This document shows, in pieces, positions 1 through 64,000 of a stretch of 64,000 bases of DNA; positions within the stretch are counted from its first letter, which is position 1, and every line of letters starts with the position of its first letter. The notes under the pieces are model-generated. The model did not search any database and was not told the origin of the DNA. It was given only the letters and a program-made list of their open reading frames with translations. The position numbers and the translations under genes were made by a program. The stretch covers positions 992,001-1,056,000 of the forward strand of contig NZ_JAJCVJ010000001.1 in assembly GCF_020567425.1 (NCBI RefSeq). The letters run 5' to 3'. This DNA comes from Salinirubrum litoreum. GTDB taxonomy: Archaea > Halobacteriota > Halobacteria > Halobacteriales > Haloferacaceae.

Positions 1-392
1 ACGCCGACCGCGATCAGGCCGCCGAAGAAGTCGGCGGCGACGAACTGCCAGCCGAGGAGAATCCACATCACGAGCCCTAGTTCGACGACGAGGTCGGTCG
101 CCGCGAACTGGAAGGCCGCGAGCGAGGAGACCGGCGAGGCGCCCTTCTTGTAGAGCGTCTTCGCGGTGGCGACCGCCGAGAAGGAACACGAGGAGGTCGC
201 CGCGCCGAACGCGGTGCCGAGTCCGACTTCCCTCCAGCCGTCGTCGCCGAGGTATTTCGTCATCCCTTCCTCGGTCGTGAACTCCTCGACCGCGCCGGTG
301 ATGGTGAAGCCGAGGACGAGTGCCCACCACGTCTCCCACGCCATGTCGAGGGCGAGACCGATGCCTGCCAGAATGGTTTCGACGAGAGCCAT
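1..392 (-). CDS. permease of the DUF318/ArsP-like family, C-terminus off the left edge
   Basis: Only the first 130 codons are inside the window; the gene runs leftwards out of it. The ATG at 392 opens a strongly hydrophobic protein beginning MALVETILAG. A Gly/Ala/Ser-rich segment with a Ser-Ser-Cys-Ser core, followed by a Lys-Lys-Gly turn and another membrane span, resembles the conserved core of the predicted permease family PF03773 (UPF0718/YraQ/ArsP). Members are multi-span inner-membrane proteins; some export organoarsenicals, most have no known substrate. It starts 9 bases after the stop of the upstream lipoprotein gene, so the two are probably co-transcribed. The family call is from motif recall on a partial protein and the substrate is unknown. 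Confidence 0.7.
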   Translation of the reverse strand, partial: MALVETILAGIGLALDMAWETWWALVLGFTITGAVEEFTTEEGMTKYLGDDGWREVGLGTAFGAATSSCSFSAVATAKTLYKKGASPVSSLAAFQFAATDLVVELGLVMWILLGWQFVAADFFGGLIAVG

Positions 393-401
393 CCGAGTCA
401 C

Positions 402-1487
402 CTACCGGAACCGCTCCACGATGCGGCCGCTGCTGCCGACCGCCACGTCCGGGGCGGAGGTGGTGCCGAAGGTGACGTCGTACAGGCCCTCGTCGACCGG
501 CTTGGCGGTTCGGTGCCACTCACCCTCGTCGAACTCGAAGACCTCGCCCTCGCTCGTGGTGGCGAGACCCTGACTGTCGTCGCGGGTGAGTCCGTGGACC
601 GAGGCCTGTCCGGCGTCGAGTTCGGTCCAGGTGAAGCCGTTGTACCGGAAGACCGCCCCGCCGGACGCGCCGACGTTGACGCTGTCGGCGTCCATCGCGG
701 CCAGCGAGAGCAGGTCGTTGCCGGCGACCGGGATACCGACCTTGCGCCAATCCTTCCCGGCGTCGGTCGTCTGGAAGACGTTCGTGCTCCCGTCGAGGAG
801 GAAGCCGGTGCCGGTGCCGACGAACTCGACCGCCGAGATCGAGGACCCGGTTCCGGGTTTCGTGACGCCTCTCCAGTCGATCTCGCTCCCGGTGTTCTTC
901 CCGCGCAGGACCTCGCCGGAGCCGTTCGCGAGGTAGATCCACTCCTCGCCTGCGAGTCCGGCGACCGCCACGTCTTCCCACGTCGAGGTCTTCCCGAGTG
1001 GGGCCGAGAAGTCGGTGACGGTCGACCCGGCGAGGTCGTATCGGCCGACCGCGCCGGAGCCGCCGGCGAACCAGACGTGGCGTCCGTTCGCGGTGATGTC
1101 CGCCCCGAGCAGGCCGTTGCCGGTGACTTCCAGTCCGGAGTCGAGGACGGTCTCCCAGACCCCGTTGCACCGGCCGAGGAGGACGCCCTCCTCGCCGACG
1201 GCGAAGGGTCCCTCGCGGGTCGTCACGACCGCGTGGAGGGTCCCGTCGGTCGGGGATTTCACGGCCTGCCAGTCGCCCGGTCCCACGTCGCTGCCGTCGT
1301 TGCCGACCGACTGGTTGCCGGAGGGCGTGGTGGTGCCGGGACCGTCGCCGGTGGGCGAGGTGGTCGTCTGCTGTACTGTCGTCGAGTCGGTCGCGGTCTG
1401 GCTCGCGTCGCTCCCGCCGAGGCATCCGGCGAGTCCGGTCGCCCCGGCGGTGAGAGCCAGCAGTCCGCGTCGTGTGTAGCTTGTCAT
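402..1487 (-). CDS. Tat-exported lipoprotein with beta-propeller/BNR-like body
   Basis: The 361-residue protein begins with a twin-arginine signal (TRRGLL) and a lipobox ending in Cys22, so it is probably exported folded and lipid-anchored. A Thr/Ser/Gly-rich linker follows to about residue 70. The rest is made of repeating beta-strand units, including an Asp-box-like stretch around TTDAGKDW, typical of BNR/YCF48-like propellers. No catalytic residues are recognisable; binding or scaffolding at the cell surface is a reasonable guess. It lies directly upstream of the permease gene on the same strand, suggesting a two-gene transport unit, but that functional link is inference. Confidence 0.75.
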   Translation of the reverse strand: MTSYTRRGLLALTAGATGLAGCLGGSDASQTATDSTTVQQTTTSPTGDGPGTTTPSGNQSVGNDGSDVGPGDWQAVKSPTDGTLHAVVTTREGPFAVGEEGVLLGRCNGVWETVLDSGLEVTGNGLLGADITANGRHVWFAGGSGAVGRYDLAGSTVTDFSAPLGKTSTWEDVAVAGLAGEEWIYLANGSGEVLRGKNTGSEIDWRGVTKPGTGSSISAVEFVGTGTGFLLDGSTNVFQTTDAGKDWRKVGIPVAGNDLLSLAAMDADSVNVGASGGAVFRYNGFTWTELDAGQASVHGLTRDDSQGLATTSEGEVFEFDEGEWHRTAKPVDEGLYDVTFGTTSAPDVAVGSSGRIVERFR

Positions 1488-1535
1488 GGTGAAGTCGTGG
1501 AGGACTGCGGAAGGTCGAGGGAGGAGCGCCGTCGG

Positions 1536-1655
1536 GTCAGCAGGGAGAGTTCGGTGGCGGGAGCGAACGGTGGAGGGTCGAATGCGTCAGCAGGGAGGTC
1601 GAGTGTCGGAGGGAGAGCGTCGAAGTCGGTGGAGGGAGTCGGCGGTCAGCAGGGA
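1536..1655. repeat. three copies of an 11-base direct repeat GTCAGCAGGGA
   Basis: GTCAGCAGGGA occurs at 1536-1546, 1586-1596 and 1645-1655, separated by purine-rich sequence with shared words such as GGTGGAGGG. The last copy abuts the stop codon of the small minus-strand ORF. No function is evident. Confidence 0.6.
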
Positions 1656-1865
1656 TTACTCGTTCGTGACTCGAACGACCGGGCCGGCGGTCAACCCGCG
1701 AACCCGCGCCCGGCGTGGGTCGTCGTGTGTCCGACAGGTGTAGTGTGCCCCGCCGGCAGTCGTCGCGGGGTCGTCGGTCCCGAGTTCGGTCTGCTCGTGT
1801 TCGCCCGCAGTGTGGTCGTCGGTGTCGGTGCGTCCGGTGTCGATCTGGTGTTGGCTCTGGCTCAT
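1656..1865 (-). CDS. small acidic hypothetical protein (69 aa)
   Basis: An ATG at 1865 opens a 69-residue frame beginning MSQSQHQIDTGRTD, rich in Asp, Glu, His and Thr. By eye roughly four fifths of its codons end in G or C, which is closer to the real genes here than to random frames. The frame can be extended upstream, but the extension crosses hairpin repeats and has poor composition, so the internal ATG is preferred. I recognise no domain. It sits inside a long gene-poor stretch and could be spurious. Confidence 0.4.
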   Translation of the reverse strand: MSQSQHQIDTGRTDTDDHTAGEHEQTELGTDDPATTAGGAHYTCRTHDDPRRARVRGLTAGPVVRVTNE

Positions 1866-2468
1866 GGTTGGATGGATTCTGGTGTCTCCGAGTGTTTTCG
1901 ATAGCCGACGCTGTCGGCTGTTTGCAGTGCTGTGCGGTCGGCGCGTGCGAGAACGGCACGCGAGGTCTTCGTGAGCCTGCGAACAGAGCGGGACCAGAGG
2001 TCCCGCCAGCAGTCGGCGCGACGCGCCGACGACGAAGGCTCGGAAATCGAAGATTTCCGGTGGATGAGTAGCGCAGTCGGCTGGGGAGGTTCGTGGCTCG
2101 CGCGATTGCGGTACGGTGGCGCTGCGGTGGCGGTGCTGTGCTGTCGCGGTTCCGCTGGGAGGTGCGCTACTAACAGTATCGGTGCTGTCGCGGGTTGCGG
2201 ATGCGGTTCGCGCTGCTGTCACGGTAGCAGTCGCGGTCTCCGAATCGGTCGTAGCAACCGCCTCACGGCGGGGGCCAGCGACTCACACTACCCACGCGAC
2301 CCGCGTCCGAACCGGAGTCCAGCGGTCGTGTCGTGGATGGATCTCTCGTCATGCTGTGATCGCGTATTCTCTCTCGCCGTCTCGCACCACTCGTGATCGC
2401 GTCCGAATCGCCAGCGTCGTGACTGTCCGAGGCGCGACACCCAGCAGAGTTCCACACGTCTCTCGACG
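1866..2468. other. gene-free stretch with hairpin repeats
   Basis: About 600 bases with no convincing gene. Open frames here have poor third-position GC bias and low-complexity Arg/Ser/Thr-rich translations. The left half carries the hairpin element described at 1965-2059. The right half (about 2110-2460) is rich in short alternating words such as GCGGTGGCGGTGC and shows no promoter or RNA gene I can name. Confidence 0.6.
1965..2059 (+). repeat. hairpin-rich repeat, copy 1
   Basis: Three perfect inverted repeats follow one another: GCGGGACC/GGTCCCGC (1988-2006, loop AGA), GTCGGCGCG/CGCGCCGAC (2012-2030, loop A) and CGGAAATC/GATTTCCG (2041-2059, loop GAA). Bases 1965-2018 align without gaps to the reverse complement of 21225-21278, with about 45 of 54 identical by eye. 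One difference changes G to A in the left arm and C to T in the paired position of the right arm, keeping the pair. The words CGCCAGCAGTCGG also occur in the copy near 60059-60071 (reverse strand). It is a dispersed structured repeat of unknown function. Confidence 0.7.
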
Positions 2469-3827
2469 CTACCGAACGTGATCCGGCCGCTCACCTTGCG
2501 GGGTGAACGCACCGGGGGCCGCAGTCCGCTTCACCACGGTCGCCAGCCGAACCACGTAGGCGAACAGGATGGCGAAGGGTGCGAACGCGACCGCCAGCGA
2601 GAGCGTCACCAACAGAAGCAGTGGCGTCTCGTGCTGCACTGGGGGATAGCCACTCGCGTAGATCATCACGACCAGCGTCGAGGAGAGGAAGGCCGTGAGT
2701 CCGCTGTAGGCGACCAGCCGCGAGAGGCGGGCCAGTTCGTCCTGCACGTACATCGTCTTGAAGTACTGTCGCGCCACGTCCAGCGCGGTCAGCGTCTCGC
2801 CGAGATCACCGAGGGCGGCCGCGACCTCGGGGTCCTCGACGCGGTGGCGGAGGCTCCGCGCCTCGTTCACCAACTGCGAGTAGTCGTGGTTCATCATCGG
2901 CAGGAGGAGGTCGAACACCGCCGGGTCGGTCCCGTCGAGTTCGTCCCGGATGCCGGCGGCCACCCGCCCGACCGCGTCGCCGAACGCATCGACCTCGGTC
3001 GCGGTTTCGTCGTCCGCCGTGGTCGCCGTCCCGTCGTCGCGCATCCCAGCCGAGTCGGCCACCGCCACCGTCTCCGCGAGGCGGTCCGTGCGTTCGAGCA
3101 GGGTCCCGGCCAACACCGACAGGAACCCGGCCGGGTCGGTCGGCGAGACGGTCACGTCCGGTGCCATCGCCTCGACGCGGGTTCGGAAGGCACGGACCCC
3201 GTCCACGCGCTCCCGGAGGGCGTCCGGGCCGTCGAACATCCGCCCGAGGGCGACGTTGTTCACCGAGACGACGATGGGGACAAAGGAGAACAGGCCAGCG
3301 ATGATCGTCGAGAACATCGTCGTCACGAAGTCGGACTCCTGGATCCCGATGACGTTCGTCACGCCGAGAACCAGAGAGCCGAGGAAGAACGAGACGACGA
3401 GCGATCCGACGATTGCCCACCGGTCGCCGGCGAGCAGGAACCAGCGCCGGGCCGGGTTCGGTCGGTCGCTCTCCCGCACGAGCGAGACGAGTAGTGAGAC
3501 GCCGACGAACGTGATCCGGGCCGTCACCCGGAGGAACGACCCCGCGACTCCGAGCGCCCGGTGCAGGGTCTCGGCGTGATCGTCGGTCGTCCTCGCTTGA
3601 TCGTCGGCTCCGGACTCGGTGTCGCTCCCCGACTCGAGGTCGGTTGTGTCCTCCGACTCGGTGGCGGTCTCGTCGGTCGCGGACTGGTCGTCCTCGGACG
3701 CTGACGGGTCGGCGTCCTCGAACTCCCTCGGTTGGTCGTCCGGCGGGTCGTCGACCGACTGCTCGGTGGTCACGTCGTCGGCCGACTGCTGGCAGTCGGC
3801 CTCCTCGCGGACCTCACCACGCGACAT
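2469..3827 (-). CDS. haloarchaeal multi-span membrane protein, function unknown
   Basis: The 452-residue protein starts with about 85 very acidic, probably disordered residues (Asp/Glu/Ser/Thr). Next come a short hydrophobic segment, two membrane spans around residues 130-190, a soluble middle region of about 180 residues, and two further spans near the C-terminus (about 375-435). I recognise no named domain. Its start overlaps the end of the upstream DUF389 gene by 14 bases, so the two are almost certainly translated from one transcript and may work together in the membrane. Function is not known. Confidence 0.75.
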   Translation of the reverse strand: MSRGEVREEADCQQSADDVTTEQSVDDPPDDQPREFEDADPSASEDDQSATDETATESEDTTDLESGSDTESGADDQARTTDDHAETLHRALGVAGSFLRVTARITFVGVSLLVSLVRESDRPNPARRWFLLAGDRWAIVGSLVVSFFLGSLVLGVTNVIGIQESDFVTTMFSTIIAGLFSFVPIVVSVNNVALGRMFDGPDALRERVDGVRAFRTRVEAMAPDVTVSPTDPAGFLSVLAGTLLERTDRLAETVAVADSAGMRDDGTATTADDETATEVDAFGDAVGRVAAGIRDELDGTDPAVFDLLLPMMNHDYSQLVNEARSLRHRVEDPEVAAALGDLGETLTALDVARQYFKTMYVQDELARLSRLVAYSGLTAFLSSTLVVMIYASGYPPVQHETPLLLLVTLSLAVAFAPFAILFAYVVRLATVVKRTAAPGAFTPQGERPDHVR

Positions 3828-4875
3828 ACGCCGGGATCACCCCGTTGAGGTCACCGTGAGAGAGTCGCGTCAGGAACACCGTCAGCGTGAGGACGAGTCC
3901 CAAGAGCACCGCACTCCGGCGGAGCAGTTTGCTCCGGGTCTGTTTCAGTTCCTGCCAGGAGTCCGGCTTGTAGCCGAGGTACCACAGACTGACGATAGCG
4001 GCGAGGTTGATCGACATGAGGTTGATGAGGACGACCGCAGTCGAACCGAGGACGACGCGCGGGCGACCCCACGCGATGCCGACGCCGACGATACCGATGG
4101 GCGGCATGATCGCGGCGGCGACCATCACGCCGACCAGTTCCGTCGAGCCACTGGTGGACAGCGAGATGGCCCCCGCGATGCCACCACAGACCGCGACCGC
4201 GACCAGCAGAAACGCCGGCGAGGTGTGCGTGCTGAGTTGGAGCAACACGTCGATGTCCGCGTTCCGGGAGACGTACGTCGCCGACTTCGCGGTGTACGCG
4301 AACACGACCGAACTCACCAGCGCGACGACCGACCCCTTCAGTTGGAACAGGACGCTCCGACCGAACAGGCGCTGGTCGTCGATGACGGTCGCCACCGCCG
4401 TCGAGAGTGCCGGGCCGAGTAGTGGTGCGATGACCATCGACCCGATCAGCACCGACAGCGAGTTGAGCAGGACGCCGGCCGTCGCGACCACCGCGCTGAT
4501 CGCCGTCAGGATCGTGTAGATCACGAAGTCCGGGAGGAGGTCCGCCGCCTTCGAGTGGAGTTCCCGCCGGGAGATGCGTCCCGGCGCGAGTGCGCCGACC
4601 TGCGGGTCCTCCTCGACGTCGTCGTCCAGTCGATCCGACACGATCGTCTCCGGATCGTAGACGACCGTGTACATCTCGTCTCGGCAGTCGAGGTCGGCGA
4701 TCTGATCCTGGATCGACTCCACCGCGTGGGCCGCGACCGGAAACGAGATCATCGCCGATCGGGTCGGATCGTCGGTCATGTCTACGATGCTGTAGTCGAG
4801 TTGTTCTGCGTCTAGCACGTCGAGAAGTTCGGTCCGGGCCTCGTCCGCGAGGAGCATGACCTCGACGAGTCGCAT
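3814..4875 (-). CDS. DUF389 family membrane protein
   Basis: The protein beginning MRLVEVMLLADEA (353 aa) matches the DUF389/TIGR00341 pattern. It has an N-terminal alpha/beta domain of about 120 residues with a charged surface, then six hydrophobic spans containing the signature segments around LNSLSVLIGSMVIAPLLGP and AAAIMPPIGIVGVG. The frame is open further upstream to 5004, but that extension lacks the family's N-terminus, so 4875 is chosen. The function of DUF389 is not established. It overlaps the next membrane-protein gene by 14 bases. Confidence 0.85.
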   Translation of the reverse strand: MRLVEVMLLADEARTELLDVLDAEQLDYSIVDMTDDPTRSAMISFPVAAHAVESIQDQIADLDCRDEMYTVVYDPETIVSDRLDDDVEEDPQVGALAPGRISRRELHSKAADLLPDFVIYTILTAISAVVATAGVLLNSLSVLIGSMVIAPLLGPALSTAVATVIDDQRLFGRSVLFQLKGSVVALVSSVVFAYTAKSATYVSRNADIDVLLQLSTHTSPAFLLVAVAVCGGIAGAISLSTSGSTELVGVMVAAAIMPPIGIVGVGIAWGRPRVVLGSTAVVLINLMSINLAAIVSLWYLGYKPDSWQELKQTRSKLLRRSAVLLGLVLTLTVFLTRLSHGDLNGVIPAYVAW

Positions 4876-5034
4876 ATCTGTTCGGGCCACGCTCAGGTCC
4901 CGGTCCCGTCCGTACGGTAACACGGTTTGGTAGTGAGTAGGTAGTGGTGTGAAGGCATTACAGGATGAGACGAACCGGCAGGCGAGACGACGGGAAAGAG
5001 ACATCGACCGTCCCCCCGCAGCGCGATCCGAGCG

Positions 5035-5598
5035 TCAGACCAGGAGGAGATCGGTCGGCGCGGGCGCGGGGTCGTCGAACGCCCCCGCGTAGAGGGTACA
5101 GACTGCGTCGGCGATGGTCGCGAGACTGTCGCCGTGGTGACCCGCACAGTTCGTCGCGCAGGTCGCACGGTAGTCGCCGTCGCCGAGCGACTCGTACTGC
5201 AACTGTCCGGCACAGTCGGGACAGCGCGGTTCGACGTGGGCGTGCATCCAGCGGACGTCGTACTCCCCGTGGAGCCACTCCGCCAGGGCGTACCAGACGT
5301 ACATGTCCCACTCGGTGTCGCCCTCGGCCGCGCGCTTCAGGCGTGTGAGCCCCAGCGCGGCCTTGCTGAACAGACCGCCGTCGTCCTCGTCGTGGTGGCG
5401 ACGGTACGAGCGACGGAAGTGGTTGAACAGGGCCACGCGAGCAGAGCGGAGCGAGCCGTTCGTGAGTTCCCCGTCCGGCGTCCGGCCGGGGAAGTCGTCG
5501 TAGATCGGCACCCGCTGTGCACGACCCCTGTCGTCGTAGTGAACTTCTTCGGAGAGCGGTGCGCCGCTCTGTGGACAGAATGCGTATTCTCCTTTCAT
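5035..5598 (-). CDS. hypothetical protein with zinc-ribbon-like cysteines
   Basis: The start at 5598 gives 187 residues beginning MKGEYAFCPQSG; a longer frame to 5700 has an Arg-rich, unlikely N-terminus. Cys8 lies near the N-terminus. Near the C-terminus a CPDC pair (Cys126/Cys129) and a C-x3-C pair (Cys147/Cys151) could form a metal-binding ribbon. The middle is helical with many Arg and aromatic residues (WYALAEWLHGEYD). I do not recognise a family. An AT-rich stretch at about 5736-5765 may hold its promoter. Confidence 0.65.
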   Translation of the reverse strand: MKGEYAFCPQSGAPLSEEVHYDDRGRAQRVPIYDDFPGRTPDGELTNGSLRSARVALFNHFRRSYRRHHDEDDGGLFSKAALGLTRLKRAAEGDTEWDMYVWYALAEWLHGEYDVRWMHAHVEPRCPDCAGQLQYESLGDGDYRATCATNCAGHHGDSLATIADAVCTLYAGAFDDPAPAPTDLLLV

Positions 5599-6068
5599 GG
5601 GTCGAAAACGGTCGATGCGCCTCGAACGGTCTCGGCGATCTCTCTGCAGAGGCCGGGAGATCATCCACGCCGAAGCGTGTCGTCCGGGCCGATCCGACAC
5701 CCACTGCTACTCGGGGTACGTTCAAAAGCGTTTCCCCTATTGAACGAATATTGATACTATAGAATACTACGCAGTACGGCGGTTTTTTCTAGACATGACT
5801 CGTCGATTATACACTGATTCCGTCTCACGGTGGGTCCGTCTCCGGTGGGTACCGAGAAGCCCCGAGGGGGTTCGACGGAGTTCGATGGAAGTCGACGGAA
5901 GCCGATGGAGGACGACGGATCACGAGAGAGTTCGGTGGGACTCGCCGACTCGTTGTCACCGGAGTCGTCGACGAGAGCCGAGCGTCGTCGGCGTCCGCCG
6001 GTCGTCGACGGTCCGGATTCCTGGCAGAAATGGGGGATACTTGCGACTGGGTCGCGTCTGTCGACACG
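5599..6068. other. gene-free stretch with an AT-rich promoter region and decamer repeats
   Basis: This is 470 bases between divergent genes. An AT-rich run at 5736-5765 (containing GAATATTGATACTATAGA) stands out against the GC-rich surroundings and may be a promoter for the leftward gene. Bases 5871-5920 are five tandem 10-base units fitting NNCGAYGGAR. The remainder up to 6068 shows no convincing coding frame. Confidence 0.55.
5871..5920. repeat. five tandem 10-base repeats (NNCGAYGGAR)
   Basis: The units are TTCGACGGAG, TTCGATGGAA, GTCGACGGAA, GCCGATGGAG and GACGACGGAT, in perfect 10-base register. The period is close to one helical turn. No protein-coding reason for it is visible. Confidence 0.75.
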
Positions 6069-6497
6069 ATGTCTTCTTTTCAGACGACACGTTCGGGCGA
6101 GTGGTACTGGCTCGGTCTGTTCGGCTATCTCCTCGCCTGTCTGCTCGGTCTCGGCTTCGTGCTCGGCCTGTTCTTCCTCGACGTGAGCCCACTCGGTATC
6201 GGCCTCGTCGCGGTCGGTGTCACGATCCTACTGACGCTAGCGAGTCTGCTCGCACTCCCGACACTCGCACTCGACGGGCGGGCGCTCGCGGCGGACGCGA
6301 CTGCCGCTTGGCACCCGAAGTGGTGGCGGTACCTCCTCGGCGCGGGTGCGCTCCCGGCCCTCGCGTTCGTCGGGTCGGACCTCCTCGTCAGCGTCCGCCT
6401 CGCCACGCTGGTCGCCGGACTCGGGTTGATCGTCGGGACCTGTCTCGCGTCCGGCGTCTACCTCTACACGCGCCACGAGCGCGTGGGCGTGCCCTGA
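6069..6497 (+). CDS. small four-span membrane protein, hypothetical
   Basis: The ATG at 6069 gives 142 residues (MSSFQTTRSGEWYWLG); a GTG-type start upstream at 6030 would add an unlikely soluble leader. Four hydrophobic segments can be seen at roughly residues 13-35, 38-60, 78-98 and 104-125, with short loops and a basic C-terminal tail. No family is recognised. It converges with the next gene, leaving only 35 bases between stops. Confidence 0.7.
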   Translation: MSSFQTTRSGEWYWLGLFGYLLACLLGLGFVLGLFFLDVSPLGIGLVAVGVTILLTLASLLALPTLALDGRALAADATAAWHPKWWRYLLGAGALPALAFVGSDLLVSVRLATLVAGLGLIVGTCLASGVYLYTRHERVGVP

Positions 6498-6532
6498 CTC
6501 TCCAGACGCTCTCGTCGCGCCGACGAGTCGGG

Positions 6533-6829
6533 TCACTCCTCGTCGGGATCGTGCGACAGTGCCCCCTCCACGTCGGCGACTTCACCGGCGAGTGCGGCCG
6601 CGTCCCCGGCGACGGTCGAGGGTTCGACGCCGGCCTCGCGGGCGACGAGTCTGACGTGAGTCGCGAGCAGCGACAGCGACTGGAGGCTCTCCTGTTGGGG
6701 GTCGTCGGCACGGACGCCGAACGCGGTGTCGATCTCCTCGTTCTCGCGCACGACGCCGACGTGGAAGGCGGTCACGTCGTCGGCCAACAGTTGTTTCGCG
6801 GCGGTCAGTCGGCGTTCGAAGTCGTCCAT
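6533..6829 (-). CDS. small acidic hypothetical protein (98 aa)
   Basis: A soluble, acidic protein beginning MDDFERRLTAAKQLL, predicted mostly helical, with no Cys and no recognised motif. Codon use is GC3-rich as in neighbouring genes. It lies 84 bases downstream of the Rieske gene on the same strand and could be co-transcribed with it. Function unknown. Confidence 0.7.
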   Translation of the reverse strand: MDDFERRLTAAKQLLADDVTAFHVGVVRENEEIDTAFGVRADDPQQESLQSLSLLATHVRLVAREAGVEPSTVAGDAAALAGEVADVEGALSHDPDEE

Positions 6830-6913
6830 ACCGTCGGTTGTCGGGCAGGAGAGAAAAAACGACTGCTCGCTCGCCAGATCGGGCGAGCGGCGGCGGGCCG
6901 CGAGACAGCGCGA

Positions 6914-7750
6914 TCAGTCCGGGCGCGGACGGGCGGTGAACAGGGTCGGAACGATGTTGAACGGATCGTACACCGACTGGTGGCACTGACAGTAGACGTC
7001 GTCTTCGGCGTTGAACTTCGCGGCGTCGGCGGCGATCTTGTACCCCGGCACACAGCAGAAGTGGGTACACTTGTTGAGCCACGCGATGAAGCCCTCGGAG
7101 GTACTGGCCCCGAGCCACTCGTTCTCCTGTGCGGCCTCCTCGATGATCGGACTCCGGATCACCTGGATCGGGATGGTGTCGCTGGAGTCCTGTGACCGCC
7201 ACGTCCCGGTCGCGGGCTTCCCGAGGCCGTCGTCGCCGATGCCGTTGCCCCACTCGGTGTAGTCGGAGAAGTCGTCGACGTGGAGTCGGTCGCCCGACTC
7301 GTAGGTGCTCGTCTGCCACTCGTACTTGCCCGAGTCCGACCGGAAGTAGTTGTCACTCTCGTAGCTCGGCTGGATACCCTGGTAGGCCTCGACGCCGCAG
7401 TACTGGAACCACTCCGAAGAGTAGGTCATCCCACCGAGGTCCATCTCCGCGATCTCGATCTCGATCCCGTTCTGGGTCTCGGTCGTCACGTCGGGCCAGA
7501 CGCCCTTCAGGTAGCCCTCGCTGTCGATCTCCAGTGGGATCTGTGGCATCCCGCGCGGGGCGGGACCGGCGATGTTCTCGATGGCCATCGCCTGCGTACT
7601 CCCACCACCACGACCCGGCGAGGTCGTCGCGCTGTTGATCGCTACCGAGCCACCCGCGCCGACACCGGCGAGCGCCGCACCACCGACGACGCCCTTCACG
7701 AACCGCCGCCGTCCCGATTCCGGCGGGTACTTGTCCTCGGTTTTGCTCAT
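6914..7750 (-). CDS. Rieske [2Fe-2S] protein, Tat-exported
   Basis: The 278-residue protein carries a twin-arginine signal (RRRFVKG, residues 14-20) with a Gly/Ala hydrophobic core to about residue 40. The cluster-binding boxes are near the C-terminus: CTHFCC (Cys228, His230, Cys233) and CQCHQS (Cys254, Cys256, His257). By family rules the ligands would be Cys228, His230, Cys254 and His257, with a Cys233-Cys256 disulfide. Such proteins are the high-potential electron carriers of cytochrome bc-type complexes on the outer face of the membrane. No cytochrome b gene lies next to it. A TATA-like box is at 7772-7779. Confidence 0.9.
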   Translation of the reverse strand: MSKTEDKYPPESGRRRFVKGVVGGAALAGVGAGGSVAINSATTSPGRGGGSTQAMAIENIAGPAPRGMPQIPLEIDSEGYLKGVWPDVTTETQNGIEIEIAEMDLGGMTYSSEWFQYCGVEAYQGIQPSYESDNYFRSDSGKYEWQTSTYESGDRLHVDDFSDYTEWGNGIGDDGLGKPATGTWRSQDSSDTIPIQVIRSPIIEEAAQENEWLGASTSEGFIAWLNKCTHFCCVPGYKIAADAAKFNAEDDVYCQCHQSVYDPFNIVPTLFTARPRPD

Positions 7751-8101
7751 GCCTCTCTCTTAGCGTGCCCGCTAAAAAGACTGACGAAGTGCCCGGTCAC
7801 TGCCTACAGTCGAGACCAGCGCCGCCCACTGTTCGGATACGTACTCCTATTGAGACCACTTAGCGAGCTACTTATCCGTGGCCGCTCTCCGCGCTGATGG
7901 CGTGTCCGTGTCCGTGGTCGGCCGACGCGAACTGTGAGCCTGTCATCCCACCACGCCACCGTGTGAGTCGATCGATCCGGCTGTTCCGGCCGGATCACCC
8001 TTCCTCGGACGCCCAGCGACGGCGCTGGATTCACTCTTCACTGAGGCAATTTTTCGGAGCGAGTCGTGACCTTTTACGATACGCCACTCGTACACAGTGT
8101 C
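7751..8101. promoter_or_regulatory. divergent promoter region of the Rieske and ppc genes
   Basis: This is 351 bases without a gene. On the minus strand CTTTTTAG (7772-7779) sits about 27 bases before the Rieske start. On the plus strand TTTTACGA (8072-8079) sits about 27 bases before the ppc ATG. Both distances fit TATA boxes of leaderless transcripts. The middle of the region shows nothing recognisable. Confidence 0.6.
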
Positions 8102-10795
8102 ATGAAGTTGCACAACCGAGACGTCCGGCAGGACGTGCGCGAACTGGGCGCACTCCTCGGCGACGTTCTCGAAGCGCAGACCTCGACGGACGCGTTCGAG
8201 ACGGTAGAGGACCTGCGGACGGCCGCCATCGCCTACCGGGACGGCACCAACCCCTCGCGGGAACCGCTCCACGACGTGTTGGACTCCCTCCAACCGGACG
8301 GTGAGAGCGTCGTCGCCCGTGCGTTCACCACCTACTTCGAACTCATCAACCTCGCGGAGGAGCGCCAGCGAGTCCGCTCTATCCGACAGGCCTCACAGGA
8401 CGGCACGCTCGCCGATTCTCTCGAGGGTGCGATCGAGACACTCGCCGAGAACGACGCCGACAGCGAGACGGTGCAGGGCGTACTGGACGACGTCCTCATC
8501 GAACCGACGTTCACGGCCCACCCGACCGAGGCCCGCCGGAAGACGGTGAAGGCGAAACTCCGCTCCATCGCGGACCACCTCGAGACCGTCGACGAGCGAC
8601 GCCTGACCGACGGGGAACAGGAACAGGTCTGGCAACGCGTCGACGCCGAGGTCACGAGTCTCTGGCAGACGCCGCAGGTGCGGAACCGCCGGCCGGAGCC
8701 GACCGACGAGGCGCGCAACGTCCAGTGGTACCTGGAGAACACGCTGTTCGACGTGGTCGGCGAGGTGTACTCCGAACTGGAGGCGACGGTCCACGACGAG
8801 TACCCCGACGTGGACGTGCCGAAGCTGTTCGAGTTCCGCTCGTGGGCCGGGTCCGACCGCGACGGCAACCCCTTCGTCACGCCCGAGGTCACGACCGAGA
8901 CGCTGGAACGCCAGCGCGCCGTCGTTCTCGGGAAGTACCGCACCGCGCTGAAACGACTGTCGGGCGTGTTGAGTCAGGACGGGAGTCGCATCGACGCCGG
9001 GAGCGACTTCCGCGCCTCGCTGGAGGCCGACCGCGAGCGGTTCCCGACGGTCGCCGACGAGACCGAGGAGCGCTACCCCGACGAGCCGTACCGCCAGAAA
9101 CTGAAGCTGATGCGGGAGAAACTCGACCGCGTCGAGGACGTGCGCCCCGACGGCTACGCCGGGCCCGCAGAACTGATGGCCGATCTGGAGATCATCGCCG
9201 CCAGCCTCCGGAAGAACGGGGCCGAGGAGGTCGTCGACGCGTACCTCCAGCCACTCATCCGGCAGGTCGACACCTTCGGCTTCACGCTGGCGAGTCTCGA
9301 CCTGCGTGACCACCAGGAAAACCACACCGAGGCCGTCACGGAGGCGCTGTCGGTGGAGGGCATCGACTACGCCGCGATGGAGGAGGACGAGCGCGTCGAA
9401 CTCCTCACGGACGCCATCCTGCAGGAACACGCCGTCTTCGACGTGGCCGAACCGGGTGAGGTGTCCGACACCGCCGAACGCGTCCTCCGGCGGTTCGACG
9501 AACTCGCCGAGTGGCAGGACGAGTACGGCGCGGGGGCCATCGACACCTACTGTATCTCGATGACCGAGGAGCCGAGCCACGTCCTCGAAGTGCTGTTCCT
9601 CGCGGATCAGGCCGGCGTCGTCAGCCTGCCGGACCACTGCGGCCTCGACGTGGTCCCCCTGCTGGAGACCGAATCCGCACTGAACGGTGCCCGCCGGATC
9701 ATGGGCACGCTGTTCGAGAACGACGCCTACCAGCAGGCGCTCACGGCCCGGAACGACGTGCAGGAGATCATGCTGGGCTACTCCGACTCGAACAAGGAGA
9801 ACGGCTTCCTCGCGGCCAACTGGGACCTCTACAAGAACCAGCGTCGGCTGGCGGAGATCACCGACGACCACGACGTGACGATGCGGCTGTTCCACGGGCG
9901 CGGTGGCTCCATCTCCCGTGGCGGCGGCCCGATGAACGAGGCGATGCTGGCCCTGCCGAACGAGACGGTGACGGGCCAGATCAAGTTCACCGAGCAGGGT
10001 GAGGCCATCGCCGAGAAGTACGCCACCCCCCGCATCGCGGAGCGCAACCTCGAACAGATGCTCGACGCGCAGGTCCGCGCCCGGTATCAGGCACTGCAGG
10101 AACCGGAAGAACACGTCCCCGAGGAGTGGGCCGAGGCGATGGACACGATGGCGGCGGCGGCCCGCGCGGAGTACCGCGACCTGCTGGAGACCGACGGCTT
10201 CGTCTCCTACTTCGAGCAGGCGACACCAATCACGGTCATCGAGGACCTGAACCTCGGCTCGCGGCCCGCCTCACGGTCGGGCGAGCGCAACGTCGAGGAC
10301 CTGCGGGCCATCCCGTGGGTGTTCTCGTGGACCCAGTCGCGGTGTATCCTGCCCGGGTGGTACTCCTTCGCCGAAGGCGTCGAGGCGTACCTCGACGACG
10401 GCGGCGACATGGAGACGCTCGAAGCGATGTACGACGAGTGGCCGTTCTTCCGGACGACGCTCGACAACGCGTCGCTGGCGATGGCCCGCACCGATCTGGA
10501 GATCGCCTCGGAGTACGCCGACCTCGCCACGAGCGACCTGCGCCAGCAGTTCTTCCCGCGCCTCCAGACCGAGTACGAGGAGGCGGTGGACTACGCGCTG
10601 TCGATCAGTGGCCGCGCCGAACTGCTGAAACGCGAGTGGCTGGAGGAGAGCCTCCGGCGGCGGAACCCCTACGTGGACCCGCTGAACCTGCTCCAGACGC
10701 ACCTCCTGGCGCAGACCCACCGGACCGACGCCGAGGAGAAGACCCTGCGGCTGACGGTGAAGGGTATCGCGGCCGGCATGAAGAACACCGGCTGA
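8102..10795 (+). CDS. ppc: phosphoenolpyruvate carboxylase
   Basis: The protein of 897 residues is of the usual length for bacterial-type PEP carboxylase, which carboxylates PEP to oxaloacetate with bicarbonate and replenishes the TCA cycle. Landmark segments are present: TAHPTEARRKTVK near residue 140, the SWAGSDRDGNPFVT block, LGYSDSNKENGF, and the catalytic glycine-rich FHGRGGSISRGGGP loop near residue 600. The C-terminus ends in the conserved MKNTG. The ATG at 8102 is chosen over an upstream in-frame ATG at 8066 because the TATA-like box at 8072 places the transcript start at 8102. Confidence 0.97.
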   Translation: MKLHNRDVRQDVRELGALLGDVLEAQTSTDAFETVEDLRTAAIAYRDGTNPSREPLHDVLDSLQPDGESVVARAFTTYFELINLAEERQRVRSIRQASQDGTLADSLEGAIETLAENDADSETVQGVLDDVLIEPTFTAHPTEARRKTVKAKLRSIADHLETVDERRLTDGEQEQVWQRVDAEVTSLWQTPQVRNRRPEPTDEARNVQWYLENTLFDVVGEVYSELEATVHDEYPDVDVPKLFEFRSWAGSDRDGNPFVTPEVTTETLERQRAVVLGKYRTALKRLSGVLSQDGSRIDAGSDFRASLEADRERFPTVADETEERYPDEPYRQKLKLMREKLDRVEDVRPDGYAGPAELMADLEIIAASLRKNGAEEVVDAYLQPLIRQVDTFGFTLASLDLRDHQENHTEAVTEALSVEGIDYAAMEEDERVELLTDAILQEHAVFDVAEPGEVSDTAERVLRRFDELAEWQDEYGAGAIDTYCISMTEEPSHVLEVLFLADQAGVVSLPDHCGLDVVPLLETESALNGARRIMGTLFENDAYQQALTARNDVQEIMLGYSDSNKENGFLAANWDLYKNQRRLAEITDDHDVTMRLFHGRGGSISRGGGPMNEAMLALPNETVTGQIKFTEQGEAIAEKYATPRIAERNLEQMLDAQVRARYQALQEPEEHVPEEWAEAMDTMAAAARAEYRDLLETDGFVSYFEQATPITVIEDLNLGSRPASRSGERNVEDLRAIPWVFSWTQSRCILPGWYSFAEGVEAYLDDGGDMETLEAMYDEWPFFRTTLDNASLAMARTDLEIASEYADLATSDLRQQFFPRLQTEYEEAVDYALSISGRAELLKREWLEESLRRRNPYVDPLNLLQTHLLAQTHRTDAEEKTLRLTVKGIAAGMKNTG

Positions 10796-10853
10796 AGCCG
10801 ACTCGCCGGCGGTTCGCGTTCTGTTCGCTCTTTTGCGTCTTCGCCTCGTCTGC

Positions 10854-11228
10854 TCAGTCCTGACAACAGCCGCCGGCCTCGCCGCCGAAGTCGACGGCGA
10901 GCGGGGCCGAGATAGCTTCGTTGACCGCTTCGAGTCGGTCCTGTAGTTCGTCCTGCGCGTCGAGGTACTCCGCCATGATCGGCATCTCGTGGAGGTCGGC
11001 CTGTGCCTCCTGGACGCGTTCTAACTGCTCTTGATCTGCGCGGCCGGTCTGGCGGGCGACCATGAACTCCTGTCGCAACTGCTCGAACTCCGAGATGGCT
11101 TCCTGCACCTCGTCGTCCTCCTCGACGCGCGCCTTCGCTTCCTCGAAGGCCTCATACTCCGGCAGGTCGGTGATCGCTCGACCGAGTTCTCGCCCCATCT
11201 GCTCGACGGAGGTCGTCTCGACGCTCAT
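10854..11228 (-). CDS. YlbF/YmcA-like helical protein
   Basis: This 124-residue, almost entirely helical acidic protein fits the Com_YlbF family (PF06133), with the pattern of an amphipathic helix around VQEAISEFEQLRQEFM followed by a second long helix. Bacterial YlbF/YmcA form a complex that modulates RNase Y activity; the role of archaeal members is not known. An oddity is the C-terminal tail GGCCQD with adjacent cysteines. A TATA-like CCTAAACG lies about 27 bases upstream on the minus strand. It converges with ppc. Confidence 0.75.
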   Translation of the reverse strand: MSVETTSVEQMGRELGRAITDLPEYEAFEEAKARVEEDDEVQEAISEFEQLRQEFMVARQTGRADQEQLERVQEAQADLHEMPIMAEYLDAQDELQDRLEAVNEAISAPLAVDFGGEAGGCCQD

Positions 11229-11373
11229 GCCAGCAGCTTAGGAGTGGACTCGTTTAGGCTTGCCGGATAGCGAACCCGCCGCCAGTGACCGGATGGCTCC
11301 CCCGTGACCGTACATCTGCCCGGTCACCATGCACCTGCTTTATCGGCTTCGCCGTCGTAGTTTAACTGTTACC

Positions 11374-12798
11374 ATGTCACACGCTGCCGAAACAGAGCGG
11401 GGCGGAACCGGGGGTGGGCTGGAGGCGTTGTTCACCCGCTACCGGCGGTTCCGACTCCGTGACGACGACGGCTACAGTCGCCTGATCGGACAGGTCGACG
11501 CGTTCGAGGCGCGCTTCGCGCGACTGAAGAAGCGCGTCGAGGCGGAGGGCGGGTCGATGGACTGGACCGAGGAGTGTGAACGACTGCACGAACGGACCCG
11601 GCAGGCGCTGGCGGACGGGTACGTCGAACGCGCGTGGCACACCTACCACGGGGCACGGCGGGCGCTGTACTTCGGCGTCGAGGAACTGCCGGACGGGACC
11701 GCCCGACTCCACGGCGACGCTGAGGCGATACTGGCCGAGTCGGAGGACAACCTGGGCTCGTGGCGACTGGCGGCGGTCCGTGACCTCCTCGTCGACGACG
11801 AGACGCTGGCGAAACTGCGGGCGGGCGACGAGGAGACGGTCCGGAACGTCTCGGCCGGCGACCCGGAGACGATCCGGCGACTCGCGGCCGGAGACCACGG
11901 CGCGGTCAAACCCACCGTCACCGCCGACGAACTCGTCAAGGCGAGCGAACTGCTGGACGAGCAGTACGAGAACGTCCACCGAAAGCGCCGGCACCTCCAG
12001 CGACAGTTCAACCAGTTGTTCTATCTCGCGCTGGGGACGACCGTGACGTTCCTCGCACTGGCGACCCTCGCGGAACTGAACCTCGGGGTCCCGGTGGTCG
12101 GCCTGCTCGAACGGCCCTTCGCCGCGACCGCCGGGAGTGGCGGTGCCGACACCGGGAGCGTCGGCTTCGCGGTCTTCGTGGTCCTCTCGGGCGCGCTCGG
12201 CGCGTCGCTGTTCGGGATGCGCTCGCTGTCGAACAAGTCGCTGTCGACGCGCGTGCCCCAGCGCATCACCAGTCTGACCGCCACGGTCGCGCGGGGCGTC
12301 ATCGGCGGTGCCTCGGCGCTGTTCCTCTACGTCGTCATCGGGTCGAACTTCCTCTCGGTCGACGTGACGCCCCAACTGCTGATCGCGGTCGGCTTCGTCG
12401 CGGGCTACTCGGAGCGACTGGTGCCCGCCGCCGTCGACACGGTGGCCGGTGCGGTCGGCGTGGAGGAAGACACAGAGGAGAAGACGGAGTCGGGTGGATC
12501 GACGACGGTGAACGTCACGAGTCCCGCGCCGGGTGGCGGGCTACTCGGCGGCGGGACTGGTGGTGGTGACGGTGGCTCGGGAACGCCCGGTAGTGGGCCG
12601 GGGACGCCCGGTAGTGGGCCGGGAACACCCGGTGGCTCTGGCGATCCGAGTACCGACGGTGGCGTCGAGAGCGACGCAGACGGGACGACCGGCGCAGGTG
12701 AGTCGGCAGACGCGGACGGGACCGACGGCACCGACACCACCGACGCGGACGAGACGGTCGAGACCAGCGACACGGACGACGCACCCGACACGCGGTGA
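11374..12798 (+). CDS. membrane protein with a Gly/Pro/Ser- and Asp-rich C-terminal tail
   Basis: The ATG at 11374 gives 474 residues. The N-terminal 200 residues are soluble and helical. Four hydrophobic segments follow at roughly 210-235, 265-287, 307-328 and 334-356. The last 110 residues are low complexity, with near-identical GTPGSGPGTPG units (encoded by imperfect DNA repeats at about 12581-12640) and then an Asp/Thr/Glu-rich stretch. A chain of three short units ending in AGD followed by E or P and then T or V repeats around residues 155-180. I recognise no family and infer a membrane-anchored protein with a flexible tail. Confidence 0.75.
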   Translation: MSHAAETERGGTGGGLEALFTRYRRFRLRDDDGYSRLIGQVDAFEARFARLKKRVEAEGGSMDWTEECERLHERTRQALADGYVERAWHTYHGARRALYFGVEELPDGTARLHGDAEAILAESEDNLGSWRLAAVRDLLVDDETLAKLRAGDEETVRNVSAGDPETIRRLAAGDHGAVKPTVTADELVKASELLDEQYENVHRKRRHLQRQFNQLFYLALGTTVTFLALATLAELNLGVPVVGLLERPFAATAGSGGADTGSVGFAVFVVLSGALGASLFGMRSLSNKSLSTRVPQRITSLTATVARGVIGGASALFLYVVIGSNFLSVDVTPQLLIAVGFVAGYSERLVPAAVDTVAGAVGVEEDTEEKTESGGSTTVNVTSPAPGGGLLGGGTGGGDGGSGTPGSGPGTPGSGPGTPGGSGDPSTDGGVESDADGTTGAGESADADGTDGTDTTDADETVETSDTDDAPDTR

Positions 12799-12838
12799 AA
12801 CGCCGAGGTTAAACGTCTCGCAGGGTAAGCCGGGTGTA

Positions 12839-13888
12839 ATGAGCAATCGCTCGGACTACTCCGAGGGCGACCTGCGGAACACCGGGATGTCCCTCAGACA
12901 CGACCGCGAGTGGGACTACGAACTCGACCGGATCATCGAGACCATCGAAGAACGCGACGCGAAGACCGTCGGCCTCCAGTTCCCCGAGGGGCTGAAGCGT
13001 CGCGGCCCGGCCGTCGCCGACGACCTCCGGGCGCTGGCTCCCGACGACGTGACGTTCATGCTCTCGGGGCAGCCCTGCTACGGTGCCTGCGACCTCGACA
13101 CCTACCTGATGCGCCGGACCGACGTGTTCGTCCACTTCGGTCACTCGCCGATGAAGGACTCGGACAAGATCATCTACGTCCCCCTCTTCTCGAACGTCGA
13201 CCCCTTCCCGATCATGGAGGAGTCGCTGGAGGAACTCGCCGATCCGGCCGAGGACCCGGACGTGGGCCTCGTCACGACCGCCCAGCACATGAACCGCTTC
13301 GACGAGATGGTCGAGTGGCTGGAAGAGCGCGACTACGAGGTCCACACCCGGCGGGGCGACGACCGACTCACCCACGAGGGGCAGGTGCTCGGCTGTAACT
13401 ACGCCTCGGCGGACATCGACGCCGAACAGGTGTTGTACGTCGGCGGCGGGAAGTTCCACCCCCTCGGCCTGGCGATGGAGCACCCCGACAAGAACGTCGT
13501 CATCGCCGACCCGGTGAACAACGTCGTCACCGTCGCGGACACCGAGCAGTTCATGAAACAGCGGTACGCCTCGGTCCACAAGGCGATGGACGCCGAGAAG
13601 TGGGGCGTCATCTTCTGCACGAAGATCGGACAGGGTCGCTGGGAGCAGGCACAGGAGATCGTCGAGAACAACGACGACGCCTACCTCATCACGATGGACG
13701 AGGTGACGCCGGATCGCCTGCGCAACTTCGCCATGGACGCCTTCGTCAACACCGGCTGTCCCCGCATCACGACCGACGACGGCCCGCAGTTCCACAAGCC
13801 GATGCTCACGCCCGGCGAGTACGAGATCGCCGTCGGCAACGAACCGCTCGACGCCCTGGAGTTCGACACCTTCCACGGGACCTGGTAG
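12839..13888 (+). CDS. dph2: diphthamide biosynthesis enzyme Dph2 (2-(3-amino-3-carboxypropyl)histidine synthase)
   Basis: Archaeal Dph2 uses a [4Fe-4S] cluster and S-adenosylmethionine to transfer an aminocarboxypropyl group onto the target histidine of elongation factor 2, the first step of diphthamide synthesis. The 349-residue protein has the expected widely spaced cysteines: Cys80/Cys84 in GQPCYGAC, Cys186 in GCNYAS and Cys307 in NTGCPRI, one per domain of the three-domain fold. A TTAAACG box at about 12809-12815 is some 27 bases before the ATG, supporting this start over longer in-frame options that overlap the upstream gene. Confidence 0.95.
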   Translation: MSNRSDYSEGDLRNTGMSLRHDREWDYELDRIIETIEERDAKTVGLQFPEGLKRRGPAVADDLRALAPDDVTFMLSGQPCYGACDLDTYLMRRTDVFVHFGHSPMKDSDKIIYVPLFSNVDPFPIMEESLEELADPAEDPDVGLVTTAQHMNRFDEMVEWLEERDYEVHTRRGDDRLTHEGQVLGCNYASADIDAEQVLYVGGGKFHPLGLAMEHPDKNVVIADPVNNVVTVADTEQFMKQRYASVHKAMDAEKWGVIFCTKIGQGRWEQAQEIVENNDDAYLITMDEVTPDRLRNFAMDAFVNTGCPRITTDDGPQFHKPMLTPGEYEIAVGNEPLDALEFDTFHGTW

Positions 13889-13939
13889 CGCGACGCCCGG
13901 ACCCACAAGAGTTTTTCCGAGCACGCGAGACCACCCGAC

Positions 13940-14566
13940 GTGACCCGCAGTCGCCCCTCCAGCAGTCTCCCGACCCCGTGGCTCGGTCGCACCGCCCTCC
14001 TCACAGTCGGCACGCTGCTCTGTCTCGCCGTCACACCTGCGAGCGCGCAGACGTGGCGGACGACCGACCTCGCCCCGGAAGCGGGAATTCCGCTCCAGTT
14101 CGTGGTCTCGCTTGCCATCTACGTCGTCCTCGGTGGCATCGTGCTCGCGGTCGCCCCGGAGTACACCGAGCGCATGGCCGCCCGGATCCGAGAGGACGCG
14201 GCCACGTCGTTCATCTCGGGGCTGGTCGCGTTGATCGTCACGTTCCTCGCGGCCGTCCTGCTGGCGATCACCGTCGTCGGTATCCTCGTCCTGATTCCGG
14301 GTGCCATCGTGCTCTCGGTGGTGCAGGTCGTCGGCAACACCGCCGCACTCGTCGCGCTCGGTTCGGTCACGAGCGAGACGGGACGCGACAGTGCGTTCGC
14401 CGCGCTGGTGATCGGGGCGGTCCTGCTGTCGGTACTGACTCTCGTGCCGATCCTCGGTGGCATCGTGCGGTTCGTCGTCCAGACGATCGGGTTCGGCGCG
14501 ATCGCCGGGTCGTACTGGAAGTCCCGGCAGGGGCGGAAGCGATCGGATCGGCCGACGACCGCGTGA
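13940..14566 (+). CDS. membrane protein, first of two tandem paralogues
   Basis: A GTG start at 13940 gives 208 residues with an N-terminal signal-like helix ending near SASA, one short extracellular linker and four further hydrophobic segments. Its organisation is shared with the next gene: a membrane span, then VAPEYTERMAARIREDA (compare VAPDYVEGRMNAIRDDA), two long spans, and a final V-PILGG-(I/V) motif. The pair is evidently a tandem duplication. Function unknown. Confidence 0.75.
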   Translation: MTRSRPSSSLPTPWLGRTALLTVGTLLCLAVTPASAQTWRTTDLAPEAGIPLQFVVSLAIYVVLGGIVLAVAPEYTERMAARIREDAATSFISGLVALIVTFLAAVLLAITVVGILVLIPGAIVLSVVQVVGNTAALVALGSVTSETGRDSAFAALVIGAVLLSVLTLVPILGGIVRFVVQTIGFGAIAGSYWKSRQGRKRSDRPTTA

Positions 14567-14614
14567 CTCGGAGGGACCAGAACGTCTTTAGGTCTCGTCG
14601 GTGTCGAACGCCAC

Positions 14615-15181
14615 ATGGTCCTCCGAAAATCGCTGACGAAGTCGGTCGTCGTCACCCTCGCGCTGGTGGCGTTCGCCGGTCTCGCAGTCGCACAGCAGTT
14701 CCCACAACAACCGCAGACACCGACGATCTCGCCGGTGCTGTCGCTCGGCGTCTCGTTGGTCCTCAACCTCGTGGTCGGCGGGATCATCGTGCTCGTCGCG
14801 CCCGACTACGTCGAGGGGCGGATGAACGCGATCCGGGACGACGCCGCGGTCAGCTTCGTCTGGGGCCTCGTGACGTTCGTCGTCCTGATCCTCGCGTCGA
14901 TCCTGATCATCACGCTGATCGTGACCATCCCGACGCTGTTCGTGTTGGGTATCGTCGGTGGCGCGATCGCGACGGTGACGGTCGGGACGCTGATCGCCGA
15001 GCAGGCGACGGAGCCGAGTCTCCTCGTCGGCTTGGTCGTCGGTGCGGTGGTCCTCTCGCTGCTCGGTCTGATCCCGATCCTCGGCGGGGTCATCAACTTC
15101 GTCGTCGGCATGTTGGGTGCCGGGACGATTGTGAAGGGCTACAACGACAGCCGAAAAGAGCAGGGCAAACGCGCGATCTGA
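14615..15181 (+). CDS. membrane protein, second of two tandem paralogues
   Basis: The 188-residue protein has an N-terminal signal-like helix (to about residue 25, ending in AVAQQ), a short Gln/Pro-rich linker and four hydrophobic spans. It shares the DDAAVSF and IPILGGVINF blocks with the upstream paralogue at 13940-14566. A CTTTAGG box at about 14586-14592 lies some 27 bases before the ATG, so it probably has its own promoter. Function unknown. Confidence 0.75.
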   Translation: MVLRKSLTKSVVVTLALVAFAGLAVAQQFPQQPQTPTISPVLSLGVSLVLNLVVGGIIVLVAPDYVEGRMNAIRDDAAVSFVWGLVTFVVLILASILIITLIVTIPTLFVLGIVGGAIATVTVGTLIAEQATEPSLLVGLVVGAVVLSLLGLIPILGGVINFVVGMLGAGTIVKGYNDSRKEQGKRAI

Positions 15182-15221
15182 CGCCCGGTGACTCGACGAC
15201 GGACGACGCCTCGACCGTCGG

Positions 15222-15707
15222 TCAGTCGCTCGCGGTTCCGACTTCTCCTTCGACGTACGCGACCGCCTCCGCGACCGTCCCACACGCTTCGACGCCGACC
15301 ACGTCGTGCGTTCCGATCCCGGCGATCGGTCGGTCGTAGACGGTCCCGTACCCGATCTCCGAGAGCGTCCCGCCGCCGCCGTCCACCGCCACGACCGCCG
15401 CGCCGTTCATCACGACCAGCGCGTTCCGAGCGTGGCCGAGACCGGTCGCGATCGGCGTCGTGACGTAGGGGTTCGCGTCCCCGAGTCTGTCGGTCGGCAG
15501 GATCCCGATCGTCTCGCCGCCGGCCTCGCTCGCGCCGCGACAGACCGCCTCCATCACGCCGCCGAGACCGCCGCAGACGACGGTGTGTCCGCGCTCCGCG
15601 AGTTCGACACCGAGGTCGCGGGCCGTCTCGTACTCGGCGTCGGTGACGGTGCTCCCGCCGATCACGCTGACGCGCAGTCCGTCGACCTGCATCCCGGTGT
15701 CGACCAT
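15222..15707 (-). CDS. TIGR00725/LOG-like Rossmann-fold protein
   Basis: The 161-residue protein has the Rossmann opening VSVIGGSTV, a GGLGGVMEAVCRGA block and a GGGGTLSEIG block, equivalent to the nucleotide/phosphoribose-binding PGGxGTxxE region of LOG/TIGR00725 proteins. Some relatives are cytokinin-activating phosphoribohydrolases; TIGR00725 proteins themselves have no firm function. A second ATG at 15692 is an equally plausible start because the motif begins close to it. It follows the SDR gene by 6 bases on the same strand. Confidence 0.8.
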   Translation of the reverse strand: MVDTGMQVDGLRVSVIGGSTVTDAEYETARDLGVELAERGHTVVCGGLGGVMEAVCRGASEAGGETIGILPTDRLGDANPYVTTPIATGLGHARNALVVMNGAAVVAVDGGGGTLSEIGYGTVYDRPIAGIGTHDVVGVEACGTVAEAVAYVEGEVGTASD

Positions 15708-15713
15708 CCCTCG

Positions 15714-16493
15714 CTACACCTCGGGCGACTCCATCACCTGCGGGACGCCCTGTGCCGTGATCGTCTCGCCGACGACGTAGGAGGCGGCGGGGCTGGCGAG
15801 GAACTGCGCGATGTCGGCGATCTCCTCGCTCAGGCCGATCCGGCGCTCGACGTCTTCGCGGTCGACGTTGTCGGCGGAGACGCCCATCTGCGTCTCGACG
15901 CCCGGCGTGGCGACGAAGCCGGGTGCGATGCAGTTGACGCGCACGTCGTCGCTGGCCCACTCGTAGGCGAGCGTGGTCGTGAGGTTGACGACGCCCGCTT
16001 TCGCTGCGCCGTAGTGGGACATGAACGGCGACCCCTGCTGGCCCGCGACCGACGAGAGGTTGATGACGCTCCCGCCGCCGTCCTCCTTCATGACGCGGCC
16101 GGCGGCCTGCGTGCAGTGGAAGGTGCCGGTGAGGTTGATGTCGAGGATGGTCTTCCAGCCGTTCTCCGAGATGTCGTCGAAGGAGGCCATGAACGACGCG
16201 CCGGCGTTGTTGATCAGACAGTCGACGGTGCCGAACTCCTCGACGGTGGCGTCGACGAGGGCGTCGACCGCGTCCCGGTCCCGCACGTCACACTCGACCG
16301 CGAGGGCACGACCGGCGGACTCCTCCTCGTTGATGTCCTCGGCGACCGGATCGACGTTCTCCTGTTCACGCGAACAGACGACGACGTTCGCGCCGTCTGC
16401 GGCGAATCGTTCGGCGATGGACCTGCCGATTCCGCTGGAGGAACCGGTGACGATGACGGTGCTGCCCGCGACGCTGAACTGGTCGGTCGGCAT
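15714..16493 (-). CDS. short-chain dehydrogenase/reductase (SDR)
   Basis: A 259-residue classical SDR. The cofactor loop TGSSSGIG is at residues 16-23, NNAG is near 95-98, and the catalytic Ser148, Tyr161 and Lys165 (YGAAK) are in place. An Arg in the VVCSREQ stretch after beta-2 hints at NADP(H), which is inference. The alcohol/ketone substrate cannot be read from the sequence. It lies between the DoxX gene (59 bases upstream) and the LOG-like gene (6 bases downstream), all on the minus strand. Confidence 0.92.
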   Translation of the reverse strand: MPTDQFSVAGSTVIVTGSSSGIGRSIAERFAADGANVVVCSREQENVDPVAEDINEEESAGRALAVECDVRDRDAVDALVDATVEEFGTVDCLINNAGASFMASFDDISENGWKTILDINLTGTFHCTQAAGRVMKEDGGGSVINLSSVAGQQGSPFMSHYGAAKAGVVNLTTTLAYEWASDDVRVNCIAPGFVATPGVETQMGVSADNVDREDVERRIGLSEEIADIAQFLASPAASYVVGETITAQGVPQVMESPEV

Positions 16494-16552
16494 ATCACTC
16501 TCCACGGGAGGCTCCGAGATAAAGGTCCGACTGTCGGAAGTCGGCGGCCGGG

Positions 16553-17125
16553 TCAGCCGAGGAACAGTCTGACCCAGCGGTTGTTCTTCACGAAGTCCAA
16601 CTGTTCGAGGTAGGAGTCGACTCCGAAGATGCGGCCGGCACCGAAGGCCCCGAGGCCGAACAGCAGTGCGGCGTACACCAGGTGGTCGTCGACGACCCAG
16701 CCGTGTGCCAGCGGGAGGCCCGCGAGGAGGCCGCCTTCGAGTGCCGCCGCCCAGTAGAACAGCATCATCACCGCACCCCAGAACGCGTTCCAGCGGACGA
16801 GCGCGCCGAGGAGGAGACCGAGGCCGGTCAACGTCAGCCCCCACATGTTCAGCATGTCGACGAGCGGCATCCCCGCCATCGCCGCGAACGCCCCCGCGAA
16901 CGGGTTCCCCGCCGGAATCGCGTTGGCGAGGTAACCCGCCGCCGTCCAGTTGTTGGACGGGTCCGCGTCGAGGTAGGTGATGAGCTTCGTCACGCCGCCC
17001 TGGAACAGGACCCAGCCCATCACGATGCGCATCCCGAGGAGCGCGTAGCCGATCCACGTCTCCGAGTACTCGAAGTTGGTCTCTCTCCCGAACAGTTCGG
17101 TGCTCATCCGGTTTTTCGTTGACAT
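16553..17125 (-). CDS. DoxX family membrane protein
   Basis: The start at 17125 gives 190 residues. There are four hydrophobic segments, with the family-typical MRIVMGWVLFQGGVTKL near the first span, a WNAFWGAVMMLFY segment and the HLVYAALLFGLGAFGAGR end. DoxX/DoxD-type proteins include the small subunit of thiosulfate:quinone oxidoreductase; in haloarchaea most are unassigned. A TGTATAG box at 17153-17159 on the minus strand is about 28 bases upstream, supporting this start. Confidence 0.85.
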   Translation of the reverse strand: MSTKNRMSTELFGRETNFEYSETWIGYALLGMRIVMGWVLFQGGVTKLITYLDADPSNNWTAAGYLANAIPAGNPFAGAFAAMAGMPLVDMLNMWGLTLTGLGLLLGALVRWNAFWGAVMMLFYWAAALEGGLLAGLPLAHGWVVDDHLVYAALLFGLGAFGAGRIFGVDSYLEQLDFVKNNRWVRLFLG

Positions 17126-17202
17126 CGCACCGGTCTGTTTCGTCAACATCTACCTATACAGAGTCCCTGAGAACTCAAGGCCCAGAGGGGGTCGGGTCGT
17201 GA

Positions 17203-17982
17203 TCACCCGGCGAGACGTCGGGCGAGTGCCGGGAGGAGGTCGGTCACGTCGGCGCGGAAGACGTAGTCTGCTCGGTCGTCGAGCGGTGTCGGGTCGAAGT
17301 TCACGACCGCGAGCGTGCCGCCACGGGCCGCGTCGCGGGGGATCGAGGCGGCCGGTTCCACCTGCAAGGAGGACCCGACCGCCAGCACCACGTCGGCCGA
17401 CCCCGCCAGGTCGCGGGCCTCGGCATAGGTCTCGCGGGGCAACTGTTCGCCGAACAGCACCACGTCCGGTTTCAACAGACCGCCACAGTCGCAGGTCGGC
17501 GGCACTTCGCCGTCCCGCACCCTGTCGTGCACCGGGTCGGCCCGCTGGCGGTCGCCACACCGCCGGCAGACGACCCTGCTGGTCGTGCCGTGGAGTTCCA
17601 GCACCCGCCGGCTTCCCGCCTCTGCGTGGAGGCCGTCGGTGTTCTGCGTCACCACCGCGTCGAGGACGCCGGCCGACTCCAACTCGACGAGCGCCGCGTG
17701 GGCCGGGTTCGGCCCGACCGACTCGGGGAACATCGCCTCGTGGAGAGCGAGGCGGTCCCGCCAGAAGCCGGCCGGATCGGCCTCGAACCGCCCGATCCGG
17801 AAGTCACGGGGGTCGAACTCGGTCTCCCAGATGCCGCCCTCGCCACGGAACGGCGGGATACCGGAGGCCGTCGAGACGCCCGCACCGGTGAACGCGAACG
17901 CGGTGTCGGCGGTTCGGAGGTCGGCGGCGAGGCTGTCGAGGTCGGCGGCGAAGCGGTCGATCTCACTCGACTCGTCGGCCAC
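17203..17982 (-). CDS. sirtuin, NAD-dependent protein deacylase
   Basis: The GTG at 17982 gives 259 residues. Diagnostic motifs are GAGVSTASGIPPFRG (residues 33-47), TQNTDGLH (112-119), the catalytic His131 in ELHG, a zinc site with Cys139/Cys142 and Cys164/Cys166, GSSL, and VNFD near the C-terminus. Sirtuins remove acetyl or longer acyl groups from lysine using NAD+. The gene begins 2 bases after the acyl-CoA dehydrogenase stop, so the two are co-transcribed. This makes acyl-lysine turnover linked to acyl-CoA metabolism a reasonable inference. No other start fits as well. Confidence 0.93.
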   Translation of the reverse strand: MADESSEIDRFAADLDSLAADLRTADTAFAFTGAGVSTASGIPPFRGEGGIWETEFDPRDFRIGRFEADPAGFWRDRLALHEAMFPESVGPNPAHAALVELESAGVLDAVVTQNTDGLHAEAGSRRVLELHGTTSRVVCRRCGDRQRADPVHDRVRDGEVPPTCDCGGLLKPDVVLFGEQLPRETYAEARDLAGSADVVLAVGSSLQVEPAASIPRDAARGGTLAVVNFDPTPLDDRADYVFRADVTDLLPALARRLAG

Positions 17983-17984
17983 CG

Positions 17985-19199
17985 TCAGCCTCGGTAGCGC
18001 GTCACGCCCTCGATGGCCGACTCGTCGACGTCTTCGAAGGCGTCCCGCGCGATGGTGCGCTTGTGGACCTCGTCGGCCCCGTCGACGATGCGGAACTGCC
18101 GGACGTTCTCGTAGAAGTCCGCGAGGGGCAGGTCCTTCCCGATGCCGTTGCCGCCGCAGTGCTGGACCGCCGTGTCGATCACGTCCTGCACGACGTTCGC
18201 CGAGAACACCTTCGACATCGCCACCGGGACGCGGGCCTCCTCGCCCGCCGCGATCTCGCTGGCGGCGTGGCGAACCATCGTCCGGGCGGCGTGCAGGCGC
18301 GTCTCGCACTCTGCGACCTCGAACCGGAGCCCCTGCTTGTCCGCGAGCGACCCGCCGAACGCCTCCCGCTCCGAGACGTACGCCTTCGAGACCGCCAGTG
18401 CGCGCTCCGCCATCCCGCAGAAGCGCATGCAGTGCGTCAGTCGTGCCGGGCCGAGTCGCTGCTGGGCGTGTGCGAAGCCGGCGTTCTCGACGCCGAGCAG
18501 GTTCGACTCGGGGACACGGGCGTCGTGGAACTCGATTTCCGCGTGTCCGAGGCCGGTGACGCCGCCGCCGACGTGCGGGATGTCGCGGACGATGTCTACT
18601 CCTTCGGTGTCGGTCGGCACGAGGATCAGCGAGGTGCCCTCGTAGGGGTGTGCGTCCGGGTCGGTCCGGGCCATGACGATGAGCACGTCCGCCTCGGTGC
18701 CGCCGGTCGTCCACCACTTGTGGCCGTTTATCACCCAGTCGCCGTCGTCTCGCTCGGCGGTCGTCCGGAGCATCTTCGGGTCCGACCCGCCGCCCTGCAT
18801 CGGTTCGGTCATCGAGAAGCCGGAACTGATCTCCCCGCTCACGAGTGGTTCGAGCCAGCGGTCCTGCTGGTCGGGTGTGCCGAACAGCTCCAGCGTGTGC
18901 ATGTTCCCCTCGTCGGGGGCATCGACCCGGAGCGCGGCCGGCGCGAGTAGACTCCGCCCTGCTTCCTCGAAGGCAGGGAGCACGTCGGCGAAGTCCATCC
19001 CGAGACCGCCGAACTCCTCGCCGATCTGCGGGGCGTAGAGACCGCGTTCTCTCGCCTCGCTCCGCAGGTCGGCGAGATCCGACTTCGAAATCGTCCCTTC
19101 GCCGAGATACTCGCGCTCGACGGGGATGACCGACTCGTCGACGAACGACCTGACCTCGTCGGCGAACGCCTCGGCGGCGGCAGAATCGTGATAGTCCAT
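17985..19199 (-). CDS. acyl-CoA dehydrogenase, ACAD10/11-like
   Basis: This 404-residue FAD enzyme has the normal three-domain layout: an N-terminal helical domain with GEEFGGLGMDF, a central beta domain with GFSMTEP and NGHKWWTTGG, and a C-terminal helical domain with AVQHCGGNGIGKD and RIVDGADEVHKRTIAR. The DG-DEVH ending and the long middle region resemble the ACAD10/11 and LvaC branch more than medium-chain enzymes. An APH-fold kinase, the partner domain in ACAD10/11, is encoded 885 bases away on the opposite strand. A CGTTTAGG box (19223-19230) is about 27 bases upstream. Confidence 0.93.
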   Translation of the reverse strand: MDYHDSAAAEAFADEVRSFVDESVIPVEREYLGEGTISKSDLADLRSEARERGLYAPQIGEEFGGLGMDFADVLPAFEEAGRSLLAPAALRVDAPDEGNMHTLELFGTPDQQDRWLEPLVSGEISSGFSMTEPMQGGGSDPKMLRTTAERDDGDWVINGHKWWTTGGTEADVLIVMARTDPDAHPYEGTSLILVPTDTEGVDIVRDIPHVGGGVTGLGHAEIEFHDARVPESNLLGVENAGFAHAQQRLGPARLTHCMRFCGMAERALAVSKAYVSEREAFGGSLADKQGLRFEVAECETRLHAARTMVRHAASEIAAGEEARVPVAMSKVFSANVVQDVIDTAVQHCGGNGIGKDLPLADFYENVRQFRIVDGADEVHKRTIARDAFEDVDESAIEGVTRYRG

Positions 19200-19367
19200 A
19201 CCCGAGTCTGCGACGGCACCGACCTAAACGTTGGGTCGGCGGCATCGCCACCCTCGTCACCGGAGCCTGCCTCGGTGACGCGTCCCACCGGTCTGCGCCA
19301 GTGACGCGTCGTCAGTGACTGGGAACGGGACGTGCTTTGATACCACACCAGTACGTCACGATTAATC

Positions 19368-19847
19368 ATGTCGGGTGAGGAGCTCACCGATCTCGACGGG
19401 TATCACATGGACAGGGAGTCGGCGGCGGAGCTACTGGCGTCGACCGGTGTCGGCGTCCTCTCGCTGTCGGCCGAGGGGGAGTCGTACGCGCTCCCGATGT
19501 CGTTCGGCTACGACGGCGGCGAGCGACTGTACTTCGTCTTCCTCGAAGCCGGCGACGAGAGCCTGAAAGCTCGCTTCGCCGACGAGACGACCCGCGCCTG
19601 CGTGACGGTGTTCGAGGCGGACGACGACGCGGAGCGAGGAGGCGACGACTGGGCGAGCGTCGTGGCGAAGGGCCCCGTCCGCCGTGTCGAGACCGACGAG
19701 TGGGACGAACTGCGGGAGGCGCTGGCCGACAACGCGTGGCACCCATCGCTGTTCACCGCCGCGTCGCCGACCGGCGGCGTGACGGGCTACGCCCTCCGGA
19801 TCGACGAACTGACCGGGCGACACGGTGGCGGGTACGAGTTCGAGTGA
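19368..19847 (+). CDS. pyridoxamine 5'-phosphate oxidase-like flavin split-barrel protein
   Basis: The 159-residue protein fits the small haloarchaeal PNPOx-like family: an N-terminal helix with HMDRESAAELLAS, then strands GVGVLSLSAEGESYALPMSFGYDGG and YFVFLEAGDE forming the split barrel. Members bind FMN, F420 or heme; the substrate is unknown here. It lies between the divergent acyl-CoA dehydrogenase and kinase genes. The ATG at 19368 has only weak promoter sequence upstream (TTGATACC near 19337). Confidence 0.85.
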   Translation: MSGEELTDLDGYHMDRESAAELLASTGVGVLSLSAEGESYALPMSFGYDGGERLYFVFLEAGDESLKARFADETTRACVTVFEADDDAERGGDDWASVVAKGPVRRVETDEWDELREALADNAWHPSLFTAASPTGGVTGYALRIDELTGRHGGGYEFE

Positions 19848-20005
19848 TGCTCGGCCGCGTCGGTCTCGTCCGAGTCCACCGGCGTCGAACCGTCGCCGGC
19901 ACGGCCGACCGCGAACCGCAGGAGACGGACGACCGCGGTGACGAGGAGCCAGTACAGCAGTGAGGACGCGAATCCGAGGTCGCTGACTTCGGAGAGAGCG
20001 GACAC
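19787..20005 (-). CDS. possible small one-span membrane protein
   Basis: A GTG at 20005 opens a 72-residue frame beginning (M)SALSEVSDLGFASSLLYW. It has one clear hydrophobic helix (about residues 10-32), an Arg pair and an Asp/Glu-rich tail, with strongly GC-ending codons in the first 50 codons. Its last 20 codons overlap the 3' end of the split-barrel gene on the other strand, which counts against it. No family is recognised. Confidence 0.35.
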   Translation of the reverse strand: MSALSEVSDLGFASSLLYWLLVTAVVRLLRFAVGRAGDGSTPVDSDETDAAEHHSNSYPPPCRPVSSSIRRA

Positions 20006-20083
20006 GGAATCGACGACATGGTCGTCGGTGATGAAGCTTCGCCCACCCACAGCTATTCGGCACCGGCGCGTCTCCCTCCGGCC

Positions 20084-21148
20084 ATGTCGGACGAGGACTA
20101 CTTCGCGCGACTCGTCGACCCCGACCGGCTTCGCTCGTATCTCGAAGCCGAACTCGGACCGGTCGAGTCGTTCGACGTGGCACACCACCGGGAGGGCCAC
20201 TCGAACGAGACGCTGTTCGTCACCTTCGGCGACCGGGAGTTGGTCGTGCGTCGACCACCGCCGGGCGAGACGGCCGACCGGGCCCACGACGTGCTCCGGG
20301 AGTACCGCGTGATGGACGCGCTACAGGAGACACCGGTCCCGCTGGCCCAGACTGTACTCGGCTGTGACGACGAGTCGGTGCTCGGCTCGGACTTCTACGT
20401 CATGGAGCGCGTTCGCGGCGACGTGTTGCGGGACGCGGAACCTGACCGCTTCGCGGCCCCGGCGCACCGCGAGCGCGTCGGCACGGAACTCGTGGACACC
20501 CTGTCGGCGATACACGCGGTGGACCCCGAGGCGGTCGGACTCGGCGACTTCGGCTACCCGGAGGGGTTCACCGAGCGACAGGTGAAACGCTGGTCGGAGC
20601 AGTTGACGTGGGCGTTCTCGCGGACCATCGAGGAGCGCGAGGTGCCGGCGCTGTACGACGTGATGGACTGGCTCCAGTCGAACGTCCCCGAGGACCCGCC
20701 GGCGACGCTGGTCCACGGCGACTTCAAACTGGACAACGTGATGTACGGGCCGGGAACGCCCCCCGAAATCGTCGCCGTCTTCGACTGGGAACTCTCGACG
20801 CTGGGCGACCCCCGGACCGACCTCGGCTGGTTGCTCTCCTACTGGCGCGACCCGAAGGATCCGGAGCCGGCGGTGCCGGAACTGACGGCCGACTTCATGA
20901 CCGGCGAGGGCTATCCGACCCGGCAGGAACTGGTCGCGCGGTGGGAGGAGGCTACCGGCATCACGTACGAACACGACCGGTTCTACCGGACGCTGGCGGT
21001 CTACAAGCTCTGTGCGCTCGGCGAGATGTTCTACCGGCGGTATCTGGAGGGCAACTCGGACGACGACCTCTACCCGCTGATGGAGTCGCGGGTGCCCGCG
21101 CTGGCCGACCGGGCGGTCCGGATCGTGGAAGGCGAGGAGCCGTTGTGA
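20084..21148 (+). CDS. APH-fold kinase, ACAD10/11 N-domain-like
   Basis: The 354-residue protein is an aminoglycoside-phosphotransferase/choline-kinase-fold enzyme. The Brenner motif HGDFKLDN holds His211, Asp213 and Asn218, the metal-binding Asp is Asp234 in FDWE, and the N-lobe has a G-H-S-N-E-T loop. Archaeal and bacterial relatives pair with acyl-CoA dehydrogenases. In ACAD10/11 and the Pseudomonas Lva pathway such a kinase phosphorylates 4-hydroxyacyl-CoA. The ATG at 20084 fits the family; an upstream GTG at 20018 would add an unlikely leader. Drug resistance is an unlikely role. Confidence 0.85.
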   Translation: MSDEDYFARLVDPDRLRSYLEAELGPVESFDVAHHREGHSNETLFVTFGDRELVVRRPPPGETADRAHDVLREYRVMDALQETPVPLAQTVLGCDDESVLGSDFYVMERVRGDVLRDAEPDRFAAPAHRERVGTELVDTLSAIHAVDPEAVGLGDFGYPEGFTERQVKRWSEQLTWAFSRTIEEREVPALYDVMDWLQSNVPEDPPATLVHGDFKLDNVMYGPGTPPEIVAVFDWELSTLGDPRTDLGWLLSYWRDPKDPEPAVPELTADFMTGEGYPTRQELVARWEEATGITYEHDRFYRTLAVYKLCALGEMFYRRYLEGNSDDDLYPLMESRVPALADRAVRIVEGEEPL

Positions 21149-21529
21149 CGTGAACTCTGTCGAGTGAGTCGGTGGCCGTGAACTCTGTCGAATCGCTCGG
21201 CGATGCGAACTCGGTCCAGTCGGTCGCCGACTGCTCGCGAGACCGTCGGTCTCGCCCAGTTCGCACGCTCACGAAGACGCCCGCGAGTCGCTGTCGGTCT
21301 GGACCCCGGTCGCCAGCAGATCGCGTCCTGTCGGGGTCCGAGATGTCGGCGAACTGGTCGGCTGACGAGCGTGGCGCGCGGCTACGCAGGAAGTTCGGGA
21401 TGTCGTCGTTGGCTCGGTTCGCGGTGCAGTCCCAGTGGCGGTACGGTGCCACTACGAAGCCATCTCGTCTCGCATCCCGCCGCGCCACCGCGTCGAGACA
21501 CGTCCGACAACCCACCCGCCGAGACGGAC
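21149..21529. other. gene-free stretch with repeats
   Basis: This is 381 bases between convergent genes. GTGAACTCTGTCGA occurs twice at the left end (21151-21164 and 21178-21191). The 125-base hairpin element follows at 21210-21334. The remaining 195 bases show no coding signal or RNA gene. Confidence 0.6.
21210..21334 (-). repeat. hairpin-rich repeat, copy 2 (125 bases)
   Basis: The element starts with CTCGGTCCAGT (21210-21220) and ends with a 28-base word at 21307-21334. Both end words recur exactly at 60024-60034 and 60121-60148, so the two elements have identical ends and identical length. Inside are GCGAGACC/GGTCTCGC (21237-21255, loop GTC) and a wider pair GGACCCC/GGGGTCC (21301-21307 and 21333-21339). 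On the minus strand 21278-21225 aligns without gaps to 1965-2018. No ORF of quality covers it. Confidence 0.75.
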
Positions 21530-22165
21530 TCACCGACTCTGGCGACCCTTCGTCTGCCGGTAGTCCCGACTGAACACGTTCTCCAGCATGTGCTCGACGA
21601 ACGCCTCGCTCTGTTCGTCGGTCTGCCGGTCCAGTTCGACCATCGGGACCAACTCGAACCCGCGACCCCGAATCGTCGTCGCGTGCTCGGCGTCCACGTC
21701 GAAGCTGTCCGGCGAGCGCGTCGTGTAGTCCATCGCCAGCGCCTCCAGGACGCGCTGGCCCACCGGGATGATGATCTGCGGGTTGATCATCCGGATCTCG
21801 GCGTTGAGGAACGGCTCGCAGGTGTCGACTTCGGCGTCGGTCGGCGGGCGTTCGGGGTGCCGACAGCGCGTCAGATTCGTCAGAAAACAGTTCTGGAGGT
21901 CCGGTTCCAGCGTGTCGGGATCCGAGCGCGCGAAGCCCAGTTCGCCGAGGATCCGCTGGAGACGTTCGCCGGCCGGATCGCCGACGAAGGGGACACCCGT
22001 CCGATCGGCCCCCGCGCCGGGCGACTCGCCGACGACGAGGAACTCCGCGCCCACGTCGCCGTAGCCGTGGACCAGCGACTCCCGCGTCTCACAGAGCGCC
22101 TCGCAGTTCGTGCAGGTCTCGTCCATCCCGAAGGGGTTCCGGAAGGTGTCCTGATTCGCGTCCAC
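21530..22165 (-). CDS. uracil-DNA glycosylase, family 4/5-like with Fe-S cysteines
   Basis: The GTG at 22165 gives 211 residues. It removes uracil from DNA, starting base-excision repair of deaminated cytosine. The N-terminal CTNC (Cys18/Cys21) and the pair in NCFLTNLTRCRHPE match the four-cysteine pattern of the iron-sulfur UDG families. VVGESPGAGADRTGVPFVG is the family's motif 1 region. A longer in-frame upstream extension overlaps the neighbouring gene out of its normal composition and is not used. An AAAACGG stretch about 27 bases upstream could be its TATA box. Confidence 0.9.
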   Translation of the reverse strand: MDANQDTFRNPFGMDETCTNCEALCETRESLVHGYGDVGAEFLVVGESPGAGADRTGVPFVGDPAGERLQRILGELGFARSDPDTLEPDLQNCFLTNLTRCRHPERPPTDAEVDTCEPFLNAEIRMINPQIIIPVGQRVLEALAMDYTTRSPDSFDVDAEHATTIRGRGFELVPMVELDRQTDEQSEAFVEHMLENVFSRDYRQTKGRQSR

Positions 22166-22235
22166 AGTCGACCCTCGGGCGGCGCGGGCAAAACGGTGCC
22201 GGAGCGTCGCGGTTGGCTCGCGGCCAGCCGCTGGG

Positions 22236-22550
22236 TCAGCGGTCGATGCCGCCCTGCGCCTTGATCTCCATGATGTGCTCGACGTTTCGGTAGATCTCCA
22301 CGGGGCTCGTCTCCTCCTCGGGATCGTAGAGGTCGCTGACGCGGTAGAGAATCGCCGCCAACTGCCGGCTCTCGCCCGACTCCCCGCGCACGTCGTCGGC
22401 GATGTCCCGCAGGAACGCCACGCGCTCCGGGTCCGCCGGGAAGTCGCCGTCCGCCGCCGCCGCTTCCGCATCGTCGACTACCGGATCGAGACCGAGGTCG
22501 GCGTCCGACTCGCTGTCGCTCGGCGACGACGCTCCGTCCCCGTCGCTCAC
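22236..22550 (-). CDS. small acidic protein coupled to Mrp
   Basis: The GTG at 22550 overlaps the last four bases of the Mrp gene (GTGA), an arrangement that suggests translational coupling. The 104-residue product has a Ser/Asp-rich first 30 residues, then a compact conserved-looking part: DPERVAFLRDIADDVRG, RQLAAILYRVSDLYDPEE and PVEIYRNVEHIMEIKAQGG. I recognise no named domain. Its position suggests a partner or accessory of the Fe-S carrier, which is inference only. Confidence 0.75.
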   Translation of the reverse strand: MSDGDGASSPSDSESDADLGLDPVVDDAEAAAADGDFPADPERVAFLRDIADDVRGESGESRQLAAILYRVSDLYDPEEETSPVEIYRNVEHIMEIKAQGGIDR

Positions 22551-23587
22551 CGCCGGACTCCCCGACGCTTCACGACGCCGACGTTGTTGGCGACGTTCTC
22601 CGTCAGGACGCGGAAGGCGTCGGCGGTCTCGCCGTCTTCCAGTACCACCGGCTTCCCGCTGTCGCCGCCGGTCCGGACCGCCGGATCGAGGGGCACGCCG
22701 CCGAGGAACGGCAGGTCGTTCTCCGCGGCGAACGCCTCGCCGCCGCCCGAGCCGAATATCTCGTGGAAGCCGCCGCAGTCGGGACACCGGAAGCCGGACA
22801 TGTTCTCCGCGATGCCGAGGACGTTCGTGTCGTGTTTGCCGAACATCCGCAGGCCCTTCCGGGCGTCGTCGATAGCCACGTCCTGTGGCGTGGTGACGAT
22901 GACCGCACCCGTGATCGGGAGCGTCTGGAGGAGCGTCAGTTGCGTGTCGCCGGTGCCCGGCGGGAGGTCCACGACCATGTAGTCGAGACTGCCCCACTCC
23001 ACGTCCTCGATGAGTTGGGTGAGCACCTTGTGGACCATCGGGCCGCGCCAGATGACGGGGTCGTCCTCCCCGACCATGAACGCCATCGACATCAGCTTCA
23101 TCCCGTACTTCTCCGGCGGGACGATGGTCTCCTGGCCGGTCGCCTGCGGGGCCTCGTCGGCGTCGACCATCCGGGGGACGTTCGGCCCGTACACGTCGGC
23201 GTCGAACAGACCGACCCGCGCGCCGAGTTGCGAGAGACCGGCCGCCAGATTGACTGCCATCGTCGACTTCCCGACGCCGCCTTTGCCGGAGGCCACCGCT
23301 ATCACGTTCTGGACGTCGGGCAGGACCTCCTCCTCTCGGGAGAGCGAGGAGGGAACTTTCGCCGTCAGGTCGACGGTATAGTCGGTGTCGGCGAGCACCT
23401 CCCGGACTCGACTCGCGATCTGCGACTCGTTCGGGGAGTAGGGTGCCCCGAGCGCCAGCGAGACGCGAATCGTCCCGCTCGCGTCGTCCACCTCGACCGC
23501 GTTCACCAACCCCAGGGAGACGATGTCGTCGCCGAGGTCGGGGTCCTCGACCGCCCGCAGTCGGTCGCGTACGTCCGCGTCGTTCAT
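22547..23587 (-). CDS. mrp: Mrp/NBP35-type Fe-S cluster carrier P-loop ATPase
   Basis: The 346-residue protein has an N-terminal DUF59/MIP18-like domain (residues 1-80) and a P-loop domain with the deviant Walker A GKGGVGKS at 101-108, FDADVYGPN, and LPPGTGDTQL. A CPDC pair in the C-terminal part is the usual Fe-S-binding CxxC of ApbC/Mrp. The DUF59 domain has Ser where many members have Cys (YSP rather than a CP-type loop), so only the C-terminal pair looks able to bind a cluster. A CCCTTATT box lies about 27 bases upstream. Confidence 0.93.
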   Translation of the reverse strand: MNDADVRDRLRAVEDPDLGDDIVSLGLVNAVEVDDASGTIRVSLALGAPYSPNESQIASRVREVLADTDYTVDLTAKVPSSLSREEEVLPDVQNVIAVASGKGGVGKSTMAVNLAAGLSQLGARVGLFDADVYGPNVPRMVDADEAPQATGQETIVPPEKYGMKLMSMAFMVGEDDPVIWRGPMVHKVLTQLIEDVEWGSLDYMVVDLPPGTGDTQLTLLQTLPITGAVIVTTPQDVAIDDARKGLRMFGKHDTNVLGIAENMSGFRCPDCGGFHEIFGSGGGEAFAAENDLPFLGGVPLDPAVRTGGDSGKPVVLEDGETADAFRVLTENVANNVGVVKRRGVRR

Positions 23588-23652
23588 GCCAGACGGTCGG
23601 CGCGACCGGCGAATAAGGGTTTTGAAGCGGTGGGTCGGAGAGCGAGGGAGGC

Positions 23653-24660
23653 TCAGTCGGCGTCGAACATGCCGGTCGACATGTACCGCTCGCCGGAGTC
23701 CCAGAAGACGGTGACGACCAGCGGACAGTCGTCGTAGTCGCCGGCAGTCGCCGGTGCCGACACGCCACTCGCGTCGGCCGGGCCGCTTCCGTCGGTTCGC
23801 GCCGTAGTCGGTCCATCCGGGCAGTTCAACTCCGGGCGAGCCAGTCGCTCCGCGACGCGGTGGGCCGCGAGGTTCGACGCGCCCGAGGACTGCCCGACCA
23901 GGATTCCTTCCTCGCGGGCGAGGCGGCGACACTCGGCTTCCGCCTCGGGCAGGGGCACCGTCTCTACCGAGTCGATCAGGTCGGTGTCGAGGTTCGGGCT
24001 GACGAACCCCGGTCCCATCCCCTGGTAGTCGTCCTCGCCGGCTTCGCCCGTCGAGAGCACCGGGTTCTCGGCCGGTTCGACGGCGACGACCTCCATCTCC
24101 GGGAACTCCTCGCGCAGACGGCGACCGATCCCCGAGAGGGTGCCGCCGGTGCCGACGCCCGCGACGAGGGCGTCCACCTCGCGGTCGCCGACCTGTTCGA
24201 CGATCTCCTCGCCGGTCGTCCGGTAGTGCGCCTCGGGGTTCGCGGGGTTGTCGAACTGCCGGAGTTGGACCGCACCCGCCTCGCGTTCGATCTCGTCTGC
24301 GCGCTCTTTCGCGGCGGAGATGTCGCCCTCGACGAGTTCGATGTCGGCCCCGTACGCTTTCATGATCTCCCGACGTTCGGGCGACTTCGAGGCCGGCATG
24401 ACGATGGTGAGGTCGTACCCCTTCGCGCTGGCGACGACCGCCAGTCCGATGCCGGTGTTGCCGCTCGTCGGTTCGACGAGTCGGTCGCCCGGTGCCAGTC
24501 GGCCCTCGCGCTCTGCGGCCTCGACCATCCACAGCGCCGGGCGGTCCTTCGCAGAGCCGCCGGGGTTCTTCGACTCGATCTTCGCCGCGACGGTCGCCCC
24601 CGGCGGCGACCGCACCTGCACCAGCGGCGACCCGATGGTGTCGAGGATGCTGTCTCTCAT
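23653..24660 (-). CDS. cysteine synthase family PLP enzyme
   Basis: A 335-residue fold-type II PLP enzyme. The PLP lysine is Lys38 in NPGGSAKDR, the substrate loop is TSGNTG near residue 66, and the phosphate-binding loop is GTGGTLSG. Cysteine synthase makes cysteine from O-acetylserine (or O-phosphoserine) and sulfide; cystathionine beta-synthase-like activity cannot be excluded. An insertion rich in Thr, Ala and Gly (about residues 285-315) precedes the C-terminal strand. A GGTTTACTC box about 27 bases upstream supports the ATG at 24660. Confidence 0.92.
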   Translation of the reverse strand: MRDSILDTIGSPLVQVRSPPGATVAAKIESKNPGGSAKDRPALWMVEAAEREGRLAPGDRLVEPTSGNTGIGLAVVASAKGYDLTIVMPASKSPERREIMKAYGADIELVEGDISAAKERADEIEREAGAVQLRQFDNPANPEAHYRTTGEEIVEQVGDREVDALVAGVGTGGTLSGIGRRLREEFPEMEVVAVEPAENPVLSTGEAGEDDYQGMGPGFVSPNLDTDLIDSVETVPLPEAEAECRRLAREEGILVGQSSGASNLAAHRVAERLARPELNCPDGPTTARTDGSGPADASGVSAPATAGDYDDCPLVVTVFWDSGERYMSTGMFDAD

Positions 24661-25050
24661 TGCAACCACGTAACGCCCGAGAGAGTAAACCGGTGACGGA
24701 GCCGACGAGCCGGCTCCTGTCGGCCGCCGAGACACGCCGACACGGTGGGACGACGGGTCCCGCCGCAGAGACTGCCGGTCGGAGCGGCCGGTGTCGAGTC
24801 AGCTCCACCGACCGAGGTATTTCACGTCAGAGTCACTAGGTATTTACGCGACCGTACCCCAGTGTGGACGAATGGCGGCTTGCACCTCCAGCGGGCGACT
24901 GGATCGACGCGCGTGTCCGTCGTCGGCCCCCGCCGATCTCTCCGAGACAGCGCCGCCTGTGGCCGACCGGTATCGGCCCCGACGGCTGTCGCCGTCCCGA
25001 CACCACCCGATCTGTTCGGTCAGTGGCGTCGAATCTCCGGGGGGACGAGC
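24661..25050. other. 390-base stretch without a supported gene
   Basis: Contains the cysteine synthase promoter at its left end and an AT-richer segment (GGTATTTCACGTCAGAGTCACTAGGTATTTACG, 24814-24846 in parts) that may hold a rightward promoter. A frame at 24791-25054 ends in an ATGA overlap with the next gene, but its third-position GC is only about two thirds and its product is basic and Ser/Arg-rich, so I do not call it. Confidence 0.5.
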
Positions 25051-25626
25051 ATGAACGATGCGCGACAACTCGGGACGAACGTGCTCGTGCTCGCCCCGTC
25101 ACTCTCCTCGGTGTCGACCGAGCGGTGTGTCGAACAGGTCGAGGCGCTCGGCCCCGCCGAGACGCCGATCCTCGATCTGACGTTCACCGACTCCCCGGAC
25201 AGACGGATCGAGACGTGGCAGCGACGCCTCTCCACGCCGCCACCGGCGATCGAAGTCGTCGCGGTCGGGCGGACACGGGGCTCAACGGACCCGAACGACG
25301 GGTCGGTCCGGTACGGTGCGGACGGGCGGTTCGGTGCCCGAACGATCGACGACCCGCGTGATATGACCGGTATCGGCATCGCCGTCACCGAGACGTTCGA
25401 CCGCTGGTCGGCGTGGGACCGGGCGGTCGTCCGCGTCGGCGAACTGACGACACTGCTCCAGTACGCCGAGACCTCCACCGTCTTCCGCTTTCTCCACGTG
25501 CTCACGAATCGGCTGACCGAGGCGAACGCGGTCGCGTTCTTCCGACTCGCGCCCGACGCCCACGACGAGCAGACGGTCGGGACGCTGTTCCAGTTGTTCG
25601 ACGACGCCATCCGGATCGAGGAGTAG
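25051..25626 (+). CDS. haloarchaeal DUF7504-like protein
   Basis: The ATG at 25051 gives 191 residues beginning MNDARQLGTNVLVLAPSLSS, with a purine-rich GGGGGGACG just upstream. The order of strand and helix segments (NVLVLAP, ILDLTFTDSPDRRIETW, GIGIAVTETFDRW, VRVGELTTLLQYAE, FRFLHVLTNRL) resembles the haloarchaeal DUF7504 proteins, which look like degenerate RecA/KaiC-type domains without a P-loop. A regulatory or sensory role is usual for the neighbourhoods of this family, but nothing here shows it. Confidence 0.7.
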   Translation: MNDARQLGTNVLVLAPSLSSVSTERCVEQVEALGPAETPILDLTFTDSPDRRIETWQRRLSTPPPAIEVVAVGRTRGSTDPNDGSVRYGADGRFGARTIDDPRDMTGIGIAVTETFDRWSAWDRAVVRVGELTTLLQYAETSTVFRFLHVLTNRLTEANAVAFFRLAPDAHDEQTVGTLFQLFDDAIRIEE

Positions 25627-25764
25627 TCGGGAGACCCCGCCCGAACCGAGTGAGTGATCGGGCGACGCGGTCGGGTGTGAGAGTGGGTCGCACTCCGAGG
25701 GAGACAGCCCACGACGCTTGCCACTCCGGACAGGGTTAAGCCGCCGGCCGCCCAACGACCGGCA

Positions 25765-26136
25765 ATGTCACTCGCGACGATGGAACCCAACCCGGCGTGG
25801 GACGCGGTCGCCTACGAGGAGACGGTCGAGGCACTGTCCGAGGACGGACTCGTCTTCCACGTCTGGGGCGGCGACTGGTGTGGCGACTGCCGGAAGCAGT
25901 TGCCCGACTTCGCGGCCGCACTCGAGGCGGCCGGCGTGCCCGACGACCGGATCGAGGAGTACGCGGTCGACCAGGACAAGCAGGGACCGGGCGTCGAAGA
26001 GTACGGCGTCGAGTTCATCCCGACCGTCGTCGTCGAACGCGACGGCGAGGAGGTCGCCCGGTTCGTCGAGTCCGAACCGGTCCCCATCGCGGTGTATCTC
26101 GCCGACCGACTGGCCAGTGCGGACGCGTCGGCCTGA
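25765..26136 (+). CDS. thioredoxin-fold protein with CGDC active site
   Basis: A 123-residue thioredoxin-like protein. The redox motif is Cys39-Gly-Asp-Cys42 in GGDWCGDC, and a cis-proline equivalent is in EFIPTVVV. The CGDC pair differs from the usual CGPC, which would change redox potential and partner choice. Cytoplasmic, with no signal peptide. A GGTTAAG box (25735-25741) lies about 27 bases before the ATG. Partner proteins are unknown; it is 81 bases upstream of dhaL with its own likely terminator space. Confidence 0.87.
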   Translation: MSLATMEPNPAWDAVAYEETVEALSEDGLVFHVWGGDWCGDCRKQLPDFAAALEAAGVPDDRIEEYAVDQDKQGPGVEEYGVEFIPTVVVERDGEEVARFVESEPVPIAVYLADRLASADASA

Positions 26137-26217
26137 GTCGGGCGGCAGTTCTCTCTCCGTGGGTGTCACTGCACCGACCGGGACAACAGTTTAGCCGGTC
26201 CGCGACACCCTGTCGGT

Positions 26218-26997
26218 ATGGCAGACAGGGAGACCCAGCGGGCGGCAGTGATCGCGGCCGTCGAACGCGTCGCAGACCGGATGACCGCCGAGAAGACGTA
26301 CCTCACGGAACTCGACTCGGCCATCGGTGACGCCGACCACGGCGCGAACATGGCCCGTGGCTTCGAGGCGGTCCGCGAGAAGATCGCCGACGCGGACGCG
26401 GACGCCGACCCCGGCGACCTCGTGAAGACGGTCGGCGTCACGCTCATCTCGGAGGTCGGCGGCGCGTCCGGGCCGCTGTACGGCGGGTCGATCATGAGCG
26501 CCAGCACCGAGTTGGCCGACGGGATCACCGCCGAGTCGAGCGTCGCGTTCGCCGAAGCCTACCTCGCCAAGGTGAAAGATCGCGGCGGGGCCGAACTCGG
26601 CGCGAAGACGATGGTGGACGCGCTGACCCCGGCGGTCCACACCTACAAGAAGTCCATCGAGACCGACGACCTGCCGCCGCTCGAAGCGCTGGCGAAGGCG
26701 GTCGACGCGGCCGAACGCGGCGTGAACTACACGGTCCCCCTCCGGGCGCAGAAGGGCCGCGCCTCGTATCTCGGCTGGCGCTCAGTCGGTCACCAGGACC
26801 CCGGCGCGACGTCGACGCTGTTCATCATGGAGGAACTGCTGGCGACCGCCGAGGAGTACCTCGACGGCGACGTGGACCTCGAACAGGACGCGACCTCGCC
26901 GACGAGTCCGGACGACGCAGAGGAGTCGGCCGCAGAGGGAGACGACGACGACACCGCCGACGACGACACCGCCGACGACGACACCGGAGGCGACTGA
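26218..26997 (+). CDS. dhaL: dihydroxyacetone kinase subunit DhaL
   Basis: DhaL binds ADP/ATP and transfers phosphate to dihydroxyacetone held by DhaK, being recharged by phospho-DhaM. The 259-residue protein has the helical-barrel signature with metal-binding Asp33, Asp38 and Asp40 in ELDSAIGDADHGAN, plus the GGASGPLYG loop. The first 210 residues are a normal DhaL. The last 35 are an acidic extension with repeated DDDTA units, unlike bacterial DhaL. Its stop overlaps the dhaM start by one base. The expected dhaK is not adjacent. Confidence 0.93.
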   Translation: MADRETQRAAVIAAVERVADRMTAEKTYLTELDSAIGDADHGANMARGFEAVREKIADADADADPGDLVKTVGVTLISEVGGASGPLYGGSIMSASTELADGITAESSVAFAEAYLAKVKDRGGAELGAKTMVDALTPAVHTYKKSIETDDLPPLEALAKAVDAAERGVNYTVPLRAQKGRASYLGWRSVGHQDPGATSTLFIMEELLATAEEYLDGDVDLEQDATSPTSPDDAEESAAEGDDDDTADDDTADDDTGGD

Positions 26998-27398
26998 TGG
27001 TCGGACTCGTCGTCGTCTCACACAGCGCGAAGGCGGCCGAGGGCATCGCCGAGGTCGCCGCACAGATGGGCAGTGCCGACGCCGAGATCGTCCCCGCCGG
27101 CGGCACACCGGACGGCGGTATCGGCACCTCGGCGGACCGCATCCGCGAGGCGATCGAGTCGGCCGACGCGGGCGACGGCGTGGTCGTCCTCGTCGATCTC
27201 GGCAGTGCGGTGATGAACGCCGAACTCGCCATCGAGATGCTGGACGCGGAGGACAGCGACGTCGAAGTCGAGATCGCAGACGCGCCGATTCTGGAGGGGA
27301 CACTCAACGCGGCGGTGACGGCCGCCGGGTCGAAGGCGACCGTCGAGTCGGTGGTGGCGTCTGCCGAGGACGCGTGGGACTACCGGAAGCTGAACTGA
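26997..27398 (+). CDS. dhaM: dihydroxyacetone kinase phosphotransfer subunit DhaM (EIIA-like)
   Basis: This 133-residue protein has the PTS EIIA-mannose/DhaM fold. The phosphorylatable His9 is in VVVSHSAKAAEG, followed by the GTPDGGIGTS loop and the VVLVDLGSAVMNAE strand. It would receive phosphate from HPr and pass it to DhaL, linking dihydroxyacetone use to PEP. It contains only the EIIA domain, without the HPr and EI domains fused in E. coli DhaM, so separate EI and HPr proteins are needed. The TGATG overlap with dhaL implies co-translation. Confidence 0.92.
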   Translation: MVGLVVVSHSAKAAEGIAEVAAQMGSADAEIVPAGGTPDGGIGTSADRIREAIESADAGDGVVVLVDLGSAVMNAELAIEMLDAEDSDVEVEIADAPILEGTLNAAVTAAGSKATVESVVASAEDAWDYRKLN

Positions 27399-27513
27399 GC
27401 GACTGAGCGACGAGTCGGGACTCGTCGATTCGGAGAGCGAACCGACGAACGGGTAGCAGTCGCTCTCCGGTCGGCACGGTCAAAGAAGGGACGGCGAGTC
27501 GGCGGCGGCGACC

Positions 27514-28578
27514 TCAGCCGAGGCCGAGGTACGCCGAGTTCGGGATGACGCCAGCGAGGAACAGCAGACCGATCACCAGCGAGTAGATGGTGATCGCCAT
27601 CGCCGGCGGGTCCACGTGCGTCCCGGAGTGGGCGTACATGACCCGCTGGGTCACCTCACCGAGCAGTGCGCCGACCACACCGCCGAGGATACCAGCGACG
27701 ACGATGACGACCTCACTCCCGCCGGACATCGGCGCGGCGATGGCCGCGAAGGACGACCCGCCGAGCGTGATGTGGTGTGTCACCGGGAAGTCCTCGACGC
27801 CCAGTTGCAGGAACAGCAGGCTGGCTGCGGAGATGCCGTAGGCGAGGAAGAACGTCTCGGTGATGAGCCACGCCCACGCGCCGAGGATACCGGCGGCGAC
27901 GCCGATAGCCGTGACGCCGGCCCACTTGTACTGCTGTGGGAGCCACGGTTCGGTGGCGAGACGGCCGCTACCGTCGCCACGGTCCTGTTCGTTCTCGAAC
28001 GGCGTCATGTCGAGGTAGCCGCTCCCCGCCGGCGACCCGACGAGCGGGTAGCCGAAGACGGGCCGGGCGATGATCGCGGTGGTCATCACCGACAGCGCGA
28101 CGCCGTCGAGCGGGAGTCCGAGTCCGCCGGAGATGCGCGCGATCAGCAGTCCGAGGACGCCGAACACCCCGCCGACGAGCAGGATGTCCGGGCGCGTGCC
28201 GAACGCCCGGAGGATGTTCTTCCCGAAGTGGTAGTCCCAGCCTTCGGGCTCCAGTTCCGGGTAGTTCTTCCCGGCGTACGCGCTCGCCGCGACGCCGGCC
28301 GCGAAGACGATGTGGGGGCCGGTCACCGGCCCGAAGCCGATGGTGCCGGTGATCCCCGTCGCCAGTTCGGCACCGAGACCGCCCGCCTCGGTGATCTCCC
28401 CGACGAGCGACGCCGCCGTCTCACCCAGCAGGACGACGAAGCCCGTGAAGATGAACGACGGCAGTGCACCGATCGACGCGCCGAACATGCCGCCCGCGAA
28501 GGCGGCGATCAGCAGCGCGATCAGGCGCTCGAGGGGGATGTTGAAGAACGGAACCTGGAGTACTACCGCGTCGAACAC
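27514..28578 (-). CDS. multi-span membrane protein of the glycerol cluster, possible facilitator
   Basis: A GTG at 28578 begins 2 bases after the glpK stop, with a GGAG ribosome-binding sequence overlapping the end of glpK. The 354-residue product has about eight hydrophobic segments, Gly-rich in the first half (FAGGMFGASIGALPSFIFTG) and containing FGPVTGPH. It is not an aquaporin: no NPA boxes are present. A membrane protein at the same position in the Haloferax volcanii glycerol cluster has, as I recall, been proposed as a glycerol facilitator. Co-transcription with glpK supports a role in glycerol entry, but that is inference. Confidence 0.8.
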   Translation of the reverse strand: MFDAVVLQVPFFNIPLERLIALLIAAFAGGMFGASIGALPSFIFTGFVVLLGETAASLVGEITEAGGLGAELATGITGTIGFGPVTGPHIVFAAGVAASAYAGKNYPELEPEGWDYHFGKNILRAFGTRPDILLVGGVFGVLGLLIARISGGLGLPLDGVALSVMTTAIIARPVFGYPLVGSPAGSGYLDMTPFENEQDRGDGSGRLATEPWLPQQYKWAGVTAIGVAAGILGAWAWLITETFFLAYGISAASLLFLQLGVEDFPVTHHITLGGSSFAAIAAPMSGGSEVVIVVAGILGGVVGALLGEVTQRVMYAHSGTHVDPPAMAITIYSLVIGLLFLAGVIPNSAYLGLG

Positions 28579-28580
28579 GG

Positions 28581-30125
28581 TTACTCTCCTCCGTCCTCGT
28601 CGCGCGCCCAGTCCTTCGACCGCTCGACGGCCTCGCCCCACCGGGCGTACCGGTCTGCGACGCTGTCCGCGTCGGCGTCGGGCGAGAAGGAGCGGTCGAT
28701 CTGCCAGTTGTCACGGAGTTCGTCGATCGTCTCCCAGTAGCCGACGGCGAGGCCGGCGGCGTACGCGGAGCCGAGCGCGGTCGTCTCGTCGACGACCGGG
28801 CGGACGATGTCCGTGTCGATGATGTTCGCCTGCTGTTGACAGAGGAAGTTGTTCTTCACCGCGCCGCCGTCGACGCGCAGACTGCCGAGTTCGATCCCGG
28901 AGTCTTCGACCATCGCCTCTGCCACGTCTTTCGTCTGGAACGCGATGGATTCGAGCGTCGCCCGAACCACGTGTTCGCGCCGCGTCCCCCGCGTCATTCC
29001 GAGGATCGTACCGCGAGCGCGCTGATCCCAGTGCGGTGCGCCGAGTCCCGTGAACGCGGGCACCACGTAGACGCCGTCCGTCGAGTCGACGGAGCGAGCC
29101 AACTGCTCCGTCTCGGCGGCGTTCTCGATCAGCGTCATGTCCTCCAGCCACTCGATCGCCGCACCCGTGACGAAGATAGACCCTTCCAGTGCGTACTGGA
29201 CGGGTTCGCCGGACCGCTGGAAGCCGACCGTCGTCAGGAGACCGTTCTCCGACATGACGGCCTCGTTGCCGGTGTTCATCAGCATGAACGACCCGGTCCC
29301 GTAGGTGTTCTTCGCGTCGCCCGCGTCGAAGCAGGTCTGCCCGAAGAGGGCGGCCTGCTGGTCGCCGAGTGCCCCAGCCACTGGCACTTCGGCACCGAGG
29401 AAGCCCTCCTCGTCGGTGTGACCGTAGTAGTCCTCGTCGGACGACGGCCGCACCTCGGGGAGCGTCTCCGGCGGCACGTTGAACTCGTCGGTGAGTTCCT
29501 CGTCCCAGTCCATGTCGTGGATGTTGAACAGCATCGTCCGGGACGCGTTCGTCACGTCGGTGATGTGGTTCCCCGTCAGGTTGTAGATCACCCACGTGTC
29601 GATGGTCCCGAACATGATCTCGCCCTCCTCGGCGCGGTCGCGGACGTCCTGCGGTCGCGAGCGGGAGAGTTTGATCGGGTCCGCGTTGTCGAGGAGCCAC
29701 TCCGCCTTCGTGGCGGAGAAGTAGGCGTCGGGTTCCAGTCCGGTCTTCTGCTGGACGTCGTCGGCCTTCCCCTCCTCGCGGAGTGTCTCGATCCGGTCGG
29801 TCGTCCGCCGGTCCTGCCAGACGATGGCGTTGTGGATCGGCTGGCCGGACTCTGCGTCCCACAGGAGCGTCGTCTCGCGCTGGTTGGTGACGCCGAGCGC
29901 GGCGAGTTCGTCTGCGGAGATGCCTGCGTCCGCGAGTGCCGTCTGGATGACGGACTTGGTGTTGTCCCAGATCTCGGTCGCGTCGTGTTCGACCCAACCG
30001 GGTTCCGGGTAGATCTGTTCGTGTTTCTCGTAGGCATTGGCGACCACGGTCCCGCTGTGGTCGAACACCATGAATCGGGTGCCTGTCGTGCCTTGGTCGA
30101 TCGCACCGACGTATTGTGCTGTCAT
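28581..30125 (-). CDS. glpK: glycerol kinase
   Basis: The 514-residue FGGY-family kinase phosphorylates glycerol to sn-glycerol-3-phosphate. It has the ATP-binding DQGTTGTRFMVFD at the N-terminus, the substrate-binding GVTNQRETTLLWD and WQDRRT, GTIDTWVIYNLTG, GDQQAALFGQ and the C-terminal VDGGAVKNNFLCQQQA. Length is normal. It lies divergent from glpABC across a 297-base regulatory region and is followed by the membrane-protein gene. No TATA box sits close to the ATG, so the transcript probably has a long leader from the AT-rich region near 30281. Confidence 0.97.
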   Translation of the reverse strand: MTAQYVGAIDQGTTGTRFMVFDHSGTVVANAYEKHEQIYPEPGWVEHDATEIWDNTKSVIQTALADAGISADELAALGVTNQRETTLLWDAESGQPIHNAIVWQDRRTTDRIETLREEGKADDVQQKTGLEPDAYFSATKAEWLLDNADPIKLSRSRPQDVRDRAEEGEIMFGTIDTWVIYNLTGNHITDVTNASRTMLFNIHDMDWDEELTDEFNVPPETLPEVRPSSDEDYYGHTDEEGFLGAEVPVAGALGDQQAALFGQTCFDAGDAKNTYGTGSFMLMNTGNEAVMSENGLLTTVGFQRSGEPVQYALEGSIFVTGAAIEWLEDMTLIENAAETEQLARSVDSTDGVYVVPAFTGLGAPHWDQRARGTILGMTRGTRREHVVRATLESIAFQTKDVAEAMVEDSGIELGSLRVDGGAVKNNFLCQQQANIIDTDIVRPVVDETTALGSAYAAGLAVGYWETIDELRDNWQIDRSFSPDADADSVADRYARWGEAVERSKDWARDEDGGE

Positions 30126-30422
30126 GTGATCTTTCGTACCTCTGTGAGAGGACGCGTCCTCCACGCACGCCGTGAGTCCGGTCGCCCCACCAGCCCCGAG
30201 TGGACGGACCGCTGTGTTCACGGCACGAGGATGCGTTTACTGACGCCCCCCCTGCTACTCGTAAACACCTATGACGATCATTATAAAAATTTTTGTTGTT
30301 TACCTGTCATTACCGGGTGATTCCCGGATTCCCCGGCGTGAGACGCGCCGAGGGTGCCTTTATCCTCGCCCCCTGTGGTGGCGGTAAAGTGAAGTAGTGC
30401 CACACCAATCCTTCGAAGAACC
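30126..30422. promoter_or_regulatory. divergent regulatory region of glpK and glpA
   Basis: An unusually AT-rich core (TTATAAAAATTTTTGTTGTT, from 30281) lies between inverted repeats GTAAACA (30261-30267) and TGTTTAC (30297-30303). The AT core can serve as TATA box on both strands. A second possible glpA TATA is CTTTATCC (30358-30365), giving a leader of about 35 bases. A small hairpin CCGGG/CCCGG is at 30313-30327. The symmetrical repeat around the core is a good candidate operator for a regulator of glycerol genes. Confidence 0.6.
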
Positions 30423-32183
30423 ATGAGCGATTCCGCAGAGGTGCTGGTGATCGGGGGTGGGTCCACGGGGACGGGGATCGCCCGCGATCTGGCCATGCGG
30501 GGACTCGACGTGACGCTCGTCGAGAAAGGCAACCTCACACACGGCACGACGGGGCGGATGCACGGCCTACTCCACAGCGGCGGCCGGTACGCCGTCTCGG
30601 ACCAGGCCAGCGCGACCGAATGCATCGAGGAGAACCGCGTCCTCCGGGACATCGCCGCACACTGCGTCGAGATGACCGGCGGCCTGTTCGTCCAGCGACC
30701 GGAGGACGACGACGAGTACTTCCAGGAGAAGTTGGAGGGCTGTCGGGAGTGTGGGATTCCGGCGGAGGTCCTCTCGGGGGAGGAGGCCCGCGAGATGGAA
30801 CCGTACCTCGCGAAGGACGTGAAACGCGCGATCCGCGTTCCGGACGGGGCCATCGACCCCTTCCGACTCTGCGTGGCGAACGCCGCCAGCGCCGAGGAAC
30901 ACGGCGCGCGCATCGAGACCCACGCCGAGGTGATCGACGTGCTGGTCGAGGACGGCGAGGTCGTCGGTCTCGAAGTCAAGCACGACTCCGGACCCGGCAA
31001 GCGCGAACACCACACGCCCGGCGAGACGGAGAAGCTCTACGCCGACTACGTCGTCAACGCGAGTGGCGCGTGGGCGGGCCAGATCGGCGACATGGCCGGC
31101 GTGGACGTGGCGGTCCGGCCCTCGAAGGGTGTCATGACGATCATGAACACCCGGCAGGTCGACACCGTCGTCAACCGGTGTCGGCCGAAGGGTGACGCGG
31201 ACATCATCGTCCCCCACGAGACGGCCGCCATCCTCGGCACGACCGACGAGGAGGTCGAGGACCCCGACGAGTACCCCGAGGAACAGTGGGAGGTCGACAT
31301 GATGATCGACACCCTCTCCGAGTTGGTGCCGATTCTGCAGGAGGCACGCACCATCCGGTCGTTCTGGGGTGTCCGCCCGCTGTACGAACCGCCGGGCACC
31401 GGGACCACCGACCCGACCGACATCACGCGGGACTTCTTCCTCTTGGATCACGAGGACCGCGACGACCTGCCGGGGATGACGAGCATCGTCGGCGGGAAGT
31501 TCACGACCTACCGGATGATGGCGGAGAAGATCTCGGATCACGTCTGCGAGAAGTTCGGCATCACGGCCGAGTGTCGGACCGCAGACGAACCGCTGCCGGG
31601 CAGCGACGACTTCTCCATCCTCCGGGACTACATGGACGAGTTCGGCCTGCGCTCGCCGATCGGTCGGCGGAGCGTCCAGCGACTCGGGTCGCGCGCCGAC
31701 GAGGTGCTGAAGACCGGCGAACCGAACCCGGTCATCTGTGAGTGCGAGGCGGTCACGCGGGCCGAGTTCGCCGACGCGGTCGAAGGCTCCGGCTCCGATC
31801 TGAACGCCGCCCGCATCCGGACGCGCGCCTCGATGGGCAACTGTCAGGGCGGCTTCTGTGCCCACCGGATGGCGAACGAACTCGCGCCGAAGTACGAAGC
31901 CGAAGTCGTCAGGACCGCGCTCGACGAACTGTACCAGGAGCGCTGGAAGGGCCAGCGCCACGCGCTGTGGGGCGACCAACTCTCGCAGGCGATGTTGAAC
32001 TACGCGCTCCACGCGACGACGATGAACCGCGACCGCGACCCGGCCCGGACCGGCGCGAGTGTCGACTTCTCGGCGTTCGACGGCGGCCCGACCGAACCGG
32101 GCGAGGCCGGCGCGGACGCGAGTGCGGCCGCGACCGACGGCGGGTCGTTGCGCGAAGACGAGTCACGACAGGAGGGACGCTAA
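30423..32183 (+). CDS. glpA: glycerol-3-phosphate dehydrogenase subunit A
   Basis: The FAD-containing catalytic subunit oxidises sn-glycerol-3-phosphate to dihydroxyacetone phosphate. The 586-residue protein has the dinucleotide-binding [19 protein letters not shown], the [10 protein letters not shown] segment and a C-terminal BFD-like [2Fe-2S] region ([11 protein letters not shown] with MGNCQGGFC) seen in anaerobic-type GlpA. The final 50 residues are an acidic, Ala/Gly-rich tail. It is the first gene of glpABC; the glpB start follows by 1 base. Confidence 0.96.
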
Positions 32184-32184
32184 C

Positions 32185-33468
32185 GTGCCGATCCGCGAGG
32201 ACGTCCTCGTGGTCGGCGGCGGTATCGCCGGTGCGGCCAGTGCGATCTCGGCGGCGCGAACCGGCGCGTCGGTTCGCCTCGTCACCCACAAGAAGAGCAC
32301 GCTCCGGCACGCGAGCGGCCTGATCGACGTGCTGGGGTTCCTGCCGGGGTCGGACGATCCGATCGTCTACCCCTACTCGGCGCTGTCGGACCTGCCGGAC
32401 GAGCACCCCTACTCGGTCGTCGGCGAGAACGCGGTCCGGGAGGGGCTGGACCTGTTCGACGACATCGCCGGCGACGCCTACCGCGGCGGCCACACCGGCA
32501 AGAACGCGCTCGTGGCGACCCACGGCGGGACGGTCAAGCCGACCGCGCGCTACCCGAAGGGGGCCGCCGAGGGGCTGGCGAGCACGAACCGCGACACCCT
32601 GCTCGTCGGCTTCCGGTCGTTGCCGGACTTCGACGCCTCGGTCGCCTGTGAGCATCTGGCGGCGGCGGGCGCGCCCTTCGCGGTCGACGGCGTGCAGGTC
32701 GACTTCCCCGGCGACTTCCGGGCCGACGCGAAGGTGACGCGGTACGCGAAAGCACTGGATCGAAACGAGACGGTCTCGGCGTTCGGCAAGGAGCGCCCGG
32801 CCCGCGAGGCGCTGGCCGAGGCGGTGCGCCCGCACCTCGACGGGGCGGAGCGCGTCGGCTTCCCGGCCCTGCTGGGTGACGCCCACGCAGACGAAGTTCG
32901 GTCGGATCTGTCGTCGGAACTCGGCGCGGCCGTCTACGAGATTCCGATGGGACCGCCGAGTCTGCCGGGCCTGCGACTCGAAGATCTGCTGTTCGACGCA
33001 CTGGACGAGGCGGGCGTCCGGATCAGTTCGGGGAACCCCGTCGTCGACTACACGCCGGTCGAGGGCGAACACCGCGTCAAGTCGGTGACGGTCGACCGGA
33101 ACAACCAGCGCGTCCCCCTGCACGCAGACGAGTTCGTGCTGGCGACCGGCGGCCTCGTCGGGAAGGGCATCACCTCCGACCGGGAGTCCGTGTCGGAGCC
33201 GGTGTTCGACCTCTACGTCCCTCACCCGGAGGACCGCTACGACTGGTGGGACCAGCAGGCGTTCGGCGACCACGCCTTCGCCGCCTTCGGCGTGGTGCCC
33301 GACGAGGAGTTGCGACCGACCGACGCGGACGGTGAGGTGGAGTTCGACAACCTCCGGGCGGCGGGCGGCGTGGTCGGCGGCGCGGACTTCGCCGCGGAGA
33401 AGTCGGGCAGTGGCGTATCGCTTGCGACCGGGTATCTCGCGGGCCGTACTGCGGGGGAGGCGATCTAA
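32185..33468 (+). CDS. glpB: glycerol-3-phosphate dehydrogenase subunit B
   Basis: The GTG at 32185 follows a GGAGGG sequence at 32171 and the glpA stop at 32183. The 427-residue flavoprotein begins with VLVVGGGIAGAASAISAARTG and contains the HASGLIDVLG segment typical of GlpB, the FMN/FAD subunit that passes electrons from GlpA towards GlpC and the quinone pool. Its stop is 3 bases before glpC. Family membership is clear from motif and position between glpA and glpC. Confidence 0.94.
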   Translation: MPIREDVLVVGGGIAGAASAISAARTGASVRLVTHKKSTLRHASGLIDVLGFLPGSDDPIVYPYSALSDLPDEHPYSVVGENAVREGLDLFDDIAGDAYRGGHTGKNALVATHGGTVKPTARYPKGAAEGLASTNRDTLLVGFRSLPDFDASVACEHLAAAGAPFAVDGVQVDFPGDFRADAKVTRYAKALDRNETVSAFGKERPAREALAEAVRPHLDGAERVGFPALLGDAHADEVRSDLSSELGAAVYEIPMGPPSLPGLRLEDLLFDALDEAGVRISSGNPVVDYTPVEGEHRVKSVTVDRNNQRVPLHADEFVLATGGLVGKGITSDRESVSEPVFDLYVPHPEDRYDWWDQQAFGDHAFAAFGVVPDEELRPTDADGEVEFDNLRAAGGVVGGADFAAEKSGSGVSLATGYLAGRTAGEAI

Positions 33469-33471
33469 CAC

Positions 33472-37015
<3,544 letters not shown>

Positions 37016-37161
37016 GGCGTCGGCAGACGGGGCCACCGACTCGACCGCACCGGAAGTGACGAGCCGAGTGCGAGCGATCCGGCGGAACGACCCGTCAGTC
37101 GTCCGTCTTCACTTTCACTTTCCGGGTTCCTTTTAAACAGCAGGGGGTCGAACCGTGAGCC

Positions 37162-37566
37162 ATGAGCCAATCGACGTTCGACGACGACGACCTGTTCGGC
37201 GAGGCGGTCGAGGAGATGCGCGAGGAGGTCGAGTCGCACCTGAACGAGGCGTGGGACGCCCTGCCCGACGCGGACGACATCTGGGAGACCAGCGCCGACA
37301 ACGTGCTCGGGGTGTTGAACGGGCTTCGCTCGTCGTTGGACGCCGGTGACGCCGAGGATCACCTGCGACAGGCGAAAAAGCAGTTCGTCCTCGGGAAGCG
37401 CGCCGACGCGTTCGACGACGCCGAGGATCTGGAAGAGGAGATCGCCGAGGTCGAGGCAGTCGTCACGATGCTGTCGGACGCCCACGAGCAGGTCGGCGAG
37501 TTGGCGAGTACGATCCCGGAACTGCGGACGAGTCTGGAGTCGGACGACGAAGACGACGACGAGTGA
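37162..37566 (+). CDS. DUF5790 family haloarchaeal protein
   Basis: The 134-residue, very acidic and mainly helical protein (MSQSTFDDDDLFGEAVEEMREEV) resembles the haloarchaeal DUF5790 family, with a conserved-looking AWDALPDADDIWETSADNVLGVLNGL segment and coiled-coil-prone C-terminal half. Function is unknown. A TTTTAAAC box at 37129-37137 lies about 28 bases before the ATG, so it is probably leaderless and independently transcribed. Confidence 0.8.
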   Translation: MSQSTFDDDDLFGEAVEEMREEVESHLNEAWDALPDADDIWETSADNVLGVLNGLRSSLDAGDAEDHLRQAKKQFVLGKRADAFDDAEDLEEEIAEVEAVVTMLSDAHEQVGELASTIPELRTSLESDDEDDDE

Positions 37567-37889
37567 GTCGGACGCGGGTGTGGTTTCTCGCCCGCCGGCG
37601 TGACGACAGGTGTCTGCCAGCCACGTGACTGTACTCGTCACCCGACCACGACACGGTTCCGGAGTCCAGACCCTCGGCCGACTCGCCGAGAGGGGTCACA
37701 TATCGTTCCCCACGACCGACTCGATCCAGCCTGCACCGACCGACTCGCCCCGGCCTTCGTCTCGGTCGCCACGACTCGTCTCGTCACCTGCAGACAGATC
37801 GGAGAATCACACCGCGACTCGAGACACTCCCACTATCCGAGAGATTCCCGCCCGCTCGTCCACTTCTAATCGGATTTGTCGGCGTCGAA
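37567..37889. other. 323-base stretch without a recognised feature
   Basis: No convincing frame, RNA gene or long repeat. The last 30 bases contain CTTCTAATCGG (37863-37873), a possible promoter for the antiporter gene. Confidence 0.5.
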
Positions 37890-39815
37890 ATGAGGGAACT
37901 TATCACCGATGGCGCAGCTATCACGAGATATGGAGGGCACATAGTGTCGGCGGCAGGCGGCGGTGATCTGCTCGCCATCGTCGCGATCATCATCGGGATC
38001 GGCGTCCTCTCACAGGTTCTGGCGGCCCGGTTTCAAGTTCCTAGCGTGCTCTTCCTGATCGCGTCGGGGATCCTGCTCGGACCGGTGTTGGGACTGGTGA
38101 CACAGGACTCCTTCGGCGGCGCGTTGAGTACCATCGTCGGGTTGTCGGTGGCGATCATCGTCTTCGAGGGGGCCTTTCACCTCCGGATAGACGACCTCCG
38201 GGAGGCCCCGGCCGCGACCCTGCGACTCGTGACCATCGGGGCCGTGATCGCACTCGTCGGCACGGCGGCTGTCGTGCGGTTCGCGCTGCCGAGCGTCGGG
38301 TGGCCCGTCGCCTTCCTCATCGGCGCACTGCTCGTGGCGACCGGTCCGACCGTCATCACGCCGATCCTGGATGTCGTGCCGGTCCGTAACCGCGTCGAGG
38401 CCGCACTGGAGACCGAGGGCATCGTGAACGACGTGACGGCCGCTATCATGGCGATCATCATCTTCAAAGCGGTCGTCAACCCCGACACGAGGGGTGTGGA
38501 ACTGCTCGGCCTGTTCGCCGAGCGACTCGGCATCGGCATGCTGGTCGGCGTCCTCGTCGCCGGGGTGCTGTACTACGCGCTGAAGTACGTCGATCTCTCG
38601 CCGGGCAACGCGCCACAGAGCGCTCGACTGCTCGTACTGGCAGGCGCAATCGTCGCCTTCGGCGGCGCGAACACCCTGCGGACCGAGGCCGGCATCGCCG
38701 CCGTGGCGACCGCCGGTATCCTGCTGGGGAACGCCGACATCCCCTACGAGGAGGAGATAACGGACTTCAAGGGCGACGTGACGCTCGTCGTCCTCTCGTT
38801 CGTCTTCATCGCGCTGGCGGCGCTGTTGGACTTCGGCACGTTGATCGACCTCGGCATCGGCGGTATCCTCGTCGTGCTCGCCGTGGCGCTGGTGATCCGG
38901 CCCCTCCTCGTCTTCGTGTCGGCGCGGGGCGACCGGTTCACGCGCGGCGAGAAGCTGTTCATGAGTTTCGTCGGCCCGCGCGGGATCATCCCCGCGTCGG
39001 TCGCCACCCTCTTCGCCATCCAGTTGGCGGAGACGTACAACCGGCCCGACGCGGCCGCCGCGCTCGTCGGGACCGTCTTCCTCGTCATCCTCGCCACGGT
39101 CGTCTTCGAGGCGGGACTGGCGAAGCAGATCGCGGAATACCTGGACGTGATACCAATGCGAGTCATCGTCGTCGGAGGCGGGAAGGTGGGCCGTGCGCTC
39201 GCCGACCGCCTCGAAGACAGAGGCGAGAACGTGGTACTGATCGAAGAAGACCAAGCCATCGTCGAGACTGCCCGCAACGCGGGGCACACCGTCGTCCACG
39301 GCGACGGGACCGACACGGAAGTACTGGCGTCGGCGGGCGCGGACAACGCCAAGATCGTCGCCGCCGCGACCGGTGACGACGACGCGAACCTGCTGGTCGC
39401 GCAGTTGGCGAAGTCGAAGTTCGCCCCCGAGACGGTGCTGGCGCGGGTCAACGACCCGAACAACGTGGAGGCCTTCGAGGAACTCGGCGTGCGGACCATC
39501 TCCTCGGTGATGGCGACGGCACAGGCGATGGACAACTACATCGAGCGCCCGGCGCTCTCGAACTGGATGGGCGAACTCGGTCGGTCCGGGGACGTACAGG
39601 AGATCGAGGTCACCTCGGAGGAGATGGTCGGGAAGACGGTCCGGGAGATCGGGCCGGCACTCCCCGAGGGGTGTCTGATCGCGCTGGTCGCCCGCAACGG
39701 CGACATCGAGGTGCCGGACGCCGACTTCACCCTGCAGGAGGGCGACCGGATCACGCTTCTCGGTCGCCGCGAGTCCGTCCGGGACGCGATGGAGTTCTGC
39801 CACCCGAACCCCTGA
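37890..39815 (+). CDS. CPA1-type Na+/H+ antiporter fused to RCK (TrkA-N/TrkA-C) domains
   Basis: The 641-residue protein has about 12-13 membrane spans to residue 410. The transport-core motifs are TGPTVITPIL and EGIVND; the Asn180-Asp181 pair is the ND signature of CPA1 exchangers. At 422 a soluble part begins: MRVIVVGGGKVGRALADRLED is the TrkA-N Rossmann fold, followed by a TrkA-C domain (about 555-640). RCK domains bind nucleotides or ions and gate transport, so this fusion is a regulated cation/proton exchanger for salt or pH balance. An alternative GTG start at 37944 would remove the first 18 residues. Confidence 0.9.
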   Translation: MRELITDGAAITRYGGHIVSAAGGGDLLAIVAIIIGIGVLSQVLAARFQVPSVLFLIASGILLGPVLGLVTQDSFGGALSTIVGLSVAIIVFEGAFHLRIDDLREAPAATLRLVTIGAVIALVGTAAVVRFALPSVGWPVAFLIGALLVATGPTVITPILDVVPVRNRVEAALETEGIVNDVTAAIMAIIIFKAVVNPDTRGVELLGLFAERLGIGMLVGVLVAGVLYYALKYVDLSPGNAPQSARLLVLAGAIVAFGGANTLRTEAGIAAVATAGILLGNADIPYEEEITDFKGDVTLVVLSFVFIALAALLDFGTLIDLGIGGILVVLAVALVIRPLLVFVSARGDRFTRGEKLFMSFVGPRGIIPASVATLFAIQLAETYNRPDAAAALVGTVFLVILATVVFEAGLAKQIAEYLDVIPMRVIVVGGGKVGRALADRLEDRGENVVLIEEDQAIVETARNAGHTVVHGDGTDTEVLASAGADNAKIVAAATGDDDANLLVAQLAKSKFAPETVLARVNDPNNVEAFEELGVRTISSVMATAQAMDNYIERPALSNWMGELGRSGDVQEIEVTSEEMVGKTVREIGPALPEGCLIALVARNGDIEVPDADFTLQEGDRITLLGRRESVRDAMEFCHPNP

Positions 39816-40017
39816 CTTCCGGTTCACCCGATCGGTGATCACCGACTGCCGATCCTCGACTGCCGAACGCGACGTGTCGGTCGATCGTCCCGACGCTCTC
39901 GATCTTCGACGACCTCTGTCGTCAAACCACGCGACGACAGCTTCAGTCATCCGAGCACGTCACTGACCGAGTTCGCCGCGACCTGCCCACGTACGTTCAC
40001 GCCACAGTCCCGCCGCC

Positions 40018-41460
40018 CTACTCGTCGACCCAGTGGAAGCCGCCGTCGTTCCGGAGGGCACCGTCCTCGAACAGTTCGTCCGTGTTCCCGACCGCGTCGT
40101 CCGACACGGCCACGTCGGCGTCCGGCACCGAGACGTCGATCTCGGCGTCGGCGACCTGCGACAGATCCTCCACGGCGCGACCGACCTCGGCGACCATCGC
40201 GGTCTGCTCCTCGCTGGCGGCCGCGATCGTCTCCACCTCCGCCGACACCTCGTCCGCGAGGTCGGCCGCCTCCTCGACCATCGTGGCGACACGCTCCGTG
40301 GACGTCGCCTGCTGGTCGGCCGCGCCGGCGACCTCGCTGATGCCCTGTGAGGCCTCGCGGATCGTCTCGGCGATCTCCTTGACGTTCTCCGAGGCCACGT
40401 CGATGATCTGGGCCGTGCGGTCGATGCCGGATCGCGCCTCCTCGATGGAGTCCATCGTCTCCGCCGAGTTCTCCCGGATGTCGGCGACGATCGCCTCGAT
40501 CTCGCTGGTCCGGTCGTCCGTCTCCTCGGCGAGATCGCGCACCTCGTCGGCGACGACCGCGAAGCCGTCGCCCGCCTCGCCCGCGCGGGCCGCCTCGATG
40601 GCCGCGTTCAGCGCCAGCAGGTTCGTCCGCTTCGCCACCTCGTCGATGACGGCGACGACCTCGTCGATCTCCTCGATGCTCTCCCGTAGGTCCTCGGCGT
40701 TCTCGGCCACCTGCGCGACCTCCTCGTCGATGATGTCCATCCCGCCGACGACCGTCTCCGCACCGTCGGCGGCCTCCACCGCCAACTCCTCGGCCTCTGC
40801 GGCGGTGGCGTCCACCTGCGCCGCGCTGGCGGCCACCTGCTCGGTCGACGCCGAGAGCGTGCTCACCTCGTCTGCCACGTCGGTCATCCGGGTCGCCTGG
40901 TCGTCCGCCTGCGCCGAGATCTCGGTCGCGCTCTCGGTGATGCGCTCCGTGGCTCTCCCTAACTCCTCGACGGACGCTTCGATCTCACCGGAGACGCGCG
41001 TCCCGAGTTCTTCGATCCGGTTCCGGGTCTCGACGAGTTCCGTGACCTCGGAGGCGACCTCGAACGCGCCGATCACCTCGCCGTCCTGACCGCGGAGGGG
41101 AACCGCCACGTCGTGAGTGTGCCACCGCCGACCGCTGGCGCTGACGCCGGTCCGGACGTCGTCGGACTCGATCACCGACTCCTCGGCGATCGCCCGCTCT
41201 GCGACCGTGTCGAACTCGCCGTCCGCGTCGGCGACCGCCCCGGCCCGCTCGCCGACCGCGTCGGCGCGGCTCACGTCCGTGATGTCCTCGCAGGCGTCGT
41301 TCCAGTGAGTGATATCCCCCGCGTCGTCCACGACGAGCGCGGGTTCCGGCAACTCGCTCACGACGGTCTCGAAGAGGGTTCGCCAGAAGTCGCGTTCCGC
41401 TCGGACCGCCGCCAGCGACTCGTCGCCCTCGGGTCCCGAATACAGGCGGCTCGTGGTCAT
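40018..41460 (-). CDS. soluble methyl-accepting (Htr-type) signal transducer with PAS domain
   Basis: This 480-residue protein has no membrane span or HAMP domain. An N-terminal PAS domain (about residues 30-140, with [18 protein letters not shown]) is followed by the long antiparallel coiled coil of chemoreceptors. The CheA/CheW-binding hairpin tip is the conserved [19 protein letters not shown] stretch. Glu/Ala/Thr-rich methylation-type helices flank it. It probably senses an internal signal (redox, small molecule) and controls CheA. AGTTTACAC at 41484-41492 (minus strand) is about 28 bases upstream, so 41460 is chosen over 41475. Confidence 0.92.
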
Positions 41461-41526
41461 CTGCCGGAGTGTCACACTACTGGGTGTAAACTCTTTCCCA
41501 GCGACCAGTTAATAGAGCGACACGAT

Positions 41527-42078
41527 CTACTGGAAACCCCGTCCGACCTCGTCGCCCTCTACGAGTTCATCTAGTTCCGCATCGAGTACCTGTTCGGCGT
41601 CTTCGAAGGTGTTCGACAGTTCGTCCAGCGCGGCGGGACGCTCGTCGAACTCGTAGTCCATCGGGCCGAACGCCGGCGAGTCGAGGGCGTCCATCACGTC
41701 GTCGAAGAGGTCCTCGCCGGTCGTCGGGGCTTCGCTGTGGACCTTCAGCGTCTCCTCCAGTCGGGTCGCCATCTCCTCGGCGTGGTCCTCGTCCTCGGGC
41801 GGTCGCTGGACCGCGAACCGGCCAGCGTCCTCGCCTCGCGGGAGGATGTCGGCGAGGTCGTCGTCCACCTTCCGGGCGACCTCCGCGCCGACACCCTTGA
41901 CGTCGTAGGGGTTCCGGGCGTAGGTCTTCAGTTGGTAGAGGCCGACCGACGGGTGGCCGACGAACATGTCTTCGCCGAGTCCGCGCCGCCGGTTCCCGGC
42001 GACCGCCCGCCAGTCGTCGGGATCGGCGTTCGCCTCCGTCACGTCTCTGAGGATGTCCTGCCAGTCCCTGACACGCAT
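41527..42078 (-). CDS. conserved haloarchaeal hypothetical protein (183 aa)
   Basis: Starting at 42078 the protein reads MRVRDWQDILRDVTEANADPDDWRAVAG. It has a GLGEDMFVGHPSVGLYQLKTYARNPYDVKGVGAEVARKV block, where an HhH-like GVGAEVA turn can be seen, and a Glu/Asp-rich helical second half. I do not recognise a named family or catalytic site. A longer upstream frame is rejected because it runs towards the next gene with poor composition. Confidence 0.7.
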   Translation of the reverse strand: MRVRDWQDILRDVTEANADPDDWRAVAGNRRRGLGEDMFVGHPSVGLYQLKTYARNPYDVKGVGAEVARKVDDDLADILPRGEDAGRFAVQRPPEDEDHAEEMATRLEETLKVHSEAPTTGEDLFDDVMDALDSPAFGPMDYEFDERPAALDELSNTFEDAEQVLDAELDELVEGDEVGRGFQ

Positions 42079-42195
42079 ATCCGAGTCGTGGGTCGGCAGG
42101 GCTATGTGACTGTCGGTCGTTCCGACTCCGTCGCCGACCGGCGGGTCGGGGACCCCGTCGACACGGGCCGTGTCGCCACCCGGCGTCACCGCCCG

Positions 42196-42996
42196 TCAGT
42201 CGTCGAGTCCGTCGATACCGCGTGTCGCAGAGAGGACGTGCTCGTGGACGGCCCCGTTCGAGGCGACGAGGCCGCGCGAGTCGTGACGCCAGTGGTCGCC
42301 GTGTACGTCGGTCACCTCGCCGCCGGCCTGCCGGATCAGGTGTGCGCCGGCCACGGTGTCCCACGGGTTGGCGACGAGGTTCGTCAGCGCCCCGTCGAGT
42401 GCGCCGTCGGCGACGAACGCCAGCACGGCCTGTGCCGATCCGAACCGGCGCATGTCGCCGAACCGGGAGACGATCTCCCGGCCGGCGGCGGCGTACTGGT
42501 CTCGGCTGTCGAAGTCCCACCAGTAGGTCGGCGTGACGGCGCAGGTCTCGGGGTCGTCGTCGTCTGAGACCGACACCGGGACGCCGTTGCGTTCGGTCTG
42601 ACCGTCGCCGGCGACGTAGCTGTCTTCCATCGCCGGGAGGACGACGGCGGCGGCGACCGGTTCGCCGTCGACGACTGCGGCCACGGCGGTCGCCCAGACC
42701 CGGAGGTTCCGGACGTAGTTGTTCGTCCCGTCGATGGGGTCGATGACCCACGCAGCGCCCTCGTCGGGGACGTCTTTCAACTCCTCGTCTTCCTCGCCGA
42801 CGATGGCGTCGTCGGGGTACTCCTCGCGGATGACCTCGACGACGCGGGCCTGCGCGTCTCTGTCGGCCTGTGTCACCACGTCCGTCTTCCCGCCCTTCGT
42901 CTCGACCGCGATGCCGTCCCGGAAGGCGTCCAGCGCGACCGCGCCGCCGGCCTCCGCCGCACGCTCGGCGACCGCGACGCGACTGCTGTCGTTCAT
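42196..42996 (-). CDS. inositol monophosphatase/FBPase family phosphatase
   Basis: The 266-residue Mg-dependent phosphatase has the family's metal ligands in GEE (Glu68/Glu69), DPIDGTNN (Asp86, Asp89) and WDTVAG near residue 213. In archaea such enzymes act as inositol-1-phosphatase and/or fructose-1,6-bisphosphatase; the DPIDGTNN form is closer to inositol monophosphatases. The substrate cannot be settled from sequence alone. It has no operon partner: 117 bases separate it from the next gene on the same strand. Confidence 0.9.
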   Translation of the reverse strand: MNDSSRVAVAERAAEAGGAVALDAFRDGIAVETKGGKTDVVTQADRDAQARVVEVIREEYPDDAIVGEEDEELKDVPDEGAAWVIDPIDGTNNYVRNLRVWATAVAAVVDGEPVAAAVVLPAMEDSYVAGDGQTERNGVPVSVSDDDDPETCAVTPTYWWDFDSRDQYAAAGREIVSRFGDMRRFGSAQAVLAFVADGALDGALTNLVANPWDTVAGAHLIRQAGGEVTDVHGDHWRHDSRGLVASNGAVHEHVLSATRGIDGLDD

Positions 42997-43121
42997 ACCT
43001 CGTCGACGACACGAGGGCCAATCAGGGCGTCGGTCTCCGGGTGCCGGGTCGCTCTCGGCCGCTGTCGACCGCCCCGAGCCGGGACAGACGATTTATCCGA
43101 GTGGGCGACGACCCTCGACGG

Positions 43122-43394
43122 GTGACGACGCTCCCGCCGGACGTCCACCAGACGCTCACGCAACTGCTCGACAGCGCCGGGGAGGCGCTCGAACGCGGCG
43201 AGTTCGAGACGGCCCGCGAGAGCGTCGAGACGGCGGCGGCCGTGACCGAGAACAAGGTGCCGCCCGGCGAGACGAAGGCGCGACTCCAGCACGGCTACCG
43301 CGAACTGGAACCGCTGCTGGCGGACGAACCGGTCGTCGCGGGCGAGTATCTGCGACTGCTCTCCGAGACCGTCGAGAACTGTCCGGTCGGCTGA
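43122..43394 (+). CDS. small helical hypothetical protein (90 aa)
   Basis: A GTG at 43122 gives (M)TTLPPDVHQTLTQLLDSAGEALERGEFETARESVETAAAVTENKV, with two helical stretches like a TPR-like pair and a second half YRELEPLLADEPVVAGEYLRLLSETVENC. A TTTATCC box at 43090-43097 is about 28 bases upstream, which decides this start. No family is recognised. It converges with ipk, leaving 30 bases. Confidence 0.7.
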   Translation: MTTLPPDVHQTLTQLLDSAGEALERGEFETARESVETAAAVTENKVPPGETKARLQHGYRELEPLLADEPVVAGEYLRLLSETVENCPVG

Positions 43395-43424
43395 GTGGTT
43401 TCGGGAACGGGTCGGTGGATCCCG

Positions 43425-44189
43425 TCAGTCGATTCTGGTCCCCGGCGAGCCACCGGCGAGGAACTCCGAGACGCCCTCGGGGCCGAACACGTAGGCTGGC
43501 GCGTCCAGCGCGAGCAGGGTCTGCACTTTCCCGGCCATCCCACCGGTCACGTCGGTCGCGTCGCTCCCGCCGAGATACGTCGCCACGTCGTCGAACGACT
43601 CGATGGTCGGGATCACGTCGCCCGCGTCGTCCAGCACACCCGGCACGGTCGAGCAGAGACCGACTCTGTCGGCGTCCAGACTCTCGGCGAGTCTGACGAC
43701 GATCTCGTCGCCCGACAGCACCGTGACGCCCTCGCCCTCGTGGGCCACGCCGTCGCCGTGGAGGACCGGGACGAACCCCTCGCCCAGCAGTCGCCGGGTC
43801 GAGTCGAGCGGGAGCGTCAGGTCGCCGGCCGCGTCCCGCGCGCCGACAGAGAGCGGGTGGACCGGCAGTGCCGGCACCTCGTGCGACTGCAGGCTGTCGA
43901 GGACGGCGCGGTTGAGCGTCTTCATCGCCTCGTGGATGGCGAGCGCGCCGGTTGCCGAGTGGGTCCCGTCCGCGGTCGTGACGCCCCACTCCTCGGCGTG
44001 GTAGTGGCCGAAGCTCCCGCCGCCGTGGACGACCGCGAGGTCTGCCGGGGCGTCGCTCCCGCTTCCCGTCGCCCGACCCGCGGCTCCAGCGATGTCCTCC
44101 GCCAGCGCCGAGAGCGCGTCGTCGTCCACCGTCTCTCGACGGTCCTTCTCGGTGACGACGCTCCCGCCGAGTTTGAGGACGGTCGTCAT
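43425..44189 (-). CDS. ipk: isopentenyl phosphate kinase
   Basis: IPK converts isopentenyl phosphate to isopentenyl diphosphate in the archaeal mevalonate route. The 254-residue amino-acid-kinase-fold protein has Lys6 in VLKLGGS, the diagnostic HGGGSFGH with His62 (the catalytic histidine distinguishing IPK), LSGDEIVVRLA and DVTGGMAGKV. It overlaps the mvk gene by 4 bases (ATGA), so both are made from one message. This pairing supports the modified mevalonate pathway used by haloarchaea for their isoprenoid ether lipids. Confidence 0.95.
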   Translation of the reverse strand: MTTVLKLGGSVVTEKDRRETVDDDALSALAEDIAGAAGRATGSGSDAPADLAVVHGGGSFGHYHAEEWGVTTADGTHSATGALAIHEAMKTLNRAVLDSLQSHEVPALPVHPLSVGARDAAGDLTLPLDSTRRLLGEGFVPVLHGDGVAHEGEGVTVLSGDEIVVRLAESLDADRVGLCSTVPGVLDDAGDVIPTIESFDDVATYLGGSDATDVTGGMAGKVQTLLALDAPAYVFGPEGVSEFLAGGSPGTRID

Positions 44190-45259
44190 TCCTCGGCCCC
44201 CTCCGACGACTCCGCGCCTGCCGGCGCGTCGTCGCCGGTCGTCCCGTCTCCCTCCGCCCGGACCCCTTCGGTCGCCAGTTCCGCCCGGAACACGTCGTCG
44301 CAGTCGGGCGTGTAGCGCAGGGCGGTCTCGGTCGCGTCGGTCGGATCGAGCGCGACGATACAGCCACCGCCGCCCGCACCGGTCAGTTTCGCACCGTGCG
44401 CGCCGGCCTCGCGGGCCGACCAGACCATCGCGTCCAGCGACCGGGAGGAGACGCCGAGCGCCTCCAGCAGGCCGTGATCGAAGTTCAGGAGGCCGCCGAG
44501 TTCGGCGAGCAACTCGTCGCTCGGCGGGTCGTCGGGGTCGGCGTCGGCCAGCAGGGCCTCGCCGGTCCGGACGACGTCACCGATTGCGGTCACGGTGTCG
44601 GCCGCGAAGTCGTACTCCTCTCGCAGTTTTCGGACCCCGGCGACGAGTTCGCCGGTGTCGCCAGCGCCGCCGTCGAACCCGACGACGAAGGGGAGTTCCG
44701 GCGCGTCGATGGTCCGGCAGTCGTCACCCTCGACGCGGACCGCCCCGCCCATCGCCGAGCAGAAGGTGTCGGCTCGCGAGGCCTGCCCGTCCTGCACCTG
44801 ATGCTCCGCGCGGTAGGCGCGCTCTGCGATCTCCTCGGGCGGGAGGTCGACGCCGCAGGCCCGCGTCGCGGCGTCGATACCGGCGACGACGACTGCGGCC
44901 GAGGAGCCGAGGCCGGCCCCCAGCGGGATGTCCGACTCGACGGTGATGTCGAAGCCGACCGACTCGTCGCCCACGGCGTCGCGGGCCTGCTCGACCGCCG
45001 CGTCGACGTAGCCCATCGCGGCCCGGAGCAGGGGCGTCGGGACGTCCACGTCCGGCGCGTCGTCGGTCGGGCCGCCGTACTCGACCGTGAACCCGTCCAG
45101 CGAGAGGTCGGCCGCCTCGACCCGGATGTGGTCGTCGTCGCGCGGGTCGGCGGTGACGGTCGCCCGGCGCTCCACGGCACAGGGGATCGCCGGTTCGCCG
45201 TACACCACCGCGTGCTCGCCGAACAGGTACACCTTGCCGGGCGCGCTCGAAACGGTCAT
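44186..45259 (-). CDS. mvk: mevalonate kinase
   Basis: The 357-residue GHMP kinase phosphorylates mevalonate. It has APGKVYLFGEHAVVYG at the N-terminus, the phosphate loop PLGAGLGSSAAV, and the C-terminal GAKLTGAGGGGCIVAL. The last 35 residues are an acidic, Gly/Ala-rich tail. The gene is first in the mvk-ipk operon. CTGTTAGGA on the minus strand (45281-45289) is a TATA-like box about 26 bases upstream. Confidence 0.96.
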   Translation of the reverse strand: MTVSSAPGKVYLFGEHAVVYGEPAIPCAVERRATVTADPRDDDHIRVEAADLSLDGFTVEYGGPTDDAPDVDVPTPLLRAAMGYVDAAVEQARDAVGDESVGFDITVESDIPLGAGLGSSAAVVVAGIDAATRACGVDLPPEEIAERAYRAEHQVQDGQASRADTFCSAMGGAVRVEGDDCRTIDAPELPFVVGFDGGAGDTGELVAGVRKLREEYDFAADTVTAIGDVVRTGEALLADADPDDPPSDELLAELGGLLNFDHGLLEALGVSSRSLDAMVWSAREAGAHGAKLTGAGGGGCIVALDPTDATETALRYTPDCDDVFRAELATEGVRAEGDGTTGDDAPAGAESSEGAEE

Positions 45260-45334
45260 CGTCGGCGCTTCGCGGGGGGTCCTAACAGTAGTTCCGTTCT
45301 CGGGTGGACCGGCCCCGATCGGCGACCACCCTCC

Positions 45335-46099
45335 TCAGACGCGCCGACCCCGATGGATCACACCCGAGACGCCCCGTCCCCAGAAACTCCCGACGATCTG
45401 CCGACCCAGTAGCCGCCTGCCGACGCCGAGGTCCCGGAGGTCGTCGGCGCGGTCGTGACGTCCGAGCGTCAGGTGGACGCCCGAGTCGAGCGAGCGCGCA
45501 CCGACCGGTCCCGCGAGCTCGACTGCGGTCGCCAGCAGTCCGCCATCGTGTTCGGTGTAGCTGGTCGCACTCGTGTCGACCGGCAACGTTCGGCCCGTGT
45601 CGACCGTCAGGGTCAGCACCGCCTCGCCGCCGACCGCGACACGACAGCACCGAGTCGGTCGGTCGGCGCTACCTGTCCTCCGCTCGGGGTCGCCCGTGCC
45701 GGTCTCGAACTCGATGCCGGCGACCGTCTTCGGATACCCCCAGCCGTCGACGCCGAGCAGTCTGGCCGGGTCGGTCGTCACCGGGAGCCAGTGGACCCAT
45801 CCGCCGACCGTGCGGGCCGACAGCGGCACGCCGTCGATACTGTGGCGACTCACGGGGACGATGACAGCGAACTCGCCGTAGGGGTCGAAGTCGCCGACGC
45901 GGGCGTAGTCGATGCCGACGAGCGTGAGGAGTCCCGCACGGCGGCCGACACGTACCGGTCGGAGTCGCTCGGGTGTGACGCGGTCCAGCGTGTCGAAGTC
46001 GGCGACCGCGACGACGCCCGCGATGGCCGCCTCGTACGCGACGGGAAACTCGACGACTCGGCCGTTCGAGAGCGTCGTGGTGCCCTCGTCGCTGGTCAC
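45335..46099 (-). CDS. acetoacetate decarboxylase-family protein
   Basis: The GTG at 46099 overlaps the CBS-gene stop by 4 bases (GTGA). The 254-residue product has the GWGYPK motif with Lys124, matching the Schiff-base lysine of acetoacetate decarboxylase, plus the ADC-like strands YGEFAVIVPV and WVHWLPVTTD. Family members decarboxylate or condense beta-keto acids, and many have other substrates. The coupling to a CBS-domain gene suggests control by an adenylate or similar ligand, which is inference. Confidence 0.8.
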   Translation of the reverse strand: MTSDEGTTTLSNGRVVEFPVAYEAAIAGVVAVADFDTLDRVTPERLRPVRVGRRAGLLTLVGIDYARVGDFDPYGEFAVIVPVSRHSIDGVPLSARTVGGWVHWLPVTTDPARLLGVDGWGYPKTVAGIEFETGTGDPERRTGSADRPTRCCRVAVGGEAVLTLTVDTGRTLPVDTSATSYTEHDGGLLATAVELAGPVGARSLDSGVHLTLGRHDRADDLRDLGVGRRLLGRQIVGSFWGRGVSGVIHRGRRV

Positions 46100-46662
46100 G
46101 AGTGGTCCACTGGGTCGTCGGTCTCTCCACGCCCCGCTTCGCGTTCCTCCCGGAGCGCCCGGAGCAGGTCCTGTCGGGCGACGATACCGACCAGTCGCTC
46201 GTCGTCGTCGACGACCGGCAACCGGTTGATGTCCCGTTCTGCGTCGGTCAACAGCGCTAACATCTCGTCGAGAGCGGCGTCGGTCCCGACCGTCACGACC
46301 GGACTCGACATCACCTCGCTGATCGGTCTGCCGGCGTTCCGCAGGAGGTCGACGCCGAGGTCGAGTTCGTCCCACGACACGTCGACGGCGTAGGTCAGCG
46401 TCTCCATGAACGGCGGGAAGCCGATCGGAATCCACAGCGTACGATCCTCGGTCTGAAACAACCCGACCAGGTCACGTTGGGTGACGATGCCGACCACGCG
46501 ATGCTCGTCGTCGACGACCGGGAAGCCGTCGAAGTCGGCGCGGGCGAGTCTCCCGAGAACGTCGCTCACGTCGTCGTCGGGCGCGACCGTCTCGACCTCG
46601 CGGGTCATCACGTCGCCGGCAGTCCGGCCACCGGGTGCGGGGCTGTCGCCTGTCGGAGCCAT
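46096..46662 (-). CDS. CBS-domain protein
   Basis: The 188-residue protein consists of two CBS domains: MTREVETVAPDDDVSDVLGRLARADFDGFPVVDDEHRVVGIVTQRDLV, then a second beginning ISEVMSSPVVTVGTDAALDEML. A 45-residue spacer between them contains a hydrophobic WIPIGFPPFMETLTYA segment. Stand-alone CBS pairs bind AMP/ATP/SAM and act as energy-sensing modules or modulate partner proteins. The gene ends in a GTGA overlap with the acetoacetate-decarboxylase-like gene. Confidence 0.9.
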   Translation of the reverse strand: MAPTGDSPAPGGRTAGDVMTREVETVAPDDDVSDVLGRLARADFDGFPVVDDEHRVVGIVTQRDLVGLFQTEDRTLWIPIGFPPFMETLTYAVDVSWDELDLGVDLLRNAGRPISEVMSSPVVTVGTDAALDEMLALLTDAERDINRLPVVDDDERLVGIVARQDLLRALREEREAGRGETDDPVDHS

Positions 46663-46777
46663 ACGAGACGTGACAACGCGAAGCGGCGTCAGTCTTCGGT
46701 CGGCATCGTCGTGACACCAACCGGTGTCGGTCGTCGCTCGGGCGTCACGGAGACAGAGGGACGGTCGAGGACCGGAG

Positions 46778-48121
46778 TCAGTCGTCGCCGGCCGTCTCGC
46801 CGGGGACACCCGGCGTCTCGGGCGGATCGGGCTGATCGTAGAGGTGACAGGCCACCGGGTTGTCGATCGCCTGTAGCGCCGGGCGACGCGTCTCACAGAC
46901 GCTCTCGAACCGGTCCCGGAGCGTCGCCGTCGCCAACTCGGTCTCGCCGTCGGCGAGGTCGTCGATGGCCGACTCCACCACGTCCTCGTTCTCGCCCGAC
47001 AGCGAGAAGTCGGCTGTGAACACCTCCTCGCGGAGTTCGCGCTTGAACGCCGGGCGGTCCTCGCGGGCGTCGGCGTCACCAGCAGACTCCCACAGGGCGT
47101 CGAGGTTCAACTCCCCGCGCTCGATGCGGTCCCGGAGGTCCATCACCTCGCGGTAGGCCTCCTGCTCGATGTCCACGTCCTCCGGGGCGATCACCTTCGG
47201 ACAGCGCGTCCGGAAGCGACAGCCAGACGGCGGGTTGCGCGGACTCGGGACGTCGCCGCGCAACGCCTCGACGCGCCGACCGTGCTCCTCGGTCGCGGCG
47301 CGTGGGACCGACTCCAGCAGGGCCTGCGTGTAGGGGTGCTGGGGGTCGTCGAAGATGTCGTCGGTCGGGCCGAGTTCCGCGACGTTGCCGAGGTACATCA
47401 CCGCGACACGGTCGCAGATGTGCCGGACGACGCTCAGGTCGTGGGCGATGAACAGATACGTCAGCCCGAACTCCTCCTGCAGGTCGTCCAGCAGGTTCAG
47501 CACCTGCGCCTGCACGGAGACGTCGAGTGCCGACACCGGTTCGTCGAGGACGACGAACTCCGGTTCCAAGGCGAGTGCGCGGGCGATGCCGACACGCTGG
47601 CGTTGCCCACCGGAGAACTCGTGTGGATACCGGTCGAGTTGCCCGGCCGACAGCCCGACACGTTCGAGCAGGTCGGCCGCACGTTCCCGCCGTGCCTCGC
47701 CCTTCGATAGGCCCTGCGGTGGATTCTCCGGCAGTCCGTGGACCCGGAGCGGTTCGGCGATGATCTCGCCGACCGTCATCCGAGGGTCGAGACTGGAGAA
47801 GGGGTCCTGAAACACGATGCCGGCACGTCGGCGGAACTCGGTCAGATCGTCGCCCGCGAGGTCGAACACCGGTTCGCCGTCGAAGTACACCTGCCCGTCT
47901 GTCGCCTCTCGCAGGCGGAGCAGGGTCTCGCCGGTCGTGGACTTGCCACAACCGGACTCGCCGACCAGCCCCAGCGTCTCGCCGGGGAACACGTCGAAGC
48001 TCACGCCGTCGACAGCTTTCACGCTCTGGGTCTCCCGGCGGAGGAGGTCGTCTAACAGGGTGTCGCGCTCGAAGTAGTACTTTTTCAACTCTTCGACGCG
48101 GACCAGTGGCTCGTCGCTCAC
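46778..48121 (-). CDS. dipeptide/oligopeptide ABC transporter ATP-binding protein (DppF/OppF-like)
   Basis: The 447-residue ATPase has Walker [10 protein letters not shown], signature FSGGQRQR, Walker [12 protein letters not shown] and the H-loop AHD, followed by the oligopeptide-transporter C-terminal domain (GCRFRTRCP ... VACHLY). Between RCP and the final cysteine block is an extra stretch of about 90 acidic residues absent from bacterial OppF. It overlaps the upstream ATPase gene by 4 bases and is the last gene of the transporter operon. Confidence 0.95.
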
Positions 48122-49437
48122 CGCGCGTCACCTCCCGACTCGCCGCCGTCCGTCTGTGCGGTCGCCGACTCCTCGGTCGGCGGCTCCGCGCCTTCGTCGG
48201 CGTCAGCGACCGCCGACTCGAAGTAGTCGTCCGCGAGCGCCTGCGACGGGTCGTACTCGTGGTCCGCGAGGACACAGCGAGCCTTGTGTTCCGGACTCTC
48301 GCCGGCGTCGTACTCCGGAATCGGCTGGAGACACTCCTCCATCGCCTTCGGACACCGATCCGCGAAGTAGCATCTGTTGCCCATCTCGCTGTCCAGCAGA
48401 CTCGGGACGTTCCCCTCGATGGGTTGGAGTCGCGGCGCAGGATCGGCCAGATCGGGAATCGACCCGAGCAGTCCCTGCGTGTAGGGGTGGACCGGGTCGT
48501 CGAACACGTCCGAGAGACTGCCGCGCTCGACGACCTCGCCCGCGTACATCACGCCGACTCGCGAGCACATCCGGGCGATGACGCCGAGGTCGTGCGTGAT
48601 CATGATGACGCTCATGTCCTGTTCGTCCTGCAGGTCCCGCAGGAGGTTCAGGATCTGCGCCTGGATCGTCACGTCGAGTGCGGTCGTCGGTTCGTCGGCG
48701 ATCAGCACGTCCGGTTCGCCGGCGAGCGCCTGCGCGATCATCGCGCGCTGGAGCATCCCGCCGGAGAACTGGTGGGGGTACTCCTCGGCGCGGTCGGCCG
48801 GGTCGGGGATACCGACCTGATCCAGCAGTTCGACCGCCCGGTCCATACTCTCGTCGTTCACGTAGTCCCGCGTCGGGATCAGCGTGTCCGTGATGAGACT
48901 GCCGAGGCCGTACCCCTGCGTCCGACTGCGGGTGCTGCGAGGGTTGGCCGACGCCCGGCGCTGGACCTCGACCGCCTCGGCGATCTGTTCGCCGACCGTC
49001 AGCGAGGGGTTGAGACTCGACATCGGGTCCTGGAAGATCATGCTGAACGACGGCCCGCGCAGGGAGCGCCGGACGCCGTCGGGCAACTGCCGGAGGTCGA
49101 CGAAGTCGCCGTCGACAGCCTGCGGTCGGTCCTCGCGGAACTCCTCGGCGAGGTCGGTGTTCCGGTACCAGACCTCGCCGTCGGTGATCCGGCCGGGCGA
49201 CTCGATCAGGTCGATCACCGACAGCGCGGTGACGGACTTGCCGGACCCGGACTCGCCGACGATGCCGAACACCTCGCCGTCCCGCACGTCGAAACTCACG
49301 CCGTCGACCGCGTTGACCTGGCCCTCCTCGGTGAAGAACCGGGTCTTCAGGTCCCGCACCCGGAGGATGGCCTCGTCCGCCGAGACGGTCGCGACGTCCG
49401 CTTCGCCGGCCGCGTCCCGGATGCCACTGTCGCTCAT
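48118..49437 (-). CDS. dipeptide/oligopeptide ABC transporter ATP-binding protein (DppD/OppD-like)
   Basis: The ATG at 49437 is preferred because GGAGGTG lies 6 bases before it; a GTG at 49446 is the alternative. The 439-residue protein has Walker [18 protein letters not shown], Walker [12 protein letters not shown], and the C-terminal domain with [10 protein letters not shown] and a later Cys pair typical of oligopeptide ATPases. An insertion of about 30 residues ([13 protein letters not shown]...) lies before the helical subdomain. It is coupled to the permease upstream and the second ATPase downstream by overlapping or abutting ends. Confidence 0.95.
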
Positions 49438-49438
49438 C

Positions 49439-50500
49439 TCAGACACCTCCCTCGCCGCCGACGCCCGGATCGAGGGCGTCGCGGAACCAGTCGCCGATCA
49501 GGTTGATGCCGATGACCGCCAGCACGATGGCGACGCCCGGCACGGTGGCGACCCACCACGCCGAGGCGAGATAGCTCCGGCCCTGTGCGATGTCGAAGCC
49601 CCACGAGAGCGTCGTCCCCGAGAAGCCGAGGAACGACAGCGCGCTCTCCAGGAGGATGATCGCGGCCACCTGGATCGTCGCCAGCACGAGGATCGGGGTG
49701 ATGCTGTTCGGCAGGACGTGCTTCCAGACGATGTAGCCGTCGCTCGCCCCGACCGACCGCGCGGCCTTCACGTACTCCTCGTCACGCAAGGAGAGCGCCT
49801 CCCCGCGTGCGACGCGAGCGAACCAGACCCAGTTCACCAGCGCGACGACCGCGACCACGGTGCCGGGCAGCACGAACGTCTCCGGCATCTCGGGTGTGAT
49901 CCCGAGGAGCACCATCGGGTCCGGTATCCGGATCGCGGCCTGTCCGAACAGGCCGATCAGCGCGATCGCCAGCACCAGCGACGGGAACGCCAGCATCACG
50001 TCGGCGATGCGCATCAGGCCGTCGTCGACGCGCCCGCCGTAGTAGCCCGCCGTCAGCCCGACAGAGACACCGACGATCACCGCCGCCAGTGTCCCGAGTA
50101 AGCCGACGAGCAAGGACGTGCGCGCGCCGTAGATCACCCGCGAGAGCATGTCACGACCCAGTGGATCGGTGCCGAGCGGGTGCGAGGCGGTCGCGTTCAC
50201 CGTCACCTCCTCTTCGACGACCTCGATGCTCCCGTTGACCATCTCGGAACTCGTCTGGTTCTCGGTCGCAGAGAAGCCGAGTGGCGGGAGCTGTGAGTTC
50301 TCCAGGTCCTGACTCGTCGGGTTGTGCGGCGCGAGCACCGGCGCGAAGATGGCGACCGACACCATCAACACGACCAGCACGATGCCGAGTTTCGCCAGCC
50401 CGCTCCGCCGGAGTTCGCGCTTGAGACTCCGGATGGTCCGGGGGGCGAGAAACGCCGAGAGGCCGCGAGCGACGAGCGCCCCGAGTCTGTCGAGAATCAC
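49439..50500 (-). CDS. dipeptide/oligopeptide ABC transporter permease (DppC/OppC-like)
   Basis: A GTG at 50500 starts a 353-residue permease. After an N-terminal span (residues 37-60) comes an extracytoplasmic stretch of about 60 residues rich in Glu/Val/Thr, longer than in E. coli DppC. The HPLGTDPLGRDMLSRVIYGARTSL entry and five further spans follow. The EAA coupling loop is EEYVKAARSVGASDGYIVWKHVLPN. It forms the channel with the DppB-like subunit. Confidence 0.93.
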   Translation of the reverse strand: MILDRLGALVARGLSAFLAPRTIRSLKRELRRSGLAKLGIVLVVLMVSVAIFAPVLAPHNPTSQDLENSQLPPLGFSATENQTSSEMVNGSIEVVEEEVTVNATASHPLGTDPLGRDMLSRVIYGARTSLLVGLLGTLAAVIVGVSVGLTAGYYGGRVDDGLMRIADVMLAFPSLVLAIALIGLFGQAAIRIPDPMVLLGITPEMPETFVLPGTVVAVVALVNWVWFARVARGEALSLRDEEYVKAARSVGASDGYIVWKHVLPNSITPILVLATIQVAAIILLESALSFLGFSGTTLSWGFDIAQGRSYLASAWWVATVPGVAIVLAVIGINLIGDWFRDALDPGVGGEGGV

Positions 50501-50537
50501 GCCACCACCGCCTCAAGATGAGAACTGACACAGCACA

Positions 50538-51524
50538 TCAGTCGTACACCACCTGTGGGTTCACGTACGCGTACAGCGCGTCCACGACGATGTTGACGAG
50601 GACGAAGCTGGTGCCGATCACGATCAGACAGCCCTGAATCAGCGGCCAGTCGCGGGCGTTGATGCTGTTGATGACCAGCGTTCCCAGCCCCGGCCACGCG
50701 AACACCGCCTCGGTGATCACCGCCCCGCCGATCAGCGTCCCGAACTGCAGGCCGAGCACGGTGATGACCGGGATCAGCGTGTTCCGCAGGGCGTGTTTGT
50801 ACCGGACCAGCGTCTCGGGGAGGCCCTTCGCGCGGGCCGCCCGGACGTAGGTCTTGCCGAGTTCGTCCAGCATCCCCGACCGCGTGAGCCGGGTCACGAG
50901 GGCGGTGAAGTACGTCCCGAGCGTGATCGCCGGGAGTGTGATGTACTCCAGCCACGCGAGGAGACCCAGTGGGTTGCCTGCGGCCAGTAACTCCAGTGCG
51001 GGCACGAACCCGATGGCGCGTCTGCTGGTCGGGAACAGTCCGAACTGCACCGACAGCACCAGGACGAGCATGATCCCGAGCCAGAAGTTCGGCGTCGAGA
51101 TGCCGCCCAGCGAGAAGACCGTCGCGGCGTAGTCGGCCGGTTCCCCGCGTCGGGTGGCGGAGATGACGCCGAGGGGAATCGACAGCACGATCGCCACGAC
51201 CGTCGCGGCCGCCGCGAGTTCGATCGTCGCCGGCAGGCGGGCGAACACGCGGTTCGAGACCGACGTGCCGGCCACGTAGCTGTAGCCCATGTCGCCGACG
51301 AACAGGCCGCCGACGTAGTCGAAGTACTGGACGTACAGCGGTCTGTCCAGCCCGAGGTTCGCCGCGATCTGCTGGCGGAGTTCCGGGCTGGCGTCCAGCG
51401 GTGCGATCAACGCCACGGGGTCGCCGGGCGTGATGAATCGGAGGAGGAAGACGACGGTGACGACTCCCCAGACCACGAAGATCCCCTGCAGGCCCCGTTT
51501 CAGCAGGAACCGGGCGCGCGACAT
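50538..51524 (-). CDS. dipeptide/oligopeptide ABC transporter permease (DppB/OppB-like)
   Basis: The 328-residue protein has the DppB-type N-terminal span (FLLKRGLQGIFVVWGVVTVVFLL), the FITPGDPVA loop, and six spans with the EAA loop RTYVRAARAKGLPETLVRYKHALRN equivalent (GKTYVRAARAKG). The ATG at 51524 is preceded at 6 bases by GGAGGT; the GTG at 51527 is less likely. It follows the substrate-binding protein gene by 33 bases. Confidence 0.94.
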   Translation of the reverse strand: MSRARFLLKRGLQGIFVVWGVVTVVFLLRFITPGDPVALIAPLDASPELRQQIAANLGLDRPLYVQYFDYVGGLFVGDMGYSYVAGTSVSNRVFARLPATIELAAAATVVAIVLSIPLGVISATRRGEPADYAATVFSLGGISTPNFWLGIMLVLVLSVQFGLFPTSRRAIGFVPALELLAAGNPLGLLAWLEYITLPAITLGTYFTALVTRLTRSGMLDELGKTYVRAARAKGLPETLVRYKHALRNTLIPVITVLGLQFGTLIGGAVITEAVFAWPGLGTLVINSINARDWPLIQGCLIVIGTSFVLVNIVVDALYAYVNPQVVYD

Positions 51525-51557
51525 CACGTACCTCCATCTACTGTCATCTGTGGCGAG

Positions 51558-53201
51558 TTAGTTCGCGGGTTCGATCTCGTAGGCCTTGATCGACTCGTCG
51601 CGGCGGGCCTGCCAGTCGATGCGGTTCGACGCGCCGTAGACGCTGTACTGCCGGTTCAGGAAGATCCAGGGAGCCTGGTCGTTCGCCAGCGCGTTGGCGT
51701 CCTGCATGAGTTGGTCCCGCGCGTCGGGGTCCGACTCGTCCTGTGACTGGTCCATCAGGCTGTCGAACTCGTCGTTGCTCCACGAGGAGAGCGCGCCGTT
51801 CGTCGTCAGTAGCGGGATGAGCGTCTGGCTCGCGTCGAAGGTCGCGTTCCCCCACCCGATCAGGTAGAACGGCGGCTTGTCCTCGATGCTGCCGGTCGTC
51901 AGTTCGCCCGCGAGCGTCGGGAAGTCACGCTGGCGAACCGAACAGGAGACGTTCGACAGTTCGTCGATGTACCCCGCGACCGCCTGTGCGATCTCCACGT
52001 CACGAAGGTAGCGGCCGACCGGCGTGTGGAGTTCGATCTCCGCGCCGGCGTAGCCGGACTCCTCGACGAGGGACTCGGCCTGCTCCACGTCGTAGGGGTA
52101 GATGTCGAGGTCCGAGTTGTACCCGACGAAGCCCTGCAGGGTCGGCTGGCTCGTCGCGTCCGCGAAGCCGGACAGCACGTTCTCGATGATCGACTCCAGG
52201 TCGATGGCGTAGTTCATCGCGCGGCGGAACTCGAGCGAGTCGAACGGCTCGACGTCGTACCGCATCGCGTTGTAGATGACGCGCGTACTCGGCACCGCCT
52301 CGATGCGGGTGCTCTCCTCGTTCCGGACGCGGCTGACCTCCTGTGGCGGGACGTTGACGGTGATGTCGGTCTCGCCGGAGACCAACTGGTTGACCCGAGT
52401 GGACGACTCGGTCGCGGCGTTCATCGTGATCGTGTCGACCGCGGCCGGTTCGTCCCAGTAGTCCTCGTACTTCGTGTACGTGACCGACTCGTCTGCGGTG
52501 TAGGTGTCGAGCTGGAAGGGACCGGTCCCGTTCGCGCTGGAGTTGATCTCTGCGGTCTCACGCTCCTCGATCCACGACTGCTGGACGATGTCGCCGTAGG
52601 TCGCCAGCAGGCCGAAGACGGTGGGGTTCACGCTCCCCGAGAGCACGTCGACGGCGCGCTCGCCGTCGACGACCTCTGCGGACTCCACGCCCGCGAGCTG
52701 GTCGGACTGCGGCGAGGCGAGTCCACCGACGTCCTCGTTGACGATCCGGTTGTAGCTGAAGGCTACGTCTGCCGGGGTGAGTTCGTCGCCGTTGTGGAAC
52801 GTGACGCCCTCGCGGATGAACAGGCGGACACGACCGTCCTCGATGCGTTCGTAGTCGGTCGCGAGCGCCTCGACGACACCACCCTCGCGGTTGCGGTCGA
52901 GCGCTCCCTCGTACATCTGCATCACGATGATGTCGGTCGTCGTCTCCCGGTGGTCGTGGGGGTCCAGCCCGGAGTCGAGGTTCCCCTGCGTGATCGTGAC
53001 ACCGAACTCCTCGTCGGTGGGCGTCTCGGTCTCGGTGTCCATGTCGGTCTCCGTCTCCGTGTCGCCGCCGCCCTCGGTCGGTTCCGGCGTGGGCGCTTCC
53101 TCGCCGGTACAGCCGGCCAGGCCAGCCGTCGCCGCCGCACCGCCCGCCAGCGTGAGGTACTTGCGCCGCGTCACCGATGACTGCTCCTGCGAGTCTGTCA
53201 T
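51558..53201 (-). CDS. dipeptide/oligopeptide ABC transporter substrate-binding lipoprotein (SBP family 5)
   Basis: The 547-residue protein has a twin-arginine signal (TRRKYLTLAGG) and lipobox ending at Cys31, followed by an acidic Thr/Glu-rich linker to about residue 65. The family-5 fold follows, with GVTFHNGDELTPADVAFSYNRI and FRRAMNYAIDLESII. It delivers peptides or another solute to the permease pair. A TATA box (GGATATATACC, 53223-53233) is about 28 bases upstream of the ATG, and it is the first gene of the operon. Confidence 0.95.
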   Translation of the reverse strand: MTDSQEQSSVTRRKYLTLAGGAAATAGLAGCTGEEAPTPEPTEGGGDTETETDMDTETETPTDEEFGVTITQGNLDSGLDPHDHRETTTDIIVMQMYEGALDRNREGGVVEALATDYERIEDGRVRLFIREGVTFHNGDELTPADVAFSYNRIVNEDVGGLASPQSDQLAGVESAEVVDGERAVDVLSGSVNPTVFGLLATYGDIVQQSWIEERETAEINSSANGTGPFQLDTYTADESVTYTKYEDYWDEPAAVDTITMNAATESSTRVNQLVSGETDITVNVPPQEVSRVRNEESTRIEAVPSTRVIYNAMRYDVEPFDSLEFRRAMNYAIDLESIIENVLSGFADATSQPTLQGFVGYNSDLDIYPYDVEQAESLVEESGYAGAEIELHTPVGRYLRDVEIAQAVAGYIDELSNVSCSVRQRDFPTLAGELTTGSIEDKPPFYLIGWGNATFDASQTLIPLLTTNGALSSWSNDEFDSLMDQSQDESDPDARDQLMQDANALANDQAPWIFLNRQYSVYGASNRIDWQARRDESIKAYEIEPAN

Positions 53202-53331
53202 ACACCCTCATGGTAAGTGGTCGGATATATACCCTGTGGTCGCACCCGTCCACGACCACGACAGCGGACGGCGATTTCGCCGGTGCTCGACCGCGCCGCA
53301 AATTTAAGTACGTCGGCGGTAAGGGCGAAGT
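53202..53331. promoter_or_regulatory. divergent promoters of the ABC operon and the RNase H-like gene
   Basis: On the minus strand the TATA core lies within 53223-53233, about 28 bases before the substrate-binding protein start. On the plus strand CAAATTTAAG (53299-53308) is about 29 bases before 53332. Both fit leaderless transcripts. No operator is obvious. Confidence 0.65.
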
Positions 53332-54021
53332 ATGGCCGCCTTCGGGCGCTCGGCGCTTCGGGATCTGTTCGACGACTCGCCGACTCCGCACATCGCCCAC
53401 CCGCCACGGAGCCACCACCGCGACTTCTACGTGGCGACCGACGGGTCCTACCGACCAGGTGGCGGCGGTCTCGGCGTCGTGATCGAGACCCGCGACGGTC
53501 GTCGGGTCGCCCGCGTCTCGATGCCGGACGCGCCGCCGGACAACAACGTCGCGGAGTACCGGGCACTCCACCTCGGACTCGACACACTCGCGCACCGCGC
53601 CCCACCGGACGCCTCGGTCGGCGTCCTCGTCGACCACGACGACCTCGCTCGCCACGTGAACGCGACCGTCCTCACCGCCGGCAGTGACTGGACGCCACCC
53701 CGACCGATCCGGGTTCCGGCCGGCGTCGGCGCACACTGGCGCGGGATTCAGGCCCGGGTCGCGCGGTTCGGCGACCTCCGAGTCGCTCGCATCGACGGCC
53801 GGGAGAACCCGGCGCACGCACTGGCGAACACGCCCGAGGAGTACGCCCACCTCCGGGACCGACCGGCGCGGTGTGTGCTGCCGGATCCGCCCGCGACCGC
53901 CGGGGACGATGCGGGTGACGCCGTCGGCGGCCCAGCCACGACCGGCCCGGCAGACGCGACAGACGCCGAGCGCGTCCTCCCGCCCTCCCGTCTGGACCGG
54001 CGGTCCGGTGCGAGCGACTGA
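53332..54021 (+). CDS. RNase H-fold (RnhA-like) protein
   Basis: The 229-residue protein has an RNase HI-type core: Asp37 in ATDGSYRPGGGG, Glu75 in NNVAEYRAL and Asp101 in VGVLVDHDDL are the first three catalytic acids. The fourth, normally the Asp of an N-x-x-A-D motif, appears as His162 in RENPAHALAN, so activity may be altered. The N-terminal 30 residues and the C-terminal 50 (Pro/Ala/Asp-rich) are extensions. A role in removing RNA from RNA-DNA hybrids is likely but not certain. Confidence 0.8.
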   Translation: MAAFGRSALRDLFDDSPTPHIAHPPRSHHRDFYVATDGSYRPGGGGLGVVIETRDGRRVARVSMPDAPPDNNVAEYRALHLGLDTLAHRAPPDASVGVLVDHDDLARHVNATVLTAGSDWTPPRPIRVPAGVGAHWRGIQARVARFGDLRVARIDGRENPAHALANTPEEYAHLRDRPARCVLPDPPATAGDDAGDAVGGPATTGPADATDAERVLPPSRLDRRSGASD

Positions 54022-54074
54022 TCTCTCCTGTGCGAACGACACCCTTAACCCCGAAACCCGACGAGAACAGGGTG

Positions 54075-54116
54075 ATGAGCGACGACGGTCGCACCCCGGA
54101 GGTGACGCGACGATGA
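54075..54116 (+). CDS. possible 13-residue leader ORF of elp3
   Basis: ATG at 54075 opens MSDDGRTPEVTRR and stops with a TGA that overlaps the elp3 ATG (ATGA at 54113-54116). A CTTAACC box at 54044-54050 lies about 28 bases before 54075, as expected if transcription starts at this ATG. The GGAGGTG inside the leader (54098-54104) is the ribosome-binding site of elp3. It could couple elp3 translation to a leaderless start. Confidence 0.4.
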   Translation: MSDDGRTPEVTRR

Positions 54117-55777
54117 GCACCGAGAGCGAGGACGACGGCGAGAGCGAGGCGTTCGTGCAGGTCTGTGAGACGCTCGCGGAACGCATCGTCGCGGGCAAGA
54201 TCGACCGGGACGACCTCGAATCCGAGAAGCTGTCCGTCTGTTCGGAGTTCTCCAGTCCGAAGGTGCCGAAGAACACCGACATCCTCCAGCACGCTCCGCC
54301 GGACCAACGTGAGGACGTGAAGGAGGTCGTCCGCCGGAAGCCGGTTCGCACCGCCTCGGGCGTCTCCCCGGTGGCGATCATGACCTCCCCGCACATGTGC
54401 CCCCACGGGAAGTGTCTCTACTGCCCCGGCGGCCCGGCCTCGGAGTTCGACTCCTCGCAGTCGTACACCGGCCACGAACCGGCGGCCGCCCGCGGCGAGC
54501 AGAACGACTACGACCCGTACGGACAGGTCACCCTGCGTCTCGAACAACTGCGGCACATCGGCCACCCGGTGGACAAGGTCGAACTGATCCTGATGGGCGG
54601 GACGATGACGGCCCGGAGCCACGACTACCAGGAGTGGTTCGTGAAGCGCGCCCTCGAAGCGCTGAACGACTACGATCTGGACGCCAAACCGGACCCCGGC
54701 GAGGGGCGTAGTTTCGCGCCCGATCCCGAGGAGTACGAGTTCCGGTATCTGGAGGACGTGATCGCGGAGAACGAGACGGCCGACATCCGGAACATCGGGA
54801 CGACCTTCGAGACCAAGCCCGACTGGTGTGACCCCGAACAGATCGACCGGATGCTCGATCTGGGCGCGACGAAGGTGGAGGTCGGCGTCCAGACGACCTA
54901 CGAGCGCATCAACCGCGAGATGCACCGGGGCCACGGGACGCAGGCGTCCATCGACGCGAACCGCCGCCTCCGGGACGCCGGCTTCAAAGTCGGCTTCCAC
55001 ATGATGCCGGGGCAACCGGGGATGACGATGGACATGTGCAAGGAAGACTTCCGGCAGTTGTTCGAGAACCCGGACTTTCGCCCGGACTACCTGAAGATCT
55101 ACCCCACCCTCGTCGTCCGCGGCACGCGCGTCTACGACCAGTGGCGCAGGGACGACTTCGACCCCCTGACCAACGAGGAGGCGGCCGACATCGTCGCGGA
55201 CGCGATGGGCGAGATTCCGGTGTACACCCGCCTCCAGCGCGTCCAGCGGGACATCCCGGCCGACTTCATCGACGCGGGCGTCTGGAAGTCGAACCTCCGG
55301 CAACTCGCCGAACAGCGCGCCGAGGAGAGGGGCATCGAACCGCGCGACATCCGCGCCCGCGAGGTCGGGATGAACGACGTCGACCCCGACCCGGAGCGCG
55401 TCGAACTCCGCGTCCGGGAGTACGAGGCCGGCGGCGGTACGGAGTACTTCCTCGCGTTCGAGGACCCCGTCGCGGACCTGCTGATCGGCTTCTGTCGGCT
55501 CCGGTTCCCGAACGACCCCGTGCGCCGCGAACTGCAGGACGCCGCCGTGGTCCGGGAACTGCACGTCTACGGGTCGGAGGCCGGTATCGGCACGGACGAC
55601 GGCGACTGGCAGCACAAGGGCTACGGCAAGCGCCTACTCGCCCGCGCCGAGGAACTGGCCCGCGACGCTGGCTACCGGAAACTGTCGGTCATCTCGGGCA
55701 TCGGCGTCCGGCAGTACTACCGCCAGAAACTCGGCTACCACCAGGACGGCCCGTACGTCAGCAAACGACTCGACTGA
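54113..55777 (+). CDS. elp3: Elp3, tRNA uridine(34) carboxymethyl-forming radical SAM acetyltransferase
   Basis: Elp3 modifies the wobble uridine of tRNAs using acetyl-CoA and a SAM-derived radical. The 554-residue protein has the [4Fe-4S] motif with Cys96, Cys101 and Cys104 in MCPHGKCLYCPGG, the radical-SAM barrel to about residue 390, and a C-terminal GNAT acetyltransferase domain with the QHKGYGKRLLARAEELAR acetyl-CoA loop. The GGAGGTG at 54098-54104 supports the ATG at 54113. Confidence 0.97.
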   Translation: MSTESEDDGESEAFVQVCETLAERIVAGKIDRDDLESEKLSVCSEFSSPKVPKNTDILQHAPPDQREDVKEVVRRKPVRTASGVSPVAIMTSPHMCPHGKCLYCPGGPASEFDSSQSYTGHEPAAARGEQNDYDPYGQVTLRLEQLRHIGHPVDKVELILMGGTMTARSHDYQEWFVKRALEALNDYDLDAKPDPGEGRSFAPDPEEYEFRYLEDVIAENETADIRNIGTTFETKPDWCDPEQIDRMLDLGATKVEVGVQTTYERINREMHRGHGTQASIDANRRLRDAGFKVGFHMMPGQPGMTMDMCKEDFRQLFENPDFRPDYLKIYPTLVVRGTRVYDQWRRDDFDPLTNEEAADIVADAMGEIPVYTRLQRVQRDIPADFIDAGVWKSNLRQLAEQRAEERGIEPRDIRAREVGMNDVDPDPERVELRVREYEAGGGTEYFLAFEDPVADLLIGFCRLRFPNDPVRRELQDAAVVRELHVYGSEAGIGTDDGDWQHKGYGKRLLARAEELARDAGYRKLSVISGIGVRQYYRQKLGYHQDGPYVSKRLD

Positions 55778-55844
55778 CCGGTACAACTTCGAGACCCGCG
55801 ACGCCCGAACCTCTTTGCTCCGCGCTCGTGAACCGACGACCGAC

Positions 55845-56285
55845 ATGGACAGACGCGCCCTCCTCGAAGCCGGCGGCCTGACGGTCGCGGCCGGCTTCGG
55901 CGTGTTCGTCGGCTTCCCGACCGTCATCGGTGCCGAGGGGACTCCGTGGGGTCACCACGACGTGAGTCTCAGGAACCTCGACAGACGCGCACACGAAGTT
56001 CGGATCACGGCGACCAGACGCTCGCCGGCCGGCGAGACGACCGTTTACGACGCGACCCTCGACCTCCTGCCCGCGGTCGAAGTCGCCCAGTCTGCCGCCG
56101 ACCGGGAGGTCGACGGCGTGCCGGTCGCCACGACGACCCGCGACGTGACCCGCGTCTCGGGCGTCCACGACCTCGCGGTCTCGATCACAGACGGCGGGCG
56201 GGCGAGCATCCTGTTGACTCGGCGCGTGACCGACCCCGTGATCGAGATCCGCGACGGCGATCCGGAGATCGGCTATGGCGTCTGA
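55845..56285 (+). CDS. exported hypothetical protein with N-terminal signal
   Basis: The ATG at 55845 gives 146 residues beginning MDRRALLEAGGLTVAAGF, an Arg-Arg signal-like sequence that may be a Tat or membrane anchor. The mature part is a small beta-rich domain of about 110 residues (VSLRNLDRRAHEVRITATR, VYDATLDLLPAVEVAQ, LAVSITDGGRASILLTRRV). I recognise no family. Its end overlaps the next membrane-protein gene by 11 bases, indicating one transcript. Confidence 0.7.
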   Translation: MDRRALLEAGGLTVAAGFGVFVGFPTVIGAEGTPWGHHDVSLRNLDRRAHEVRITATRRSPAGETTVYDATLDLLPAVEVAQSAADREVDGVPVATTTRDVTRVSGVHDLAVSITDGGRASILLTRRVTDPVIEIRDGDPEIGYGV

Positions 56286-57471
56286 GACTCCCGACGAGCA
56301 GACGACGACCCTCGCCGACGCGGCACGCCTCGGCCTCGACGCGGGACTGGCGGTCGGCTGTCTCGGCGTCGTCGGCTTCGGCCTGCAACTTCACGCAGGC
56401 GTCGACTTCGGTCCGGCAACCGGGTGGATCGCACTCGCTGGCGTCCTGCTCGGCACCGTCCTCGTGTCGGCGGTCGCAGTCCGCCGGTCGAGGCCGGCGG
56501 TCCATCGCTCGGAGTCGGCGATGGTGGTCGACGCCGACCACCCGAACCCGGTTCTGGCGTGGGTCGCCGGACTCGGCCCCGCAGTCGCCGGTGCGTGGAC
56601 GCTGCTGGTGCTCGCGCCGACGGTCGAGTGGCTCTACCCGCCGCCGCGCTGGGTGACGCCGACCGTCCTCGCACTCCCGACTGCGGTGCTCTGCGGGACG
56701 ATCGGCGACGTTCTCGCCCGGTCGAGTCGGGGGCTGTCGCTGGACGCCTACGAGGACAGCACACTGGCTGTGCCGGTGCTGTCGATGCTGGTCGCGGTGG
56801 TGCTGTTCGGCGTCTCACTCCCCGACGGTCTCTGGCTGGACACCGCGCTCTCCGGTGACCTGCTCGGGACGACGCTCCCGTTCTGCGGGGCGCTCCTCGC
56901 CGGCGGTGTCGGCACCGTGACGGCCGGTCGGCAGGTCGTGCGCGTGTCGGACGCCGATTGGCGGACGACGGTCGCGGTCGGTCTCCGCCGAGTGTTAGCC
57001 GGGACTGTCGCAGTCGTGTACTGTCTGGTCGTCCTCGCCGTCGCTGTCCTGGTGTCGCTTCCGGGCTTCGGTATCGTCGCGCCGGGAGTCAGTATGTTCG
57101 ACCTCGGCCCCGCAGTCTACGGTCCAGCGCTCGTCGTCGTCTCGGCGGTCGGCGTCCAACTGCTCGGTGTCGCACTCGCGCCGGCACCGTGGCTCTGGAT
57201 TCGGCTTCGGCGACTACTCGGCGAGTCGGTCGAGCAACCGTCGCTGTCGGCGACCGGGGAGACGACGCGCTCGCTGGTCACCGCCGCGGTCGGCGGTCTC
57301 GCGGGCTTCGCGTTCGGCGCGTTCGGCCTGTTCTGGCTGGCGACCGCACTGGGTGCTCCCGGTCGGGTCGCCGGTGCCGAGTCGATTCTCGTCGTCACCG
57401 GGTCGATCTGTCTCGGGGCGCTCGGCGGCAGGTGGCTCGCGGGGTGGGCGCGAGCGCAGTCGGACTGGTGA
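56275..57471 (+). CDS. polytopic membrane protein, hypothetical
   Basis: The 398-residue protein has about nine hydrophobic segments, Ala/Val/Gly-rich and with short loops; the longest loop (about residues 290-330) is Arg-rich and probably cytoplasmic. No transport or catalytic motif is visible. It overlaps the upstream exported-protein gene by 11 bases, so the two may act together at the membrane. Confidence 0.75.
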   Translation: MASETPDEQTTTLADAARLGLDAGLAVGCLGVVGFGLQLHAGVDFGPATGWIALAGVLLGTVLVSAVAVRRSRPAVHRSESAMVVDADHPNPVLAWVAGLGPAVAGAWTLLVLAPTVEWLYPPPRWVTPTVLALPTAVLCGTIGDVLARSSRGLSLDAYEDSTLAVPVLSMLVAVVLFGVSLPDGLWLDTALSGDLLGTTLPFCGALLAGGVGTVTAGRQVVRVSDADWRTTVAVGLRRVLAGTVAVVYCLVVLAVAVLVSLPGFGIVAPGVSMFDLGPAVYGPALVVVSAVGVQLLGVALAPAPWLWIRLRRLLGESVEQPSLSATGETTRSLVTAAVGGLAGFAFGAFGLFWLATALGAPGRVAGAESILVVTGSICLGALGGRWLAGWARAQSDW

Positions 57472-57677
57472 GTCGTCACTCCCGGACCACGATCAGTCTG
57501 GTCGGCGACAGGCGGCCACAAGAGGCTTGTACTCCGCCGAGAACGCATCAGACGCGAGCGAACTGCCACTGCCGGTCGCTCACGTCACAGCGAACACCAT
57601 ACGACACCCGTTCGAGCGCCGCGTCGGGCCGTCGGCGCTTCGACACGCCTTTTCATCGCCGCCGTGAAGACGGTCGC

Positions 57678-59843
57678 ATGGACGCAAAGCGGGAACTCTC
57701 CAGTATCGACCTCTCCGCGCTCGTACAGGAACTCAACCGGTACGAGGGCGCGAAGGTCGACAAAGCCTACCTCTACGGCGACGACCTCCTCCGTCTGCGG
57801 ATGCGCGACTTCGACCGGGGCCGCGTCGAACTCATCGTCGAGGTCGGCGACGTGAAGCGTGCCCACGTCGCGGACCCCGCACACGTCCCCGACGCGCCGG
57901 GGCGACCGCCGAACTTCGCCATGATGCTCCGCAACCGACTGTCGGGCGCGGACTTCGCCGGTGTCTCCCAGTACGAGTTCGACCGGATCCTCAGCTTCGA
58001 GTTCGAACGCGACGACGAGGACACGACGATCGTCGCCGAACTGTTCGGGCAGGGGAACATCGCGGTGTTAGACGAGACGCGCGAGGTCGTCCAGTGTCTC
58101 GACACGGTGCGGTTGAAGTCCCGCACGGTCGCGCCGGGGTCGCAGTACGAGTTCCCCTCCTCCCGACTGAATCCTCTCGACATCTCCTACGACGCCTTCG
58201 AGCGCCGGATGGACGACTCCGACACCGACGTCGTCCGGACGCTGGCGACGCAACTCAACCTCGGTGGCCTCTACGCCGAGGAGGTCTGTTCCCGGGCCGG
58301 CGTCGAGAAGACGCTGGACATCGCCGAGGCCACGAGCGACGAGTACCGGAAGCTGTTCGAGGTGCTGGCTCGCATCGACGAGCGCCTGCTGTCGGGCGAC
58401 TTCGACCCGCGCGTCTACGAGGAACCGAACGAAGGTGACGGTGACGACGGGAGCGGCGGCGCGAACGCGGACGGGACGCCCGGCAAAGTCGTGGACGTGA
58501 CGCCGTTCCCGCTGAAGGAACGCGAGGGGCTACCGGCGACCGCCTACGACTCGTTCAACGAGGCGGTCGACGACTACTTCTTCCGCCTCGACAGGAGCGA
58601 CGACGAGGAGGACGCCCCCGAGGACGCCGGATCGTCGCGGCCGGACTTCGAGGAACAGATCGCCAAACAGGAGCGCATCATCGAGCAACAGCAGGGGGCG
58701 ATCGAGAACTTCGAGAAGCAAGCGGAGAGAGAACGCGAGAAGGCCGAGACGCTGTACGCGCACTACGAGGTGGCCGACGAGATCATCCGGACGATTCGGG
58801 GGGCCCGCGAGAACGACGTGCCGTGGGACGACATCGCCGCGAAGTTCCAGCAGGGCGCAGCGCAGGGCATCGCCGCCGCCGAGGCGGTCGAGTCGGTGGA
58901 CGGCTCCGACGCCACGGTGACGGTCACGCTCGACGGGACGACGATGACGCTCGACACGACGATGGGCGTCGAGAAGAACGCCGACCGCCTCTACACCGAG
59001 GCCAAGCGCGTCGCCGAGAAGAAGGAAGGCGCGCTGGCAGCCATCGAGGACACCCGCGAGGAACTGGAAGCGGTGAAGCAACGCCGCGACGAGTGGGAGG
59101 CCGAGGACGAGGCGGACGACGAGAGCGACGAGGACGACGAGCAGGAAGACGTCGACTGGCTCGCTCGGTCCTCGATCCCGATCCGGGAGACGGACGACTG
59201 GTACGAACGGTTCCGGTGGTTCCACACCTCCGACGGCTACCTCGTGATCGGCGGGCGCAACGCCGACCAGAACGAGGAGATCGTGAAGAAGTACCTGAAC
59301 AAACACGACCGCTTCTTCCACACGCAGGCGCACGGCGGCCCGGTCACCATCCTGAAGGCGACCGGCCCGAGCGAACCCGCGAAGGAGGTCGACTTCCCCG
59401 ATTCCTCGCTCCAGGAGGCGGCGCAGTTCGCGGTGTCGTACTCCTCGATCTGGAAGGAGGGCCGGTACGCCGACGACGCCTACATGGTGACACCGGACCA
59501 GGTCTCGAAGACGCCCGAGTCGGGCGAGTACATCGAGAAGGGCGGGTTCGTCATCCGGGGCGACCGGACCTACTTCCGGGACGTCGAGGCAGAGGTCGCG
59601 GTCGGCGTGCAGTGTGAACCGGTGACCCGCGTGGTCGGCGGCCCGCCGAGCGCAATCGAGGGTGTCGCGGAGACGACGATCCGGGTGCAGCCGGGCAAGT
59701 TCGCCCAGAACGACATGGCGACGATGCTCTACCGGAAGTTGAAGGAGCGATTCGTCGACCAGTCGTTCGTCCGGAAGGTCGCCAGTGCCGACCGGTTACA
59801 GGAGTTCCTGCCGCCGGGTGGCAGTGAGATCGTCGAGGAGTAG
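57678..59843 (+). CDS. rqcH: RqcH/NEMF-type ribosome quality-control factor (NFACT protein)
   Basis: The 721-residue protein has the NFACT-N domain to about residue 200, NFACT-HhH (DVVRTLATQLNLGGLYAEEVC), a coiled coil of about 330-400, an acidic insert around 475-490, and the NFACT-R domain with FRWFHTSDGYLVIGGRNADQNE. Asp102-Arg103 in EFDRIL match the DR motif needed by bacterial RqcH and yeast Rqc2 for tailing. It binds the 50S-peptidyl-tRNA complex left after ribosome splitting and helps clear the stalled chain. A CTTTTCAT box is about 28 bases before the ATG. Confidence 0.95.
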   Translation: MDAKRELSSIDLSALVQELNRYEGAKVDKAYLYGDDLLRLRMRDFDRGRVELIVEVGDVKRAHVADPAHVPDAPGRPPNFAMMLRNRLSGADFAGVSQYEFDRILSFEFERDDEDTTIVAELFGQGNIAVLDETREVVQCLDTVRLKSRTVAPGSQYEFPSSRLNPLDISYDAFERRMDDSDTDVVRTLATQLNLGGLYAEEVCSRAGVEKTLDIAEATSDEYRKLFEVLARIDERLLSGDFDPRVYEEPNEGDGDDGSGGANADGTPGKVVDVTPFPLKEREGLPATAYDSFNEAVDDYFFRLDRSDDEEDAPEDAGSSRPDFEEQIAKQERIIEQQQGAIENFEKQAEREREKAETLYAHYEVADEIIRTIRGARENDVPWDDIAAKFQQGAAQGIAAAEAVESVDGSDATVTVTLDGTTMTLDTTMGVEKNADRLYTEAKRVAEKKEGALAAIEDTREELEAVKQRRDEWEAEDEADDESDEDDEQEDVDWLARSSIPIRETDDWYERFRWFHTSDGYLVIGGRNADQNEEIVKKYLNKHDRFFHTQAHGGPVTILKATGPSEPAKEVDFPDSSLQEAAQFAVSYSSIWKEGRYADDAYMVTPDQVSKTPESGEYIEKGGFVIRGDRTYFRDVEAEVAVGVQCEPVTRVVGGPPSAIEGVAETTIRVQPGKFAQNDMATMLYRKLKERFVDQSFVRKVASADRLQEFLPPGGSEIVEE

Positions 59844-60023
59844 CGCGTCGACTACGTCTGTGACGGTGAATCTGTTTTCGCTGTCTGTGAGGTGGCTTCT
59901 GTCGAATCGGTCGGGGGAACGCTGCTGAATCGGTTTCGGACAAGAAGGGGTGAAAGCCCCCGGCGTCTCGACCTACCGGGCCTCGTTGCGCGCTTCCCTC
60001 GGACGGTCAGCAGACTGACCGCC

Positions 60024-60148
60024 CTCGGTCCAGTGTCGTCGGGCGACCCGAGAGTCGCCCGACTGCTGGCGACGCGGACTGCGAGCAGGTCCTCACAGGT
60101 GTTCGGACACCGCTCGATGTCGGTCGCCAGCAGATCGCGTCCTGTCGG
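60024..60148 (-). repeat. hairpin-rich repeat, copy 3 (125 bases)
   Basis: It has the same 11-base start (CTCGGTCCAGT) and the same 28-base end (60121-60148) as the element at 21210-21334, and the same length. Its interior differs: TCGGGCGAC/GTCGCCCGA (60039-60062, loop CCGAGA) and GGTGT/ACACC (60093-60105). CCGACTGCTGGCG at 60059-60071 matches, on the reverse strand, the CGCCAGCAGTCGG of the copy near 2005-2016. Confidence 0.75.
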
Positions 60149-60171
60149 ATTCCGGGTTGTCACTGCCGGTG

Positions 60172-60370
60172 GTCGGATGACTGGCCTGTCGTCTGTCGAA
60201 GTTGTCGGTGACTGGCCTGTCGTCTGTCGAAGTTGTCGGTGACTGGCCTGTCGTCTGTCGAAGTTGTCGGTGACTGGCCTGTCGTCTGTCGAAGTTGTCG
60301 GTGACTGGCCTGTCGTCTGTCGAAGTTGTCGGATGACTGGCCCGTCGTCTGCCGGATGTGTCGGTGACTG
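60172..60370 (+). repeat. 31-base tandem repeat, five near-identical units plus decayed ends
   Basis: The unit is GTCGGTGACTGGCCTGTCG followed by TCTGTCGAAGTT. Units 2-5 (60204-60234, 60235-60265, 60266-60296, 60297-60327) are identical. Unit 1 (60172-60203) has one inserted base (GTCGGATGACTGG), unit 6 (60328-60359) has the same insertion and several changes, and 60360-60370 is a partial unit. No spacers separate the units, so this is a minisatellite rather than a CRISPR array. Confidence 0.92.
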
Positions 60371-60433
60371 ATCGAGTTCGGAAAAACGGAGAAATCGTGG
60401 GCGGTTCGGCCGAGGATCGTCCGGCGTCGCGTC

Positions 60434-60832
60434 TCAGAACGCGCCGGCGTTGACGGTGATCTCGGCGTGCAGGCCCTCACGCAGTGCCGAGTGGACGTGA
60501 CAGATGTCCTCGCCGCGCTCGACGAACTCGTCGATCTCGTCCTCTGCGAGGTCCGCCTCCACGTGGATCGTGAAGCGGATGCCCGTCAGGTCGTCGTCCT
60601 CGTCCAGGTCCGCGTCGGCGTCGATCTGGATCGTCCCGAGGTCGTCGTGCCCCATCTGCTGCCCGGCGACGCGGAGTGCGGGCAGGAAACAGGAGGCGTA
60701 CGTCGCCACCAGTGCGGCGTTCGGGTTCGGGCCGGTCTCGTCCAACGGGTCGATCGCCATGTCGAACTCGCCGACCTGACTGGTGCTTCCGAAGCCGTCC
60801 TCGCTGACCGTCGTCGTCTGGATGTCGCTCAT
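60434..60832 (-). CDS. OsmC/Ohr family protein
   Basis: The 132-residue protein fits the OsmC fold, with the two cysteines of the peroxidatic site in YASCFLPAL (about residue 49) and ICHVHSALREG (about residue 112). Such proteins reduce organic hydroperoxides with a dithiol reductant; substrates vary among subfamilies. The mature protein is acidic, without a signal peptide. A TAATCTTTAGG box about 27 bases upstream on the minus strand supports the ATG at 60832. Confidence 0.88.
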   Translation of the reverse strand: MSDIQTTTVSEDGFGSTSQVGEFDMAIDPLDETGPNPNAALVATYASCFLPALRVAGQQMGHDDLGTIQIDADADLDEDDDLTGIRFTIHVEADLAEDEIDEFVERGEDICHVHSALREGLHAEITVNAGAF

Positions 60833-60951
60833 CGTCTGTGTACTGACACGCGACGGTCCTAAAGATTACCAAACTGGACAGCGTCTGTGCACGACCGACG
60901 AGTCAGCCGAGGAGCACGTCACCCCGCCCGACGGCCGGGACCTCCCGACGA

Positions 60952-61677
60952 CTACTCCAGCGTGAACGTCTCGTCGCCGTCGAGGACGTGGACCTCGGCG
61001 TCCGACCCGGTGGCTTTCACCTCGCGCACGAAGTCGTCGGTGTCGATCTCGATCGGCGGGAAGGTGTCGTAGTGCATCGGGAAGGCGTGATCGACGTCGA
61101 GCCAGTCGACCGCGATGGCGGCCTGCACCGGTCCCATCGTGAAGTGGTCGCCACACGGGATCGCCGCCGCGTCCGGTTCGAGGTACGGGCCGATGACCTC
61201 CCGCATCTCGGTCATCAGACCGGTGTCGCCGGCGTGGTAGAACGTGGTCGACTCCGCGTCGGACTCCTGTGTCGGCTTCGAGTCCGAGATGACGTAGCCG
61301 GCGGGCATCCCGGCGTCGTGCTCGTAGCCGGTCATGATCCCGTTCGTGTGGTCCGCGCGGTGCATCGTGACGAAGGCGTCGCCACACTCGACGGTGCCCC
61401 CGAGATTCATCCCGCCGGCCGGGATGGTGTTCTCGAAGCCCATCTCCTCGGTGACGTACTCCGACAGTTCCGGTGTCGCCACCAGCGTCGCGTCGGAGAA
61501 CTCGCCCGCGTGGGCGATGTGGTCCGCGTGGCCGTGGGTGAGGAGGACGTAGTCCGGCGTATCCACCTCGGAGGGATCGAGCGACGTGTGTGGGTTGTCG
61601 AAGAACGGGTCGATCAGGAGGTCGGTGTCGCCGACGGTGACTGCCCAACAGGAGTGACCGTGCCAGGTGAGTTCCAT
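60952..61677 (-). CDS. metallo-beta-lactamase-fold hydrolase (UPF0173-like)
   Basis: The 241-residue protein starts [13 protein letters not shown] and has the metal-binding H-x-H-x-D-H motif at His48, His50, Asp52 and His53, then [16 protein letters not shown] and a final [10 protein letters not shown]. This is the pattern of the UPF0173/UlaG-like metal-dependent hydrolases. Substrate unknown. A TTTTATG box about 30 bases upstream (61708-61714) fits the ATG at 61677. Confidence 0.9.
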
Positions 61678-61866
61678 GGTACACTCACGACTACCGGGGG
61701 AATCGACATAAAAACTGGCGCGGCGGTAACCGAGCGTGACGGCTCGGTCGTGGGTCGCGTCGGCACTTCGCGTGTCGACAGCACCGACCGTGACTCACGT
61801 GATTCGTGTCGACCGTAGACTGCCGGTGCCGAACCAACTAACAGCCCCGGATCTGTCCAGTCGGGT

Positions 61867-62598
61867 ATGCACCACGTTCGATTCCGCGATCCGACCGGCG
61901 CAGTTCGACGAGGCGAGTGGCACGGTGACTCGGTCTCCTTCGGCGGGGAGCGCTACGACCTCGACACGGTCGACGTCCTCCCGCCGTGTGAACCGTCGAA
62001 GATAGTCTGCATCGGCCTGAACTACGCCGACCACGCCGCCGAACAGGACTCCGACCTTCCGGATCGTCCGCTCCTCTTTCTCAAGGCACCGAACGCGGTC
62101 GCGGGCCACGGCGACACCGTGACACTCCCGGCCGGCAAAGAGCGCATCGAGTGGGAGGCGGAACTGGGCGTCGTGATCGGCGAGCAGTGCCGGAACGTCC
62201 CCGGGGAGTCCGCGATGGACGTGGTCGCGGGGTTCACGTGTCTGAACGACATCTCGAACCGCGACGACCAGCGACGGGAGAAGAACTGGGTCCGGGGGAA
62301 GGCGTTCGACGGCGCGGCCCCACTCGGGCCGGTCGTCGCCGACCCGGAGCACGTCCCGGGCGACGCGAGCGTCGAACTCCGGGTGAACGGCGAGACGAGA
62401 CAGTCCTCCGACCGGTCGAACCTCATCTTCTCGATTCCGGAACTGATCGCCGAGATCACGACCTACCTCACGCTGGAACCGGGTGACGTGATCTCCACCG
62501 GAACGCCCGCAGGCGTCGGGGCACTCGCCGACGGCGACGAGGTCGAAGTCGAGATCGAGGGCGTGGGGACGCTCGCCCACTCGGTTCGGGTCCCCTGA
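61867..62598 (+). CDS. fumarylacetoacetate hydrolase (FAH) family protein
   Basis: A 243-residue single-domain FAH-family enzyme. The metal ligands lie in IEWEAELGVVIG (two Glu) and CLNDISNRDDQ (Asp), and the lid/substrate residues in NWVRGKAFDGAAPLGP and STGTPAGVG. Relatives include fumarylpyruvate hydrolase, 2-keto-3-deoxy sugar acid dehydratases and oxaloacetate decarboxylases, so the reaction is open. With a gluconate-dehydrogenase-like pair next to it, a role in sugar-acid breakdown is possible but only inference. An ACTAACAG box is about 29 bases upstream. Confidence 0.9.
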   Translation: MHHVRFRDPTGAVRRGEWHGDSVSFGGERYDLDTVDVLPPCEPSKIVCIGLNYADHAAEQDSDLPDRPLLFLKAPNAVAGHGDTVTLPAGKERIEWEAELGVVIGEQCRNVPGESAMDVVAGFTCLNDISNRDDQRREKNWVRGKAFDGAAPLGPVVADPEHVPGDASVELRVNGETRQSSDRSNLIFSIPELIAEITTYLTLEPGDVISTGTPAGVGALADGDEVEVEIEGVGTLAHSVRVP

Positions 62599-62663
62599 CC
62601 GCCGGCCCCGACCGAACGAATTCGAGACGGGAGGCGCTCCACGGGGCGAACGAGACGGAAAGC

Positions 62664-62690
62664 CATAAGTTTAGGTTTGCCTAAATCGAC
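62664..62690 (+). promoter_or_regulatory. DtxR-type palindrome over the promoter of the gluconate dehydrogenase-like pair
   Basis: TTTAGG (62670-62675), a 4-base TTTG spacer and CCTAAA (62680-62685) form a perfect palindrome overlapping the TATA region (CATAAGTTTAGG) and ending 8 bases before the ATG at 62694. The TTAGG-N-CCTAA arrangement resembles binding sites of DtxR/IdeR-type metal-dependent repressors. Repression by iron or manganese would block the start of transcription; this is inference from motif and position. Confidence 0.6.
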
Positions 62691-62693
62691 TGT

Positions 62694-63257
62694 ATGGACC
62701 TGACGCGCCGGGACGCACTCGCGGCGCTCGCCGTCGTCGGTGCGGGCGGTGCCGTCGCCGGACTCGCCGAGACGGGCACGTTCGACGGCGGAACGCCGGG
62801 GACGTCGGAGACGGGAGACGAGTCGACGCTGGCCGGCGTGGACGCACTCGACACGCTGACGGCCGCCAGCGAAGTGCTCTACCCGAGCGAGGCGACCGGC
62901 CACCGGGAGTTCGTGGAGACCTACGTCCTCGGTCGGATCGACGGCCGAGAGGCGTACGAGACCGGACTCGCCGAGACGCTCGCCGAACTCGACGCGACCG
63001 CCCGCGACTGGTACGACGCGGCCTTCGCCGACCTCACCCCGGCGGACCGCGACGAACTCCTGCGACAACTCGGGACCGACACCGCAGATCCGGACCCCGA
63101 CGGCCCCCTCACCGAGCGCGTGCGCTACTACGTCGTGAACGAACTGCTGTTCGCCTTCTACGCCTCTCCGACCGGTGGTGGTCTCGTGGGCACCGAGAAC
63201 CCCATCGGCTACCCCGGCGGCACCGAGAGCTACCAGCGAGGACCGAACGATGGCTGA
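62694..63257 (+). CDS. gluconate 2-dehydrogenase subunit 3-like protein, Tat signal
   Basis: The 187-residue protein has an N-terminal twin-arginine signal (TRRDALAALAVVGAGG) and a helical domain with TLTAASEVLYPSEATGHREFVETYVLGRI, typical of the small subunit of membrane-bound gluconate 2-dehydrogenase (PF13618). This subunit helps export and assemble the large flavoprotein. Its C-terminal GYPGGTESYQRGPNDG is characteristic. It overlaps the large-subunit gene by 8 bases. Confidence 0.88.
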   Translation: MDLTRRDALAALAVVGAGGAVAGLAETGTFDGGTPGTSETGDESTLAGVDALDTLTAASEVLYPSEATGHREFVETYVLGRIDGREAYETGLAETLAELDATARDWYDAAFADLTPADRDELLRQLGTDTADPDPDGPLTERVRYYVVNELLFAFYASPTGGGLVGTENPIGYPGGTESYQRGPNDG

Positions 63258-64000
63258 GGGTGCGGCGGCAGAGCGACCGACCGTCGACACCGACGACCGC
63301 GACCGGACTCCCCTGTCGGACGCCGACGTCTGCGTCGTCGGTGCCGGTCCCGCCGGTGGGTTGATCGCCCACCGACTCGCAGAGGCCGGTCACTCGGTCG
63401 TCGTCTTGGAGGCCGGCCCGCAGTTCGACCCCACCGACCGCCGCCAGCAGATGGAGAACTTTCTGCGTCCCGCCGGGGGGAACATCTGGGAGATGGGCGG
63501 GCCGCGGGACGCCTACACCTCGACCGGCGCGCGTCACTACCCGCTGAACGCGACCCGCGTGAAGGGGATCGGCGGGTCGACGCTCCACTGGCAGGGGATG
63601 GTGATGCGCCTCCACGAGCGCGACTTCCGGATGCAAAGCGAGCACGGCGTCGGCGTCGACTGGCCCATCGACTACGCCGACCTCCGACCGTACTACGCCG
63701 AGGCCGAACGCGCGTTCGGCGTCGCCGGTGCCGACGACAACCCCTACGCGCCGCCCCGCGAGGAGCCGTTCCCGATGACCGCGTTCCCGCCCTCCCACAG
63801 CGACTCGCTCTTCGCGGACGCCTGCGAGTCGCTGGAGATCGACATGCACTCGGTGCCGAACGCCCGGAACTCGGAGTCGTACGACGGCCGGTCGGCGTGT
63901 GTCGGCTTCGGCACCTGCAAGCCGATCTGTCCCTCCGGCGCGAAGTACACCGCCGAGAGCCACGTCGAGAAGGCCATCTCTGCCGGCGCGCGAGTCCTCG
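63250..64000 (+). CDS. GMC oxidoreductase / gluconate 2-dehydrogenase large subunit-like, C-terminus off the right edge
   Basis: The first 250 codons are present. The FAD-binding Rossmann loop GAGPAGGLIA is at residues 31-40, followed by VVVLEAGPQFD. Later segments include RVKGIGGSTLHWQGMVMR, a GMC-family flavin region, and CVGFGTCKPICPSGAKYT with three cysteines, seen in sugar-acid and alcohol dehydrogenases of this branch. It probably oxidises gluconate or another sugar acid or alcohol with electrons going to the membrane. There is no signal of its own; export would rely on the Tat signal of the small subunit. Confidence 0.9.
   Translation, partial: MAEGAAAERPTVDTDDRDRTPLSDADVCVVGAGPAGGLIAHRLAEAGHSVVVLEAGPQFDPTDRRQQMENFLRPAGGNIWEMGGPRDAYTSTGARHYPLNATRVKGIGGSTLHWQGMVMRLHERDFRMQSEHGVGVDWPIDYADLRPYYAEAERAFGVAGADDNPYAPPREEPFPMTAFPPSHSDSLFADACESLEIDMHSVPNARNSESYDGRSACVGFGTCKPICPSGAKYTAESHVEKAISAGARVL

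Follow-up and report, generated by a model that had tools for sequence, protein, structure and literature searches.

The window, a stretch of 64,000 nucleotides from the haloarchaeon Salinirubrum litoreum, contains an acyl-CoA dehydrogenase (ACAD) gene and a kinase gene lying close together. The genes of this region are as follows.

15714-16493, minus strand: SDR dehydrogenase, 259 amino acids, a member of the conserved haloarchaeal module
16553-17149, minus strand: DoxX-like membrane protein (weak PF07681 match, just under the cut-off)
17203-17982, minus strand: Sir2-family protein (PF02146)
17985-19199, minus strand: ACAD10/11-like acyl-CoA dehydrogenase, 404 amino acids (PF02771/PF02770/PF00441; related to 4hr3 and ACAD11; assigned also by motif and tree)
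19368-19847, plus strand: PF12900 flavin split-barrel protein, between the dehydrogenase and the kinase (Pfam)
20084-21148, plus strand: APH-fold kinase, 354 amino acids (PF01636, E 4e-50; assigned also by PDB relatives, motif table and tree)

The original prediction, which paired the dehydrogenase with the kinase, holds: both reading frames are real at these coordinates, and the single gene between them encodes a PF12900 flavin split-barrel protein. It was silent on their orientation. The two genes are transcribed divergently and form separate reading frames, not a fusion. The kinase, dehydrogenase and SDR genes all lie inside 5.5 kb, though they do not form a single operon. In archaea, the current annotations of the two genes go no further than “phosphotransferase family protein” and “acyl-CoA dehydrogenase family protein”.

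The other neighbors recur to differing degrees. The split-barrel gene was considered as a pathway member, and no conserved cluster containing it was found across 40 other neighborhoods; it is probably a local insertion. The DoxX-like gene likewise does not recur among the compared neighborhoods of the pair. The Sir2 gene lies immediately downstream of the dehydrogenase on the same strand. This arrangement is found in 7 genomes; in 2 the Sir2 gene adjoins the kinase, and in 33 of 74 it lies no more than 26 kb from one or the other. Its product may be a deacylase for acylated enzymes. Genes for beta-oxidation recur near the pair across haloarchaea. In the window, the pair has no CoA ligase gene next to it.

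The best solved relatives of the window dehydrogenase are 4hr3 (5e-71) and mouse and human ACAD11 (2e-65 and 4e-64), followed by ordinary ACADs at 1e-50 or weaker. The protein is approximately 35-38% identical to ACAD11, and the ACAD paralogues of its own genome are all at most 34% identical to it. Two sites carry the assignment.

18423-18458, minus strand: codons for R248-LGPA-R253-LT-H256-C-M-R259, located by alignment to mouse ACAD11
18081-18083, minus strand: codon for the catalytic Asp373 (IVDGADEVH), equivalent to D753 of ACAD11; ordinary ACADs have Glu

In the alignment, R248, R253, H256 and R259 correspond to R626, R631, H634 and R637 of the phosphate-binding helix of mouse ACAD11, every catalytic residue being placed by sequence relatives with solved structures. 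Substituting the equivalents of these phosphate-site and catalytic residues destroys ACAD11 activity (PMC12440821). They are kept in every sampled haloarchaeal orthologue. The enzyme's six full-length paralogues within its own genome lack the HCMR motif, as do other ordinary ACADs; these proteins have Glu or another residue at the Asp373 site. The window enzyme thus carries the marks of an ACAD10/11-type phospho-acyl dehydrogenase: Asp in place of Glu, the upstream Arg with HCMR, and a partner kinase. It is predicted to eliminate phosphate from 4-phosphoacyl-CoA, making 2-enoyl-CoA. Its classification as an ordinary medium- or short-chain ACAD is contradicted by the missing catalytic Glu, the tree and the PDB relatives.

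The phylogenetic tree refines this picture. All motif-bearing ACADs form one clade (support 100/100, falling to 66/3 once the motif columns are left out). Within it, the 24 haloarchaeal sequences are a clade of their own (100/100), joined to enzymes from DUF6285-containing operons (98/88). The clade of LvaC-like enzymes and ACAD11 comprises 30 sequences (100/100), represented on the LvaC side by LvaC-like enzymes rather than by the named P. putida LvaC, and the haloarchaeal sequences lie outside it on a separate deep branch. The description “ACAD10/11-like” is therefore apt insofar as the window enzyme groups with ACAD11- and LvaC-type enzymes and not with ordinary ACADs, but it does not extend to membership of the ACAD10/ACAD11/LvaC clade. 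Because of this position, substrate and regiochemistry could differ. The closest bacterial relatives identified come from Thermus (43% identity) and from DUF6285-type Pseudomonas operons. These kinase-DUF6285-ACAD operons were considered as lva operons; their ACADs are approximately 35% identical to ACAD11, compared with a reported 56-62% for LvaC, and thus are not LvaC.

The kinase is related to the kinase domain of ACAD11. Its best solved relatives are 9o56 (1e-62), ACAD11 (1e-51) and 3dxp (2e-51), and its motifs are intact (HGD with Asp213, DWE with Asp234). The start at 20084 agrees with the orthologues; in most of them the alignment begins at residues 1-5. It is the only kinase of this type in its genome, and by sequence likeness it is a predicted 4-hydroxyacyl-CoA kinase.

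Across 194 haloarchaeal genomes, the kinase and the dehydrogenase are perfectly matched, as the original prediction would lead one to expect: both are present in 95, neither in 99, and one alone in none (p 7e-58, without correction for phylogeny). Presence of the two agrees in all 12 genera that vary. Neither outcome named beforehand as refuting the prediction, a grouping with medium- or short-chain ACADs or a lack of co-occurrence elsewhere, was observed. Where the genes form close pairs, 45 are divergent. As a control, one of the window genome's ordinary ACADs was followed in the same way: it occurs in 172 of the 194 and fails to distinguish genomes with the pair from those without.

The SDR gene follows the same distribution. 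An orthologue is found in 81 of the 95 genomes with the pair and in 10 of the 99 without it, and in 66 of those 81 it lies no more than 3 kb from the kinase, the dehydrogenase or a HAD gene. The latter encodes a degenerate HAD hydrolase found in 69 genomes, every one of which has the pair; it often adjoins the kinase, and it is absent from the window genome. The co-inheritance of kinase, dehydrogenase, SDR and HAD is directly observed, as are gene identity, the conserved catalytic residues and the clade.

Since the kinase and an ACAD10/11-type dehydrogenase occur in exactly the same genomes, the haloarchaea that have them probably dehydroxylate 4-hydroxy acids via phosphorylation. The pair is probably the ACAD10/11 system in a split, archaeal form, equivalent to LvaA plus LvaC, which would phosphorylate and then remove the hydroxyl of 4-hydroxyacyl-CoA. 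The haloarchaeal 4-hydroxy-acid route suggested originally is, in this respect, supported by the conserved catalytic residues and the co-inheritance.

In the proposed mechanism, the APH-fold kinase (20084-21148) would phosphorylate the carbon-4 hydroxyl of the acyl-CoA. The resulting 4-phosphoacyl-CoA would be bound by the R248/H256/R259 cluster of the dehydrogenase, and Asp373 would deprotonate carbon 2. Phosphate would then be eliminated, with FAD in a closed redox cycle, and the product, trans-2-enoyl-CoA, would enter ordinary beta-oxidation. The reactions, the hydroxyl position, the chain length and the roles of the SDR and HAD proteins are inferred, as is the choice of levulinate or another 4-hydroxy or 4-oxo acid as natural substrate.

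The SDR (15714-16493) is predicted to be an LvaD-like 4-oxoacyl/4-hydroxyacyl-CoA oxidoreductase, probably linking 4-oxo acids such as levulinyl-CoA to 4-hydroxyacyl-CoA. The HAD protein, in genomes having it, probably restrains the kinase or clears stranded phospho-intermediates. As in ACAD10, the second Asp of its DxD motif is missing (46 of 46 sampled proteins). This likeness invites the description of the haloarchaeal system as a split ACAD10 including its HAD. The description is weakened by the nearest HAD families, which are archaeal TIGR02253-type and Pyrococcus PH0459-type proteins, and by an aligned solved relative that likewise lacks the second Asp. For these reasons, the haloarchaeal HAD was probably recruited independently and does not share descent with that of ACAD10.

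Several other explanations for the pair can be considered. The chemistry may be the same but act on another class of hydroxyacyl-CoA, with the hydroxyl at a different position or on a branched, isoprenoid or cyclic chain. The membrane chains of haloarchaea are isoprenoid, and the dehydrogenase shares its branch with DUF6285-operon enzymes, apart from the assayed LvaC/ACAD11 clade. Some haloarchaeal genomes also contain two to five kinase-like matches in differing contexts, which suggests several substrates. However, all residues holding the 4-phosphate in ACAD11 are conserved, and both the SDR partner and the growth on levulinic acid reported for Haloferax mediterranei as a species (PMC12455835) fit a 4-oxo/4-hydroxy route, leaving a different substrate class unlikely. 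The original prediction also mentioned polyhydroxyalkanoate breakdown. Many haloarchaea store this polymer, and some pairs have MaoC-type hydratases in their vicinity. Yet the breakdown of haloarchaeal PHBV gives 3-hydroxyacyl-CoA, and PhaJ converts this straight to enoyl-CoA by dehydration (PMC4823750); because this route to beta-oxidation needs no kinase or phosphorylation, and since neither PHA synthase nor phasin is among the identified recurrent neighbor families, a role in polyhydroxyalkanoate mobilisation is barely credible.

Alternatively, an ordinary ACAD and an unrelated APH-type enzyme might be linked merely by catabolic islands that move together. Some pairs are located on plasmids, island transfer can create co-occurrence, and no NCBIfam equivalog scores above its cut-off for either protein. 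Against this, both genes are present without forming a close pair in 41 genomes, while neither ever occurs alone, and the dehydrogenase has the phosphate-site residues instead of the catalytic Glu. Moreover, the two proteins match ACAD11 independently, so the resemblance is not due to chance. A coincidental linkage is very unlikely.

The split ACAD10/11 reading can be compared with known systems. Mammalian ACAD11 and ACAD10 (PMC12440821, PMC11342911) also combine an APH-fold kinase with an ACAD, and the ACAD11 residues R626, R631, H634-C-M-R637 and Asp753 are all matched in the window enzyme. ACAD10 has in addition a HAD module alongside the kinase, as do most haloarchaea with the pair. In animals the domains are fused, whereas the haloarchaeal genes are separate. 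Archaea are not mentioned in either of these two papers.

Separate genes are also found in the Pseudomonas Lva pathway (LvaA kinase, LvaC ACAD, LvaD SDR; PMC6692424, PMC11342911). Unlike the Lva operon, the haloarchaeal genes are divergent or dispersed, and their ACAD clade differs from that of the LvaC-like enzymes. The levulinate cluster of P. citronellolis contains kinase, phosphatase, ACAD and SDR genes, with the phosphatase gene beside the kinase, and lacks lvaB (PMC6692424). The window genome has no DUF6285, the small protein whose gene neighbors that of the kinase in related operons; no LvaB-like partner was found, on the assumption that LvaB belongs to DUF6285.

Another comparison is provided by pTT27 of Thermus thermophilus HB8, where TTH_RS10075-RS10060 encode an ACAD, an APH kinase, DUF6285 and a histidine phosphatase. 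The Thermus ACAD, 43% identical to that of the window, contains RLTHCMR and YDGPSEVH and has a kinase, an SDR, an AMP-binding enzyme and MaoC beside it. Its kinase is only 28% identical to the window kinase and, unlike in the window, the genes form a bacterial operon with DUF6285 and the histidine phosphatase. A phosphatase-like protein therefore recurs with the kinase: a HAD in ACAD10 and haloarchaea, a histidine phosphatase in Thermus and P. citronellolis.

If the split-system reading is true, the recently discovered ACAD10/11 route extends to archaea, and about half of the sampled haloarchaea would be predicted to use levulinate and other 4-hydroxy or 4-oxo acids. A bolder and rather doubtful conjecture is that phosphate-activated dehydroxylation has a third branch, assembled separately in haloarchaea and some bacteria, in which a HAD protein of its own would act as a checkpoint on the kinase and the substrates would be unlike those of ACAD10/11, possibly hydroxylated acyl chains of branched or isoprenoid type. 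Phosphorylation would then be a general prokaryotic means of removing hydroxyls from acyl-CoA.

H. mediterranei, a laboratory species in cultivation, offers a way to test why a phosphatase-like protein repeatedly accompanies the kinase and what part of the ACAD governs the choice between oxidizing a substrate and eliminating phosphate from it. On its plasmid pHME132, E6P09_RS18925 (kinase), RS18920 (ACAD), RS18915 (HAD) and RS18905 (SDR) lie together with a CoA ligase and a fused dehydrogenase-hydratase. The kinase and ACAD are each 70% identical to the window proteins and the SDR 77%. In contrast to the window genome, H. mediterranei has the HAD, and its pair sits in a wider island for lipid and alcohol catabolism.

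The 4.06 Mb haloarchaeal genome that holds the window encodes an acyl-CoA dehydrogenase (ACAD) and, nearby, a kinase. The two genes are divergent, the ACAD being encoded on the minus strand and the kinase on the plus. The genes concerned are:

15714-16493, minus strand: SDR gene, downstream of the ACAD gene
16553-17149, minus strand: DoxX-like gene, downstream of the ACAD gene
17203-17982, minus strand: Sir2-family gene, immediately downstream of the ACAD gene
17985-19199, minus strand: ACAD gene
19368-19847, plus strand: PF12900 flavin split-barrel gene, the sole gene between ACAD and kinase
20084-21148, plus strand: kinase gene

The original suggestion was that these proteins form a split ACAD10/11 pair, perhaps serving a 4-hydroxy-acid route, and the distribution of the two genes across haloarchaea supports it. 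Orthologues of the kinase (E 1e-80 or better, the next matches following a gap, only from 1e-52) and of the ACAD (E 1e-120 or better, with a search cut-off of 1e-80) are found in exactly the same 95 of 194 haloarchaeal genomes (Fisher p 7e-58, phylogeny ignored). As a control, an ordinary ACAD of the window genome is found in 172 of the 194. Kinase and ACAD agree in every species of the 12 genera that include both positive and negative species. Of the close pairs, 45 are divergent, 11 convergent and 4 co-directional. Linkage alone does not explain the co-occurrence, because 41 genomes contain both genes with no pair within 8 kb. A wider sample of the phylum, 247 genomes, yielded the kinase only within the haloarchaeal order.

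Some genomes carry altered or additional kinases. One species of genus g10 retains just a 71-residue kinase remnant with two in-frame stops (G183:C22:97849-98061) and no ACAD, the state that joint loss of the two genes would produce. Another genome still has the ACAD, but its kinase match (G132:C1:2645505-2646608) is split into two parts that lie in adjacent stretches, suggesting a frameshift, an insertion or a sequencing error. Four genomes (G143, G120, G167 and G110) have three to five kinase matches each, 30-70% identical. Their differing gene contexts suggest that the kinase family has diversified in substrate.

Among all PDB sequences, the window ACAD best matches the putative ACAD 4hr3 (5e-71), mouse ACAD11 (2e-65) and human ACAD11 (4e-64), with ordinary ACADs following only from 1e-50; the kinase matches 9o56, ACAD11 and 3dxp. 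The other ACADs of the window genome are at most 34% identical to this one, and a genome search found no second kinase of the same type. In ACAD11, the 4-phosphate is held by R626, H634 and R637, whose substitution affects activity most severely, and D753 is the base (PMC12440821). The aligned residues R248, H256, R259 and D373 are all present in the window ACAD, and R253 corresponds to the general R631. The phosphate-site and catalytic residues are kept in every haloarchaeal orthologue sampled. The six full-length ACAD paralogues of the window genome carry Glu as the catalytic residue and lack HCMR. In the window kinase, the HGD and DWE aspartates are intact. The ACAD10/11 studies PMC12440821 and PMC11342911 do not mention archaea, and no description of the pair in haloarchaea was found within the limited literature searched.

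In a maximum-likelihood tree of 80 ACADs, all motif-bearing enzymes lie on one side of a branch (100/100). LvaC-like and ACAD11 proteins form one clade (30 rows, 100/100) and haloarchaeal ACADs a separate one (24 rows, 100/100); neither human ACAD10 nor the P. putida protein named LvaC is among the rows of the trees. Removal of the motif columns leaves this arrangement in place, but support for uniting all motif-bearing enzymes drops to 66/3. Thus the predicted ACAD10/11 likeness holds at every catalytic residue tested, whereas membership of the LvaC/ACAD11 clade does not: judged by sequence, the haloarchaeal enzymes look like ACAD10/11 from outside that clade. In a quick tree, the haloarchaeal kinases that accompany the ACAD fall into a single clade (support 95), with bacterial and ACAD11 kinases as relatives.

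Grouping with the haloarchaeal ACAD clade (98/88) are three ACADs encoded in kinase-DUF6285 operons of Pseudomonas. The nearest bacterial ACAD type found in the plasmid collection, from Thermus thermophilus pTT27 (L238), is 43% identical, carries RLTHCMR and YDGPSEVH, and adjoins an APH kinase, a DUF6285 protein and a histidine phosphatase. ACADs of such operons (Pseudomonas L234, L235 and L236; Thermus L238) have RLTHCMR and YDGP(S/N)EVH and are about 35% identical to ACAD11. From their motifs, they are apparently a further uncharacterised branch with the same chemistry.

Orthologues of the window SDR occur in 81 of 95 pair-positive versus 10 of 99 pair-negative genomes (p 5e-28). In 66 of the 81 they lie within 3 kb of the kinase, ACAD or HAD. 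The last, a HAD hydrolase, is a recurrent kinase neighbour with orthologues in 69 genomes, all pair-positive (p 4e-31). In 38 genomes no more than 3 kb separates it from the kinase, and there both share a strand without exception; it is absent from the window genome. The SDR of the Pseudomonas Lva pathway, LvaD, forms 4-hydroxyvaleryl-CoA by reducing levulinyl-CoA, and P. citronellolis has a phosphatase gene adjoining the kinase gene (PMC6692424). By role, that cluster is therefore matched by the haloarchaeal set of kinase, ACAD, SDR and phosphatase-like protein, with the SDR and HAD roles in haloarchaea being putative.

The second Asp of DxD is replaced by Gly in 46 of 46 sampled HAD copies. 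ACAD10, too, reportedly has this degeneracy in its HAD domain, which restrains the kinase (PMC11342911). Common descent of the two is not indicated, since the nearest families of the haloarchaeal HAD are archaeal (TIGR02253 and the Pyrococcus PH0459 type). Unrelated phosphatase-like proteins (HAD, histidine phosphatase and 2-phosphosulfolactate phosphatase-like) repeatedly accompany the kinase. In Halocatena salina (L239:3688-5444), a gene of the last type overlaps the kinase gene by a few bases.

Recurrent near the pair are acyl-CoA ligases, MaoC and enoyl-CoA hydratases, 3-hydroxyacyl-CoA dehydrogenases, thiolases and ordinary ACADs, the beta-oxidation-type neighbours that an enoyl-CoA product would lead one to expect. 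An example is Haloferax mediterranei pHME132, where kinase, ACAD, HAD and SDR adjoin, together with a CoA ligase, an ordinary ACAD and a fused dehydrogenase-hydratase. Its kinase, ACAD and SDR are 70%, 70% and 77% identical to those of the window. Levulinic acid supports growth of this species (PMC12455835), which would fit the predicted 4-hydroxy-acid route if these genes underlie it. The suggested role in polyhydroxyalkanoate breakdown is unlikely, because 3-hydroxyacyl-CoA derived from PHBV already reaches beta-oxidation via PhaJ (PMC4823750).

Genes for orthologues of the Sir2-family protein adjoin the ACAD gene, sharing its strand, in 7 genomes that span several families, and lie beside the kinase in 2. 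They are within 26 kb of either gene in 33 of 74 cases, and are present also in 33 pair-negative genomes. Acyl-lysine control of the kinase or ACAD by this protein is possible. On a Deinococcus plasmid (L110:2620-4391), a macrodomain (Appr-1-p) gene between MaoC and ACAD in a kinase-containing cluster recalls the haloarchaeal Sir2 neighbour.
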